NCBI GenBank assembly: GCA_035578175.1
Contig: JAQMRL010000003.1
Span: 88,824,469-88,888,468 of the forward strand
DNA length: 64,000 bases
From: Catonia carolina
Taxonomy: Eukaryota; Arthropoda; Insecta; Hemiptera; Achilidae
Reading direction: 5' to 3'
Of this stretch, positions 1-64,000 are shown in pieces; positions within the stretch are counted from its first letter, which is position 1, and each line of letters opens with the position of its first letter. Under the pieces are notes generated by a model, which did no database searches, was not told where the DNA came from, and saw only the letters and a program-made list of their open reading frames with translations. Both the position numbers and the translations under genes were made by a program.

Positions 1-1455
1 GTATGAAGTATTTTAAAGTTTTTTTTTGTAGTGTTTCCTTACGTATGTATCGAAGAGAGTTTGTAATTATTCATAAGAATTTTTCACTTGTGCTTTCTCC
101 CATTGTATCAAATTAAAATTTGATTTTTTCTTTCAATTTGTCGTAATTTTCATCATCCAAATTCATTTGCCAATACGAAGTAAGAAAGGATTTAAACTGT
201 GTGAGCACATAACAAAATATAATAAACATTTTCATTTTTTTGTGGTGAGGGAAAAGCAGAAAAAAATCTAGATTTAAAAATTCAAATACAAAATTAAAAG
301 AGTGTTTTAACAAATTCTCTTGAGAAATTTTTAAATATTTTTATAATATTTTTCTTTAAGTACGTATCTGTAACATAATACACGTGCATTCGGTTGGAAA
401 GAATGAAAGCTTAGCTTAAATGTACGAGTATTATTGTTTTGTAAGTTTAAGACTTTAAAAAACCGTTTTTTTCTATAACAACTAAATCAGAAGCTAAATT
501 TAGAAAAAATACATGTTTCCACTTGATGAGATTAACAGCTGTTATTGCAGCTTTTTAAATGATTTTCTGCAAGAATGTCTCGCGGCCATTTGCGTTTAAG
601 GTTCCTTACAGGGTCACCTGATTTTATGTACAGTATAGTTCTTGTCTGTATAAGTGAATTTTGATGTATGAAACTTTTTATGGATTTTTTTTAGAATGTT
701 TTAGTCAGAATGGAAACGTATGGGAATTGTAAATCATGAAGGGTACTGTTTGTAACATAAAACAGGCATTGTGTAGTTATAAGAATAATTCTGTTTTATA
801 ATGAAATTAGTTTGGGGCGGTTTTGCTGAACCTCAAAACGGTACCCTACAGGCCTATACTGGTCTTAAAATAAATGACTTTGTACTTGGCCAGTTTGGTT
901 AGAGACAATAATAATTTATATTTAAAAAAACGGATTTTAGAATCTTACTCATGCAAATTGCTTTAAAAGCTGATTCAGATTAGATGGGTTTTAAAATTTC
1001 GTTCATTTTGATTAATTTTATTTAAGGTTTTTAGTTTTCAAACTGTGTGGATGGTCCTGCATCTTGAAAAATGCGATCATTGGTTAATGAAATGCAATAG
1101 CTGATTTATGTAAACATTGCAAACCCAAAATTTTGTAGATAAAATTTGATCTAATCGGTATTTTATAAAAATTAATTAGCTATAAAATATTAAGTTATGA
1201 ATAGTAACTTAACTTTTTTTTATCTTCCATTTTGGAGATGAGTGGTTCGTACCGTTTAGAAGCTTAGATAGTACTAGCATCCATTTTAATCAATATTTAT
1301 TAAACGTTTTCATTTTAATTAAATGCAAACGTTTAGTAAAATGAGAGGGCAAACGAACCAGCAGTTTACTTTCTTAACTTAATTTCATAAATTAGCATAA
1401 AACCTTACAATTATAAAATCACCCTTCCAATTTAAATTAGCGTTCACTAAATTTT
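1..1455. other. AT-rich sequence, no gene seen
   Basis: I read both strands and see no coding motif, terminal repeat or RNA signal here. Only short chance reading frames are present. Confidence 0.5.
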
Positions 1456-1463
1456 TGTAATTT

Positions 1464-1520
1464 TTACATAAGATCTATATCTTATGTAAATAAAATGTAA
1501 AATCTATATCTTATGTAAAT
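1464..1520. repeat. Perfect 10-bp hairpin with a direct duplication of one arm
   Basis: TTACATAAGA (1464-1473) and TCTTATGTAA (1480-1489) are exact reverse complements around a 6-base loop. The right arm with its flank recurs at 1501-1520. It could fold as a small cruciform. No function is claimed. Confidence 0.75.
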
Positions 1521-2024
1521 TATGTTAATAAAATATTTGTAAAGGTTTCTCAGAAAATTATCTTCATTTAATTTTTTTACTCGTTGCTTAAGAAAATTAC
1601 TGTGCACAATTTAAAAGATGTTATTATTTTGTTATTTAATTAATACCTATCTGCGAGTTACGTAGGAATATTGGAAAAATTGTATATTTTTGTACTCTCA
1701 TGTATTTTTTGTTGCTCCTAGTAGATCTGTTTCACTTGTAAATAGAATTTCTTGTATTTTTTATACAGATTTTATTTTATATAGAAATATGTTTATTCAA
1801 AATTACATCTTGTTCGTATTTCTCGGTTTTTCTAACCTAGCAGGAGTAATGCAAGATTTCGTTATAGCTCCGAACTTGTTCAGCTTGATCATCCGACACC
1901 TATAACCGTTTCAGCTGTATTGCTGACGATATAAATATTATTTCTTTAGAAACATTTTAGTAAAAATTGTATTTTTATACCCACATACATTTTTGTCACT
2001 CCTTGTAAATGTTTACCTCAAGCC

Positions 2025-2576
2025 CAGTAGTTCCCAAATATTTTTTTTCACCACGCACCCTTCTGTCTTGAAGAAAACTTCCCACGCCCCTTACACAATT
2101 TTAAGCTGTAAGTTAATGGAAGAAACAAGTATTACATTGAATAACCATACAATTATTTTTTATTGTTTTTTTATAACATTACAAGTTGCAATTTCAATTA
2201 ACCAAGTAAGAAACAAAATTAATCAGTGGGATGGATGACATTTTCTTTTACAAGATTTCCTGTTCTTGGTTGCTTATTAGAAAGTGCACATCGTGAATCA
2301 TAGCAACATCAAGTTTGCTCAGATACTTTGTCTTTATTGCAACAAGTGCTGAAAAAGCTTTTTCGCACGAATAGGTGCGAAAAAGGTAAATAAAATCGCA
2401 GCGTTTGCTGTGATATTCTGGGGTACACTTTGTAATAGATGTTAAGCTTCGATTCGTGAATCGCAACAGCACAGATCGTGCAGACGGCATAGCTATCTCG
2501 AGATCCTGGTATCACCCTTACCTTGTCTTCACGCCTCCCTTGGGGGGCGCGCTACCCACTTTGGGAACCATTGCTG
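2025..2576 (-). mobile_element. Internally deleted hAT transposon
   Basis: The left end begins CAGTAGTTCCCAAA. The right end reads TTTGGGAACCATTGCTG, the reverse complement of a slightly degenerate CAGTGGTTCCCAAA. This terminus is typical of hAT elements related to the ZBED/Charlie group. The ends are followed inward by C-rich GCACCC and GGGGGCGCG subterminal stretches. At about 550 bp it is far shorter than an autonomous hAT, and it keeps only the tail of the transposase. An 8-bp target duplication is not clear. The right end touches a short remnant like the CCAACCCGGTGGGT head of SINE2. Confidence 0.75.
2248..2490 (-). pseudogene. hAT transposase C-terminal (dimerisation) fragment
   Basis: The 80-residue frame contains CEKAFSALVAIKTKYLSKLD. 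This matches the C-terminal dimerisation segment of ZBED5-like hAT transposases, where the pattern is C-E-x-x-F-S-A-L-x-x-I-K-T-K-Y-R-N-R-L. Only this end of the protein is present: the BED zinc finger and the catalytic RNase-H-fold core are missing. The fragment sits between hAT termini, so this is a non-autonomous derivative and not a host gene. The start given is simply the first in-frame initiator and has no biological meaning. Confidence 0.75.
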
Positions 2577-2599
2577 TAGACCAACCCGGTGGGTCAACA

Positions 2600-3300
2600 A
2601 ATAATGTTTAGGCCTAATAAGGTTAAGTTAAAATAATCATATATAAAAAACGTTGTTTTTGATATACGTTTCTAAACAATATTTGCAATAAAAAAATTAA
2701 TATTTACTCCAAAAGAGATAATAATTTCTCGAATAAACTGTAACCGGACTTACTGTTGAGTTAACCATTCTACAAAGATAATTGATAGCAAAAACAGCTA
2801 ATTAAACAATATAGTAACAAAAAAAGAATAATTTAAAGTCTTCCTTTGATATACTTTGAACGTTTTTACTTCAAAGTAATTTACCATTACCAGGAAAAAG
2901 CATCGTAATTGATTAAATGTTATTAAAAGTTTTGTTTATAATTTTACTTTTAGTCAACTGTTATTATTTTTTTTTGTGATTGTCAAAACAAACAAAATTA
3001 TTATTTTTACTTTTGTCTCTCTGGTAAAAAAATTCATTGTACACCATATTTGTTTCCCTTTTAATATTTCTGACAAATACTCGTTATTTGTTAAAGAAAT
3101 AACGAATAACATATGTAGTCATTACAATTCAGCCGTATTTAAAAGTGTTTCAAAAATAATTCACAATTTTCGTAAAACCGAAAAACAAACGATGTTAAAA
3201 ATATATTCCTCTTGGTTTACAGAGTAATCAACTGTAAAATTCTAGGACAGTACCAATATTGCAAGTGTCTCATGACTCAAAAATATTTAATATTACATAC
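2600..3300. other. AT-rich sequence, no gene seen
   Basis: No recognisable coding segment, terminal repeat or RNA signal. The 83-codon frame at 2976-3227 is lysine/isoleucine-rich and looks like chance. Confidence 0.5.
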
Positions 3301-3360
3301 ATTACATCTACCTGACATTCTATAGAGGAGGCTAAAGAGAAATGGAGCAGAGTTTTCTTT

Positions 3361-3645
3361 TTATTGTCGTGCATATCCGATTTGGATGTTGGTGACCATC
3401 GTGGCTATTTCGACCTTATTAGTTGCAATCCGGAACAATTCCGTGAAGCCCTTACCGAACCAGATCCTCAAATTGGCGAGCCAGGAAATTCTTCTTCTAC
3501 CAGGATTCCTCTTTCCCTCTATCTTCCCCTACAGAATGCGCTGCAGTAGATCATATCTCTTTTTATTTCTCATTATAAGACCGAGATACTGCAGGTTACG
3601 GCACTTAACAATTTGAGTAATTCTAGACCCTTGTTCATTCTAACA
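3361..3645 (-). pseudogene. LINE ORF2 C-terminal end (post-RT region)
   Basis: Read on the minus strand, the frame ending at the TAA complementary to 3361-3363 gives NLQYLGLIMRNKKRYDLLQR, then an in-frame TAG, then GKIEGKRNPGRRRISWLANL and a tail ending ATMVTNIQIGYARQ. This is the conserved C-terminal segment after the reverse transcriptase in a widespread insect LINE group (endonuclease-reverse transcriptase type). The premature TAG and the loss of everything upstream make it a dead 5'-truncated copy. A short TGTAATGTATGTAAT-like tail follows on its 3' side (lower coordinates). Confidence 0.8.
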
Positions 3646-3949
3646 AAACATGAGTGACTTTCTTAAACTGTCCACAAAATTCTCAATACGAGAATTCTCA
3701 ATACTCGTATTCTAGGAGAGATTTACTCCAGTACTAACATAAGAAATACCGTATTCTATTATGTCTACAATTACATTACTTTGAAGTAAAATCAATTTAT
3801 ATCTACTTAATAATAAAGTCACGCACACTTTTTTGTCACAATTACTTATATTGTCACGCTTATTCCTGGTTCTTTAGGGATCTGTTCATCAATAATTAAG
3901 GAAACTTCTTTTTAAACTTATAACAAGAATTATCGAATAATTAATTAAT

Positions 3950-4390
3950 TACAGTAAATTATTACGGTCGCTAGTAAATTACAATCAAACTACTTAAACT
4001 AAATTCATTACAAAATGTTTTAAAAAAAAAATTAATTAAACTTCACTAAAAAGAAAATATGACCATTCACAATCAAATAATTAATTAACTGTTACTTACA
4101 ATGCGAAACAATTGTCTACCAACTGTTTTATACCAAAATCTACTAGACAGTCACACGCGTGAAGTACAAAACTGGTATTAACAAATAACACTCATGAGCA
4201 AACACACAAAAATAATTTAGAAAATTCGAGAAACGAATAATATTACAACAAAATACACCTTGATGAAGTGCAATAATACTTTATTCTTGTGATAGAAAAA
4301 TTCAGATAATGAATAACAATAAGAAAGAACACAATAGCTTAATGGAGTACAATACTACTTGCAAAAAAGACTGCTTTTGCTAGGCAGGTA
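3950..4390. repeat. Repeat family D, copy 1 (diverged)
   Basis: The stretch with AATATGACCATTC, AATCAAATAATTAATTAA and ACTTACAA aligns with 59640-59720, and more weakly with about 61680-61840. The three share order and spacing, so they are old copies of one interspersed repeat. No coding motif or termini could be defined. The class is unknown. Confidence 0.5.
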
Positions 4391-4399
4391 ATAATATTC

Positions 4400-5160
4400 A
4401 GCTGTTAAAACTCGTATATGCACTTACCGCTTTTATTGTCCTACCTTACTGTTCTTTTTGTCCAACTATGAAGCTTCATATATGATCAGCTTCATCATGC
4501 TATTCAAAACCATACTTTCATCACATCATTCAGAAACTTGTGGTTGTTACTGAAATAGGAAAATATAAAAGTATATTTACAAATATATACAGAGGATTTG
4601 GTTTCCAATCATCTGGGTTTTGTGAATATTTTTCTGTTGACGAATAAAGTGTATGTAACGTGACTCAAAATATTTTTACTGATTTCTAATTCAAGTTGAC
4701 AATAAATATGTCTAAAAAACCGTCATTTACTAATCATGAAAAATAACTTTTCAAAAAATCTACAAAATTGGTTGAATAATTAAGAAATATTCCAATCGGA
4801 AAGGCTTACTGGAAATTTTAATATATATTTAATGTAGGCACACCTAAACCCTAAATGCGTAACCTATAGAGAATATAAAATGGTGTTTTAAAAATACATT
4901 AACGAATTATTTCGTGTGAATTATTATTACATTATAATAAAAAATATAATCCTATCCATTTTTTTGTACACTCTTATTTAAACAGGAATTGGCAATTACA
5001 AATTTTTGACGTTTTATTGAAAATATATTTTTTAAATAAACATGTCATAAATCAATACAAGCTGTATTAAATGGAACATATTTGAAAAAAAAAATTTGTG
5101 TTAAAAATATTACATATTTTTTCTTATATATTGTACTGAATAAATGCAATAGTTAAAAAA
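4400..5160. other. AT-rich sequence, no gene seen
   Basis: Nothing recognisable on either strand. Confidence 0.5.
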
Positions 5161-5167
5161 TCCCTTT

Positions 5168-5187
5168 CATGAGACGCGAGTCTCATG
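5168..5187. repeat. Perfect 8-bp stem hairpin
   Basis: CATGAGAC and GTCTCATG are exact reverse complements around the loop GCGA. It lies just upstream of the minisatellite. Function unknown. Confidence 0.8.
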
Positions 5188-5216
5188 GCTGAAGGCAATT
5201 TTTAAAAAAGCTTACT

Positions 5217-5655
5217 TTTGACTTCTGGCAAAAACATCAGTGATTTTTGTATCTACCCTTTAAGAGGCTCGAATAACACTATTTATGTTTCCGAATTCCG
5301 ACTTCGATTTCTTGACTTACGGTTTTGGGCCACTTCCATTCGAAACTGGAATTTCAAACTCAATGATTTCTACATGTACTCTTTAATAGGAATCTAATGA
5401 CACTATTTTTGTTTCCAAATTCCGACTTTGATTTCTTGACTTCTGGTTTTCAGCCACTTTCGGTCACGTTAAATTTTTTTAACTTGACCGGTTTTGACCC
5501 ACTTTCGGTCAAAACTGGAATTTTAAACCCATGGATTTCTGTATTTACTCTTTAAGAGGAATCTAATGACACTATTTTTTCCAATTCCGACTTTGATTTC
5601 TTGACTCCCGGTTTTGGGCAACTTCCGGTTAAAACCGGAACTTCATCCGGTCCAT
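5217..5655. repeat. Three-copy degenerate minisatellite (~120-170 bp unit)
   Basis: The sequence repeats a core of GATTTCT-x-TA-x-x-TACTCTTTAAGAGGAATCTAA..., ACACTATTTTTGTTTCC, AATTCCGACTTTGATTTCTT and GACT-x-x-GGTTTT-x-GGCCACTT. Cores begin near 5242, 5364 and 5534, so spacings are about 122 and 170 bp. The longer interval carries an extra segment rich in TTCGGTCA and ACCGG. All units are in the same orientation and clearly diverged. The segment is richer in G+C than its surroundings. No reading frame runs through it. Confidence 0.8.
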
Positions 5656-5934
5656 TCACCAGGTCCACTAACTTTTCGTGTAGATTACGAATTAAAAAAA
5701 AACCGTTTATAGATTTGTTGTTCAAAGAAGACTATTTTTCTTCACGCTATGTTTCTGAATAAACTAACTGCAGTATAATAAAGTTATCTAATTAACGTCC
5801 GTATTATAAAACAAATTGTTTTGAAAACATTTTTTTTGACACTTTTAATTGAAATTTAGTATCTGTTATTAAATTAATATAATATAATAATATAATAGAT
5901 ACCGGGTACTCAGCGCAGACGTTTGAAGCGCCTC

Positions 5935-5957
5935 TGGCCAAGAGATCTTCTTGGCCA
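5935..5957. repeat. 9-bp stem hairpin in a GC-richer patch
   Basis: TGGCCAAGA (5935-5943) pairs perfectly with TCTTGGCCA (5949-5957) across a 5-base loop. The surrounding ~100 bp (5900-5995) has higher G+C than its flanks and may be a repeat remnant that I cannot assign. Confidence 0.7.
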
Positions 5958-5959
5958 AC

Positions 5960-7090
5960 TGTAGGACTGTGGTAATGACTGCACGCTCCTTCAAATAAAT
6001 CAAGTTTTGGAACATTAGCTTCACATTTAGAAATTGTTATATTAATTTGAAAACCTAACGGTAATTCCAGGGCATTTGAAAGTGTAGCTGAACGGGAGAT
6101 TACTAAAATAATTTTTATTCACAAACTATTTTAGGTAACAAATATTACGTAAGTCGAGTAAAATTATCGAGTACATATTGAAAGAAAATTATACTAATTT
6201 CCTTACGAGAAATCTTTTCATATTAATTAAATTTTCAAACGACTAGATTAATTTATATCGTTTAAAATTCACCTTGATGCTCCTAATGACGCTCATAAAA
6301 TACGGAATAGCTAATCACCGTCATATGGTAGCATTTAAAAACGTATTTGAAGTTAAATTTCAAATCATTGTTAGTTTACTAAAACTTTCTTCAATAACAA
6401 ATGCAGAAAAGCTAAGTTTTACTTAAGAACGATATGTAATCTAATTTGACTGATGAATTTTATAATAAGATTCAAATTAATAAGATTCCCTAGAAGTTAA
6501 AGTGAACTTAAAGAAATGAAATATTATTGGCAAAGATGAACAAGTACTGGACCTAAAGAAAAGCAAGTGAAAATTAGATTCTCTAAGAAAACATCTAAAT
6601 AATCTAGAATTTAAACATCTTTAAATGTTTGGTTAGTCCTTTATTGAAATCCAAATAAAATCAAATTTGGATAATTTATGGTATGTGAAATAACCTTCAG
6701 GTGTATACAAAAACATAATGTTCTGTATTAAAGTATAGCGTAATTTCTTGCACTGTTATTTTTGTTTATTATTAAATTAACTTATTTCAAATTTTTCAGC
6801 ATTAAATTCTCTACAAATTTCATTACTAATATTCGATTGTTTATTTACAAATTTTGGTGAGTTATTGCACAGTTTAAAAATAAAAAACGTGTTTTTTTGA
6901 TAAATTTATGATTTGCTATATATAATACCACCGATTTAAATACAAGCCAAAACTGAAACTGATAACTATTTACTAACAATAGAAAATTAATTAATACAGT
7001 AATAAAAAAATTGAACAGAATTGAACTTAAAGAAATGCATTAATTGATGAAACTTAATTTACGTCAATTTAAAAATTTGTTATTATATTT
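5960..7090. other. AT-rich sequence, no gene seen
   Basis: No coding motif, terminal repeats or RNA signals recognised. Confidence 0.5.
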
Positions 7091-7099
7091 CATTAAATT

Positions 7100-7133
7100 A
7101 TTATTATTATTATCATTATTATTATTATTATAC
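7100..7133. repeat. (ATT)n microsatellite, probable LINE 3' tail
   Basis: A run of ATT triplets abuts the 3' end of the minus-strand LINE remnant at 7135-7605. The related LINE at 33967 also ends in an ATT-rich run (33921-33938), so this short repeat is probably part of the element's tail. Confidence 0.8.
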
Positions 7134-7134
7134 A

Positions 7135-7605
7135 CGTTGTAGACCCTTATGGATCACGTGAAGCTTCGACGGTTCTTCCTGCGGGTTCTCCATGACATCC
7201 GCATCTTCTCACTCATGGGTCTCTTCCTCTCCTGTCTCCACTTAGAGCCGGTCTTCTTGGCTCTGTTCTCTGGCTGGACTTCCCACTCATCTATTCTTTT
7301 TCTATACGTATCGCGGTCTGTCGCGTCTTCAGAAGTGAGTTGAGCATTGTCAAGGTCTCCTTTTACTTGATCGGCTCATGTCATGCCTTTAAGATTTTCT
7401 GTAGCAATAAGAATCTGGTGGGTAAGTCTGTGTTCAGGAAGTCGTTGTATGTGTCCATAGAATTTAAGTCGTCGTTTTCTAATGTCCGCTGGAATGTTTG
7501 AAATTTTTTCTGTGGTTCTGTTGGTTTGTAGCCAGTATCCATCGTCAGTTTTTCGTGGTCCAAGCATATTTTCCTGATGATTTTACATTCTTCCTTTTTC
7601 AGGTT
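7135..7605 (-). pseudogene. LINE ORF2 C-terminal remnant, relative of the 34-36 kb LINE
   Basis: The minus-strand frame gives MLGPRKTDDGYWLQTN, then KRRLKFYGHIQRLPEHRLTH. This parallels ILGPKYKEGEYRLRSN and KKRRIAFYAHTVRMNEHRLS in the large LINE reading frame at 34 kb. After ...KGMT an in-frame TGA interrupts it. The same frame then resumes with ADQVKGDLDNAQL..., continuing to a basic tail (KTGSKWRQERKRP) before the true end near 7145. The two elements therefore belong to one LINE family. This copy is 5'-truncated to its last ~460 bp and carries a nonsense mutation. Confidence 0.8.
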
Positions 7606-7609
7606 TTTA

Positions 7610-8630
7610 TATTTATTTTATATCAATATTGTTGTGTTTTATGTCAGATGTCTTCAAAACTACTGAAGATACAGTTCTAGGACTTGGTTTATTAAATTTT
7701 TCAGACCAAATATCACATAAATCTACCAAATTTGCCACTAAAAGTAGCCCCGACAAAATCCAGTATGACCGAATTTCATCAGGGGAACTGAAATCGGGTG
7801 AAATTTTCCGCTAGCTGAAATTTGCCAAGGAAGCGTTTTCGGTCATAAATTTGTATGAACTTTTTTTTATTTTAATAAAGGAAATGAATACACCTGTAAA
7901 GTATAGTAGATCCTCCCGGGACACTGTACGAGTGTCGTATATATGTTTATTTGCTCAAACAAATGATATTTTTAATGATTGGTGCCCATTGTAAATTAAA
8001 CAAAAATACTTAAAATGTTTTTGATTGAAAATAACTTTGACAGACATAATGTAGTTCTTTTACAGTTTAATTTTGAATTACGAATGCTTTTAAAAGCCGT
8101 CTTACATTTTAACTGAAGTGATGTTAAAAAGAACTAAAATGTACGTTTATTTTTTTACTCGTATAAGAAGGGGTTGTTTTGTGGTTTCATGGAACACCAC
8201 CTTACATTTAAGTGTATGCGGCGGTTGTTTTTATTTTATCAAGTCGGTTTTACTTTTATATGTTCAAGTTGTTTCTTTATTTTTTTTTACATTTCATCAC
8301 GTTTTCTTCATACTTTTTCAATGGTTTTTCTTTAACTTTCTTTAGTCTTAAGTAATATTTGAATAAAATACAAATGTGACTTTGAAGAAAAAGTTAAACG
8401 TGTTCTTTAACATATTAATTGTTCATAACCACATGTTATTATAAGATAAGCCTACGGTTCATAATGGGTAGAATACGGAAGGAATCTGCAGCACTTTAAA
8501 TAGATTGATGCAAAACTTCGGGGGCCCAAAGCAACCAAAGAGATTGATGTTAGCGACAGTGGCAGCATCAGTGGTATTGTTTGGAGTACCTGTTTGAAGC
8601 CAAGCCCTAAAATTTAAAAGTATACAGAAG
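7610..8630. other. AT-rich sequence, no gene seen
   Basis: Short hydrophobic frames such as 8118-8345 have no recognisable domain and come from T-rich DNA. The 8460-8640 segment could be a further decayed part of the R1-like remnant that follows. Confidence 0.4.
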
Positions 8631-8639
8631 TAGACTTTT

Positions 8640-8990
8640 AAGGACACAGTGGAAACTGGCGCTGAAAAACTGTAGTGCCTGTAGAACTGTATCTACAGAG
8701 GCAGCCCTGACGATTTCGGGGTTGCCTCCATGGAATCTAGTAGTGGCATGCGGAAGGGAAGAGCAGTGAGCTGGCGTTGATAAAGAAGAATGTTGGAGGC
8801 GATTATTTGGCAGGTGGCAGCGGAGATGGAGCGAAGCTAGGGTTGGGAAGTGGACAAGGAGGTTGACAGTGTGTCAGATCTAGTGGCCAGGCGACGGGTT
8901 TTTGGTTAGTAGGCGTTTGCGGGACTGGACGAGGACGCCTCAATTGAGTCTAGCAGTACTTCCTCATCGTGAGAGAGTGAACATGAGTTT
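8640..8990 (+). pseudogene. R1-like LINE ORF2 C-terminal remnant
   Basis: On the plus strand the frame gives CRTVSTEAALTISGLPPWNL, then after a stop WRRLFGRWQRRWSEARVGKW and TRRLTVC. R1-clade ORF2 proteins have the same order after the RT domain: the AYRTVSTEA..VIAGVPP motif, then an x-W-Q-x-x-W segment followed by W-T. The stretch is notably G-rich compared with its surroundings. At least two stops interrupt it, and no RT core or endonuclease is present. It is a dead fragment, not a host gene. Clade assignment is from motif similarity only. Confidence 0.55.
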
Positions 8991-8994
8991 TTCT

Positions 8995-9430
8995 CACCGC
9001 CTCGGATATATAAAGAAAAAGTTTTAATTTTCTTCTTCCAAACAAGGATTAGGCCGCAGCCTGTCCTGAACTCACACACTATATCATCTATCTTCATCTT
9101 TTCCTAGGTCTACCGACATCCCTTTTACCTTCTGTAGCATACCAGTGCGCCTGCTTATGTATCCTGTCATCCGACATCCTTTCCATGTACTTCCTCCAAC
9201 TTTGGCGATAATCTTTTATCTTTTCGTTCAAGATGAAAATACCCAATTCTGATCTGATTTTCTCATTCCTTATTCTAACCCAACCGTGTACACCCTGTAG
9301 TCCTTCGCAGATATTTAATCACTGTCGTCTGGATTCTCCATTTTTGGGTTTTTCATGTTGTCCATGCCTCACTACCGTACAAAAAACCTGGAGCTCCCAT
9401 CATTTTATACAAAAGTAGAACTCAAGTTTT
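8995..9430 (-). pseudogene. LINE ORF2 C-terminal remnant with frameshifts
   Basis: Minus-strand reading from about 9425 down gives PGFLYGSEAWTT, then IKYLRRTTGCTRL. A frame change leads to RIRNEKIRSELGIFILNEKI, KDYRQSWRKYMERMSDDRI and KRDVGRPRKR. This is the classic end of a LINE RT protein (YGSE.W ... R-x-x-G-x-T-R-x-D-x-x-R-N-E-x-I-R ... H-x-x-R-M-x-x-x-R ... G-R-P-R-K-R-W). At least one frameshift and one stop separate the pieces. It lies back to back with the R1-like remnant at 8640-8990, on the opposite strand. Confidence 0.8.
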
Positions 9431-9477
9431 GAGACCCTTCTCGCACCATTTCTAAAAGTATTAATAAGTAATTTTTT

Positions 9478-9560
9478 CTAGAATTTAGCCGAGACTCGAA
9501 CCCGAATCCTAACGCTTTGAAGTATAGCGTAGTCTAGCGATTTAATCTCGGAGGCAATAA
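9478..9560 (-). repeat. tRNA-derived SINE head remnant
   Basis: On the minus strand the sequence contains GGGTTCGAGTC, close to the Pol III B box GGTTCRANNCC, placed downstream of a degraded A-box-like region. The flanks do not make a clean cloverleaf, so this is a SINE relic and not a functional tRNA gene. Confidence 0.5.
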
Positions 9561-10290
9561 ATATTTTTTGTAGTCATTTTAAATGAAATATATTGTTACA
9601 CAATTTGTATATTATGTCTCTTATCGATTCTTATTGTCCTGTATAATGTACGCTTTTGTTACGTTCAAGTATTTTATCTCTTTTCAAAATTTTACTTAAA
9701 TTGATTTTTGTTCCATAATTGAGCTTATGAGCGTGATGTGAAAAATTAAATTGTTATTCGTTTCTACGTAATGAAATAAAAAATAAACTTACCTCTGGGA
9801 GTTTTGTTTTCAAATACTTTTTCCCCTTGGGTTTATAACTAGTTTTATTTTAGTATCCTACAATGTACGCTGGTATGGCGTTAAAGGCAGTACTTCTTTC
9901 TATTGGTAACGATGTGTGTTTTGTTCAAACGATTCATTCTGGGCTTATTTTTTCGTAACACCTCTTTTCTCATTTTGATCCTTCAAATCTCTTTTGTTAA
10001 ACTAACTGGAAATATATATTTTCACAAACTTTATTAAATTAATTTTTTGTTGATATACGTTTTATTAATAGGTTATTTCTTTCAATTGCTGTAAACAGTT
10101 GAGAACTTTTTATTTTTGCTCGTGCCTAGGTAATATGTGATTAGGTAATAGGTGAAATGTGATTATAAAGAAATTAAAAATGGCCCAACTATTTTTCCGA
10201 ATCATTTTGCCATAAATTCCAACAACAGAGAACATCTATATATAAAATAAATGATACTCTCTTCCTCTTTACTTCTAAAATAGTTAATAA
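9560..10290. other. AT-rich sequence with one short dispersed repeat
   Basis: The only structure noticed is the segment at 9930-9998 that recurs at 12496-12566. No gene was seen. Confidence 0.45.
9930..9998. repeat. Dispersed ~70-bp repeat, copy 1
   Basis: ATTCATTCT(G/T)GGC followed by ACACCTCTTTTCTCATT and GATCCTTCA(A/T)ATCTCT recurs in the same orientation at 12496-12566. Both are probably pieces of one larger interspersed element. The class is unknown. Confidence 0.6.
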
Positions 10291-11083
10291 TGTAAAATGA
10301 AAAGCATAACCTAATTTTAATCATAAGGATTGACACAAAATAAAAACCAACCTCTGTAGAACTTAAAAATATGGAAAATCACTAAATGACGCTAAAATAG
10401 GCTCTGTAGAAAAAATACAACAAATAGACGTCTTAAGTTTTTTATTTTCTATAACTTTGATTTTATAAATTTTTTCATAAAATGCATACTAATACCGCAG
10501 CCTTTAAAACTACAATTTTTTACCGATTTTGATGTGCACATTACGGAAAAATCATTAATTGACGCTAAATTAGGGTTTATATAAAAATACTAGGAATAAA
10601 AGTTGTAGGTTTCTTAATGTTCTACAATTTTAATAATTTTTGCTCTAAAACACATATTACGGCCGCAATGATACCAAAAACGTTTTTATTACGAGATTTC
10701 AGGAGACATGGCCCTAGGTTGTAGAGAATAAAAGGTGTAGTGAATGGAGTGATTAAAAAAAACGTATGAGCGGTTTTTGAGAAAATCGCAATAAAGTGAA
10801 AAATTACACAAAAAACTACTATTTCCGGTTGACAGATTTTGATGAAAATGTTGTGTCGGTCCGCTAGTGGTACCCTAACTAAAATTTTACGTTTCAACTT
10901 TGTACACTACTTCGTTCTTGAGATTTATTTCACGCACAGACCCACAAACCAATCGTTAAAAATGGGGTTGTTTTGGGTTACGGGACCTGAAATTGCGTAT
11001 TTCCGTGAAAAGTCGATTTCTAAAAATCAACTTGAAAACAATACTCTCCTTTCCTGTAAAATCATAAGGGCAAGAGAAAGTAA
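10290..11083 (-). repeat. F3 repeat, copy a
   Basis: The copy ends at GGCAAGAGAAAG (11069-11080). It carries the family's internal landmarks: AATCACTAAATGACGCTAAA, TTTTTGAGAAAATCGC, TTCCGGTTGACAGATTTTGA and CGTTCTTGAGAT. Seven copies of this family lie in the window on both strands. It has no recognisable coding region. The short frames inside it (e.g. 10622-10897, 10839-11162) are not conserved as proteins among the copies I compared. Confidence 0.8.
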
Positions 11084-11089
11084 AAAAAC

Positions 11090-11688
11090 AGGCCTCGCGG
11101 TTTTCCCTGACAGAGTTATTGCTGGTATTCAACATGTAAGTTCTTATGGAGTTCTTCTGTGAATTACTAGCAAAACCCTAGATGCGCGCAGACTTAAGCT
11201 TCAGAGTGCATTAAAAACTTGTTTACTGCTTTACCAGATTTTCCCCACATTTTACTTTTTCTAAAATATAATTTTAAGAATCCTAAAATCTTTTTAAGTT
11301 ACACGTTTTTGAGAAGGTACAGAAAATTTATATAAATATTGTTTTTGGGTAATTACTCTCTTTATAACCCTTTGGTGGCAAATGTACAAAATTAAAGAGC
11401 TTTACTTTTTCTGGGAATCACTTACAGAATTTTTATCCAAATTTTTAAAATTTTTCAAGAATGTACCAAAATATGTTGTGTATTTTTGTATATATGGCTA
11501 GAACAATCTTTTCTCCTCTTCCTATAAAATAAAATGCGGAGTTTCAGTTTTATAAGAGTCAGGAAGTTGTAGATTTAGCAATGTATGAACGAAAATAAGT
11601 GAGGTGATGCAAAGTGCAAACAATAATAAATATGTGCACATATTGTCGTTATCATCATTATAATCGATACGGATTAGGCCTCCTGACC
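11090..11688. other. AT-rich sequence, no gene seen
   Basis: Nothing recognisable on either strand. Confidence 0.5.
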
Positions 11689-11689
11689 T

Positions 11690-12150
11690 GTCTCAACTTC
11701 AAACTTGGTGACCTTTCATTAGTTAAAGAATTTGAGATCCTCATCTCTTCCGAGGTTGTCCAATACTATGTTGTCCGGTTCCCTTGTAAGTAAACACACA
11801 GAACAAATACCTCTGGTTGTTTGATCAGTCGGTTTACTCAATAAATGACTATACCACTCTTAACTGTATTTTGAATAGTTCGTATCACCCTTGGCACTTT
11901 AAGTTCATGTCTAATATCTTCATTTATTTTGTAGTACAGTAATCGACAGTTTGTTAAAGGTCTAAACAATATCACTCAGAAGTCTCTATTCCTGACATCT
12001 GATGAGCAGTTGGGGTTCAATACTCTGAACGATTCATTAAAACTGATAGTATCAAGGTGTAATAAAACTTTAAAATAGTCTTCTTCTGTACTTCACCGTC
12101 AAGCGTTTTCCTCATGTTGTATATAATTCTTTGAAATTTTCCCGATTTAA
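11690..12150 (-). pseudogene. LINE ORF2 C-terminal remnant
   Basis: Minus-strand reading gives RTLDGEVQKKTILKFYYTL, then SEYWTLTAHQMS in the next frame, IESSE-like residues, NEDIRHELKVPRVI and IQN-x-VKSG. This follows the insect LINE order T-x-x-K-F-Y-x-T-L-A-x-P-x-L-x-Y-G-S-E-x-W-T-L, then R-R-I-E-S-S-E-M-R-F-L-R, then N-E-D-I-R-H-E-L. The pieces lie in different frames with several stops, so the copy is old and dead. The RT core is absent. Confidence 0.7.
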
Positions 12151-12495
12151 TATCTGTATCTCGTGATTGTACATAATAGATCTACAGATTGTGAAAAATG
12201 TAATAATTACATTTTTAATTATTATTTATTTAATTATTAAATAAATTAAGAAAATTAAAATATTTAAAAAAATAAATCTTTCCACCATTACATGGTACCG
12301 ACCATTTGAACAGAATATTGCATAAAATGTTAAATACTGTTTACAATCTCGGCTTTATATCAATAAAGAAGTTTCTCTCACAAAAGATGTGTACTGTTGC
12401 TTGCGCTGCAAGTATTGTAAGTATACTCCAGTACTCATTTATTCACAATATCTGCATACTTTGCCGCGGTATCGGACCATAAATTACACGAGCCG

Positions 12496-12566
12496 CGATT
12501 CATTCTTGGCTCCTTTTTCCGTACCACCTCTTTTCTCATTCAGATCCTTCATATCTCTCTTGTTCG
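12496..12566. repeat. Dispersed ~70-bp repeat, copy 2
   Basis: Same orientation and order of motifs as 9930-9998 (ATTCATTCTTGGCTCC ... CACCTCTTTTCTCATT ... GATCCTTCATATCTCT). The flanks do not extend the match far. Confidence 0.6.
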
Positions 12567-12569
12567 ACT

Positions 12570-13598
12570 CCGGAATGTTTTTCTAAGTAAGAGTGAAGAA
12601 GGCATTCTGAAACTCATTCTCATTTTCACAACCCTTTCCTAGTTGAACACGCTTTTCTGTGGGTAGGGCTTGTTGTACAGTATCTTGCTTTCAAACAATA
12701 TATTTGTCTTACTCCTTCTTTTTCAATCCGTCTCACTCTCCACTTTACTTCTCTTTTATTTGCCGTCCTGAAATACGAGTACTATATATCTGAAGATTTT
12801 TATTTTTTGTAATATTTAAAACCTCCGACTTAAAAGTAAATTTGTTCCACCTACTTTCATAATTTATCATACGAAACATGTTCACTTCAAAATACACTAA
12901 AATTTTATACAAAATACTGGTGCTACATTCGTTTCCGTGCAAATGAATATGCGGATCCACCTACTATACTGAACATAACAGAGTTTTTATAAAAAAATAT
13001 ATAAAAAATTTAATTAAAGAAAATTAAAATTCATTAATTTATAATTTTAATCTTAATCTATTTCATAATAAATTTTATTTATGCAAAATTTTTTTAACGT
13101 ATTTTCATTTAAAATTTCTTTTATTTATTCTTTATAATCTGTGTCCCTGTGCACCATTCTGGGGTTCTTAAGTACATTAAAAAGAATTTTTCTATAGTTT
13201 TTTTCTATTTTCTGACAACATCTTTCGTCTTCTTCCGTAGTTTTTTCTCCCTATTAAACATAAATTATTATGCTCTGATTCATATTTTAATATTTTTAAT
13301 TTTTTATGTAAAATTTCATTTAACTTACTTTTAATACTATCATTAAAGAAATCCCTAGTTTTTTCTCCATTTCACCAGAGTTACTTTAACCAGTTATTTA
13401 CTATAAATTAAATAATATTTTAAATTTAATGTACTTAAGTAAATTACTTTATTATGTTTACGTTTTCAGTATATACAAAGTGTTATAACCATTTTGGTCG
13501 TTCCAATTCTATTTTAAAACTTGAATTGGGTCGGCTACGTGGTTATGAATAAACAAAATTTCTGAACCATTTAAAAGGCGTGATGATGAGGTCCTAGT
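12570..13598. other. AT-rich sequence, no gene seen
   Basis: Only short chance frames; nothing recognised on either strand. Confidence 0.5.
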
Positions 13599-13599
13599 A

Positions 13600-13960
13600 G
13601 CAAATTATTCTTCACGAGGTGTTATGAGAAACAAGGTAATCGGGGACAAAACAAAGGTAACTGCTGTCATGGGACGTATTGCGAGACTCAAGTGGAGATG
13701 GGTCGGATACATGGCAAGGCAAAGCGTTGACAGATTAGTATGAAGAATAATCCAATGGAAACTTCATGAAATCAACAGAAGTGTTGGAAGACATCAGCTA
13801 AGATGGGCGGTTGATAACAGAGGAGCGGTTAAGAAAGGATGAATCAGAATTGGTGACAACATGGAAAAGTGGAGGACAAGGCAAAGAAAAATAAGAAGAA
13901 ATGGGAGGACTAGGATGAGGAAAAGGAAAAGAAGGAGGAAGAGAGGGAGTGAATAAAGGA
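13600..13960 (+). pseudogene. LINE ORF2 C-terminal remnant (RLKWRW type)
   Basis: The plus-strand frame reads KVTAVMGRIARLKWRWVGYM, ARQSVDRLV, a stop, then IIQWKLHEINRSVGRHQLRW and AVDN. This matches the LINE C-terminal pattern R-I-x-R-L-K-W-R-W-A-G-H-V-A-R-x-x-D-x-R ... L-x-W-x-P-x-x-x-x-R-S-x-G-R-P-x-x-R-W-x-D-D. The GHVAR motif is degraded and one stop follows VDRLV. No RT core precedes it. It runs directly into the polypurine tract. Confidence 0.75.
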
Positions 13961-14030
13961 GATGGAGAAGATCGTGAACGAAAAGGAGAAGAAGAAGAGT
14001 AAGAAGAAGAGTAAGAAGGAGGAGCAGAAA
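13895..14030 (+). repeat. Polypurine (GA-rich) tract
   Basis: About 135 bases are almost pure A and G, with GAAGAAGA and GGAGGA units and only a few pyrimidine breaks. The complement encodes the two L/S-rich frames at 13794-14084, which are low-complexity artefacts. Such mirror-like purine runs can form triplex DNA. It may be the expanded tail of the LINE at 13600-13960. Confidence 0.8.
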
Positions 14031-14039
14031 ACGATTTAG

Positions 14040-14985
14040 ACCAACAACGCAATAAATATAAACAATTCTTCTCTCTATTTTCACAGAGTTTTAAAGTTAT
14101 CTTCGTTTATAAAACAAAAATTTAAAACCATTTTGGGTGCATAAAATATCCTCCAAACCTTTTAATATGTCAAAATACAAACGTGTTAATTAAAGTTTTT
14201 AAAGACAATTTCTGATCCATATTTTTATGCTAAACTTAAAAAACTAATTTATCCTTATATCTGAAGTGACAATATGGTTCTAAAAATGACTAAAATGTTA
14301 AAAATACTTACATCTAAGGCTCTAAGAACCATTCATTTATTCTCGTTAACAAGGTCAAGCGCGTTGTACAAGTTAAGCCTTATAACTAAAGTAGTAGGTA
14401 GTTGTTGACAGCATGTACTTGAGAAAGTAAAATTACTTTTTTTAATAAAAAAAAAACTACAGGATTCGTGATGATAAATTCTGAATGAACATTGAAGGAG
14501 TTCCGTACGTAGCTGTAGACTTGGTTTACGAGTTGTAGGATAGGTCAGATGACTATTCCAAAGGGGATGTTTTGATGGAGATAGGCAAGCAGAAAGAAGG
14601 GGTATTATATCCCTCACTGACATTCTAGTATCCTCAAAAACTCAACAAGGATAAAGACGATGTAATTTAATAGAAGAAAAGAGAAAGGATGCCTGTGAGA
14701 GTTACAATAGCAAAAGACTACCAAGATGAAGAATAAGAATAGACTTCTCCCGATATCTTTCTTGAGAACATCTGCTGCCCAACTCTTTCGAACATCTTTC
14801 TTGTTCTATATCTTTACGCACTACATTACTTCCCCTATCAATCTCTTCTTCTTTCTTTCAGTCAATCTTTTCCTTTTCCATTTAATTATATTAAATTACA
14901 ATATAAACCCAGTAAATTATACAACTTATAAACTGGCTTGTTATTTTAGATTCATTTATAAACTTTATTTATTTTTACATAATTA
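14040..14985. other. No recognisable feature
   Basis: The 14330-14720 part is somewhat richer in G+C than the flanks and might be another decayed LINE 3' end, but I found no motif that supports this. Confidence 0.4.
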
Positions 14986-14991
14986 ACGATT

Positions 14992-15747
14992 ACAGAGTGA
15001 TTAGTTAAAAAGTACACTGTTATTTTATAAAATTAGTTTTATTCGTGTTTGTTATTTGTATATTGACTTAATACCAACTCACTTACAAAACAGTGGTAAC
15101 CATTTTGTTCCAGACACTTATTCATACGTTTAACCATGGACCTACTGATGGTTTTGTATATGCAAGGCGTAACTGTTTGTATTGCAGAAGCAATGTTCGT
15201 CTTAAGTTTTCCTAGGTTATGAGGATTGTTTGGATAAACATTTTCGTTTGGAAAACCCCATAAATCGAAATTCAATCTGGAGAAGTCTGGGGATTGTGGT
15301 GGCTACAGACCTCTAGAAATGATCTTTTCTTCGAAAACCCATGAAGAAACTCCATTGTAGAGTGAGCAGAATGGCTGGTAATATTATCCTGTTATAAGCA
15401 ACAGTTCTTTTCATCCTCTTTTAACAGCGTTATAAAATGCATAAGTCTCTTGATAACGTTCAGAAATTACAGTCTCATCGAAAAAGATTGGCTCGTGACA
15501 CAGCGCACCACACAACTAACTTTCTTCTGTTGAAAAACGCATATTGACCAAACACTGTTCAAACAACTAACCTTGCACCAATAGATGTAACCAACTACTG
15601 AGACAGTTACAATCTATTTTAAAAGTCTTTGTCGTGCATACTAACTGTACGGCACTCTCGTTCAAATGAAATACTCCCGCTACAACAATTTCGGATGTAA
15701 ATATTTACAAAAAAAGTACGGGTGTACTTTTAAACTGATCACTCTGT
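14992..15747 (-). mobile_element. DUF4817-type Tc1/mariner-like element, internally deleted
   Basis: The ends are inverted: ACAGAGTGATTAGTTAAAAA (14992 on) against ACAGAGTGATCAGTTTAAAA on the minus strand from 15747. The 756-bp body carries only the C-terminal half of the transposase (15039-15570), so the N-terminal helix-turn-helix part has been lost. A TA target duplication is expected for this superfamily. The left flank has TA, the right is mutated to TT. A separate copy with the N-terminal half sits at 16330-17003. Confidence 0.7.
15039..15570 (-). pseudogene. C-terminal half of a DUF4817-type transposase
   Basis: Minus-strand reading from about 15550 gives VVWCAVSRANLF, then ETVISERYQETYAFYNAVKR, a broken catalytic segment (SHSAHSTMEFL), PPQSPDFSRLNFDLWGFPNE and NVYPNN ... 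MNKCLEQNGYH. This follows the IS630/Tc1-like order: VWCA-S; F-E-x-T-V-x-x-x-R-Y; DGATAHxA; WPPRSPDLxPxDFxLWG; C-terminal helix with C-I-E-N-N-G. The pieces are in several frames with stops, and the residues around the second catalytic aspartate are altered. The last 78 residues (15039-15275) remain open. Not functional. Confidence 0.75.
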
Positions 15748-15763
15748 TTATTAAATTTTTAAT

Positions 15764-16060
15764 TTGGAGTCTGTAAGTAAAAACTATAATATAATTTTAT
15801 TAAAAATCAGGCGTTTTCAATCAAAATTCCTGATACTGATCACTGAAGCCTCATGGTATAAAACCTATGAAATATTACCAAACGATCTAAACCTGCTCTT
15901 CATTAAAGAAGAAATTAAACAACGCATTGAGGAACATTTAAAAAAGAGCATCAAAATTATTTCGCAATAAATTTACTCGACTACAGCTAAAATACTCACG
16001 AACTCAATGTTTTAAAAGATTGGATTGACCTTTACGATTTCGCCATAGAATTGATAGCAA
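15764..16060 (+). pseudogene. Jockey-like LINE ORF2 C-terminal remnant
   Basis: The 68-residue frame includes LKIRRFQSKFLILITEASWY, then YEILPNDLN and KEEIKQRIEEHLK. Jockey ORF2 ends with L-Q-R-F-Q-S-K-x-L-R-x-I-x-x-A-P-W-Y-V-x-N-x-x-I-H-x-D-L-x-I-P-x-V-x-x-E-I-x. Here APWYV has become ASWYK. After the stop, LKDWIDLYDFA resembles the L-K-R-x-x-P-x-D-L end of the protein. The fragment starts 17 bp from the terminus of the 14992-15747 element and separates the two transposase halves. Confidence 0.75.
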
Positions 16061-16329
16061 GTAAAATTGATCGTGTACTGTGAGCTCACTTAAAAACTTT
16101 GTGAACTGAACGTTAAGACTTATCATTTGATTTTTGACCATTGTTGGGTACATCAATATTGCCTCACCACTTGGGCAAAATCGTAGAATAAGTGAGTTCA
16201 AAATAATAAATGTAAATAATAATTATAATAATCTTTATTCCACATTTTATAATACGACATAAAGGCAAAATACACGAATCAGTATGCAAATGTAACCTAA
16301 CTAAAATTACACAAATGTAACTTAAATTA

Positions 16330-17003
16330 AACATACCGCGTCCTTGTATAGTACATTACACTGTGTTAAAAACTTCGATTCCGTTATCATTTACAAAAGA
16401 CCTAAACCAACGGCAATATTGCAATCGCTTATTTAAATCTGGAGGCTGAAGCTCTTGGACTAATCGTACGCAATACGAATACAATTTAAATTTTTAGCAG
16501 CTTTCGGAACACTCGAATATGACAAACCAACTTGCGAGGAAAGTTTTCGTAAACTTTTCGGTGGAGAATTAAGAAATCTTGTTTTCACATTCTCTAAAAC
16601 GTCATCTGTCAAGAGAGTTGGTCGTCCACTGCGTTTTCTGTCGCAAACACTACCTGTCTCTCGAAATCGGTTTGTTATCCTAGAAATTGAAAATTTTTCT
16701 GGTGGAAAAACATCAAAAAATTTAATTTGAAATTGTTCTTTTACATTTGCGTACAATTTCGTAGGAAAATATTTTTCAAGAATGAAAACCTGTTGCTCTA
16801 CGGTAAAAGACATTCTGATCGTAACACCACCGGAAACGGTACAACATTTTACACAGCTCAAGGAGAATCAACTCACCCTACCGTATCTATACCGGTTGAG
16901 TAGAGCTACCAACTTCGTGTCACAAAACAAAATTTCCCTTTCTTAGAAAAAAGTTACCAGAGATTAATAATTGGGTAACAGAACTAAAATATCACTCTGT
17001 ATA
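16330..17003 (-). mobile_element. DUF4817-type element, 5' half only
   Basis: On the minus strand the end at about 17003 reads TACAGAGTGATATTTTAG, similar to the termini of the 14992-15747 element. It is followed by a leader and the N-terminal transposase frame (16813 downward). Similarity stops near 16330 after VQELQPPDLNKRLQYCRWF and FVNDNGIEVFNT in a shifted frame. No second terminus is visible. The element is truncated, or it continued into the copy at 15 kb before the Jockey piece came between them. Confidence 0.65.
16460..16813 (-). pseudogene. N-terminal DNA-binding part of a DUF4817-type transposase
   Basis: Starting at the methionine complementary to 16811-16813, the frame reads MSFTVEQQVFILEKYF ... 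FPPEKFSISRITNRFRETGS ... KRSGRPTLLTDDVLENVKTR ... SLRKLSSQVGLSYSSV. This is the insect DUF4817 helix-turn-helix arrangement found at the N-terminus of mariner-like transposases: a first HTH, the GRP linker, then a second HTH. A frameshift near 16480 moves the protein into another frame (VQELQPPDLNKRLQYCRWF), so the annotated stop is not the original end. The catalytic domain is missing here. Upstream residues in the open frame are leader sequence. Confidence 0.85.
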
Positions 17004-17009
17004 ATAGAT

Positions 17010-17610
17010 TGTTTTTCGCTTTATCAACTTTTCTTCAACTAATATTATTTATGCTCATATTTATTTTTTCATTATTTATTTAATTACTTCATTAACCACA
17101 TGTCGTTTTTTGTGTAATTAATTAGTGTGCTATCAGTTCTCAATTTATTACAGTACACAAGAACATTTCAATTTATATTAAAAATATCGTCGCGTCAACA
17201 ATGGCTAGCCTTCGTCCCAAATACCATCATCAGAAATTATATTTATTGTTTCACCTCACTAATATCTCGTGTCCGGAAAGTGTTTTCTGGTAAAATTAAC
17301 TATTTACAGAACATTCCGAAAGTTTATTGCCAATTAAACCGTTATAAAATATTACAAGTAAATGCATTTACTCAGTTATAATTTGCACTCCATTTAACAA
17401 TATAATGAAATCAAATCACTTTAATTGTGTTTATAAGTGTTTTAATGTAAATTTTACTAGATTTAAACTATGTTATTGAGTAAAACTCTACATGGTAGGC
17501 CTATTACTGTACCATACAATTTAAAACTAGTCATTACACATTCAGGGTTAATTATCATTACTGAATCATATTCATCTTCATAATATTTTTTGTACACATT
17601 ACAAACAATA
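17010..17610. other. AT-rich sequence, no gene seen
   Basis: Nothing recognisable apart from chance frames. Confidence 0.5.
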
Positions 17611-17615
17611 ACTTA

Positions 17616-18028
17616 CTGCTTGAGTCCCAGCTCCGTGTAGTTGCGGGGTGAAGGGTACCGGTGAGGTATATTGAATGAGTGACGCATGCTGGGAGAACAA
17701 TTGTTGTACAACTCTGAAAACATTCTTTTTCAAATTTTCTGTATTTAACATATTTGTTTGTATTTATTACTATTATTTATTTACATGATTTGATATAAAA
17801 TGGTAAGTTAAATATTATGAATATTATGAAGTTAATAACCCGATAGGTATTTCTTAAATTAATGCACCGGATGATAAGAATATGTTTTTAGTCTAGTTAG
17901 TACACGCTACCACTACAATTGCAGCAGCTGTGAAGCACTACTAATTCATTCGTACACTCATTCATTCTCCCACTACTATAACAACGCACTGCATTCCTCC
18001 CAACTACACGGAGCTGGGACTCAAGCAG
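17616..18028. mobile_element. 413-bp MITE with perfect 28-bp terminal inverted repeats
   Basis: Bases 17616-17643 (starting CTGCTTGAGTCCCAGC) and 18001-18028 are exact reverse complements over 28 bp. Each end is flanked by TA (17614-17615 and 18029-18030), which fits a TA target duplication as made by Tc1/mariner-type transposases. The interior has no coding capacity. The unmutated termini mean this is one of the youngest insertions in the window. Confidence 0.9.
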
Positions 18029-18094
18029 TAAATTATTCTATTTGCTTTGTTTTGGAAGCAAAATTAGTTCCAATTATAAAAATTACCCACTGGG

Positions 18095-18505
18095 TTGGTT
18101 TGGTTTAAAGGTAAAGTCGTCGCCGCGAGTCAGATGTTCAACAGCTGATATTCGGAGACGAAGGTTGCTGGTTCAAATCCTATTTTTTTTAACGTATGAA
18201 AATATGCTGTGCCTGAATGGTATTCGAACCCAAGACCGCATGATGAGAGGCGAGCACGTTACCAACTACGCAAATGCGGCCGGCGTTTAAATTCTAGTAA
18301 AAATAGTTACTTTTATACGGATTTGAATACTAGTAGTGGTTACCGGTGTACTTTGATGGTTGGGGTTTAATTAATCATTTCTCTCAGAAATGGTCGGCCT
18401 GGGTCTGTACAAGACTACATTTCATTTACACATCATACACATCATCCTCATATCATTGGGTCATGGGATTGCTTATTGTTCTAAATTGAACAGATTGCAA
18501 TTTAC
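18095..18505 (+). repeat. SINE2 (tRNA-derived), interrupted copy
   Basis: AAAGTCGTCGCCGCGAGTC, CAACAGCTGAT, GGAGACGAAGGTT and GGTTCAAATCC form the tRNA-derived head. GGTTCAAATCC fits the Pol III B box. After an interruption the body resumes with AGTTACTTTTATACGGATTT, GGTTACCGGTGTACTTTGAT and ends near GAACAGATTGCAA. The same head, body and tail order is present in reverse at 26675-26961, 47306-47547 and 47631-47838. Confidence 0.85.
18190..18300 (-). repeat. Second tRNA-derived SINE nested in SINE2
   Basis: On the minus strand the piece starts GCCGGCCGCATTTGCGTAGT, then TTGGTAACGTGCTC, with GGGTTCGAATACC as the B box and a tail running into T-rich sequence. It sits exactly between the head and the body of SINE2, so it inserted later. 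The anticodon arm does not pair well, so it is not a tRNA gene. Confidence 0.8.
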
Positions 18506-18509
18506 ACAA

Positions 18510-19915
18510 ATTAGAAATACCAAAAGTATAAAAATTTTGATTTTAATTTTGGTATTCACTTAACTGGTTAAGTGAAATATCTTCTCAACGATGTTTAAAA
18601 TACTAAATATTAAGTACTTTAGTAACCAGTAGATTTAAATAGTTTTCTAAATTATTATTGCAATTTTGACTGATTCTTTTAACTTCGTTATTCATTATAT
18701 ATACTGGAAGGTTCTTATGTTTTCAAGGTTATCGCAAGATTCTTATAATTTTGAAATCACGTAGCATTTAAAATAGCTTTCAATACTTTATTCTTGAAAC
18801 TTTTAGATAATACGAATGTTAATTTTACTAATATTACCCAAAAATTGGATACCGCACACCCAGACTACATTTAAAATGTATTTATTCAGTTTTTCAGTGT
18901 ATTCCATCAGTCCTCCATTATGTTTCTAATATTATGTTTTCTACTACTTCTTTATATTCTATATTTATTTTCAATTACTTTGAATTGTTGCCACAATTAA
19001 ATTTAGCACACTACGAGACAATATAATAATATTTCCTTCTCATTTGGTATCTATCATCGTCTTTTAACGTCCACATTTTATCAATCCGTTCCTTTAGTGT
19101 CAATTTTACTGTTTATTCTTTCTGGTTTTTTAATGTTTCTATTATTTTAAATAACTAACACAATTGTGTTTTACTCTCTTTCTTTTTAGCTTTATTATAC
19201 TTCTCTTTATCTCTTTTCTTTTTTAACTTTTATACGCTGCATTAGTTTCATTTTTATTTTATTTTCCATTTATTTTCATTATCTTTTAATAACGCTCTTT
19301 ATGTTTATGATAACTTTTTTTAGATAACTCCTCGATGATTTTTCGTTTTTGTTAATAATAATTTATTTTCTTTAATAACAAATTGTTAAATAACGCGTAA
19401 ACTAATTAACGACTAATGCTTTTGCCAAGGTAGACTATTATTTAATTTGTATAATTTTTACTAACACGTAATTAAAAATGGAAAAAAATTGCCTTCACAT
19501 TCTGTTGCTTTGATAATCAGTTTAAAAAATAGCCAAACATATGTTGCACCCAACAAAGACCAAGTTGTCAAAAATTCAATTAATAATAAGCAGGTCTGAA
19601 AATCACAAAAAGGAAGTGGTGGTTTACTACGGATTTGCATCGATAATAAAATATTCTTGTTTTATGATAACGTATTTTATTTAAAATTATGATCCAAGAT
19701 TGTCTTTTGGAAATTATTTTTACGTCACATGGAACATTATAATCACTTAAAATAAGTCTGATGAGTTTTACGTTTCAGTCGTCTCGTGTAATTTTTGTTT
19801 CTAATATAACTAATCCGATTATTAATTGTAGAACATTATTTTTGTACGTTTTCTAACTAATTTCAAGATCATGTGTGTAGTCCATTTCGTAAAATGTTAA
19901 AAGCAAATTCCTTCC
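18510..19915. other. AT-rich sequence, no gene seen
   Basis: Nothing recognised on either strand. Confidence 0.5.
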
Positions 19916-19919
19916 TATT

Positions 19920-20065
19920 TGCCAGTACATCCTTTTGAACCTGTTTTAAAGTTCTCTTATCTACTTTCTTATGTTAGGCTTCCAGTTAAACCACCTATCC
20001 AGGTGCATACCAAGCTGTTTGAGTTCATCAACTTTTGGAAGATTGACGTTTTCAAGATTAGAAAC
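19920..20065 (-). pseudogene. Short Jockey-like RT C-terminal remnant
   Basis: The minus-strand frame gives NLENVNLPKVDELKQLGMHL, then DRWFNWKPNIRK, a stop, and IRELNRFKRMYW. This is the Jockey segment V-K-Y-L-G-I-x-L-D-x-x-L-x-W-x-x-H-I, where Y has become Q. Only about 145 bp survive. Confidence 0.7.
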
Positions 20066-20459
20066 AAAGATTGAAAATAAAGATTGAAGCTTAGACAATT
20101 TTCGTCTGGAAAAATAGCTGTTATATTATATATAGCTGTTATATAACGTTATATTTTCAGTTCCGTTCAGATTATAGGTCCAAACGGAATTGAACGAAGG
20201 TGAAAGAATAGTTTCTTGTGAAATTTAAGATATGTTGTGAAAATCTGAAAATTAACGTTACATGCATATTCATGAATGAGAAAGTGAATTGGTAAAAAAA
20301 TTTCGGGAGTAAATTATTTAAAAATTAGTATATATAAATAGAAGTTTAACACCGTATTTAGAATTATAGAATTGGATGTTCATTCTACAACGAAATTAAA
20401 TTAAACGAAACAGTTTGTTACATGTAATTAAATTTCCGTATATCGTGAAATAAGTTAGT

Positions 20460-20900
20460 TTAACATTACATGCCTGTGTAACGAATGCATGGGGTTGTAT
20501 TGCGTTTTAGTTGTGGGCCGGTCGGAACACAGCATGGAATATTATATGGATAGTGTAACACTGAAGCGTATTCTATACGCAAGAGGGCTGTTCACGTTAC
20601 ATTCCCAGGATGCAGCTTGGCAGAGTACCTAATCTACATTTTGTAGCCATTACACGCCACGAATAATTTTGTCTGTGGAGCTGAACAGACGTACCAGTCA
20701 ACATACAGTAGAAAAGGGGGTGTTGGGAGGTGATGGTGTGTGGTTTTCGGGTCGAGAGGGTGCAACAGAAGACCGGGGCAGAGGAAGAGTGAAGAGTGTT
20801 ACTGGTCAGGGGTAGAGAAGAGCCACTGACCTTCTTTATATTTGATTCATGACTCGCGCGGCCCGTTAATCTCAATGGTGAAGAGGAATAAGCAGGAGCA
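20460..20900. other. GC-richer island of unknown origin
   Basis: This stretch has clearly more G+C than its surroundings, with GGGGGTGTTGGGAGGTGATG and CGACCC-type runs, and a 92-codon frame on the minus strand (20597-20875) without recognisable motifs. It may be a retroelement fragment or the promoter/exon region of an unidentified gene. I cannot decide between these. Confidence 0.35.
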
Positions 20901-21840
20901 AAGCGCTATAACATTTCATATAACAATGAGTGCATTAATTATAAACAACTGTTGTGTAAATATTGGTTAAGAACATTATTAATTTCAGATTATCACGTTA
21001 TTGATATCAATCATTCATTTATCTCAATTGCTGTATTTTGAAACAATCAAATAAATTTTAAACGTACCACGGTTTATCAATTACAATACATTTATATTGA
21101 AATTCAATAAATATAAACTAAATCTTTATTATTAATTTTATTAATAATACAAATATAGTTTTTAAAATTTATACTAAATAAAATATATTTTCCATCTAAT
21201 CAGATAATGTAATGAAAATTAAGGTAATCCTCTAAAATAATTATAATAAAATATTATACAATTATTTAAAATATAATCCTGTGTATAAAATTTGAAAAGT
21301 TTTAATCTGTTATGAACTAAATTATTTTATTCGTTAACTGTTAATTAATTAATTCACGAATAATTATGGATTACTAAATAGATTTGATTCTGTATTATCT
21401 GAAAATGAATTAAACGTTAGCGACTGTTTTTTCAAAAATTGAAATATTGTAATAACTTTTATCTTTATTTATTTTAATTTAATTTAATTTTATTTATTTA
21501 TTTTTTTCCTCATTTTTCTTACAAAAAAATATCATTACAAACTAAAATAAATGTTATTTTCTTTAATTATACTTTGAAAATCTAGAAACTATTTATTTTA
21601 ATTCGTAGTGGGGAAATTAATCTACCCAATTATGGTTTCCCATGTTCAAGGGTAGATCAATTCAGTGCTTCTTTGTTTATTAACTACTGCAACTACTACG
21701 GTAATCTATTGACAGTAATTAACAATACGTAATAACGTTAACGGTAATTAAATCTAGAAAGTCGTTAAGGTTAAAGTGTAATTCTTTTTGTCTTTATTTT
21801 TTATTACGGTTTTGTGCAAAGAGGTGCACATTTCCATGTA
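20900..21840. other. AT-rich sequence, no gene seen
   Basis: Nothing recognised on either strand. Confidence 0.5.
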
Positions 21841-21858
21841 TGATATTTCTTTTAACAG

Positions 21859-21924
21859 ATAGTGAGGAATCGTACTTCCAGGAAAAGAAGTGCCCTATGG
21901 TACATTCTCCTTACAGAACAAAGG
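21859..21924 (+). CDS. Possible 66-bp internal exon
   Basis: The segment is preceded by a pyrimidine-rich acceptor (TTTCTTTTAACAG) and followed by a good donor (AAAGG then GTAAGA). Two frames stay open through it: phase 1, giving SEESYFQEKKCPMVHSPYRT, and phase 0, giving IVRNRTSRKRSALWYILL.... The length is an exact multiple of three. I recognise neither peptide. No neighbouring exon with matching phase was found, so this rests only on splice-site appearance. Confidence 0.15.
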
Positions 21925-22340
21925 GTAAGATCAAAAGGTCTCTGGTCCATTTTCGCTTTAAATGTCGTACAGTTGGGAAGTTCCTAGTAGCTGGTGTTCA
22001 CGGGATAGTTGGTTGGGGTGGTCATCTAGTCGTTCGCGAAAAGTAATTCATAAGTATTTTCCTATGATGGTTATAAAACGTGTCGTTTTTGTTGTAAATC
22101 GAGTAAGTATTATTTAATGATGAAATTATATTTTGATGTTTGAGATTGCTATTTGACAGGAAAATATTTGTTTAACTATATGTGTATTACTATTGACAAT
22201 CGTAATACGTATTACTTTCTCTTGCCCTATATAAATTTGTAGGGAAGATAAGTATTGTTTTAATGTCGATTACTCCAAATTGAGTTTTAACTAGAAATAA
22301 ACGATTTCAGACCCCCTAAACCCAAAAAGATGTATTCAGC

Positions 22341-22367
22341 TGTCTGTGTGTGTGTGTGTGTGTGTGT
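22341..22367. repeat. (GT)n microsatellite inside F3
   Basis: A pure TG/GT run within the F3 copy. The same position in other F3 copies also carries GT or CA runs of different length, so the repeat is an inherited, variable part of the element. Confidence 0.9.
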
Positions 22368-23006
22368 CTCCGTGTCTCGTTGAATAAAATATCTCTAGAA
22401 CGGAATATTGTACGAAATTTAAACTTGAAACTAGGTACCACAAGGGCCCCAACACGAAAATTTTTATCAAAATCGGTCATCCGGAATTGTTTATTCCTGC
22501 CATTTTTCATTTTTTTGCGATTTTATCAAAAATGGCTCCGACGATTTTAAAAAAAATCACCTGAATTACTTACATGTAATTACAACATTACATGTAACAT
22601 GTTGATTCATGGGTTATGTTTGGCATGTTGTTCTTTATATTCTTCAAACAGGGTGAGATTCACGACTGCTGAAATTCTTGGGCTTGTCCTATCGTGGTTA
22701 AACATTATTTTTAAGAAAACTGCCTTAATATACTCGTACATTTTAGAGCAAAAGAATATACAAATGTAGTTGTAGAAAATTATGAAACCTACAAGATTTG
22801 TTTCAAGCGTTTTTTCTAAAACACTTAATTTGGCGTCAATTAGTGATTTTCTGTACTTGGCTTGTCATAATCGGTCAAAAATGGGCTTTTTTAAGAATGC
22901 TGTCTGAGTATGCATTTAATGAACAAAGTGTATACACATAATCAAAGTTATAGAAAATAAAACAATCTACAACATTTTAATCCAAGCATTTTGTTTTCTA
23001 CGGAGC

Positions 23007-23395
23007 CCAACCAATGGCATACAACCGGGGGTCCTGTGAGAAATCACCTGGAAGAAGACAGCAGTGTAGTGGGTGTACCTATCCCTTTAATTCTGTGTTT
23101 CCCCTTTTACCCCGTACTCATCAGGAGTAGTATTCAAGGTCCAAAAGGAGGTAAGAGGTTGCATCAATTTTTATTTATTTGCATCGCATTTTGAGTATGT
23201 TAACCAAATAAAAACTCCGCAAGACGCATAACAGGCCACGCAGAGCATAGGCTTACAGTCAACTGCTCTAGAGGAGGGTCCCTCGTGATTCTTCCTTGAT
23301 TTCGTTCTTTGCCTGGGCTCTGGGGCAAACGCAACATACCGCAAGCAACCGTACCATTTTTTTGGTTTAGCGTTAATTAAAGTACCAAGTAATTA
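23007..23395. other. Unassigned GC-richer insertion in F3 copy b
   Basis: Other F3 copies lack this sequence, so it inserted into copy b. It includes CAACCGGGGGTCCTGTGAG, TACCCCGTACTCATCAGGAG and CTCTAGAGGAGGGTCCCTCG. No coding motif, A/B box or clear terminal repeat was found. It might be a retroelement 3' end or a processed transcript. Confidence 0.5.
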
Positions 23396-23696
23396 ACTAG
23401 TTTAGCGTCAATTAGTGATTTCCGTATTTTCATTTCTATAGAAGTCGATTTTCATTTTGCGTCATTCGCTCATAATTAAAAATCGGTTATGTTTTAATTA
23501 TTTAAATTGGCAAGAAAATGTCAAGTGTTTCACACCAAATTTTTGAAAAAGCAGTGTTTGGGATGTTGTATTCTATACTGCATCAATGGGATGTAGAGTT
23601 TATTTTATCAAATTTTTTACATCATATCCATCGCCCAAAATGTGTGCAATTTAAGCACAAACGACAAATTTACCACTAACAACAACATGGTTACAT

Positions 23697-24085
23697 GTTG
23701 TTGTTTTGGTCAACAGCCGAAAGGCTGGTTTAAACCTTTAGAGGTTTTACTAAGTAAAACGAAGAGTGAGGTGGTTTACTACATTCTTCCTCACTGAGTG
23801 GAAAAGAATGCTTATCAGCATGCCAGGCCCTCCAAAAAGCACCTACTTTCCAGCCTAAAAATGACGCCTTTACTTAATTCACCACAGGGTCTGGCTGTAT
23901 AATGAAATTCATTACTCGCAGAGGAGATAACTCTGTTTAGTGTCGTTTAAACCTCTACCTCTTCTGTTCTTAAATAGTTCAGTCATATAACTGGCTGACT
24001 ATGTGATAAGAAACATAACTATTTTTTTGTAGCTCAGGAACCAGATGATCGCGTGCAATTAATTTAACACTCCACTTACTAGTTT
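23697..24085 (-). repeat. SINE1, copy 1
   Basis: On the minus strand it runs from the head GAGTGTTAAATTAATT, through CTGTATAATG-type core (ATTATACAGCCAGACCCTGT), TTCCACTCAGTGAGGAA and TTTTACTTAGTAAAACCTCT, to a 3' tail of ACAACAACA. Six good copies and several fragments occur in the window. No clear target duplication was found for this older copy. Confidence 0.85.
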
Positions 24086-24089
24086 TAGG

Positions 24090-24910
24090 TATATGGTTAA
24101 GTGGTAGCAAATAATGTGTAGGTACTTGTTTTAATTACATAGATCTAGAGGACTGACAGTTGAGAGTTGATATTATATAAATTCCTGGTTTAAAGGAGTA
24201 ACTTGACTATAACTACACAACTATTCCATCCATTATTCTCTAAGTTGTTATCAACTCCATATCAAAACCACTATTGTCTGCATCTCAGTCTTCTAGATGT
24301 ATATTAATACACTATCTTCTTATAAAACTATCTATGTGTTCATAATCCTAGATTATTGATATAAAATGTTCATTAGGTGTCACGTGTTGCATAAATTAAA
24401 ATAAAACTTTGGCGTATAGATAAATGGTTATTAAAACTTTGAGGAATGTTATTTATTTTCTTAACGATCGACTAAATTATTAAAATGTAAATATTTCGGT
24501 AAACTTTGTCGAGTTTACTTATTGTTATTTCAAAGATTATTTTTAACGATAATATAGGAAGGTTAAATTATAAGCTAAAAACAGAATGATTTTAATATTA
24601 TTCACAATGAAACTTGAAAGAATTTGTAATTTTACAGCATCTTTTTAAGTAACTATTTTGGTCGTTGACATAATATTTTAAATGCAGTTTTTTCCTCTCA
24701 TTACTTTGATGATTAAAGGTTAGTTAAATAAGTACAATAAGAAAACTGGTAGAATAAATTATTCAGAAAAATAAATTTGTAGCTTAAACTCTTTAGAAAA
24801 TTACAAGCTTTACGAATTTCTCGTCCAAAGTTGTTTTAGAGAGAACCACTCTCTGATTGATCATCGTTGCCACTTCACTAATTTATCAATCATAAATAGG
24901 CCTAGAATAG
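24090..24910. other. AT-rich sequence, no gene seen
   Basis: Nothing recognised. Confidence 0.5.
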
Positions 24911-24916
24911 AATAAT

Positions 24917-25312
24917 TGCTCATAAAGACAGATGGAGTGTTAAATTATTTACCCTCGATCTGCTAGTTCCAAGGCTAAACAAAAACAGTTCTCTTTCTTA
25001 TCAAATTGTCAGCCAATTATACGACTGAAGCAGTTAAAGACAGAAGAGGTAGAGGTGTAAAAGACACTTATCATAGTTATCTTCTCTGAGAGTAATGGAT
25101 TTCATTATACAGCCAGAACCTGTGATGAATGATGTGAAGTTGTCATTTGCAGGGTTGAAAGTAGATGCTTTTCGGAGGGCCTGACATGCTGATAAGCTTA
25201 GGCTACTTTTCCACTCAGTGAGGTAGGCAAGGTAAACCACCACACTCCCCGTTTTACTTAGTAAAGCCTGTAAAGATTCAAACCAGGCTTCTGGCTCATG
25301 ATCTAAACAAGT
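24917..25312 (+). repeat. SINE1, copy 2
   Basis: Full-length and plus-oriented: AGACAGATGGAGTGTTAAAT head, TTCATTATACAGCCAGAACC core, TTCCACTCAGTGAGG and TTTTACTTAGTAAAGCC, ending at CTGGCTCATGATCTAAACAA. It has more differences from the consensus than the copies at 49.6 and 63.4 kb. Confidence 0.85.
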
Positions 25313-25587
25313 AAAATAAGCCTAGTTTTATAGATTCCCTGTCATTAATAAGTTTTCCCTTTAGTACTAGTACAACAACCATATTTTGTTAGTTATTAAT
25401 CCTGTAATTTTTATTTAGTTTCAGCAAAAGAAAATAAATAAAGATGATTTTTAACAAACATTCAAATGTAAGGAGATAAGTTTAGGTTAACCATTTATTC
25501 GGAAAGTATTTAAATATACCGTATTAATAATAAAATCACAGCTTTTTAAAATAATCGGTATGATCAATTAATCAAATAGAAAAAAAT

Positions 25588-26359
25588 CTGGTGTGAAACA
25601 CTCACACAACTTTCTCTTGCCAGTGCAAATAATTTAAACAATATAACCTAACATTAGTAATAAAACATTAGAAATAAACAAAAAACTAACCTCAAAAAAC
25701 ATAACCTTATAAACATGAGTGAAAGAAGCAAAATGAAAATCGACCTGTTTGGCTTCAAAATACGGAAAATCATTCTTTCACGCTAAACTAGGCTCTGTAG
25801 AGAAAAATGCTTTAAATAAAACTTGTAGATCTTTTAATTTCCTATAAATATGATTATATATACTTTTGTCGTAAAGTGCATACTACGGCCGAAATCTTAA
25901 AATAATCGATTTTTCACACGTTTTCGTGAGAAAAAAACAGAAAATCGCTAATTACCGCTAAACTAAGCGTTTTACAAAAAAATGTTAAAAATAAAAGTTG
26001 TAGAATTTTACATTCTCTACATCTTTTTTTTATATAACGTTTTGCGCTAAAATGCATATTAAAGCCGCAATCTTAAAAAAAAAATGTTTTTACGTGAAAA
26101 CAGCCTTACCCAGAATTTCAGCAAACATGGCGCTTACCCTATCTTGTAGAGAATAAAAAGTTTAGTAAATGAGGCGATTTTGAAAAAAATAGTAAGACCA
26201 GTTTTTGAGAAAATCGCAAAAAAGTGAAAAATTACACGAATGAACTACTACTTCCGGTTGACCGATTTTGATGAAAATGTTCGTGTCAGGTCCGGTAGTG
26301 GTATGTAACTTAAGTTTCAAGTTTCAAGTCCGTACAATGTTCCGTTCTTGAGATATTTT

Positions 26360-26399
<40 letters not shown>

Positions 26400-26539
26400 A
26401 GGCACACAGACAAACCCAAAAAACATGTTTTTTGGGTTCAGGGGTTCTGAAAACGTATAGATCCGGTGAAAACTCGATTTCGAAAAATCGACATGAAAAC
26501 AATACTTCCTTCCTATATATTCATATAGGCAAGAGAAAG
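25588..26539 (-). repeat. F3 repeat, copy c
   Basis: Reverse-oriented copy from GGTGTGAAACACTCACACAA plus CTTTCTCTTGCC on the low side to GGCAAGAGAAAG at 26528-26539. Landmarks include AACTAGGCTCTGTAGAG, AATTACCGCTAAACTAAG, TTGAGAAAATCGCAAAAAAG and CTTCCGGTTGACCGATTTTG. This is the most complete uninterrupted copy. The reading frames at 26310-26624 are in its CA repeat and are not genes. Confidence 0.85.
26362..26396. repeat. (CA)n microsatellite inside F3
   Basis: About 16 CA units, at the same relative place as the GT run of F3 copy b. Confidence 0.95.
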
Positions 26540-26674
26540 TAAAAATGAATTCTTGAATACTACGATAATCATTAAAATCACGTGTAACTCGAACCGGTTT
26601 TTTACAGTTACAGTTAGGAAACAACTATATCGATACACAAAAATTTTTAAAAGAATGCTTTGTCATTATTTTTA

Positions 26675-26961
26675 ATCCCTAATGGAAGCACGTTGCAATC
26701 TGTTCAACTGAAGAACAATAGCAACCCCATGACTCAATGTGATGAGGATGTTGTGTAAATGAGGTGTAGTCTTGCTCAGACTCAGGTCAACCATTCCTGA
26801 GAGAGTATAGTTAATTGAACCCCAATCATCAAAGTACACCAGTAACCACTGTCTAGTATTCAAATACGTATAAAAGTAACTACTTTACTAAGATTTGAAC
26901 CAGGAACCTTTGTCTCCAAAAATCAGTTGTTAAATAGCTGATCCGTGGTGACGACTTAAAA
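26675..26961 (-). repeat. SINE2, full-length copy
   Basis: On the minus strand: AAGTCGTCACCACGGATCAG head, GGTTCAAATCTTAG (B box), TTACTTTTATACGTATTTGA body and a tail ending GAACAGATTGCAACGTG. It matches 18095-18505 without that copy's nested insertion and the 47.3-47.8 kb copies. Confidence 0.85.
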
Positions 26962-27101
26962 AATAAGGTAGAAAAACAATATTGATGTAATTAATATTTT
27001 TATCGCTTAATTTCCACGAATAAATAATAGGTAGAGTGGACGCCAAATAAGCTTGCCGGTTTTCTGAAGTGTGCAAAAGGTTTATTTTTGTAATGGTGCA
27101 C

Positions 27102-27107
27102 TCAGTT
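27102..27107 (+). promoter_or_regulatory. Initiator-like TCAGTT upstream of candidate exon
   Basis: TCAGTT matches the arthropod initiator, 155 bp before the ATG of the candidate exon. GGTCA, which fits the DPE pattern RGWYV, lies about 23 bases downstream of the start site, closer than the usual +28. No TATA box. Weak evidence on its own. Confidence 0.2.
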
Positions 27108-27261
27108 GCCTCAGCGAGTAGTGCGGGTCAGTGCTGTATTGATGCCGGCGTATAAGAATGCACTTGTATATGCAACCCGCAGAACGTGTGTACTACAGTA
27201 CCTAAAAACATAAATTAAAGGAAACAAAATTAGATAATATCTCATAGTTATTTAAAGTGTG

Positions 27262-27471
27262 ATGACGTGTAACAAATCAGCTGTCAGTATTACTATACTA
27301 TTACTACCTGTGTTATTAGAAAGGCATGACTATTGCACCGCTTACCTCACTCGGCCAAACTTTCTCTCTTTATCAGAAATGCAATCTTATATGCCGGCAA
27401 TAATACTAGCTGTGAACAGAATCACGTCGCTCTCGCAACTTTATATATCAGCTGACCTGATAAGATTTGAG
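27262..27471 (+). CDS. Candidate first coding exon of a secreted/membrane receptor
   Basis: From ATG 27262 exactly 70 codons run to a good splice donor (TTTGAG then GTAGGT). The peptide opens with a short polar stretch and a hydrophobic run (SAVSITILLLPVLL), as in a signal peptide. It continues with LTRPNFLSLSEMQSYMPAII, then LAVNRIT and IRFE at the end. The pattern x-x-P-A-I-x-L-A-V-x-x-I about 50 residues after a signal peptide resembles the start of the periplasmic-binding-protein-like ligand domain of natriuretic-peptide or guanylate-cyclase receptors and related class C receptors. I see the signal-like start, the open frame and the donor; the family is inference from one short motif. No following exon was found in the window. 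It lies in no repeat I recognise. A chance frame remains possible. Confidence 0.35.
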
Positions 27472-27539
27472 GTAGGTGTTATTTGTTGTACGCAATGTTT
27501 ACAATTGAATGTTTTTAACGTCACTAATAGATGATAATT

Positions 27540-28800
27540 TACATCGATCAGCGCCTATAATTTAATAGGGAATTCGGTATTAAGACACGAAATTTACTGA
27601 TTACATACGAACTGTTCGCAAAGCTACACCGCCAAGCTTATTATAGAGCGTCCGCTCTAAACACTGCGAGCATACTCGACAGCTACCGTGGGAAAGCTCG
27701 CATTTCTGCGAATCTATTTATACTAAGTATTTTTTTACTTATTTAACACAATGCCTTTATCTAAAACTTAATGGATGTACAATACATTAAAAAAATTACA
27801 AAAATAACACAAAATTTAAAAGAAAAAACTCAGCATAATGTTGACGTGAACTATTGATGGTCGTCTGCCAGGATTAGTAAATTTAAAATAAATTAAATTA
27901 AATCCCCTGATCTCCATTGAACGAACCATTAAAATAAATGCCTAAGTATGGAAACGTCGCGTCGGTTGTTACCTCCAAGCTCACATTCATTTGGTGCATA
28001 CCTACTGTATATCTGCAACTGTTAATGCATATATTTCAATTAATTAAACATTAAAGATTAGTTCTGTCAGTACGTTTATTTTGAGAATACAACTGTTAAT
28101 CTTTTGCTGCTGTACAATGAAAACAAGTATGAATAAGCAATAAATAAACAATATTATTTAAAAAAGCAAATAGATACATCATCGTGTATTTATGTTTTAA
28201 TTAATATTTTAGTTCATTACAATTTACTTGTTTTTAATTATTGCTATTATTATTATTTCAATATCTCTATTGTTATTTCTCACTTTATTTTTATAAAAAA
28301 GTATCTTCAATTCGTTGAATAATAATTTATGAAATAATAAATATAGTATAAATAAAAGGGTAAAGGAAAAAGCTTTCATTGTTAACTCTAATTGGACTCT
28401 TACATTATTATTGTAAAACTAACTTGATTACAATCATTAATTTAATGTTTCATCATTACAATTTAAATTTCTGTGATAAACTTTGTTGGGAAAATAAACC
28501 GATTCAACGAAATATTTAATACGTTCAATTAAAATGAATTATATTTTTTCTTGAATTATTCATGTTTTCATACTTCACTGATATATTAATTAATTCATAT
28601 TATATTTTTGTTAATGGAATTCAAATGTTCATTTCTGTCTGACTCTTTTTTATGTAATAAATTATTTATGTACTTTTTTTAGTGAAATCTATCTACCAGT
28701 ACATAATTAATATGTTAGTGAATAATTCTTTGTCTTTGACCAGGAATCCTAGTTTAGTAAAATTCGGATCAAATTACTCTGATTCCTTTTTTTTGTTACC
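27540..28800. other. AT-rich sequence, no gene seen
   Basis: If the exon at 27262-27471 is real, this would be the beginning of a long intron. No splice-flanked coding segment was recognised here. Confidence 0.45.
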
Positions 28801-28807
28801 TTATATG

Positions 28808-28850
28808 ATAAAATACAACGGGACTCGAACTCTTGGCTTAGAAGCCAGTT
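28808..28850 (-). repeat. tRNA-derived fragment
   Basis: Minus strand: GGCTTCTAAGCCAAGAGTTC followed by GAGTCCCG. The anticodon-arm-like palindrome and B-box-like GTTCGAGTCCC are tRNA-like, but no acceptor stem or D arm is visible. A SINE or tRNA relic. Confidence 0.4.
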
Positions 28851-29309
28851 ACAAATTATAAAATTAATAACATACGAGTCGATAAAAAAACTCGTACGTC
28901 GATAGTTTTAAAAAAACCTTTTTCACACCCATAACAAGCACACTAAAATTTGAATCACATCTGGAAAGTTTTACTTAAACTGCATCGGATGTATTAGAGT
29001 AAATTTTCCTGAAAGAAGCTAAATTCTTAAGCGTAGGTAACTTATATCAAATAAGTCATCTGCTACATAATCTTGTAGATAGAATATCAACTGTAACTGA
29101 CATCGTTTGGTCTGTCCAATATATTTGTATATAATACCTTAAAACATGTCTTAATTGGTTGAGTCTTTCTATTCAAAATCTTCTCCTCTTAGAATCTGAT
29201 CTCGCAAAGCTTACAAAAAACCTTTTTTTGTATCTTCTCCTTTAGGTTCCAATCCGTTCTGGATGTTGGCCACAATATTAACAATCTGAACGATAGAACA
29301 GCTTCCCCA

Positions 29310-29704
29310 AGAATTTCAGCAGACATGGAGTCTACTATATCCTGTAAAGTAAGTATAAAAGTTCAGTAAAAGAGGCGATTTAAAAAAATCATAGGAGCCG
29401 TTTTTGAGAAAATCGCAAAAAGTGCAAAATGAAACAAATAAACTACTACTTTCGGTTGACCGATTTTAATGAAAATGTTCGTGTCGGGGTCCTCTAGTAG
29501 TATTTAACTTAAGTTTAAAGTTTCAATTTTGTACGATGTACCGTTCTTGAGATAATTTGTTCACACACACAGACCAATCTCTAAAAACATTTTTTTTGAG
29601 TTCAGAGGGTCTGAAAACGTGTATATACGGTGAAAACTCTATTTAGAAAAATCGACATTGAAACGATACTTTCCTTCCTATATATTGATATAGGCAAGAG
29701 AAAG
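29310..29704 (-). repeat. F3 repeat, copy d (partial)
   Basis: It holds only the half next to GGCAAGAGAAAG: AGAATTTCAGCAGACATGGA, TTGAGAAAATCGCAAAA, TTCGGTTGACCGATTTTAAT and CGTTCTTGAGATAA. Truncated on its low-coordinate side. Confidence 0.8.
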
Positions 29705-29709
29705 TAAAC

Positions 29710-30765
29710 AAACTATGTAGCTTCCCGTCACATCATATTGTTTCTCTCTAATGAGATACAACTGTTAGTTATAATTTACCTTCCTCACTTTGTCATTTCC
29801 ATTAAAATATTGTTTTATTAGGGGGTTATGCTAATTTGATCTAGACGAGAAGACGCCAGTGATGTTCAAAACCCGCTTATTCAATCAAGTTTTAATTTAT
29901 AATTTTCTAATCACAATACAGCGTATTGCATCCATTGATATAATTATTACTCTATGGTAATATCAATTTACGAAAGTAAATACTGTTTAATTAATTAAAG
30001 CATTGTGCAACATTCTTATGAATAAATTTCAGGAAGTTATTAGTGAACTTTAAACTAGTATTTACCGACATTGCATTTTTGTTTACTTTGCATAAATCTT
30101 ATAACTTAATTGTTCATTAACCTAGTAATTAAAATTCATGTTAACCATTAATATCGATGACTCATAAATTAATAATGTTAATTAATACGTTGTATCCTTT
30201 AGTTTCTACAGCTTATTCATAATTTATGCATTCTCTTTTTATCTTCCATGAACTTAGTTAAAGTTAATGTAATTTCTTCTTCTGAAGACTCACGAGTACT
30301 AACACATCAAATATAAATGCTCATTAAAAAAATTGTATTTAAATAATTACATAAGGTTAAGTTACATGTAAAAAACTTTAAAACTAGTTTACTAATTTAG
30401 TTTCATATTATTAAATATGTGTCTTGAAGGGAAAAATTCTGAATAATAATGACTTTCTCAACATTTTTATGTTGACATAATTAATTGTTGCAATATACAA
30501 CATTTTCTTCCTTCTTGTTTTCTGCATATTTTATAGAATAATTTAGTATTTAATACATAAATTAAAACTAAATACATAACAAATATGAAAACATCCCTGT
30601 GTCTTTTAAAGACACAATACAGGACAAAATTGAAAAATTGTAAGTTCAAGTACGACCTTGAGGAGATAATACATCCGAAGTCTAGCGAAAAGGAAGCAGA
30701 TAACAGCAGCAAGAGAAGGTAGCGGCTGGTCTTCAAAACTCACAACCTGTATAAGTAAAAAGCAC
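29710..30765. other. AT-rich sequence, no gene seen
   Basis: The minus-strand frame at 30467-30736 starts at a TTG and has a leucine-rich beginning. It has no domain and I do not call it a gene. Confidence 0.45.
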
Positions 30766-30768
30766 TAT

Positions 30769-32000
30769 TTTTTCTCTTGTCTTTTACATAGGGAAAAAGT
30801 ATTGTTTTCATGTCAATTTTTTCACATCCCCGATGTGGAATTTTTCACCGGAAATACACGTTTTCAGGTACCTGATCAAAGCAAACATGATTTTAGCGAT
30901 TAGCCTGTGTGTTCATGTGTCTGTCAACAAAATATCTCAAGAACAGAATAGCCTATGAAATTGAAATTTAGAATTTAAATTACGTACCATTAGGAAATCC
31001 GAAACAAACATTTTCATCAAAATTGGTCAGCCAGAAGTAATAGTTTGTTTTTACGATTTGTTACTTTTTTGCAATTTTTCTCAAAAACAGCTCTTAGGAG
31101 TTTCTATATTTTATGTTCTACATGATAGGTAAACGCTATGTCCGCTAAAAATTGTAGGGCTTAAAATTTTTATTTAAGATTTGGCTTTAACATGAAGTTT
31201 ACGGCAAAAGCGTATACACAATAATTGTTTAAAGTTTAAATTTGTTTAAACACAACTTTAATTATTAAAGTTGTAGAAATTAAAAACATACATTTATTTC
31301 AAACATTTTTTTACAACGCTTAGTATATTGCCACTTAGTGGTTTTCAGTATTTTGCACATCAATATTGGTAAAAAACAAGGTTTTCAAGATTGCGGCCTT
31401 AGTATGCATTTGCTGACAAAGGAGTTTAAGGCTATGATCAGAGTTATATGAAATTAAACAACCTAAAGCTTTTATTTCAAGCACTTTTTCGACAGAGCCT
31501 AGTTTAACGTTAATTAGTGATTTTCACATTTTTACACCTTATAGAGGTTGATGGTCAGCCAATTAAATGAATGAATCATTTAAGAAAAGAAGACGTAGAG
31601 GTGTAGAAGACACTAATCAGAGTTATCTCCTCTGAAAGTAATGAATTTCATTATACAGCCAGACCCTGTGATGAATGAAGTGAAGGTGTCATTTGCAGAG
31701 TGGAAAATATGTGCTTTTCAGAGAGCCCGGCATGCTGATACGCGTACTTTTCCGTTCAGTGAGGAAGGCATGGTAAATCACCTCACTCCTTGTATTACTT
31801 AGTAAAACTTCTGAAGGTTCAAACCAGCCTTTCGGCTGATGACCTAAACAACAACTGTTGATCGCCATTCATCCATAATTAAAATTTAAATTATATTTTG
31901 CATTTTATATCGTTTACTTATGATAAAATATAGGTTATATTTTTAATTATTTACATTTGGCAAGAGAAATTTGTATGAATGTTTCACACAAGATTTTTAA
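30769..32000 (+). repeat. F3 repeat, copy e, interrupted by SINE1
   Basis: It begins at TTTTTTCTCTTGTCTTTTAC and ends at GGCAAGAGAAAT plus TGTTTCACACAAGATTTTT. Landmarks include TTTCATCAAAATTGGTCAGC and TTAACGTTAATTAGTGATTT. A SINE1 lies at 31544-31852, so the original F3 is about 920 bp. Confidence 0.85.
31544..31852 (+). repeat. SINE1, copy 3 (5'-truncated) inserted in F3
   Basis: It starts within the element at GGTCAGCCAATTAAATGA and runs to GATGACCTAAACAACAA. GTTGAT stands on both sides, consistent with a short target duplication. The host F3 resumes with ATTCATCCATAATTAAAA. The 5' truncation is the usual result of incomplete reverse transcription. Confidence 0.85.
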
Positions 32001-32009
32001 TAAAAGAAC

Positions 32010-33585
32010 CTTCCTCTTTATAGAAAGAAAACTTTTACGATACATGCCAAGATCAGATATTATATTAATATTGTGATAAAACCTGTATATCTGTATGCAG
32101 TTATTGCCACAGAATGGCCGGGAAGGCAAGTCTAAAGGAAACAGAGAAATATTAATAATACTGATAAGTAATAAATTATTTATTATTATCAATCTGATTG
32201 TAGTAATTGTAATTTGTTAGCAGATTTAGGTAAGACTTGAAAAGAATAAGACTTGATAGTAGTAAGACTTGATTTGAGTAAGAATTGTAATAAATATTTG
32301 TATATAATTATAAAAGATAGTTTGTTAATTATTTATTTTCCCCAGTACCCGAAACAGACCTTAGCGATAAGTGTCACAATATTTTTTATGAACAACAAAC
32401 TTCCAAATGCTTACACGAATCTCCAACAAATTTCTAAAATGTTAGTATATTATGGAGAAACCTTTCCCGCAATAATTTCAGTCTTTTCCTCTCTCTATTT
32501 TCCGACTTTACTTCTGTTGCCTTTGTAACAAGCTTCCTTTCTACGCATATGGTGTCGAGTACCTAATTTACATAGACCTACATTTCTGAATTTGATTTTC
32601 TAGAGTTGTTGCACCTATTTTTGGTCTCATACTTATTAGGTACTGCATAAAGATAAATGTAAATTACTTATTTTGTATTTTACATTAAAAAAAATATATT
32701 TTAAATTATCAATTTATAAATAATATTAATTAATTAATACAGTAAGTTCAGATATTAATTAACTAATACAGTAAGTTCAGACATCTATGTGAAAAGCTTT
32801 CTTGAAATATTTAAAAAAATCATAGTATATTTGTTGATTTTAGAGGTATTGCTTTTTAGTGAAACGTTCTCCATAGTGAATCCAATCGAAGAAAGTTTAT
32901 TTCGAGAGGATACCTTAAATATCTAATGACCAGCTAATGGATATTTCATTGACCAAATTTTACTCCGTTGCAGGTGTACGAGAATTCGTCATGTAAGAAA
33001 CTATAATCAGTGTTTCTTAAGATTCCAGTGAAGGTAAGAGACATCACAACTTGTTATTTTCGTAATAAGTTTTTAAGAATATAACTTAGTTTTGTTTTTT
33101 AATTTTATTGTGAGAAAGAAAATATGGAAGAAAAGTTTCGTTGTGTAACTTTGTCATTGTTCCCTAATCTTGTAACCTAAGCTCCCATGTTATACAGATG
33201 CATTCTAAGGTGTCAGTGCCCCATTAACAGTCCCACAGTCACATTAAGCTGCTCCTTGCCAAGACCAAATACTTCACAGGCAAGAAAGAGTATTAAGGGA
33301 TATGATGCTCATTCTTCTCTTACTGTGAATCAGTTCAGCAGCTGGGTTCCAGTTCATCTGGTGTACCGCACTAACCAATCCAGGGCTGGCTCAACATATA
33401 AAATGGTTTACTGATTCCCAAATAAGAGACCACTCCAGCAAACCGTTTTACAGATCCTAATGAAACGAATTTGAGAAGTTTGATTCACATTTCTGATAAA
33501 ACATACAATTTATTTGTAAAAAAATAGCATATTGTTATATTGCTGATTGTTTTTCCTCTGGATACTAATAAAGGTTGTTTGTTTT
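32010..33585. other. AT-rich sequence, no gene seen
   Basis: One local duplication is visible: TACAGTAAGTTCAGA occurs twice between 32733 and 32779. The frame at 33187-33414 has a GC-richer, serine-rich sequence without recognisable domain. Confidence 0.45.
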
Positions 33586-33589
33586 TATT

Positions 33590-33730
33590 ATATATGACCC
33601 AACAGCCGAAAATATGTTCTCTAGTTTACACTAACGATACACGTATCCCACAAACTGAGCAGTTAGATTTAGGAATCTATTTTGACAAAAGACTCACATG
33701 GAAACCTCCAATATCAGTAAAACAACATTA
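33590..33730 (+). pseudogene. Short Jockey-like RT C-terminal remnant
   Basis: The plus-strand frame reads YTNDTRIPQTEQLDLGIYFD, then KRLTWKPPISVKQ. Jockey ORF2 has N-x-x-x-I-P-x-x-x-x-V-K-Y-L-G-I-x-L-D-x-R-L-T-W-x-x-H-I. The KYLG tyrosine has become aspartate. A different, younger-looking copy of the segment also present at 19920-20065. Confidence 0.75.
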
Positions 33731-33828
33731 ATTTGTTGTTTTATTAATGGTATTAATTGGTATACATTCTTCTTTCACTTTATCAAAAAAATTAAAGCTT
33801 TATCGTTACTTTCTAAAACACATCTGGG

Positions 33829-33890
33829 TATACAGAGTGATTCACGAAGATCGATGATACTTGCTAAGGTGAATCTCCATCCAAAAATAT
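33829..33890 (+). repeat. Left end of an unnamed element (matches 37026-37075 inverted)
   Basis: AGAGTGATTCACGAAGATC, then CTAAGGTGAATCTCCATCCA, matches the reverse complement of 37026-37075 (GACTCATGAAGAAACAGAG ... GAGGTGAATCTACCTTCAAA) imperfectly. The two are inverted relative to each other and flank the LINE plus inverted-duplication region, as if they were the ends of one large composite insertion. Confidence 0.45.
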
Positions 33891-33920
33891 AAAATAAATT
33901 ATATATACGTATATATATAT

Positions 33921-36140
33921 ATTATTATTATTATTTACGTTATGGCCTACAAAGGACCGCGATTTCTCAGTTTTTCTTCTGTGCTTTCCTCTTCGCCCAG
34001 TATTCTTTCATTTTCGTGGAAAAGTCACGTTTTCGTTCTTCCGACCATTTAGGTCTTGATCTTTTACTGTCCTCTTCCTAGAGCACTAGTTAGAGTTTAT
34101 GTCTGAGAGGTGTTCTTTGTATGATGTCCGTCTCCGTTATCTGGAGTTTGTTGCAGTCTGTTTTTATCTCTTTGAGCCATCCATCGTGATTTTTAAATTT
34201 TTCTTTGTAGTTCAGGATTTGTTTTGAGAGCCTATGCTCGTTCATTCTCACTGTGTGTGCGTAGAAAGCAATTCTTCGTTTCTTCATGATGGATGTGATT
34301 TTTTCTGTGTGTTGGTAGACTTCTTCATTGCTGCGGAGTCTATACTCTCCTTCTTTGTATTTGGGCCCTAAAATCTTGCGGATGATCCTTCTTTCTTTAC
34401 GGATTAGTTTTTCTAATGGAGCCTTCTGTCTAAGTGCGAGGCATTCTGATGCGTAGAGAACTTCCGGTCGAATCACTGTATGATAATGTCTTATTTTTGC
34501 ATTTTTGGAGATGGATTTTTTATTGTATATCTGAGACGTCAGTCTGCACGCTACTTCAAACTTGTTGGCTCGGTTTTCTATTGCATATGTTTCATTGTTG
34601 TTTGGTTCAATCCATTCGCCAAGGTATTTGAACCTGGTCACCCTCTGGATTTTTCCATGTTTGGTCTTGAAATGTGTCCGATCCGTTTTCTGGCCGGAGA
34701 TGTACTGCGTTTTCTCGTACGATATTTGGAGCCCGATCTTGACCGCTAGTTCATGTAGAGTTTTGACCTGTGTGATCGCCTCCTCTTCTGAGTTCGCCAG
34801 GAGTGCCAGGTCATCCGCAAAGGCGAAGCAGTTGATCTCAAGTTCTCTTCCGAGTTTGACTCCTCTTGGTGCCGTTTTCCTCCATTCTCTGATGACCTTC
34901 TCGAGAGCACAATTGAACATCAGTGGGGAGAGTCCATCTCCCTGTCTTACCCCTGACTTTACTTCAAAAGGCTCGGAGATACAAGTTCTGAACTTGACTT
35001 TGGACTGCGTATTGTTGATAGTCTTCGCGAAAAGTTTTCTCGTTTTGTTGTCTAGTCCGAATTCCTCTAGTATCCCGAGCAGTGATTCCCTGTCTATGGA
35101 GTCGTAAGCTTTTTTGAAGTCAACAAATACGATAGTCAGTGGCTTTTGTCGGACTCTGCAGTGTTCGATGACATGTTTGACGTTCCGGATTTGTTCGGGG
35201 CATGACCGAGATTTCCTGAAGCCCGCTTGGTATTCACCGAGCTGCACGTCGAGTTGATCATCTGCTCTTGTCAGTAGGGCTTTCGAGAAGATTTTATATG
35301 TGACCGGCAATAGTGAAATTCCTCTATAGTTGTTAGTGTCGGTCTTATCCCCTTTTTTGTGTAGAGGGTGGATGAGTGCCGATGTCCATTCTTCTGGGAT
35401 TTCTTCGGTCTCCCACACCTTCTGCAAAGTTTTAACCAGAAGTCCGAGCTGACGGTCCTCCAGAAGTTTCCAGTACTCTGCAATGATCCCATCTTCACCT
35501 GGTGCTTTGTTATTCTTAAGGGATTTGATGATTTCTTTGACTTCTTCGAGGTTCGGTGGTTCCGAGTCCAGGTTTACTTTTTTGGTTCGAAATTCGAAGG
35601 TTTCAGTCGGGCCTGCGCAGTTAAGCAGGTTTTTAAAGTAGTCCGCCAAGATTTTGCAGTTTTCCTCATCACTGTGGGCCAGTGTTCCTGTACTTGGATT
35701 CCGAAAGTTGAGACTAAGTGGTGTGAATCTGGTCACGGTCTTTTTGAAGTTCCGGTAAAAGTCACGGGTGTTGTTTTTCTTGAAGTCAGATTCAATTGAC
35801 GCTAGGTCTTTCTTCATGTAATCCCTCTTGACCTTCCGGATAGTTTTGGCCGTTTCTTTTCTAGTTTGAATGAATGTTTCAAATTTTTCTTTTGTCTGGT
35901 GTGATTTCCATACTTGCCATGCTCTTTGTCTTGTCTCAATCGCCTCGTCGCATTTCATGTTCCACCAGACATGTCTCGGCCTTCTTCTCTGTGGAGCTAT
36001 CCTACTTGCTGCTGCAACCATTCTCTCTTCAAGTTCTTTTAGGCCTTCGACTTCCACGATTTCTTTTTGAAATTCCGACTTTGATGTCTTCAGTTTTTCT
36101 AAATCTGATCTCACTTTCCTCTGAGTTGTCGGTATATGTT
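33921..36140 (-). mobile_element. 5'-truncated LINE retrotransposon with intact RT
   Basis: A minus-strand non-LTR element. Its 3' end is the ATT-rich run near 33921-33938. The last coding segment ends at the TGA complementary to 33967-33969. The RT frame follows, and the element stops at about 36123-36140, where LINE protein gives way to AT/GTG microsatellite. The apurinic-type endonuclease expected upstream of the linker is missing. It shares its C-terminal sequence with the 7135-7605 remnant. Confidence 0.85.
33967..34085 (-). pseudogene. Detached C-terminus of the LINE ORF2
   Basis: In a different frame from the large ORF the minus strand reads EEDSKRSRPKWSEERKRDFS, then TKMKEYWAKRKAQKKN and TGA. 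The remnant at 7135-7605 ends the same way (KTGSKWRQERKRP ... MSEKM), which shows this belongs to the same protein and that a small indel near 34085-34092 broke the frame. Confidence 0.8.
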
Positions 36141-36240
36141 CACCACATGGTAAAGTGCGTGCGCGCATATATACATATATGGAAACAAACAATGGAAACA
36201 ATATATATATACATATATACGTTACAATGGAAACAAACAC
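34090..36240 (-). CDS. LINE reverse transcriptase (ORF2, truncated and frameshifted)
   Basis: A 716-codon open frame. Residues 1-39 come from flanking microsatellite, and LINE sequence starts about residue 40. Residues 90-170 are the basic linker (RPRHVWWNMKCDEAIETR). The RT domain spans about 225-485: NNKAPGEDGI (243-252), NYRGISLLP (304-312), FVDFKKAYDS (372-381, first catalytic Asp), GVRQGDGLSP (430-439), and AFADDLAL (473-480, the FADD catalytic pair). KYLGEW follows at 538-543, and the post-RT basic region with ILGPKYKEGEYRL at 624-636. All catalytic aspartates are present. It would copy the element's RNA at a nicked target. The endonuclease is lacking. A frameshift near 34085 separates the basic C-terminus (RPKWSEERKRDFSTKMKEYW), which lies in another frame down to 33967. 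So the copy is probably inactive but young. Confidence 0.9.
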   Translation of the reverse strand: MFVSIVTYICIYILFPLFVSIYVYMRARTLPCGEHIPTTQRKVRSDLEKLKTSKSEFQKEIVEVEGLKELEERMVAAASRIAPQRRRPRHVWWNMKCDEAIETRQRAWQVWKSHQTKEKFETFIQTRKETAKTIRKVKRDYMKKDLASIESDFKKNNTRDFYRNFKKTVTRFTPLSLNFRNPSTGTLAHSDEENCKILADYFKNLLNCAGPTETFEFRTKKVNLDSEPPNLEEVKEIIKSLKNNKAPGEDGIIAEYWKLLEDRQLGLLVKTLQKVWETEEIPEEWTSALIHPLHKKGDKTDTNNYRGISLLPVTYKIFSKALLTRADDQLDVQLGEYQAGFRKSRSCPEQIRNVKHVIEHCRVRQKPLTIVFVDFKKAYDSIDRESLLGILEEFGLDNKTRKLFAKTINNTQSKVKFRTCISEPFEVKSGVRQGDGLSPLMFNCALEKVIREWRKTAPRGVKLGRELEINCFAFADDLALLANSEEEAITQVKTLHELAVKIGLQISYEKTQYISGQKTDRTHFKTKHGKIQRVTRFKYLGEWIEPNNNETYAIENRANKFEVACRLTSQIYNKKSISKNAKIRHYHTVIRPEVLYASECLALRQKAPLEKLIRKERRIIRKILGPKYKEGEYRLRSNEEVYQHTEKITSIMKKRRIAFYAHTVRMNEHRLSKQILNYKEKFKNHDGWLKEIKTDCNKLQITETDIIQRTPLRHKL

Positions 36241-37001
36241 GTAAATTTTTTAAACAAAACTTGTTAACTCTGAAAAGAATTACGAAAATAATAATAATAA
36301 TAAAATATATTAATAATGAAAATAGGTCAAAAACAAAAAAAAACAAATTCAAATATACGAAAAAAGTTTTCATTACACCAAAACAAAACGTATATATATA
36401 TAAATATATATATACGTACGTCCGGAATAGCTTCGTTAGTAAGTTACAACTAGCGAAAAGTTTCGTCCGATTTTCAGTTCCTCCGCAGAAATGAAGCCCT
36501 ACCAAAATTTTTAGAGCGTTAATTAAGTTGTGAAACTAAATAAATTTTATGTAAAATTAACTGAAAAATTGAATAAACCAGGTCCCGGATCTGTAACTAG
36601 AGTAGTTTTAGAGATATCTGACGAAACGTTTTGTTTTGGTGCAATGAAAACTTTTTTCGTATATTTAAATTTGTTTTTTTTGTTTTTGACCTATTTTCAT
36701 TATTAATTTATTTTATTATTATTATTATTTTCGTAATTCTTTTCAGAGTTAACAAGTTTTTTTTTTTAAATTTACGTGTTTGTTTCCATTGACCTTTTCT
36801 AGACCAAAGTTGGTGTATTTCGTCAGATATCACAAAAACTACTCTAGTTAAAAATTTGGGACCTGTTTTATTCAATTTTCGGTTTATTTTACATAAAATT
36901 TATTTAATTTTGTAACTTAATTAACGTTCTAAAAATGTATGTATGACTTCATTCGACGAAAATTTTCTCCAGCTGTAACTCGCTAACGAAGCGATTCCGG
37001 A
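36225..37001. repeat. Interleaved inverted duplication A-B-A'-B'
   Basis: Block A (36225-36391, from CAATGGAAACAAACACGTAA to CACCAAAACAAAACGT) is the reverse complement of A' (36626-36791). Block B (36421-36626, from TCCGGAATAGCTTCGTTAGT to GATATCTGACGAAA) is the reverse complement of B' (36818-37001). Each pair is about 165-205 bp with small differences. The order A, B, A', B' is not a simple palindrome: the arms interleave. One reading is two opposite-facing copies of a unit that are circularly permuted relative to each other, as tandem satellite monomers would be. Confidence 0.85.
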
Positions 37002-37025
37002 CCAACGTTGACATGATCTTTTTCC

Positions 37026-37075
37026 TTATATTTGAAGGTAGATTCACCTCCCAATGTATCTCTGTTTCTTCATGA
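37026..37075 (-). repeat. Right end of the unnamed element
   Basis: Reverse complement reads ACTCATGAAGAAACAGAGAT, then GGAGGTGAATCTACCTTC. It corresponds to the left end at 33829-33890. Confidence 0.45.
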
Positions 37076-37079
37076 GTCA

Positions 37080-37620
37080 TGCTGTATTGTTTCCACATTA
37101 TGGATAGTTAAATCGAGTAAATAGTCCGATAACAATCTTACCAATTCAAAACATTTTAAATTCGTAAAATTATTATAATAATTTCAATTAATTTTTCCAG
37201 CAGTATATCTTTCTAATAACAGTAAATATTTGTTTGCTTTTCGATATGTTTAAATAAATTGAAATACATGATGTAACAAAAAGAAAATCAAATTTAATTT
37301 CCAATCAACACAGACAATCTCTTATCCGAACTCGCATTCGATTCATAATATTATTTCCATTAGAATATACATAATTTTAATAACATCCAATAATTTCTCA
37401 TATTACCGATACAATTCCATTTTGGAAGTCATATACAGTACGGTCATTATAAAACAACGGTATGATAGAATTAGCAATTTATTATGTTTATAAAACAAAA
37501 CTTTATTTGACGCTAAGCGACATTTGGTTGATTAACCAATAGTCTACTCATATATTAACATTAAGGTTAATTTTAGAGACATATATAATATTCAATTTTC
37601 TTTAAAAATAAACAAGTTTT
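37080..37620. other. AT-rich sequence, no gene seen
   Basis: Nothing recognised. Confidence 0.5.
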
Positions 37621-37622
37621 TA

Positions 37623-38555
37623 CTTTCTCTTGTCCTGTATGAATATATAGAGAAGGAAAGTATTGTTTTCATGTTGATTTTTCGAAATCGAGTTTTCACC
37701 GTAAATGCACGTTTTCAGGCCCTCTGAACCCAAAAAGCATGTTTGTAGCGATTAGTGTTTTTGTGTGAACAAAATATCTCAAGAATGGAATCGCGAACGA
37801 GATTGAAACTTGGAACAAGTTAGGTACCACCTACTAAAAGGTTAGGTAAGTTAGGTAAGTCAGGAGACTCGACAGGAATATTTTCATCAAAATCGGTCAA
37901 CCGAAAGTAGTAGTTTAATAATTGTGCGATTGTTATTTTTTGCGATTTTCATAAAAACGGTTCCTATGATGTTTTTTTTTAAATCGTCTAATTTACTACT
38001 TTTTACACTTTACAAGATAGGGTAAGCGGCATACATGCCGAAATTCTTAGAGTGGCTGCGCTCAAGTGGTAAAAATGTTTTTTTTTCAGATGGCGAGCTT
38101 AATATATATTTTACGGAAAAACTATGATCGAACTTGTTAGAAGTTTAAAAATCAACAACTTCTATTTCAAACATTGTTTTCTACAGCGCTTAATCAGCGT
38201 CAATCAGTGATTTTCTGTATTTTTATCGTTAAAATCTGTAAATAATGGGATTTTTTAAAGGTTGAGACCGTATTATCTATTTTACGACAAAAGTGTAAGT
38301 GAAATATATTCTAAGGTGTAGAAAATTAAAATATTAAAAACTTTTATTTTAAGTTTTTTCTTCTGAGCCTAGTCTAGCGTCAATTAGTGATTTTTCGTAT
38401 TTTTAAGTCCTACAGAGATTGATTTTCATTTAACGTCATCCACTTATGATTAAAATTAGGATATGTTTATCATTTTGCATTATGTACTCACGATTTAACA
38501 TAGGTTGGTTGTAATAATTATTTCATTATCTGCACTAGCAAGAGAAGATCTTGTG
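37623..38555 (+). repeat. F3 repeat, copy f
   Basis: CTTTCTCTTGTCCTGTATGA at the left, TCATCAAAATCGGTCAACCG, GTCAATCAGTGATTTTC, AGCGTCAATTAGTGATTTTT and, at the right, AGCAAGAGAAG. A short local duplication (GGTTAGGTAAGTTAGGTAAG) occurs at about 37840-37860. Confidence 0.85.
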
Positions 38556-38559
38556 GGCG

Positions 38560-39000
38560 TTAACAACAAATTTTTATTGTAAGATTATATTACAATTAAT
38601 TTAAAAAAATCATTTATATTGTTCTAATTTTTATTTACATGTTTATGGAGTGAGACCCCAAAGTTTGTTGCAAACACTATGAATAAAACTATCAATTTCA
38701 ATAGCTTTCCGCAATGGTTCCTAACCAAGAGGGAATATTATCTCTTTTTGGGAGGAATATTATTTTTTTAACATTTCAGCTAATTTTTTTTATTTTTTCA
38801 CACATTTTGTTTACATTTTTATTCAGTCTATCTCATTTTGTTCTGCTGACGTTAATTATGTGAGTGTACAGTTTTTAATTAATTGTGCTGCAATATTTTT
38901 TAACACAGTTATTACAGGTAATTACAATATGATAATATATATGCTAATTTTCCGCTAATACGTTCCACTTTCAAAAAAAATTTTCAATGCACTCTTTTTG
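38560..39000. other. AT-rich sequence between two F3 copies
   Basis: Nothing recognised. Confidence 0.5.
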
Positions 39001-39004
39001 CAAT

Positions 39005-39735
39005 CTTTTGTCATGTATGAATTAAAGGGAAAAACGTACTATTATTTTCATGTTAATTTTTCGAAATCAAGTTTTTATCGTAAATGCACGTTTTTAGGCC
39101 TCCTGAACCTAAGTACTTGTTTTTACCGATTAGTTTTGTGTGTATGTGTGTGTGTATGTGTGTGCGCGCGCGCGTGAACAATATATCCCTTGTGCAAACG
39201 TCCTGCTAAGTTAAAATTTATGCCAATAACAGACAGGATGAGTGTCAAATTATTTACACTCAATCTGTTCGTTGCATGTCTAAAATAAATAGTTCTGGTT
39301 CTTATTACATGGTCAGCCAATTAAATGACTGAATCATTTAAAAACAAAAGAGGTAGAGGTACAAAAGACACTAATCAGAGTTGTCTCCCCTGAAAGTAAT
39401 GAATTTCATTATACAGCCAGACCCTGTGGTGAATGAAGTGAAGGTGTCATTTGCAGAGTGGAAAATAATATATGTGCTTTTCAGAAAGCCCGGCATGCTA
39501 ACAAGCGTACTTCTCCACTCAGTGAGGAAGAAAACTGTAAACCACCTCACTCCTCGTTTTACTTAGTAAAACCTCACGGGTACAAACCAGTCTTTCGGCT
39601 GATGACCTAAACAACAAGTTAAAATTATGTACCTTTACGGAATCCGACACGAAAATTTTCGTCAAAATCGATCAAAGCAAAGTAATAGCTTATTCATGCA
39701 ATTGTTAACTTTTTGCGATTTTCTCAAAAACGTGA
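39005..39735 (+). repeat. F3 repeat, copy g (partial), interrupted by SINE1
   Basis: The left part reads TTTTGTCATGTATGAATTAA ... TTTTTCGAAATCAAG, then a TG/CG run. The SINE1 follows. The F3 resumes at TACGGAATCCGACACGAAAA and ends within CTCAAAAACGTGAT, immediately before the tandem array. Confidence 0.8.
39223..39615 (+). repeat. SINE1, copy 4, with target-site duplication
   Basis: Flanked by AAGTTAAAATTTATG (39208-39222) and AAGTTAAAATTATG (39616-39629), a 14-15 bp target duplication with one base lost. It runs from ATAACAGACAGGATGAGTGT to GATGACCTAAACAAC. Long target duplications plus an A/C-rich 3' tail indicate target-primed reverse transcription. Confidence 0.9.
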
Positions 39736-40212
39736 TTATATTATTGTTAAAAAAATATAATCTGATAATAGTTTATTGAATTTAATGTTCAAACCAACAT
39801 CTTCTTTAAAAAACGTAGCCGTAATCTATTAATATATACGGTCTTATTTCTCAGAATTATTATATTTTTTGTGCTTGAATTTTGACTATAGAAATAATAA
39901 TCAGAGAGCTATGGCAAAACTAATGTTCTAATGTTTTTTAAGGCATGAATTGATGATTGGAATTCTACACTGTTGGCGCGGAACGTGTAACTTATATTTT
40001 AATTATACATTATGAGTTAACTATCGGATTCTAAATCAACAAAAAAATAAACATTACAGATATCATTACTTAACGAATTTTTTTTCTTCTGCACTGTTTG
40101 TGTCTATACATATGCAAAAATATATTAATAAAATCTAATAGAACTGATGTACAGTTGACAAATTATTTAGGTCTTGGGAGTAAAACGGCCTACGTTGACG
40201 GTGACTTGCGTG

Positions 40213-40465
40213 TGACGTCAAAGACATATACAATATCGGACCAATCACAGTCTAGTATTCTCAACCAATGAAAAATCTCCAAATCTAGCCAATCAGATGT
40301 CTTTTTATGCGTTTATGTGATTGGTTATTATTGTCCAATCAGAGAGCTTATTGTAATTCACTACGTCATCCGATATGAACCAATGAAATCGTTTCATTCA
40401 GTATTACGTCATTTCTCAGTATGGACTTCCTGATTGATCCGGAACTGTTCCTGCGCGTGACGTCG
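40213..40465 (+). promoter_or_regulatory. CCAAT/CRE cluster, unit 1
   Basis: CCAAT on either strand occurs at about 40241, 40265, 40289, 40320 (reverse), 40335 and 40380, plus a mutated one at 40432. CRE-like sites are TGACGTCA (40213), TACGTCAT (40362 and 40405) and TGACGTCG (40458). The first three CCAAT boxes are spaced 24 bp apart. CCAAT is the NF-Y site; TGACGTCA is the CREB/ATF site. The two commonly cooperate in Pol II promoters. Confidence 0.6.
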
Positions 40466-41218
40466 ACTTACATTTTTACATAAGATCCGCCCATTGTCAC
40501 CGCCCAGTTAACGATACAGCCGAATATTACAGAATAACGTCTACTGAAATGCTATACGTTCCAGAATTAAAACACCTACCAAAAACATTTTAAAATTGTT
40601 AGAGATCTTCCGGGTTCGCAATGATTATGGTATTATTTTATGTCACTACAGTATATTTACAGCTGCTTTTTACAAAATGAAATAAAAAAAGCCATGTGAA
40701 GGAAGCAAGAAAATAGATTGGGTTGTCACATACAAGCTTGCTCAAACTTAACAAATTATTTTGTCGGCTACCATGCAAACACTACTATTCGAACGTAACA
40801 CATTGTGATTTTGTCACTGTATATTAAGGTTAATTCTAATAAGGACGTCAATGCCGTTTTTTTGTCAAAAATCGTCAGTAGAATCGCCGGCATTGTCAAA
40901 ATGAATTTTAGAACATACTTGATCTATACGGTGTTAGAACAACGTACAAATTGTGCCGTTTTGACGACAAACCGTCACATTAAAAACGGTTAACGATATG
41001 AACAATTATTTTTGGACGATATTTTTCAACATTTCTCCGCGTTGATTCGTAATTTGTTTCATAATTTTATTTTATGATGGGAAAATTTAGTATTGCCTAT
41101 AACAGGCAGTTAAACTTTAAATATTTTTAAAAAATTACATTTGCTATTTCTACAGCTACATTTATAGTTCTGTTTTTTTCACTAGAGAAGTTAAATTTAA
41201 TTTAAATGATATTAAGTA

Positions 41219-41490
41219 CAGAACAGGTACTGGTAAAAGAAAACTGTTATGAGCTTGTTTCAACGACAGAAGATTATTATACAGTTAGACCTTGCAGTGA
41301 ATATTAAAAGCGCGTTTGCAAGGTGCAAACTGAAATATTTTTAAAAGGCTTCCTTTGCTCATGAAAACACTTTTTTACTGAGTGATACGGTTATGAACCA
41401 AAAAATGTAACCCAATTATTTTTTCTGATTATTTCAGATAACATGTAAATGTTTGAACTAACTTCTAGGCTAATGATCTAAAAACCCAAT
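41219..41490 (+). repeat. Ancient SINE1 copy in unit 1
   Basis: TTATTATACAGTTAGACCTT, GCAGTGAATAT, TTTTTTACTGAGTGATACGG and CTAATGATCTAAAAACCCAA follow, in order, the SINE1 landmarks (TTCATTATACAGCCAGACCC, TGTGGTGAATGAA, TTTTCCACTCAGTGAGGAAG, CTGATGACCTAAACAACAA). The copy is strongly diverged and lies at the same place in every unit. Confidence 0.7.
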
Positions 41491-42077
41491 TTAATTGTGC
41501 CGAAAATTTCACATCTCATTATTTACCTAATTTTAAGTCAATTTTTAGACTGGATTTAAAAAATGGAATTGTCATCGCCGTTATGAAAGAACGTACATAT
41601 TTATTCCTAATAATTGTTCAAAAAATATAATCTGATAAAAGTTTATTGAATTTATTGTTCAAACCAACATCTTCTTTAAACAACGTAGGCGTAATCTATT
41701 AATATGTACGGTATTATTTCTCAGAATTTTAATATTTTTTGTGCTTGAATTTTGACTATAGCAATAATATTCAGAGAGCTATGGCAAAACTAATATTCTA
41801 ATGGTTTTTAAGGCATGAATTGATGTTTGGAATTCTACTCTGTTGGCGCGGAACGTGTATATTTTAATTATACATTATGAGTTAACTATCGGATTCTAAA
41901 TCAACAAAAAAATAAACATTACAGATATCGTTACTTAACGAATTTTTTTTCTTCTGCACTGTTTGTGTCTATACATATGCGAAAATATATAAATAACATC
42001 AAATAGAACTGATGTACATTTGACAAATTATTTAGGTCTTGCGAGTAAGGCGGCCTACGCTGACGGTGACGCGCGTG

Positions 42078-42330
42078 TGACGTCAAAGGCAGATATGATA
42101 TCGGACCAATCAGCGTCTAGTATTCTCAACCAATGAAAAATCTCCAAATCTAGCCAATCAGATGTCTTCTTATGCGTTAATTTGATTGGTTATTATTGTC
42201 CAATCAGAGAGCTTATTGTAATTCACTACGTCATCCGATATGAACCAATGAAATCGTTTCATTCAGTATTACGTCATTTGTCAGTATGGACTTCCTGATT
42301 GGTCCGGAACTGTTCCTGCGCGTGACGTCG
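42078..42330 (+). promoter_or_regulatory. CCAAT/CRE cluster, unit 2 (most intact)
   Basis: Seven CCAAT boxes (five forward, two reverse; e.g. GGACCAATCAGCG, AGCCAATCAG, GATTGGTCCGG) and four CRE-like sites (TGACGTCA at 42078, two TACGTCAT, TGACGTCG at 42323). A small inverted repeat (CTTATG...CATAAG) follows. No TATA box at a fixed distance was found. Confidence 0.6.
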
Positions 42331-43088
42331 ACTTATGTTTTTACATAAGATCCGCCTATTGTCACCGCCCAGTTAACGATACAGCCGAATATTACAGAAT
42401 AACGTCTACTGAAATGCTATACGTTCCAGAATTAAAACACCTACCAAAAACATTTTAAAATTGTTAGAGATCTTCCGGGTTCGGAACGATTATGGTATTA
42501 TTTTATGTCACAGCAGTATATGTACAGCTGCTTTTTACAGTATGAAATAAAAAAAGCCATGTGAAGGAAGCAAGCAAATAGATTGGGTTGTCACATACAA
42601 GCTTGCTCAAACTTAACAAATTATTTTTTCGGCTACCATGCAAACACTACTATACGAACGTAACACATTGTGATTTTGTCACTGTATATTAAGGTTAATT
42701 CTAATAAGGACGTCAATGCCGTTTTTTTGTCAAAAATCGTCAGTAGAATCGCCGGCATTGTCAAAATGAATTTTACAACATGCTTGATCTATACCTTGTT
42801 AGAGCAACGTACAAATTGTGCCGTTTTGACGACAAACCGTCACATTAAAAACGGTTAACGATATGAACAATTATTTTTGGACGATATTTTTCAACATTTC
42901 TCCGCGTTGATTCGTAGTTGGTTTCAGAATTTTATTTTATGATGGGAAAATTTAGTATTGCCTATTATAACAGGCAGTTAAACTTGAAATATTTTTTTTA
43001 AATTTGATTTGCCACTTCTACGGCTACATTTATAGTTCTGTTCTTTTTCACTAGAGAAGTTAAATTTAATTTAAGTCATATTAAGTAC

Positions 43089-43359
43089 AGAAGAGGTACT
43101 GGTGAAAGAAAAACTGTTATGAGCTTCTTCCAGCGACAGTAGATTATTATACAGTTAGACCTTGCAGTGAATATTTAAAGCGCATTTGCAAGATGCAAAC
43201 TGAAAGATTTTTAAATGGCCTCCTATGCTCATGAAAACACTTTTCTACTGAGTGTTACGGTTATAAACCAAAAAATGTAACCCAATTTTTTTTCTGATTA
43301 TTTCAGATAAGATGTAAATGTTTGAACTAGCTTCTAGCCTAATGATCTAAAAACCCAAT
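43089..43359 (+). repeat. Ancient SINE1 copy in unit 2
   Basis: Here the head reads CAGAAGAGGTACTGGTGAAA, closer to SINE1's AGAAGAGGTAGAGGTGTAAA than in the other units, which supports the assignment. Confidence 0.7.
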
Positions 43360-43953
43360 TTAATTGTGCCGGAAATTTAACATTCCATTATTTACCTAAT
43401 TTTAAGTTAATTGATAGAATGGATTTGAAAAAATGAATGTTATCATCGTCGTTATGAAAGAACGTACAAATTTATTCTTACTAATTGTTCAAAAAAATAT
43501 AATCAGATAATAGTTTATCGAATTAAGTGTTTAAACCAACATCTTCTTTAAATAACGTAGCGTAATGTATTAATATGTACGATCTTATTTCTCAGAATTT
43601 TTATATTTTTTGTGCTTAAATTTTGACTATAGCAATAATAATCAGAGAGCTATGGCAAAACTAATGTTTTAATGTTTTTTAAGGCATGAATTGATGATTG
43701 GAATTCTACACTGTTGGCGCGGAACGTGTAACTTATATTTTAATTATACATTATGAGTTAACTATCGGATTCTAAATCAACAAAAAAATAAACATTACAG
43801 ATATCGTTACTTAACGAATTTTTTTTCTTCTGCACTGTTTGTGTCTATACATATGCAAAAATATATTAATAAAATCTAATAGAACTGATGTACAGTTGAC
43901 AAGTTATTTAGGTCTTGGGAGTAAAACGGCCTACGTTGACGGTGACTTGCGTG

Positions 43954-44206
43954 TGACGTCAAAGACAGATACAATATCGGACCAATCACAGTCTAGTATT
44001 CTCAACCAATGAAAAATCTCCAAATCTAGCCAATCAGATGTCTTTTTATGCGTTTATGTGATTGGTTATTATTGTCCAATCATAGAGCTTATTGTAATTC
44101 ACTACGTCATCAGATATGAACCAATGAAATCGTTTCATTCAGTATTACGTCATTTGTCAGTATGGACTTCCTGATTGGTCCGGAACTGTTCCTGCGCGTG
44201 ACGTCG
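43954..44206 (+). promoter_or_regulatory. CCAAT/CRE cluster, unit 3
   Basis: TGACGTCA at 43954, the CCAAT series, TACGTCAT twice and TGACGTCG at 44199, with the same 253-bp span as in the other units. All site cores are conserved; several differences between units fall between them. Confidence 0.6.
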
Positions 44207-44958
44207 ACTTATGTTTTTACATAAGATCCGCCTATTGTCACCGCCGAGTTAACGATACAGCCGAATATTACAGAATAACGTCTACTGAAATGCTATACGT
44301 TCCAGAATTAAAACACCTACCAAAAACATTTTAAAATTGTTAGAGATCTTCCGGGTTCGCAATGGTTATGGTATTATTTTATGTAACAGCAGTATATTTA
44401 CAGTTTTTTTACAGTATGAAATAAAAAAAACTATGTGAAGGAAGCATGAAAATAGATTGGGTTGTCAAATACAAGCTTGCTCAAACTTAACAAATTATTT
44501 TGTCGAGTATCATGCAAACACTACAATACGAACGTAACACATTGTTATTTTGTCACTGTATATTAAGGTTAATTCTAATAAGGACGTCAATGCCGTTTTT
44601 TTGTCAAAAATCGTCAGTAGAATCGCCGGCATTGTCAAAATGAATTTTAGAACGTACTTGATCTATACCTTGTTAGAGCAACGTACAAATTGTGCCGTTT
44701 TGACGACAAACCGTCACATTAAAAACGGTTAACGATATGAACAATTATTTTTGGGCGATATTTTTCAACATTTCTCCGCGTTGATTCGTAGTTGGTTTCA
44801 TAATTTTATTTTATGATGGGAAAATATAGTATTGCCTATAACAGGGAGTTAAACTTTAAATATTTTTTTAAAATTACATTTGCTACTTCTACGGCTACAT
44901 TTATAGTTCTGTTTTTTTCACTAGAGAATTTAAATTTAGTTTAAATCATATTAAGTAC

Positions 44959-45230
44959 AGAACAGGTACTGGTGAACGAAAAACTGTTATGAGCTTCTTC
45001 CAACGACAGTCGATTATTATACAGTTAGACCTTGCAGTGAATATTAAAAGCGCATTTGCAAGATGCAATCTGAAAGATTTTTAAAAGGCCTCCTATGCTC
45101 ATGAATACACTTTTCTACTGAGTGATACGGTTATTAACCATAAAATGTAACCCAATTTTTTTTTCTGATTATTTCAGATAACATGTAAATGTTTGAACTA
45201 ACTTCTAGCCTAATGATCTAAAAACCCAAT
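44959..45230 (+). repeat. Ancient SINE1 copy in unit 3
   Basis: Same degenerate landmarks and position as in units 1 and 2, so the insertion predates the amplification. Confidence 0.7.
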
Positions 45231-45394
45231 ATAATTGTGCCGAAAATTTCACATCTGATTATTTACCTAATTTTAAGTTAATTGATAGACTGGATTTAAA
45301 AAATGAATATTATCATCGCCATTATGAAAGAACGTACAAATTTATTCTTACTATTTTTTATTTATTTCCATTATATTGGAAACATTAGAAATTT

Positions 45395-45720
45395 ATTTTC
45401 TGAGTCGTGTACAGTTTCTCGATTGCTGTTTCTCACATATCAGATGTCACTTTCCTCTAACTCTATGACGCCAATACTCCTCTGCCAGCTCTTTCTGTCC
45501 ATTTACTTAATAGCATCATCAAACCACCTCTGGCTGGACACCTTTTACCTTGTTTCTTCTATGTAACCCATCTGAAGACTCTTATAAAGCCATTTTCCCT
45601 CCACCATTCTTCGTAGGTGTCCACATTACTGTAACCTTTCTGCTCGATATTCTTCACAACAGTTTCAGTATCATCAGTCATTTCCAGCTTTGTTTACGCA
45701 GTACTATCTCATTCCCAAAA
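45395..45720 (-). pseudogene. LINE ORF2 C-terminal remnant
   Basis: On the minus strand, from about 45600 downward: GKWLYKSLQMGYIEETR, a stop, then QRWFDDAIK, a stop, and DRKSWQRSIGVIELEESDI. This is the LINE end pattern with R-W-x-D-D-x-x-x and D-R-x-x-W-R. Multiple stops. It starts about 45 bp right of the tandem array. Confidence 0.6.
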
Positions 45721-45789
45721 TTCTTCATTTTTTCCCAAAATTCGATATGCATTATTATTCTTTAAAATCATCCTATTTAAATCATTATT

Positions 45790-46740
45790 TCGTAAGTGAG
45801 TCCAGCCTTGAAACTCGAAAATTTCTCTTCAGAAGTATTTTAATTATCCATAATGTTTGTACATTGAAATATGATCACTTTAAGAACGATAATCAATTCT
45901 ATTACTTAATGAAATAAGGATGATAATGATACATAATTTTATGTGTGAATACTGGATTAACCAAAAATTATGAATGTTTGTTTTACATTTAAATATTAAC
46001 TTTTAAAATTAACTTTGTAGTGTGATGTGTAATGTATGAATACACATTTCTTTTATTTAATATTATCGAAAGGTAAGTCCGATATTGCTGGAAGAGAAAA
46101 CGGCTCATTAACAACAATTACATAAATATTATATTGTATTATTAAGTTTGTAATAAAAACTTAATTAAAGAAAAACTAATAAACATTGATAACAGTTTAC
46201 AATATTACTGATTCAAGATTTTTCATGGATCTGTTTACATAAAATTAACTGTACAATTACCTGAATAATATTCTAAGGACATCCGTAGAATATGATTGTT
46301 TTGTACTCTGTCTGATAGCATGAGACTGATTTTTCCATTTTATACAAAATTAGACGTTGTTATGTTTATAAGTCATTACTCTTTTCTCACGAATTAATCG
46401 TCCTTTTATTACTTCACAATAACAATGCACCATTTATATAAAAGTTTAATAGTCTATGTGTATTTTTTTTTATTTATGTATTTTATAATAAATACTTTGA
46501 AGAAACATAATAGATAGATTCTCAGTTCAATAACGTTAACACATTACTGTTCAACTTGTATTAAAATTTATATATTATTAATAAAATACTGTCCAATGTT
46601 TTTATAGTTTTCTTTTACACTTTTTGTAATTACATATTTTATACTATTTTCTACAACGAAATATATTAAACGAATCCTTAGTTCAGAAGCAAAGCACATT
46701 ATTGTTCAATTTGTTATTAATTATACTTTAACGAACTAGA
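45790..46740. other. AT-rich sequence, no gene seen
   Basis: Nothing recognised. Confidence 0.5.
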
Positions 46741-46741
46741 G

Positions 46742-46952
46742 ACTGCAGATGAAGGCGGAGCATAGTGACTTAGATCACAGCACAGAACCAATTGACTCTC
46801 GTTAATTGTATCCTGCGTTGCCACGTTGTGGTCCCGCTGTGAATGCCAGCCTAACAAAAGTCAGCTGGAGTTTGGCGGAACAGAGTATGACTTAGCGAAG
46901 GGGCAACCTCACATCCGACCTTGGCTGTTATTGACTAAATCTCATCTGCAGT
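46742..46952. repeat. GC-richer segment with 11-bp inverted ends
   Basis: ACTGCAGATGA (46742-46752) and TCATCTGCAGT (46942-46952) are exact reverse complements around a ~190-bp GC-richer interior in otherwise AT-rich DNA. It could be a small MITE, but no target duplication is evident. Confidence 0.45.
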
Positions 46953-47179
46953 TTATTGGGGTATAGTCAGATTTATTCGTCTGTTCTCACTAACGTCCCG
47001 GTCCAGACTCCTCTCCTCACTGTTTAGTTGTAACCTTCAACTAATTGCGTCTCTTTTATTTTAAGCAGTCAAAAGGATTTCTAGCAAGTTCCATCCAATA
47101 AGAAATAGCGTCGTATCTCTGTCTCTTTATTGACACGTGTACTGAATATTCTAGAACCTTTGTTAATAACTTTTATCTT

Positions 47180-47290
47180 TGTTTACATAGTACCATCTGA
47201 TTCTTTCCCAAACTTCGTTAACGCATTACTACTTCCTTAAACTACGACCTCTCTAAAAAATTCTATTTACCCCTCCTATTTGTTTTACTA
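47180..47290 (-). repeat. Fragment related to 45690-45780
   Basis: CTTTGTTTACATAGTACCAT, TCCCAAACTTCGTTAACGCA and TTCCTTAAA match CTTTGTTTACGCAGTACTAT, TTTCCCAAAATTCGATATGC and TTCTTTAAA at 45690 on. Probably another piece of the same LINE or its flank. Confidence 0.5.
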
Positions 47291-47305
47291 GTGTTTTACT
47301 AGTGT

Positions 47306-47547
47306 AGTCATGTACAGACCCAGGCTGACCAATCCTGAGAGAGTATGGTTAATTGGACCCCAACCATCAAAGTACACCGGTAACCACTGTCTAGTATTAA
47401 AATTTGTTAACTACCTTTGTTACGTAAATTTGTTACGTAACTACCTTTACTAGGATTTGAACCAGGAACCTTCGTCTCAAAAAATCAGCTGTTAAACAGC
47501 TGAGACGTGGTGACGACTTTACACTCTAGACCAACTCCGTGGGTTTA
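47306..47547 (-). repeat. SINE2 copy
   Basis: Minus strand: CCACGGAGTTGGTCTAGAG head (A-box-like TGGTCTAGAG), GTCGTCACCACGTCTCAGCT, GGTTCAAATCC (exact B box), then GTTACCGGTGTACTTTGATG. An internal duplication around TTGTTACGTAA widens it slightly. Confidence 0.85.
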
Positions 47548-47630
47548 ACTGATAACATTTTAACAAAATTAATAATTTTAACACAAAATGCAGTACTTTT
47601 TGTTTGTATGCTACAACATAAATATGACGT

Positions 47631-47838
47631 GTAAATGAGGTGTAGTCTTGAACGGATTAAGGCCGACCATGCAAAATCTCAACTATCAAAGTACACCGGT
47701 AACCACTGTCCAGTATTCAAATCCGTAAAAAAGCAACCTTTACTAGGATTTGAATTAAGAAACTTCGTCTCCGAAAATCAGCTCTGTAACAATTGACTCA
47801 CCGTGATGACAATATCACTGGACTAACCCGGTGGGTTT
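47631..47838 (-). repeat. SINE2 copy, same orientation as its neighbour
   Basis: Minus strand: ACCCGGTTAGTCCAGTG-like head (reverse of CACTGGACTAACCCGGTGGG), a B-box region mutated to AATTCAAATCC, then GTTACCGGTGTACTTTGATA and a tail ending near AAGACTACACCTCATTTACA. It follows the previous copy by about 80 bp. Confidence 0.85.
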
Positions 47839-47849
47839 TAAGTATAAAA

Positions 47850-49630
47850 ATGTAAAAAGTGTTTAAAGTAGTATTGATAACCTGTTATCGTTATAACGGT
47901 TAAAATTATTATTAACTTAATATTGTTTAAAATTCTAACAATGTGATTGGCTCATGGAAATATTGAATGAAATAATAGTATATGTGTTACACGTACTGTA
48001 TCTAGTACTTTTAATGTTTCAATTTAATTAAAAATTAAATTACTATTGAGGATGTAAAAAGTAAATTATGTTAAGATTGGATGAATTTTATTTGTCAATA
48101 AATTTGATCTTCGTAAAATCAAATATCTAAGACCTCCGAACCGTAATTTTCACCCTGATCGCATACGTGGCTTTTGGCATTTTGCCCCGTGTCCCACAAA
48201 AGCCTCCCTTCTGTTCCAGCAGTTGTACATTCTGTAATAAATGCTTTCTAGTTATACCTAATATTCAATAAACAATTTGTTCTATAGCGTTTAATTAATT
48301 TCTATAATAGCTTTATTAATTGATTTACTATCTTGTTAATATGATATTTAGAATTTCGATTGTTTGTATAATGAATGTAAAATGGGCTTGATGTTTTTCA
48401 TAATTTGGAGCTGAAAATTTCTGTAATGAATGAACCTATTAAATTTAATAAATCAATACGTAAATATTTTAGTTTACCAAATATTACGTATCTACGTGCA
48501 AAATATTACACATAGAGTTAAAAACATTTTACGTACGGGTAATTTACCCACCGTAGCTTGCGTACGTGTTCAATGACAGAATCAAACGAGGCCTATAAGA
48601 ACCTCCATAAAACAAGAAATGAACTAAACAAATGGTTTTTTAAAATTTTGTTTGAAATTGCCAGTGGGATTTTTTCACATTCAATATAATTTACGAAATC
48701 ATAGTTTGAATGTACGTTCTGAATAAAAACTCTCCTATTTTTCTAAGTTTGGTAAATCATAGTAAATCTTAATAAAATCGCCTTTTTTTCACAGATCATT
48801 GTACATTTCATAACTTAAGTTTAATATTCATGGTTAAGTTACATTTTGTTCACAAACTGTAAACGGACAAAACCATTTTTGGGAGGTCGTTTTATATACA
48901 GGTACAAAAATAGTTTGTCTAAAATTTAAACAACCTAGGTCATTACGTACTGTGTAGGTCATTTCCAATTAATTAAAAGTTCCTTACCTATTTGATACAA
49001 AAAACCGGTACTATCAACATTCCCACAGAAAATTCGAAATACACTAAAACAAGCTAATCAGAACGACTAGCTCAGTTAATTTACCAGAGAACCCTTCAAG
49101 AAGGCAAAATATAGCTTGTAATAGAAATCTGTTATTCTTTTGAAAAATATGACTATAAACATTAATGCACAATTAATTATAAAGAAATATAGAAGCTCCA
49201 TCAGTAGGCTATGTTTTCTCATTTTTCATGTCTTTAAATTAAAGTTTGTTTCAATACAATAATTACAAATACCAGTTAATAAGATTCTTTGTGACTACTT
49301 TGTTTTAACTGTTTGACACATTGTAACAACATTAGATTACTTTCAGCTGTTCTGATTGGAATAAAAACCTGGTAACTTCAGCTTAAGAGGTTTTCTCAAT
49401 ATTGATTGAGTCAATGAAGCTCCATACAATTATTGAAAATTTATTTTTATTAGTCTTTGAAGTTGTGTAATTGTGGTTTGATACCTATATGAAAAATACA
49501 AAAAGTTTTAAGTAGGCAATTCATTGATACTGTGATTCAGTCCACTTGAAGTAGAACGAATAGGGTTGTCTACCCTTAAATCTAAAATTTTGCTCTTAAA
49601 ACTTTTATCGATCAATACTGAACCTTCGTT
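47850..49630. other. AT-rich sequence, no gene seen
   Basis: A GC-richer patch at 48130-48230 (TTGCCCCGTGTCCCACAAAA) has no recognisable content. Nothing else was seen. Confidence 0.45.
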
Positions 49631-49645
49631 GCAAAATTTTAATTT

Positions 49646-50033
49646 GTTGCTTAGGTCATCAGCCGAAAGGCTAGTTTGAACCTTTAGAGGTTTTACTAAG
49701 TAAAACAAGGAGTGAGGTGGTTTACCATGCCTTCCTCACTGAATGGAAAAGTACACTTATCAGCATGCCGGGCCCTCTAAAAAGCACCTATTTTCCACTC
49801 TGCAAATGACACCTTCCATTTCATTCACCACAGGGTCTGGCTGTATAATGAAATCCATTACTTCCAGAGGGGATAACTCTGATTAGTGTCTTTTACACCT
49901 CTACCTCTTTTGTTCCTAAATGATTCAGTCATTTAATTGGCTGACTATGTGATAAGAAACAGAACTATTTAATTTAGCCCTGCAACGAACAGATTGAGTG
50001 TAAATAATTTGACACTCCACATGTCTGTTATGG
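49646..50033 (-). repeat. SINE1, copy 5, with 15-bp target-site duplication
   Basis: Flanked by GCAAAATTTTAATTT on both sides (49631-49645 and 50034-50048), an exact 15-bp duplication. Minus-strand orientation from CCATAACAGACATGTGGAGT to GCTGATGACCTAAGCAAC. It has few differences from the 63.4-kb copy, so it is a young insertion. Confidence 0.95.
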
Positions 50034-50049
50034 GCAAAATTTTAATTTA

Positions 50050-51280
50050 TAAAATCCTTTCGAGACCAATATAAACTTACGGTGTCAAGCTTTTTGGAGA
50101 AGTGGCAGAGAGTAACTTAAATTTGATCCAGACTTTTCAGTTAAACTTCTTAACCCTTTCTTCTGGCGCTTCTTTTTATGTAAGCAATAAAACCCTCCAC
50201 GATAATTTCAAAATTCCGACAGTAAATGAATTAACCGCGTCCTTCTATAGTAAATTTTGCAAACTACTAGACAATTAACTATCTTTACCAACTCGGGCGT
50301 GACCTAGGTATAAGGAACTTCCCATTTGTATTAGTATTAGTATTGGTATTATATTATTTTGTACGACGTCTAAAGCAAAATTGGAGAAGAGACCTATTGG
50401 TCTGAATAACCGAAAACATCCATAATTTTAAACAAAGAATGAACCACTGGGTAACCCTTCTCATGAAAGTAAAATTTCCCACCGTCCGTAAAATTAAATA
50501 TCATATACGGAAATTGTGCAGCTCATTGTAGAGTACCGTAATAAAAAGTAAAACCAAAAAATGAATTTTTATTCTATAGAATGATGCAGAAAATGTTATG
50601 TTGTTATTTTTAGCTGGTTCTATATATACTAGGAGAGATTTTCTAATTATACTTTCAGAAGAAATTTGTCAACACTTAGTTAATTTCTATCTTACTCTGT
50701 GCTAGACTTTGATGTATGAGCATCATATACGATGATTTCTGAGTATTTGCCATCCATTTTTTAGAAACAGAATAGTATTTGTAATTTAAATAAATGAAAT
50801 ATCGTATTACCGATTTATAATGACGAGATATCATAATAAAGTTAGTAAAGAACAAAGTTCAAGAAATAATGATTTCTTTGAAATATATTTTATAAGTTAG
50901 TGTATAGTCTTGAAAGTTGTAAGGGTAATTTCTACTTTTAAACTTTAATAAAGTTTATATAGTCTTCCTCTGAACAAAGTTTAGTTAAAGGGAAAATATC
51001 ATCGTCTCTTTTGAGCTTAGATTATTCTTCTGAAATACAGCACTGTATTAAGTATTTAGAATATTTTTATACTGAATTCTTTCACAATAAAATATATCGG
51101 TGGAAGTAAAAATAAGTTCAGAATAACTTTATTTTTCTAAAATATATAAAATTGGATAAAATTTAAATTTGATATACAGATACACAGGAATCATTACATA
51201 AGTTTAAATTTGTAGAAAAGCATCTGGTTAAATTAAGAAAGGAAGTAGTGATTGCCCTCTAAAAGAAAGTACCCACTTAA
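50050..51280. other. AT-rich sequence, no gene seen
   Basis: Nothing recognised. Confidence 0.5.
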
Positions 51281-51285
51281 AAATA

Positions 51286-51713
51286 CGAGGTGTGGCTATT
51301 AAATAACGATACTGACGTTGTAAAAAAAATATTTGTTATACATAATCACTTATTGTCACCTTCAATATACACTCCTTTCCTATCCCTACAACGCTCCATG
51401 CAAATTTTCCGTTGTTGGAAACAGTGCTGGAATTCATCTTTTGTCAGCTCCTTCAGAACACGTGCCGCTTTCTCTTTCACAGCTTCCACAGACTCAAATA
51501 TTGTCTCTTTCAACGCAGATTTCACCGTAGGAAACAGGTAGAAGTCACATGGAGTAAGATCTGGTGAATAAGTTGGATGATCTAACACTGAGATGCTGTA
51601 CTTGGCTAGGAATCTCTTGACAGATAACGCGGAATGAGCTGGCGCATTGTTTTGGTGAAGAACCCATGATTTGTCCTTCCACATTTCGGGTCGTATTTTC
51701 CATACTCTTTGAC
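51286..51713 (-). mobile_element. mariner remnant 1 (3' part with terminal repeat)
   Basis: The terminus CGAGGTGTGGCTATTAAATA starts at 51286 right after TA, as expected for mariner. The transposase C-terminus follows in minus orientation. The 5' two thirds are missing: similarity ends near 51713. The same terminus appears at 63946. Confidence 0.85.
51346..51684 (-). pseudogene. mariner transposase C-terminal fragment
   Basis: A 112-residue frame reads KDKSWVLHQNNAPAHSALS ... HPTYSPDLTPCDFYLFP ... FQHCFQQRKICMERCRDRKG, ending near VYIEGDNK. This is the mariner catalytic core: HQDNAPAH, then YSPDLxPCDFxLFP. Exactly 34 residues separate the two catalytic positions (D34D). The first is mutated: HQNNAPAH has Asn in place of Asp, so even a complete protein would be dead. 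The N-terminal HTH part and first DDE aspartate are absent. Confidence 0.9.
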
Positions 51714-51814
51714 GTTGTTAAGAAAGTACTTTTACTAGGTTTCTGAAGGTTAAATAATTAATCAATATTACTACCTTGAGTTACTTTCTAAACTACGTCA
51801 GAGAGTAAGGAAAA

Positions 51815-52150
51815 AACGCCCCGAAATGTAAAAGGACAAATTATGGGTTCTCCACCAAGACAATGCGCCAGCTCATTCCGCGTTCAAGAGGTTCCTAGCC
51901 AAGTACTGCAACTCAGTGTTAGAACATCCACCTTATTCACCAGATCTTGGACCATGTGACTTTTCTACCTGCTCCCTAAGGTGAAATCTGCATTAAACGA
52001 GACAATATTTGAGTCTGTGGAAGCTGTAAAAGAGAAAGCAGCACGTGTCCTGAAGAAGCTGACAGAAGATGACTTCCAGCACTGTTCCTAACAATGAAAA
52101 ATTTGCATGGAGCGTTGTAGGGATAGAGAAGGAGTGTATATTGAATATAT
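51815..52150 (+). pseudogene. mariner transposase remnant 2, opposite orientation
   Basis: Plus-strand reading gives WVLHQDNAPAHSAFKRFLAK, then HPPYSPDLGPCDF, a frame change, KVKSALNETIFESVEAVKEK, and after a stop KICMERCRDREGVYIEY. It is the same transposase segment as in remnant 1, facing the other way about 100 bp apart. Here the HQDNAPAH aspartate is kept, but a frameshift after PCDF and a stop near FQHC break it. No terminus is visible: similarity ends at about 52150. Confidence 0.85.
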
Positions 52151-52169
52151 TGGGTTATAGTGGCATTCT

Positions 52170-52565
52170 AAGGGAAGGCCTTCTAGAAACCTGCCATAAT
52201 TTTCTAGCATTCCTTTTCTCTTATTTAGTGCTCTAATGTAAGATGGGTACGTAGGTAGTGGGGTAAGAGTTAATGTACTTGTACGCGATTTCCATGCAGC
52301 TTGTTGTATCACACCGACAAAATTTTTGACACCAGATTTTATTTCATCAGCATTTTTCAACGGGACACTAAGATATACGTTACTATTTACTTCGTAACGA
52401 AAATTGTGCCAGTCGACTATACCTCGAATCAAGGATGTTGGTGTTAATCACTGAGGGTCAATAGAATGGAAGAATGATCGGATGAAAGTTCTGGAATCGT
52501 TTTTATATTAAAAAATAGATTGAGGTTTTTGGTTACAAAGAAGTCTAGAAGGTCAGGTTATCTGC
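52170..52565 (-). pseudogene. Jockey-like LINE fragment: end of endonuclease plus linker
   Basis: Minus strand from 52560: PDLLDFFVTKNLNLFF, then PELSSDHSSILLTLSD. This is the C-terminal end of an AP-type LINE endonuclease, with the SDH catalytic motif. A stop and a short gap follow, then NVYLSVPLKNADEIKSGVKN, FVGVIQQAAWKSRTSTLT and PSYIRALNKRKGMLENY. That is the linker before the RT in Jockey proteins (I-Q-x-A-A-W-x-S-T ... Y-P-x-x-I-x-x-L-I-x-x-K-R). The RT itself is absent, an unusual piece to survive because LINEs normally keep their 3' ends. It is joined directly to mariner remnant 2. Confidence 0.75.
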
Positions 52566-52569
52566 GAGC

Positions 52570-54265
52570 AAAAGCAAGCCAAAAAAAGAGATTATAAAAA
52601 TTGTGTCATCAATAATTGTATCAAGAACGAACCAATTTAGTTTTGTAATTCATATTTTGTCTATATTTAAATTTAAATTTTCATTTTATTAAAATCATTT
52701 TTATTCCTTTCAGACTCTTTGTTTCAAATTTTTGACTCTACATATTTTATTTTTCAATATTTATGTAACCAATAATTGCCCGTTACAAGCAATAGTTTGT
52801 ATATTTATTTATTTTAATTTAAATCTGTTGAGAAGTTAAATCTGTCCTTAGAAGTTCTTGATTTGAAGTAAGAAATGAAGGAAATAGTGGGAGTTGCGCA
52901 GATAGATTCAGTATGTGCTAACACTTATTTATTCAAAACAAGTCGCGTGGTACGGTCAGAATATTACGTATAGTTGATGATAGCAGCTTACACTGCATAT
53001 CCGTTGGGGGTTAATCTATAGTTTTCTCTAATAAATTTTATTTTTGATTTATTTTACTCTTACCTAAACCTTTCCCCATACTAAACCAATTCGCTTACAA
53101 CGCTGTTCATTTTTCTGTGCACAAACTGCAAAAGCAAGCAGTGATCTTAAGCTATACCACCTTGAACTTAGTTAAAAGTAATTTTCAAAATTCGTTCTCA
53201 TAAAAAGCATGTTATATATAATTTTTGAGAAATAGAAGTGCTGAAATGAAATTGGCAATGTTGTAACGTATTATGTAATTGTGACGAGAGTATTTCTTGT
53301 AAGGTTAAAAAATATATATTGATAATTTTAAAAAATCTTTTCTAATAACTTTACGGTTTTTGGATCATTTCAAGTCGGTTGGCTTATGATAATAACATTT
53401 TAAATAGTTATATTTTACCAGTCGAGTTGTGGTTTGTTATAATGTAACCACGGTCAAAAAGTATATCCTTGTTCAAAATTATCACAAATCAAAATTCCAG
53501 TGAAACATCAATCAAATCGGATGATTAAATCTTGCCTATAGTTTCAAAAAAATACACAAAAAAGTTATTACTACTAAAAAATAATTTTAAAAAACTGGAA
53601 GTTATTTATTTAGTTTTACAGATTTATTTAGTTTAGTTTAGATTTATTTATTTATTTAGTGTTACAAAAATACAAAAAAATCATGCCCTATAAGTCTACC
53701 ACTCCACCTCTCTAGATAATGTGCAAAAATTAAGAATTTTTAGTAAAACTCACATTATAAAATATTACATCATTTCCGGAATTCTCTAATACTCAAAAAC
53801 GAGGATATTAAGAATAATTTATCTAAAACTTTTTCAAACCTTTTCAAAATGAAAAGGAAAATTATGAATTTCTTATACAATGTTAGAGAGTTAGAGATTC
53901 AAGAAATTAATATGTTTATAGAACTCTTGTAAGTGTCATTACAAAATAAGTGCTACCACCAGTGGATGACTACATTGTTATATAGGAGGGGGATAATATC
54001 GCTAAAGAAAAACTTTTCGTTAATTTTAAATTGCCGAACTAGTTGCAGTAAATCTTAAGCAAAATAAAAAAAATACCGTCTGAAACGCATGAATTTTCTT
54101 AATGCTATAAAATATTTAAAAACCCTACAAAAATATCGATGACAGTATATTGAGTTCAATAAAAACGAACCTTTAAAAAATTATAAATCTTAACTAATTA
54201 ATAAATCGATTAGATATACAAAAGTCAATCTGTTACACTTTCCAATCTAGCAAGGAAAGAAAAGT
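52570..54265. other. AT-rich sequence, no gene seen
   Basis: A TTTATTTAGTTTTAC-type local duplication occurs around 53600-53660. Nothing else was recognised. Confidence 0.45.
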
Positions 54266-54269
54266 TAAA

Positions 54270-54345
54270 CCAACTCTTTTTCGTTTCACTCAGTTAAACC
54301 TCTAGAGGATTAAACCAGCCTCTTGGCTCTCTACCCACACAACAA
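54270..54345 (+). repeat. SINE1 3'-end fragment
   Basis: CTCAGTTAAACCTCTAGAGG, ATTAAACCAGCCTCTTGGCT and CCACACAACAA follow the SINE1 tail (AGTAAAACCTCTAAAGG, TTCAAACCAGCCTTTCGGCT, CTAAACAACAA). Confidence 0.7.
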
Positions 54346-54349
54346 ATGT

Positions 54350-55190
54350 TATTGGCTAACCAGACAAAATTGCTTGAATAATTACTAGGCGTAGTCGAAA
54401 ATAAAAATAATTTTTCTACATAATTTTCCAATATTTTACAAAACAAAAACAGTGGTTTTCATACACGTATTAATTTTAAAATTTATTGATTATATTTATT
54501 AATAACGTATTTAAAGTACACATTTTCTATAAAAGTTACAACATGTGGTAGTATTTCGTATTTATGACACAGCTGAATATAACATAATGAAATTGGTACA
54601 GGCAAAACTTATCGCACATCCTCACCAACAACATTGTACTATCACATCCACCCACGTATACGATCAGAGTAACATTTATGTCATTCGTGCATTCGGTAAA
54701 TAAACGCCCTAAACTTTTCTTGACAGTAACTGTCATACATAGCAAAATATGTACGATGTATGTTATTTGCTTTCATTTCAATCCATTGTAGCTGTTTACC
54801 AGATAATCTAAATTTGTCTTTAACGAAACATTTTATGTAACATAAATTATTGTAACATTAATATTTAATAGTCTTTTCTGGTTGGCTAGAAATAGTTAAG
54901 GTAACATAAAGGGTATTGTTATGTGACTAGCATTGCTACCTGGGAAGGGTAGAGTGGTGGTGTATCATTTACGATAATCGGCTTTTATTATCATATCTTG
55001 TAACCTTTTGTGATTAAGTTTTATACAATTTCTAGGGGTTTTTATCTTTGTACACCCTTGTATGATTTATTTACAAAATTTCTCAGAATCCCTTTATTTA
55101 GTTATTTCTAGTACAATCTATCGTTTTATGAATTCGGAAGAAAGCCTTTGTAGTTTATACATTTTTTATTACCTCGTCTTTATATTCCTT
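54350..55190. other. AT-rich sequence, no gene seen
   Basis: The frame at 54536-54745 (minus) has no recognisable domain. Confidence 0.45.
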
Positions 55191-55208
55191 TCTAGAAGGC
55201 TAAAAGGG

Positions 55209-55239
55209 TATAAAAGAGTTTTCCTTCTGTCGGTCAGTT
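55209..55239 (+). promoter_or_regulatory. TATA box plus arthropod initiator
   Basis: TATAAAA at 55209-55215 is followed by TCAGTT at 55234-55239, whose A would be +1 at 55236. The TATA T is at -27, near the usual distance. A second ATCAGTTCAAG lies at 55251. A TTTCTAGAAGG sequence upstream resembles a heat-shock-element half pair. Downstream the longest frame is 55470-55685 (71 codons, no recognisable domain). Either a host promoter or that of an unrecognised retroelement. Confidence 0.35.
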
Positions 55240-55699
55240 AGTTGAATTCAATCAGTTCAAGTTTCCATACGGTCACGAACGAGTGCTATTAGACAGTGTT
55301 AAACCAGCTTTTACAGTAGATCAAAACATGCTGTTCTACCGATAGAGAAAGAAGTTAGGACACTTTTTACACTTTCTCTGTCAGTAAACTTTGATCAGGG
55401 GATAATAATTCGAACTTCAGCTAAGAGTTAAAATATTCTGGACTTCTTTATGGCATTTACGTTGGATTTATGTATTGTAATATGGATTCATGTATGAAAG
55501 TAATTTCTACTGTTATAGGGCTGTGTATATATAAGAGCTTCTCTCACAAATATTTGACGGATATCAAGTGCACAGAGTTCTTGAACAGCTGCTCCGATGG
55601 ATACCTTTCATGGAATAACTTGCTTTTGATAATAATATTACATGGAATAATATTATTCAAAATTCAGAGAAGTAACATTCAATAACTTCCGACTTTCTG

Positions 55700-56340
55700 A
55701 TCGAAATTGTTACACTTAATCATAAGTACAACGCCATACGTATCAAATTAAAAATTATGGTACACAATAACCTTAAAATTTCTTTAGTTTTAAAAACTTC
55801 CACGTAAGATTACATCAGATCAATACACTTGTTCAGCGCGTCCGTAACCCAGAAAAAGTTTGCACGACGACTTCGAAGTCGATGGAAATCTATTGAACTA
55901 AATTAACTGAAAACCTCATTTCAAACTTCATTTGCTAAATTTATTTTCCAGAGTAAATTATAATTTCCTTTGTCCAATTTTTTTACATTATCTGTAGCCT
56001 ATACATAAATGGGAAAGCCTTCACTGACTGACTCACTCACTCATCACAAATTTTCCTACTTGCATAATAGCTGAAAAGCTGTAATTTGGAGGAAATATTC
56101 CTTTAAGATAAATAGAACAGGTAACATAAAGGATTCCGATATTCCACTGTTAAGGGATTAAAAAGGGTATTCAACCCATAAACATATATTTTCCGTTCGG
56201 AAAAGGTAGATGGTTGAATTTCGGAGATGTTTTATTGTATTACCCTAACATAAAAAGAATTCGCATCAACAGATAGATAATTTATTAGCAACTACTTTGA
56301 ATTTTTGAACTGTAATGGTGGGTTCTTATTTGTTGAAATT
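55700..56340. other. AT-rich sequence, no gene seen
   Basis: Nothing recognised. Confidence 0.5.
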
Positions 56341-56349
56341 TTCAGACCC

Positions 56350-56422
56350 TAGCCGGGAATCAAAACCGGGACTTTCCAACTTGTAGGCTAGTACACTAAC
56401 CTCTATGAGACGAAGGAGGCAA
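56350..56422 (-). repeat. tRNA-derived SINE head remnant
   Basis: Minus strand: TAGAGGTTAGTGTACTAGCC, then CCCGGTTTTGATTCCCGGCT. The spacing of A-box-like and B-box-like parts and the pairing CCGGG/CCCGG suit a tRNA-derived head, but the B box is mutated (GGTTTTGATTCC). Confidence 0.55.
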
Positions 56423-56429
56423 AAAAAAA

Positions 56430-57790
56430 ATGTTTAAGAATAAATTAACATCAGTAAGTTTATTTATCTGAAGAAAACAAATAATGAAACAGGAAAATTC
56501 TGTACTCGTAAATTAACATTTCCTGCAATCTTAAGAATAGTTGTATTTAATCCTTTTACTATGTAACGTTTAATTCAATTACTTGATCTATTAAGCTGAA
56601 GTTTCAATTATTGTAAGACTAACTTTCGCTCTAATAATTAAATAATGCATTAACTTAAAGTAAATTTAAACTTCTTGAAGTGTTGAAGCTTTCAGCAATA
56701 CAAGCAGTAAAATCAAACCGCTGTTTACTTTTTGTAAACAACTTAATTGTTTATTCCGTTTCATGATTTGCATAAACTAGTTATTACTTTTACGTCTTCA
56801 CTCTACACAGTTTCAAAACAATTCTATATTTTTGATTAGAAAACTATTTCAAAGTAATTCCTTCATAAATAATGTATCAGCATTGAAATTTCGATTTTTT
56901 AAGTTTTAAAAATTGATAAGATCACTTAAAACACCAAGAATATATTTTATTCAACAGTCTGAAAAACTATGTTTGTGTTTATAAATAAATTAATCTACTT
57001 TGGAAGTCCATTTCTATTTCTGATGCTTGAAAGTATATTATTCTTTATTACAAATTAATGTGGGAATGATTTATGAATGCGTTGGGGTGAATTTTTTATT
57101 ACAGTAATTATTAAACCTTAAAATTTTTAAGTGCTTCTTTTTACCTTTAGATCACTGAAAATTGACCTACTGAATTTTAAAGCCTTATTTTTTAACTGTT
57201 ACATTTTACAGCTCATTTTTTACAGTACAGTTCTACTTCATTTTTCAATAACCTACCCAGACTCTCCTATTCTAAAATTTTTTGAAATTTTTAGTTTTCC
57301 TCTTGCTGGCTTTTGTCCTGTACTTATGTAAATACTTAGGTATATTAAAATTATTACAACTGTTTTGTTTATGTTTGTTATTATTTAGAAAAGTCATTTT
57401 CAAAAATTCTTACAATAATTATAATATCGTTCCTCCATTGCATACAAGTTCCTTCTGAATTGATTCTTCTAACAAAACTGTAAAACGTTGTAACCGTTTG
57501 TGTACGGCTGGTTTCTATTTGTTCTAGTTGACCATTTAAGTTCTACTTACACTGTAGGATTGTTGACACTCTTTTTGGTGCTTTATTTCTCAGAAAATAA
57601 CGCTAGTTAATTTGGATTCTGACTGAAAAATACTTTTCGACTAATACTATATGACAACAGCTTTAACTTTTTAAAATAATTTAAAAAAATTTGATTATAT
57701 TTTTGTTAAATCTCAAAGTATTTATTTATATGGGGAACACTAGCAATTACAGCACGCAGGGTGATTGAGTTTTAGTAGGGCGCATGACAT
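56430..57790. other. AT-rich sequence, no gene seen
   Basis: Nothing recognised. Confidence 0.5.
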
Positions 57791-57797
57791 AAATTTG

Positions 57798-57882
57798 GCC
57801 GGACCGTGGTGTAACGGTCAGCGCAAATGGTTTTTATGCCAGGTTCCCAGGTTCAATTCCCGGTCAGTTCTGGCATTTTTTC
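57798..57882 (+). repeat. tRNA-like SINE head with intact A and B boxes
   Basis: TGGTGTAACGG (57807-57817) fits the A box TRGYNNARNNG at every position. GGTTCAATTCC (57850-57860) fits the B box GGTTCRANNCC. A run of six T (57877-57882) would terminate Pol III. The ends GCCGGAC and TTCTGGC pair almost fully. The anticodon loop lacks the invariant U33, and four extra bases separate the T arm from the acceptor, so it is not a genuine tRNA. It could still be transcribed by Pol III. Confidence 0.75.
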
Positions 57883-57901
57883 ATCTGTGTATCACCTCAT
57901 A

Positions 57902-57933
57902 TACCTACGCATAAGCTGAGGCTTATGTAGGTA
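57902..57933. repeat. Hairpin downstream of the tRNA-like unit
   Basis: TACCTACGCATAAGC and GCTTATGTAGGTA pair with a two-base bulge around the loop TGAG. It may be the 3' body of the SINE. Confidence 0.75.
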
Positions 57934-57959
57934 TTATCACTTGATAAGAAAGTATTCGA

Positions 57960-59260
57960 AATTTAATAATTTTAATTATCCTTGGGATTGCTCACAAAAC
58001 TTGTACGTCATCGATTTTTAAAACTATAGATATACGAGAAGTTTTAGAAATAATATAGGCCTTACAAACTCTTTCAGAGTAAAAATTTTTTTACCTGTAA
58101 GCTCAAATGATCGAAAACTAAAAGTTTTAGCCTGTCTGTTAAACCTTTAAGGAACAAATAAATGTAGTGCAAAATTTCAGCTCTTTAAGTAATCGGAACG
58201 TTACAGAAATAGTGGGGGCTTCTGCATTTAAACTTATTAGAAACAACTAAAATGGATAAAAATAGAAACCAATAAAATAAGTAGTGCTTAGTCTACTAAA
58301 TAATATCAGAATAATATCCAGTATAATATAAGTCACGATTTCATTGTGAGGGTCTATTAAACATATTGAGTCTAGAACCCTGAGTTTATAAATAAAGTAG
58401 AAATTTTACTTGGAATCAAGCAAAAGATTTTTGTAATATTTAAAATAATCTAAACCGTTTTCTTGTGTAAGCCTACATCACGCCTACACGGATGATTACT
58501 GAAGGCTTGTAATAAACTCCTTGAAAGAAAAACTGTTAACATTTTTTAATAACAGAACGTCAAGCTCTTTATTTCTTTTTTAATGGTGTGTATACTGTGA
58601 AGATAGATGTTTATTAAATAAAAAACAAAAATACGACAAAAAATGTGAAATAAAAAAGCAAATACTCAATTCCTTTTCTTAATATACACTCTTTATTTGC
58701 TGTCATTATCTTTTGAAAAAGCTGAGAATTGGATTGTGCATTAGATTTCAATATAGATACTTTACCCGCCTACACAAATGTTGAATTCCTATCGTATATT
58801 GATTTTAAAAATTATTCCTTTAATCCTACCAATACCTTCAAAAATATCTTTAATGTTTCCCTATTCTTTTTTAAAATTCTTTTTCATATTAATGCAAATC
58901 TTTACCACAAACATCTTAAAACCAAGTTTGATTCAAAATATAAATGTGGAAAATGATTACTGGATTCTTTTTAGTGAAATATTGCGTAGGAGAAAATAAG
59001 TATTATGTCAATAATTTTTTCACCATCATTATAATTATCAAAAATTTGAACATTATAACGATGGTGCTGGAAAATCTGCACGTTGAGAGCTTCAATTACA
59101 AAAAGATGTTCTGAATCGGTGTAGTGGTAGTTGAAACCAAACTAGGCAAAACCCCGTGTATATATTTACTTAGAATGCATTCTAGTTTAGATTTGAAAGA
59201 AATAATGTTTAAAAGAAAAGTACTTTTTAAAAAACGTATAAGCAAAAAAAAAAAAAACAG
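57960..59260. other. AT-rich sequence, no gene seen
   Basis: Nothing recognised. Frames at 58729-58999 are phenylalanine/isoleucine-rich chance frames. Confidence 0.5.
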
Positions 59261-59264
59261 ATGT

Positions 59265-59345
59265 AACCACCTCAGTTAGCATTTATTTAGGATTTTAGGT
59301 TGCAAAGCGGAAGATCCCGGGTTCATTTTCTGGCTAGATCTGAAA
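59265..59345 (+). repeat. tRNA-derived SINE head remnant
   Basis: CACCTCAGTTAGCATTTATT, then GCGGAAGATCCCGGGTTCAT and TTTCTGGCT. GGGTTCATTTTC is a one-mismatch B box. The 5' part is eroded. Confidence 0.5.
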
Positions 59346-59559
59346 AATTATCACACGTTCTTACCCACCGTTCTTTAATCTAAAATAGGCGGTAATGACT
59401 AGGATGTTGATGCGATTTTAAAAAAGAACAAGATGTCGACCTACCGACTACTGTGAAAAAATATTGTGATGGTTATTCCAATTTCTTTCGATCTGGTTCT
59501 TTTCAAAAACACAACTTGTTTTTACATTAAAGTATTTATATATATATATAAGTTATTTA

Positions 59560-60090
59560 CAATAAAATAACTAACAAATGCAATAAACTACTAACTTAAT
59601 AAGAGACTAAATTTAATACAAAATGGTATAAAACTTAACCGTGACTTTAAAAAAATTAACTATAAAGAGATATGACCATTTAAATTCAAATAATTATTTA
59701 ATCTTACTTACAACTTTGTAACCATTGTACAGTAATTGCCTGCCATAAAAAACTACTTCAATACGCAACGGAAAAACTGTTTTCTAAGTCACTCACGTTA
59801 CTGGTCAAAAAACAGTGTACTGGCTGACTAAGAAAAGAATAACCGCATTTATAATATACATCATGGAAGTCTCTAGAAGAATACAATAACACCAAAAATA
59901 TTCTAGATAAATAAATCCAAAATAGAATAAGCTTGACAAATAAATAACGATAGAACGTTTTACTCTTTACTAGAAAAACAACAAGTGAGAGTAGACTAGC
60001 CACTATTCTGGAAAACAATTTACTACACTTTCAAAATTCAAACAAAAGAACCGCACCGTGAGAACGCCACTGCTCAGTATTGCGGGGCAT
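59560..60090. repeat. Repeat family D, copy 2
   Basis: AACTATAAAGAGATATGACC, ATTTAAATTCAAATAATTAT and TCTTACTTACAACTTTG align with 4040-4110. GCCTGCCATAAAAAACTACT, TCAATACGCAACG aligns with 61790-61825. This copy links the other two. Confidence 0.6.
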
Positions 60091-60109
60091 GTAACAATAC
60101 ATATAAATC

Positions 60110-61010
60110 CTTCCTCAAAAAACGGTAGTTAATTAGATTTTAAAATTAAAGAAAATTAAAATAATATTATTGGTTTTTAAATACTATGATAAGTTACGTG
60201 TTGCAATCTGTTGGGAAATTTGATCGTGTCGTTACACCGATTTGACCGGTATTTACGTATTTTAGTCGCATGTAAAAGTACGAATGTTATCTTTAGTTGT
60301 CAAATAATTCTTTTAGAAAGAGTAGCAATGTTCAGTGAAGTATTTAAACTGAGTCCTATTCTTATTTTATTTCAACTGAAGAATTATAGACCTATTAGCC
60401 TATCTCTCCCTCTTTATTCCTCCAATCTTCCAATCTTTTCGTTTAGACGAATAGTAAATTATTACACCCGATTAGTCTTCATAATTCATTAGTATTCAGG
60501 TCTACTATCATTTAGATATCAGTTATATTAGTCACATTCATAAAAGAGATTACATTCTGAAAATTGCTTCATACGATATCTATCTCTCTCAAAATTAATG
60601 TAATCTAGAAAAAAGTAGTTATTTTTACCTAATTTTTTTCTGAAAAATATACCTAACTAAGTTTCATTGAATCTTTCGAACATTTTGTCAAATATTGAGA
60701 TGTTTATTCCCAGATCTGCTTATTCTTAAATAATACATTTTTTTTAAGTTTAAGGCAAATATTTATTTCAAATTATTTTCATTTACTACGTTAAGTATTA
60801 TAGTTATAACAACTAGAACATTACAATAAACCACTGAGCTCATGAACAAATTAAATTTATTAAAAACTTTAAAAATTTATTTTTATCTTTAATTTGAAAT
60901 TTTCAACAGTACGCAAATACATGAATACTAGAAAATGTGATGTACGTACATAAAAAAAGTAACATGAGAAAAGGAAAAATAAAGACAAAGACTGATACCC
61001 ATTGTTTTTT
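60110..61010. other. AT-rich sequence, no gene seen
   Basis: A short LKNYRPISLS stretch is encoded at about 60370-60400. It resembles the NYRPISLL motif of LINE RTs, but nothing around it supports an RT. Confidence 0.4.
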
Positions 61011-61014
61011 TTTA

Positions 61015-61690
61015 TTATATTATTTATTTATATTTTTTAGTTATAACTCAAGAAATATCTCTATTTCATCTTCTTTTTAGGCGCCGGGCTGGATTCCCAG
61101 GAAGGTGAAAGCGATGAAGTTTTTGAATTAGAGAATTCGGATTTAGTAGTAATTTTTTATATTTTTTTATAATAGGACTGTGCTACCTCTTCAACTGTAG
61201 GAATCCCTATATTGGAATGTATAGTGCCATGGTTTACGTATTACGGGCTCTTGATATGAAACGGAGAAATTTTGATTGAAACGTCTGGAGACGATTAAGA
61301 TTACTGGATTTTCCTGAGCGAAATAACTGGACTCCGTAAGTTCAAACTGATTTAAGTAATGATTTGTACGCAGTAAGTTTGAAGAAATTGGTGAAAGACG
61401 GGTTCTACTGAGAAATCTGTACAGTTGTCGTAATTTTGTATTTAATTGAAGTCTTTTCTTTTTTATGTGCGACTGCTAAGTAAGTCTGTTATCCAAGATA
61501 ACACCTAAGTATCTTATTCACATTTCTAAAGTATGGGAATGTTATTAAGAAATACATTAGGGGATATTCCTTTTCGAAGAGAAAGGAAATACAAACATAT
61601 CTGATTGGATTAATTTGTATTCTCCATTTTTCTAACCAGTCTTGTAGATATTCAGATGATATTGTAAATTGAAACTTAAATTAACTAAAA
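61015..61690 (-). pseudogene. Jockey-like LINE 3' end (RT C-terminus and tail)
   Basis: Minus strand from about 61500: RYLGVILDNRLT, a stop, QSHIKKKRLQLNTKLRQLYR and FLSRTRLSPISSN. Then YGVQLFRSGKSSNLNRLQTF, QSKFLRFISRA, and in another frame YVNHGTIHSNIGIPTVEEVA. This is the Jockey C-terminal order (KYLGVILDxRLTWxxHI; YGxQLWGTAxxSNIxxxQRFQSKxLRxI; APWYVxNxTIHxDLxIPTVEEE). A poly(A)-like run (61004-61030 in complement) marks the 3' end. Several frameshifts; RT core missing. Confidence 0.8.
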
Positions 61691-62090
61691 AAAAATTTGG
61701 CCATTTAAAACACAATAAATATTGGTTACTACTTGTAAGTAGCAACTAATATTTATTGTGTTTTTACACGATAAGAATCGTACGCTATCTGCCCGTCATG
61801 GAGAAACTGCTTCAATATGCAACGCACATTCACCATTGTTAGACAAAATTAACTAATTATCAAAAAAGCTTGCGCTTTTATAATAAACAACCATACAACC
61901 CTCAAAAAGAATGAGGAACATAATGGAATAAAATATAATAATTTAGAGAATCAAACAACAATAAAACACTCTTCTCCACACAAGAAAAATAGGTTACCAC
62001 CACATCCGGTAAAACGTTTAGGAATAAAACCTGCCACATTTAGCTTAGCAGTTATACAGTCTACTACACTGGCACTCTCTGAATTTTTTC
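61690..62090. repeat. Repeat family D, copy 3
   Basis: TTTGGCCATTTAAAACACAA and GTCATGGAGAAACTGCTTCA, ATATGCAACG match copy 2, with the hairpin at 61708-61763 standing between the matching parts. It directly adjoins the Jockey remnant. Confidence 0.55.
61708..61763. repeat. 27-bp near-perfect hairpin with 2-base loop
   Basis: AAACACAATAAATATTGGTT + ACTACTT pairs with AAGTAGCAACTAATATTTAT + TGTGTTT; 25 of 27 positions match around GT. The tiny loop points to a head-to-head junction or palindromic DNA more than to a pre-miRNA. Confidence 0.85.
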
Positions 62091-62310
62091 TCTGTTTATA
62101 ATTTTAAAAAGTGAGTTGATTTTATACATCGTATTAAAATAATTTTTGATTCGAGTTGTTTAAGTAAGTTATATTTTAATATCAGATAAAGGAAAATTCG
62201 CATATTATTTTGGTCCATAAATTATGTATTTGTTTACGAACATCAGAGAATATATTATCAAGTACTGACTAGTGTTGGTTTTATTCCATCATATATTTTG
62301 TTATTTACAG

Positions 62311-62419
62311 GATTTTTGAGACTGGTGGAGTGGAATTGATCGTGAAAGATGAAATAGGGCATTGTAAAAAACGTTTAATCTCCGTGCCTATCGTAAACAT
62401 GGCGAGTGAAAATAGCTGA
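62311..62419 (+). CDS. Possible terminal coding exon
   Basis: A pyrimidine-rich acceptor (TATTTTGTTATTTACAG, ending 62310) precedes an open frame in phase 1: IFETGGVELIVKDEIGHCKK, then RLISVPIVNMASENS and TGA at 62417-62419. AATAAA overlaps the end of the stop codon (62419-62424). The peptide's composition is protein-like and not low-complexity. I recognise no family and found no upstream exon with the matching phase. It could equally be a transposon fragment. Confidence 0.25.
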
Positions 62420-62429
62420 ATAAACGAGG

Positions 62430-63355
62430 TTGAAATGAAAGGCTGAAATGTAAAAAGGGATAAAAAGTTCTAAGGTTTTCATCGCTTTATAAAAGGGGTA
62501 GTCTTGTAATCTGTTAAAAATAAATAAGTAACTATTGCAGCCGTACCTAATCATAAGATTTTAAGTAAATCAAAGTAACTAATTAAAGAATAATACGAGC
62601 TGGTTTTGCTCGTTCTTTGATAAAATTTTGTTATCGACGTAACTTTGTGTAATAATCTACAAGATAATCAAATTTTAAAGAAGATTAAACTAATTTTGTA
62701 TATCGTTGAAAATTATTAATAATTTTTTATAGATTTTGTGAATCAGTTGAACGATTTATCTACTTTTTCACCAAATTTAGTTATGAGATACAATACTAAG
62801 TAATTGTGGGGAAGGCTACTGTTTATAATTACCATATTATCAAGCCGCAATATTGACTTCATTACCGGTTAAATTTTGTCAACAATTTAACACACACATA
62901 AACACAAACATAAAATTTGTGTACTATCGATTTCAGATAACAAGGCAGCGGATCGTCAATTATGTCTAATAGTGGATTGCCAAAGGACTCTTTAATGAAG
63001 TAAAACTCTGCCATATGAGAAATATCTTTAACTGGGCTTTGAAGCATTTTAAGTTAAAATTCTTTACAAAAACCTACTTAGCTTATTATAAAACATGTAG
63101 GCCACCACCGAAATACTGTATTTTTCTTGCCAAGCATACATCTTGGTATGTCCAGATTCTTTTCTCTTCTCACACTGTAACATAGTATTGCTAACGGGTG
63201 TTTTGTGTAAAGGTGTGATGATGTCCTTACTAGAAGAATTACAAATAAATTTATCATAGAATAACAATACACAAATGCGTGTGAACAAAGTTTTACATGT
63301 TCAAGATGTCCGCTCGAAGAAAGAGTTCTCAAGCAAAAAGTACTCTTTTACTATT
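62430..63355. other. No recognisable feature
   Basis: Minus-strand frames at 62862-63047 and 63064-63332 were inspected. They are not low-complexity, but they carry no motif I can name. Confidence 0.4.
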
Positions 63356-63371
63356 AGGAGAGTGTCCCCAT

Positions 63372-63767
63372 GTTGTTGTTGTTTAGGTCAACAGCCGAAA
63401 GGTTGATTTGAACCTGTAGAGGTTTTACTAAGTAAAACGAGGAGTGAGGTGGTTTACCATTGCCTTCCTGGCTGAGTGGAAAATTACGCTTATCAGCATG
63501 CCGGGCCCTCTGAAAAGCACATATTTTCCACTCTGTAAATGACAACTTCACTTCATTCACCACAGGGTCTGGCTGTACAATGAAATTCATTACTTTCAGA
63601 GAAGATAACTCTGATTAGTGTCTTTTACACCTCTACCTCTTCTGTTCTCAAATGATTCAGTCATTTAATTGACTGACCATGTGATAAGAAACAGAACTAT
63701 TTATTTTAGCCCTGCAACGAACAGATTGAGTGTAAATAATTTGACACTCCACCTATCTGTTATGGGC
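63372..63767 (-). repeat. SINE1, copy 6, with 13-bp target-site duplication
   Basis: AGAGTGTCCCCAT stands at 63359-63371 and again at 63768-63780, an exact duplication. The 396-bp element reads, on the minus strand, from TGCCCATAACAGATAGGTGG through TGTACAGCCAGACCCTGTGG, GAAGGCAATGGTAAACCACC and TTTTACTTAGTAAAACCTCT to a CAACAACAACA tail. This is the best reference copy. No A/B box pair is visible near its 5' end. Length, tail and duplications say it was copied in trans by a LINE. Confidence 0.95.
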
Positions 63768-63945
63768 AGAGTGTCCCCATACGGTTATGAAATGTAGAAG
63801 TGTAATATGTCAATGGAAAATATATCGTGGCAGGCAGTTCGACTGATAAACCTTTTAATTTAAACAGACAATTTACTCGATAGCTTTAAAATAGAACAAC
63901 GGATTTTACTTTTACAAACTTTACATAATTTCAATCTTTAACATA

Positions 63946-64000
63946 CGAGGTGTGGTTATTAAATAACGAGACTGACGTAAAAAAAATAATTTTAATTTTA
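63946..64000 (+). mobile_element. mariner terminal repeat, cut by the window end
   Basis: CGAGGTGTGGTTATTAAATA, then ACGAGACTGACGT, begins right after TA (63944-63945). It matches the terminus at 51286 with a few changes. The rest of the element, possibly with a fuller transposase, lies beyond the window. Confidence 0.8.

What the first reader, a model, noticed from the sequence alone, without database searches (positions are those of the whole stretch)
42078..42330. Dense CCAAT-box and CRE cluster conserved in each tandem unit
Each 253-bp block has about seven CCAAT/ATTGG boxes and four ACGTCA/ACGTCG sites, the first three CCAATs 24 bp apart. Such density is not expected by chance in DNA this AT-rich. 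NF-Y and CREB/ATF cooperate on Pol II promoters, so each unit looks like a strong promoter or enhancer with no recognisable gene. It may drive a non-coding RNA, act as a binding-site sponge, or be the control region of an unknown mobile element.
Basis: partly seen in the sequence, partly recalled or inferred. Interest (0 to 1): 0.8.

Follow-up and report, generated by a model that had tools for sequence, protein, structure and literature searches.

The report
Mobile satellite with conserved promoter cluster

Summary
The motif cluster is real: 7 CCAAT boxes and 4 CRE sites in 253 bp; 0 of 2000 dinucleotide shuffles reach 7 CCAAT. Sites are better conserved than spacers: 0.984 vs 0.965 pairwise identity over 17 arrays. 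In a diverged subtype 1 of 30 block differences falls in the 64 motif columns (7.6 expected, P=0.0011). Constraint among present type A copies is weak.

Array ends lie near TTAA in 15 of 27 cases vs 3.4 expected. Empty copies of the host repeat carry TTAA for two arrays (plus one seen from one side) and lack it for two others. One array abuts a piggyBac element; piggyBac matches are numerous.

Best reading: a selfish satellite spread as circles, often captured at TTAA, carrying an NF-Y/CREB-type control region. The window array itself has no clean TTAA. Circles, transcription and factor binding are untested.

The parts
39743..45359 (+). Whole array: about three ~1.87-kb units; it starts at unit phase 1407 and ends at phase 1412 (phase 1 = 42078)
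40213..40465 (+). CCAAT/CRE block, copy 1 (95.7% to copy 2; 6 CCAAT)
42078..42330 (+). CCAAT/CRE block, copy 2 (the finding)
43954..44206 (+). CCAAT/CRE block, copy 3 (96.0% to copy 2; 7 CCAAT)
42104..42112 (+). NF-Y-type site GACCAATCA
42128..42136 (+). NF-Y-type site AACCAATGA
42152..42160 (+). NF-Y-type site AGCCAATCA
42183..42191 (-). NF-Y-type site AACCAATCA
42198..42206 (+). CCAAT box GTCCAATCA (looser match)
42243..42251 (+). NF-Y-type site AACCAATGA
42296..42304 (-). NF-Y-type site GACCAATCA
42078..42085 (.). CRE palindrome TGACGTCA
42228..42233 (+). CRE half-site ACGTCA
42271..42276 (+). CRE half-site ACGTCA
42323..42330 (.). CRE-like TGACGTCG
42078..43953 (+). One repeat unit (1876 bp), longest stop-to-stop frame 68 aa, 32 TTAA
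42994..43369 (-). Part of the unit (phase 917-1292) that is a ~62% diverged relative, in opposite orientation, of the dispersed repeat copy at 49631-50007
39733..39743 (.). Left junction of the array with host DNA (no clean TTAA)
45354..45360 (.). Right junction of the array with host DNA, at nearly the same unit phase as the left one (no clean TTAA)

Best explanation
The block is the conserved cis-acting control region, most likely an NF-Y plus CREB/ATF-driven Pol II promoter or enhancer, of a ~1.85-kb selfish satellite with no recognisable coding capacity. The satellite spreads as circular DNA of one or more units. Circles are opened at varying points and inserted elsewhere, often at a TTAA of the circle into a TTAA of the chromosome, so that one TTAA flanks each side. 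The likeliest source of that preference is piggyBac transposase: its excision leaves 5'-TTAA overhangs, which would let an opened circle be ligated into a chromosomal TTAA break, or let a piggyBac-flanked array move and then lose its flanking piggyBacs. SHOWN: motif density, site conservation, matching start and end phase, TTAA enrichment at array ends, TTAA in empty copies of two hosts, one array abutting a piggyBac element, many piggyBac matches with long open frames. INFERRED: the circular intermediate, piggyBac as agent, promoter activity, and that the sites persist because copies with a working control region get amplified (element-level selection) and not because each copy serves the host.
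For: Motif density. Block identity 0.972 vs rest of unit 0.941 over 17 arrays; motif columns 0.984 vs spacer 0.965. Same trend in 5 loci not found through the block: block 0.972 vs 0.944, motif 0.989 vs spacer 0.966. The diverged type B block in L044 has 30 differences in 253 columns, 1 of them in the 64 motif columns (in a CRE), 7.6 expected, P=0.0011; two further type B copies aligned keep all 7 CCAAT cores. Start phase equals end phase within 11 bp in 10 of 12 arrays with both ends seen; P~5e-18 under random phases, threshold set after seeing the data. Four of the 10 show a single permuted unit: L017, L026 (10 kb seen each), L036 and L042 (3.2 and 4.5 kb seen; L036 with an internal deletion, L042 with a 300-bp insertion). 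TTAA within 6 bp of the BLAST-defined end in 15 of 27 ends vs 3.4 expected, P=1.4e-7; 10 of 15 left ends alone, P=1.8e-6. Empty copies of the host repeat with TTAA at the insertion point: L036 (copy in L024) and C1_420 (3 copies printed); for C58_128 only the left side was seen, and 4 of 6 window copies of its host repeat have TTAA there. The C1_42 array ends exactly at the TTAA of a 1381-bp element with 15-bp terminal inverted repeats and a PF13843 fragment (E=8e-6); 34 of the 44 rows for this element, that copy included, run from position 1-3 to 1378-1381. PF13843: 2469 first-look candidates, 116 best scored, 14 of the 116 with a stop inside. piggyBac excision leaves 5'-TTAA overhangs that anneal: passages of PMC3878927.
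Against: 2 of 12 arrays (C58_62 1073/743, C1_274 1669/1106) do not start and end at the same phase; C1_317 and C1_181, counted as agreeing, are interrupted and have internal phase jumps, so only W, L017, L026 and C1_420 show uninterrupted whole units. 5 of 15 arrays (W, C1_407.9, C1_168, C58_62, C1_274) have no TTAA within 6 bp of any end seen. Host copies of C1_407.9 and C1_168 (6 printed each, about 67-81% alike) show no TTAA at the joint; a second, more distant host copy for L036 (L015, 77%) has no TTAA exactly there; 2 of 6 window copies of the C58_128 host lack it. Only 1 array abuts a piggyBac; of 40 places of that element 22 lie on contigs with arrays in my list of 45 positions, and the next nearest is 122 kb away. 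Among 74 type A block copies, variants in two or more arrays do not avoid motifs (5 of 20 vs 5.1 expected) and variants confined to one array do so weakly (17 of 103 vs 26.1, P=0.02). The two ends of one array are not independent, so the P value for 27 ends is too small. No transcription, accessibility or circle data.
Confidence: 0.5

Rival explanations
1. Ordinary reinsertion of satellite circles by microhomology end joining; the TTAA bias only reflects short AT-rich microhomology. The block is conserved by array homogenisation, not function.
For: Circle reintegration of satellites has been proposed (TCAST of Tribolium, passages of PMC3411249). Several ends are imprecise (W, C1_168, C1_407.9) and host copies of C1_407.9 and C1_168 show no TTAA. 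The unit is AT-rich (GC 0.32). TTTA (10 of 27 vs 3.1, P=0.0006), TAAT (8 vs 2.8) and ATTA (8 vs 3.0) are enriched too, though they overlap TTAA.
Against: TTAA is enriched most (15 of 27 vs 3.4), whereas AATT (5 vs 3.9), TATA (1 vs 2.2), ATAT (2 vs 2.5) and AAAA (2 vs 3.3) are not. Homogenisation does not explain why A/B subtype differences avoid motif columns.
Confidence: 0.3
2. A conventional TTAA transposon with fixed ends (a non-autonomous piggyBac relative) that later formed tandem arrays.
For: TTAA on both sides of several insertions; the TTAA at unit phase 1789 is used in at least four arrays (C1_420, C1_336, L036, L041).
Against: Ends differ between arrays: phases about 612, 910, 1132, 1330, 1446 and 1789.
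Confidence: 0.06
3. Control region of a non-coding RNA family in tandem array that serves the host (for example a piRNA-type precursor); dispersal is incidental.
For: Site conservation; NF-Y sites are common at promoters (recalled).
Against: Copies on at least seven contigs at varying phases, some single; no Rfam match; no GTRAGT splice-donor word in the window unit; weak constraint on individual copies.
Confidence: 0.09
4. Binding-site sponge: arrays titrate NF-Y or CREB.
For: 7 CCAAT sites per unit and 1492 first-look candidates in the genome, 40 of them scored.
Confidence: 0.05

Closest known systems
Dispersed satellites thought to spread by extrachromosomal circles (e.g. TCAST of Tribolium castaneum, PMC3411249, passages read)
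   Same: Tandem non-coding unit, copies dispersed in the genome, circle reintegration proposed
   Different: Here start phase equals end phase in 10 of 12 arrays, ends are TTAA-biased, and the unit carries a conserved CCAAT/CRE cluster; the TCAST passages propose reintegration by homologous recombination
piggyBac transposons (PF13843)
   Same: TTAA at both borders of several insertions; one array shares its terminal TTAA with a piggyBac element; piggyBac matches numerous in this genome
   Different: No fixed ends and no transposase in the unit
NF-Y / CREB-ATF Pol II promoters (consensus recalled)
   Same: Dense RRCCAATSR and ACGTCA sites, conserved above spacers
   Different: No gene attached; repeated in tandem; activity untested
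Cryptons (tyrosine-recombinase elements with circular intermediates; recalled)
   Same: Circle x chromosome recombination at a short shared core would leave the core on both sides
   Different: Here several different TTAA of the circle are used; no long ORF in the unit

Membership tests
Satellite DNA / dispersed tandem repeat | Head-to-tail tandem non-coding units in many arrays | tested here: met
   longest stop-to-stop frame 68 aa in the window unit
Satellite spread through circles | Insertions with matching, array-specific end phases, down to single permuted units | tested here: met
   10 of 12 arrays, four of them single units; two arrays fail
Satellite spread through circles | Circular molecules exist | not testable with these tools
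   needs eccDNA sequencing
piggyBac transposon | TTAA target-site duplication | tested here: inconclusive
   15 of 27 ends near TTAA; 5 of 15 arrays, the window's included, without it; empty copies with TTAA for two hosts, one-sided for a third, without for two
piggyBac transposon | Fixed ends with terminal inverted repeats | tested here: not met
   ends at several different phases
piggyBac transposon | Encodes transposase, or is a deletion derivative of such an element | tested here: not met
   no frame over 68 aa in the unit; the piggyBac next to C1_42 is a separate dispersed element
NF-Y/CREB Pol II promoter | Clustered consensus sites beyond chance | tested here: met
NF-Y/CREB Pol II promoter | Sites conserved above spacers | tested here: met
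   weak or absent among variants within type A
NF-Y/CREB Pol II promoter | Transcription start, accessibility, factor binding | not testable with these tools
   no RNA, ATAC or ChIP data
Known structured RNA / ribozyme repeat | Match to an Rfam family | tested here: not met

The most novel reading that the evidence does not exclude
An 'endless' mobile element: a circular replicon without termini or protein genes, which any of many TTAA can open and which rides on a trans-acting piggyBac transposase (TTAA sticky-end capture), with an NF-Y/CREB site cluster as its main conserved cis-function (transcription, open chromatin or replication of the circle).
Probability: 0.28. Interest if true: 0.85.

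Novelty: new variant of a known kind. Interest (0 to 1): 0.65.

Why it matters
How satellites reach new chromosomal places is an open question for which circle reinsertion is mostly proposed rather than seen. Here matching end phases, empty copies of host repeats and a sequence-biased border point to a concrete, testable route that may use DNA-transposon chemistry. The conserved activator-site cluster suggests that a satellite can carry a function of its own, selected at the level of the repeat.

Tried and rejected
Fixed-end transposon: rejected because array ends fall at several phases. A gene or known RNA: none found. Other collections: a pattern from the block gave 0 hits in viral contigs and another 0 in genome contigs. 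Inverted copies of a dispersed repeat around the array (39207-39629, 49601-50060) as ends of one large element: dropped, because BLAST with one copy finds 7 places in the window. L043 right border: dropped from the end counts because a TA-type insertion into the array cannot be excluded. C1_336 left flank as a TTAA transposon: inverted match not above shuffles. CC/GG within the C1_407.9 TTAA remnants as piggyBac footprints: suggestive only, not used. Block-query bias: checked with 5 loci found by another query. Window array empty site: only one weak alignment across the joint, not informative. Paper searches (one open-access library) listed nothing whose title or shown abstract describes TTAA-bordered circle insertion of a satellite; passages read only in PMC3878927, PMC4595182 (its 'circularly permuted' concerns consensus building) and PMC3411249, the rest seen as listings.

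Full report
Observation. The 253-bp block at 42078-42330 is as described: 7 CCAAT boxes (6 with the full RRCCAATSR form), the first three 24 bp apart, and 4 CRE-type sites. None of 2000 dinucleotide shuffles reaches the CCAAT count (maximum 4), and no non-array 253-bp stretch of the window, sampled every 25 bp, has more than 3. The block recurs at 40213 and 43954.

Unit and genome. The window lies in an unnamed 1.47-Gb assembly of 142 contigs. The array spans 39743-45359, about three ~1.87-kb units. A genome search with the block gave 1492 first-look candidates; the 40 scored lie on contigs C1, C58 and C69. Queries with other parts of the unit add C24, C35, C80 and C111. The window unit has no stop-to-stop frame over 68 aa and no Rfam match up to E=1. 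Phase 917-1292 is a ~62% diverged relative of a dispersed ~430-bp repeat.

Are the sites conserved? Over 17 arrays (one row each) pairwise identity is 0.972 in the block against 0.941 in the rest of the unit; inside the block, motif columns have 0.984 and spacers 0.965. Twelve of the 17 were found through the block itself or from its hits; the 5 that were not show the same trend (block 0.972 vs 0.944; motif 0.989 vs spacer 0.966). The strongest test is a diverged subtype on C111: in L044 its block differs from the window's at 30 of 253 columns, and 1 of the 30 lies in the 64 motif columns (7.6 expected, P=0.0011; two further copies aligned). Against this, among 74 type A block copies (not independent; three type B copies left out) variants found in two or more arrays do not avoid motifs (5 of 20, 5.1 expected), and variants confined to one array do so weakly (17 of 103, 26.1 expected, P=0.02). 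I read this as selection on the copies that get amplified, not on each copy; that is inference.

How it spreads. I mapped unit phase at array borders (phase 1 = 42078, length 1876). Both ends were seen for 12 arrays. Start and end phases: W 1407/1412; C1_407.9 (L017) 1331/1331; C1_168 (L026) 1499/1492; C1_420 (L015-L016) 1787/1792; C1_317 (L020-L023) 612/615; C1_42 (L027-L028) 910/911; C1_334 (L019, L031) 1132/1133; C1_181 (L025, L032) 1444/1441; L042 1330/1336; L036 1781/1792; and, against the rule, C1_274 1669/1106 and C58_62 1073/743. Ten of 12 agree within 11 bp (P~5e-18 under random phases; threshold set after seeing the data). W, L017, L026 and C1_420 are uninterrupted. C1_42, C1_334 and L042 hold insertions, L036 a deletion, C1_181 degenerate outer pieces and a gap, and C1_317 four interruptions with internal phase jumps, so 'whole number of units' is strict only for the first four. 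L017, L026, L036 and L042 show a single permuted unit in the stretch seen (10, 10, 3.2 and 4.5 kb). A single unit cut at an arbitrary point is what insertion of a circle gives; shrinkage of an array would not equalise the phases.

Borders. TTAA lies within 6 bp of the BLAST-defined border in 15 of 27 ends (10 of 15 left, 5 of 12 right) against 3.4 expected: P=1.4e-7, or 1.8e-6 for left ends alone, which avoids counting both ends of one array. With 4 bp it is 12 of 27, with 8 bp 18 of 27. AATT, TATA, ATAT and AAAA are not enriched; TTTA (10 vs 3.1, P=0.0006), TAAT (8 vs 2.8) and ATTA (8 vs 3.0), which overlap TTAA, are. Five of 15 arrays (W, C1_407.9, C1_168, C58_62, C1_274) have no TTAA within 6 bp of any end seen; C1_407.9 has interrupted TTAA remnants. 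L043 was left out because its border may be a transposon insertion. Empty copies of host repeats: for L036 the copy in L024 (87%) has exactly one TTAA at the joint, while a 77% copy in L015 does not; for C1_420 three printed copies have it; for C58_128 only the left side was seen, and 4 of 6 window copies have it; for C1_407.9 and C1_168 the six printed copies each show none; for W no informative copy was found. In the clean cases TTAA of the circle and TTAA of the host are both kept, one on each side.

piggyBac. The right border of C1_42 is the TTAA of a 1381-bp element with 15-bp terminal inverted repeats, one frame piece of which matches PF13843 (E=8e-6). Of the 44 rows for that element in the genome (40 of 75 candidates scored), 34, the query copy included, run from position 1-3 to 1378-1381, so it is a separate dispersed transposon. 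PF13843 gave 2469 first-look candidates; of the 116 best that were scored, 14 have a stop inside the match. In piggyBac excision 5'-TTAA overhangs in the flanking DNA anneal without synthesis (PMC3878927, passages). Capture of an opened circle by such ends, or movement of a piggyBac-flanked array followed by loss of the piggyBacs, would give what is seen. This is inference: one adjacency is weak evidence. Of 40 places of the element, 22 lie on contigs with any of the 45 array positions listed, and apart from C1_42 the nearest is 122 kb away.

Verdict. Closest known kind: satellites thought to be dispersed as circles (TCAST, PMC3411249, passages). My paper searches, in one open-access library, listed no paper that by title or shown abstract describes TTAA-bordered circle insertion of a satellite.

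Noticed in passing
window 49601-50060, 63376-63768, 39207-39629, 31551-31854, 23698-24075, 24916-25310: Dispersed ~430-bp repeat, 6 long copies in 64 kb plus a short one at 54239-54347; a very diverged relative forms part of the satellite unit.
   Followed up: partly
window 34090-36249 (-): 719-aa open frame with reverse transcriptase (PF00078, E=4.5e-37), probably a LINE-type element.
   Followed up: no
window 51283-52150: Inverted pair of mariner-like fragments (DDE_3 match below cut-off); a related copy is the host of the C1_420 insertion.
   Followed up: partly
window 47361-47810: Two ~300-bp-spaced copies of a short repeat (73% and 88% alike in two pieces) that looks tRNA-like (recalled, not tested).
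   Followed up: no
L044 (C111:30736901-30741000): Higher-order repeat with ~4.04-kb spacing that holds type A and diverged type B units; many hits on C111 near 30.6, 44.3 and 63.2 Mb.
   Followed up: partly
genome G000: piggyBac transposase matches numerous: 2469 first-look candidates; 102 of the 116 scored have no stop inside the match.
   Followed up: partly
C1_407.9 junctions (L017): TTAA remnants interrupted by CC on one side and GG on the other; may be an imprecise piggyBac excision footprint or chance.
   Followed up: no
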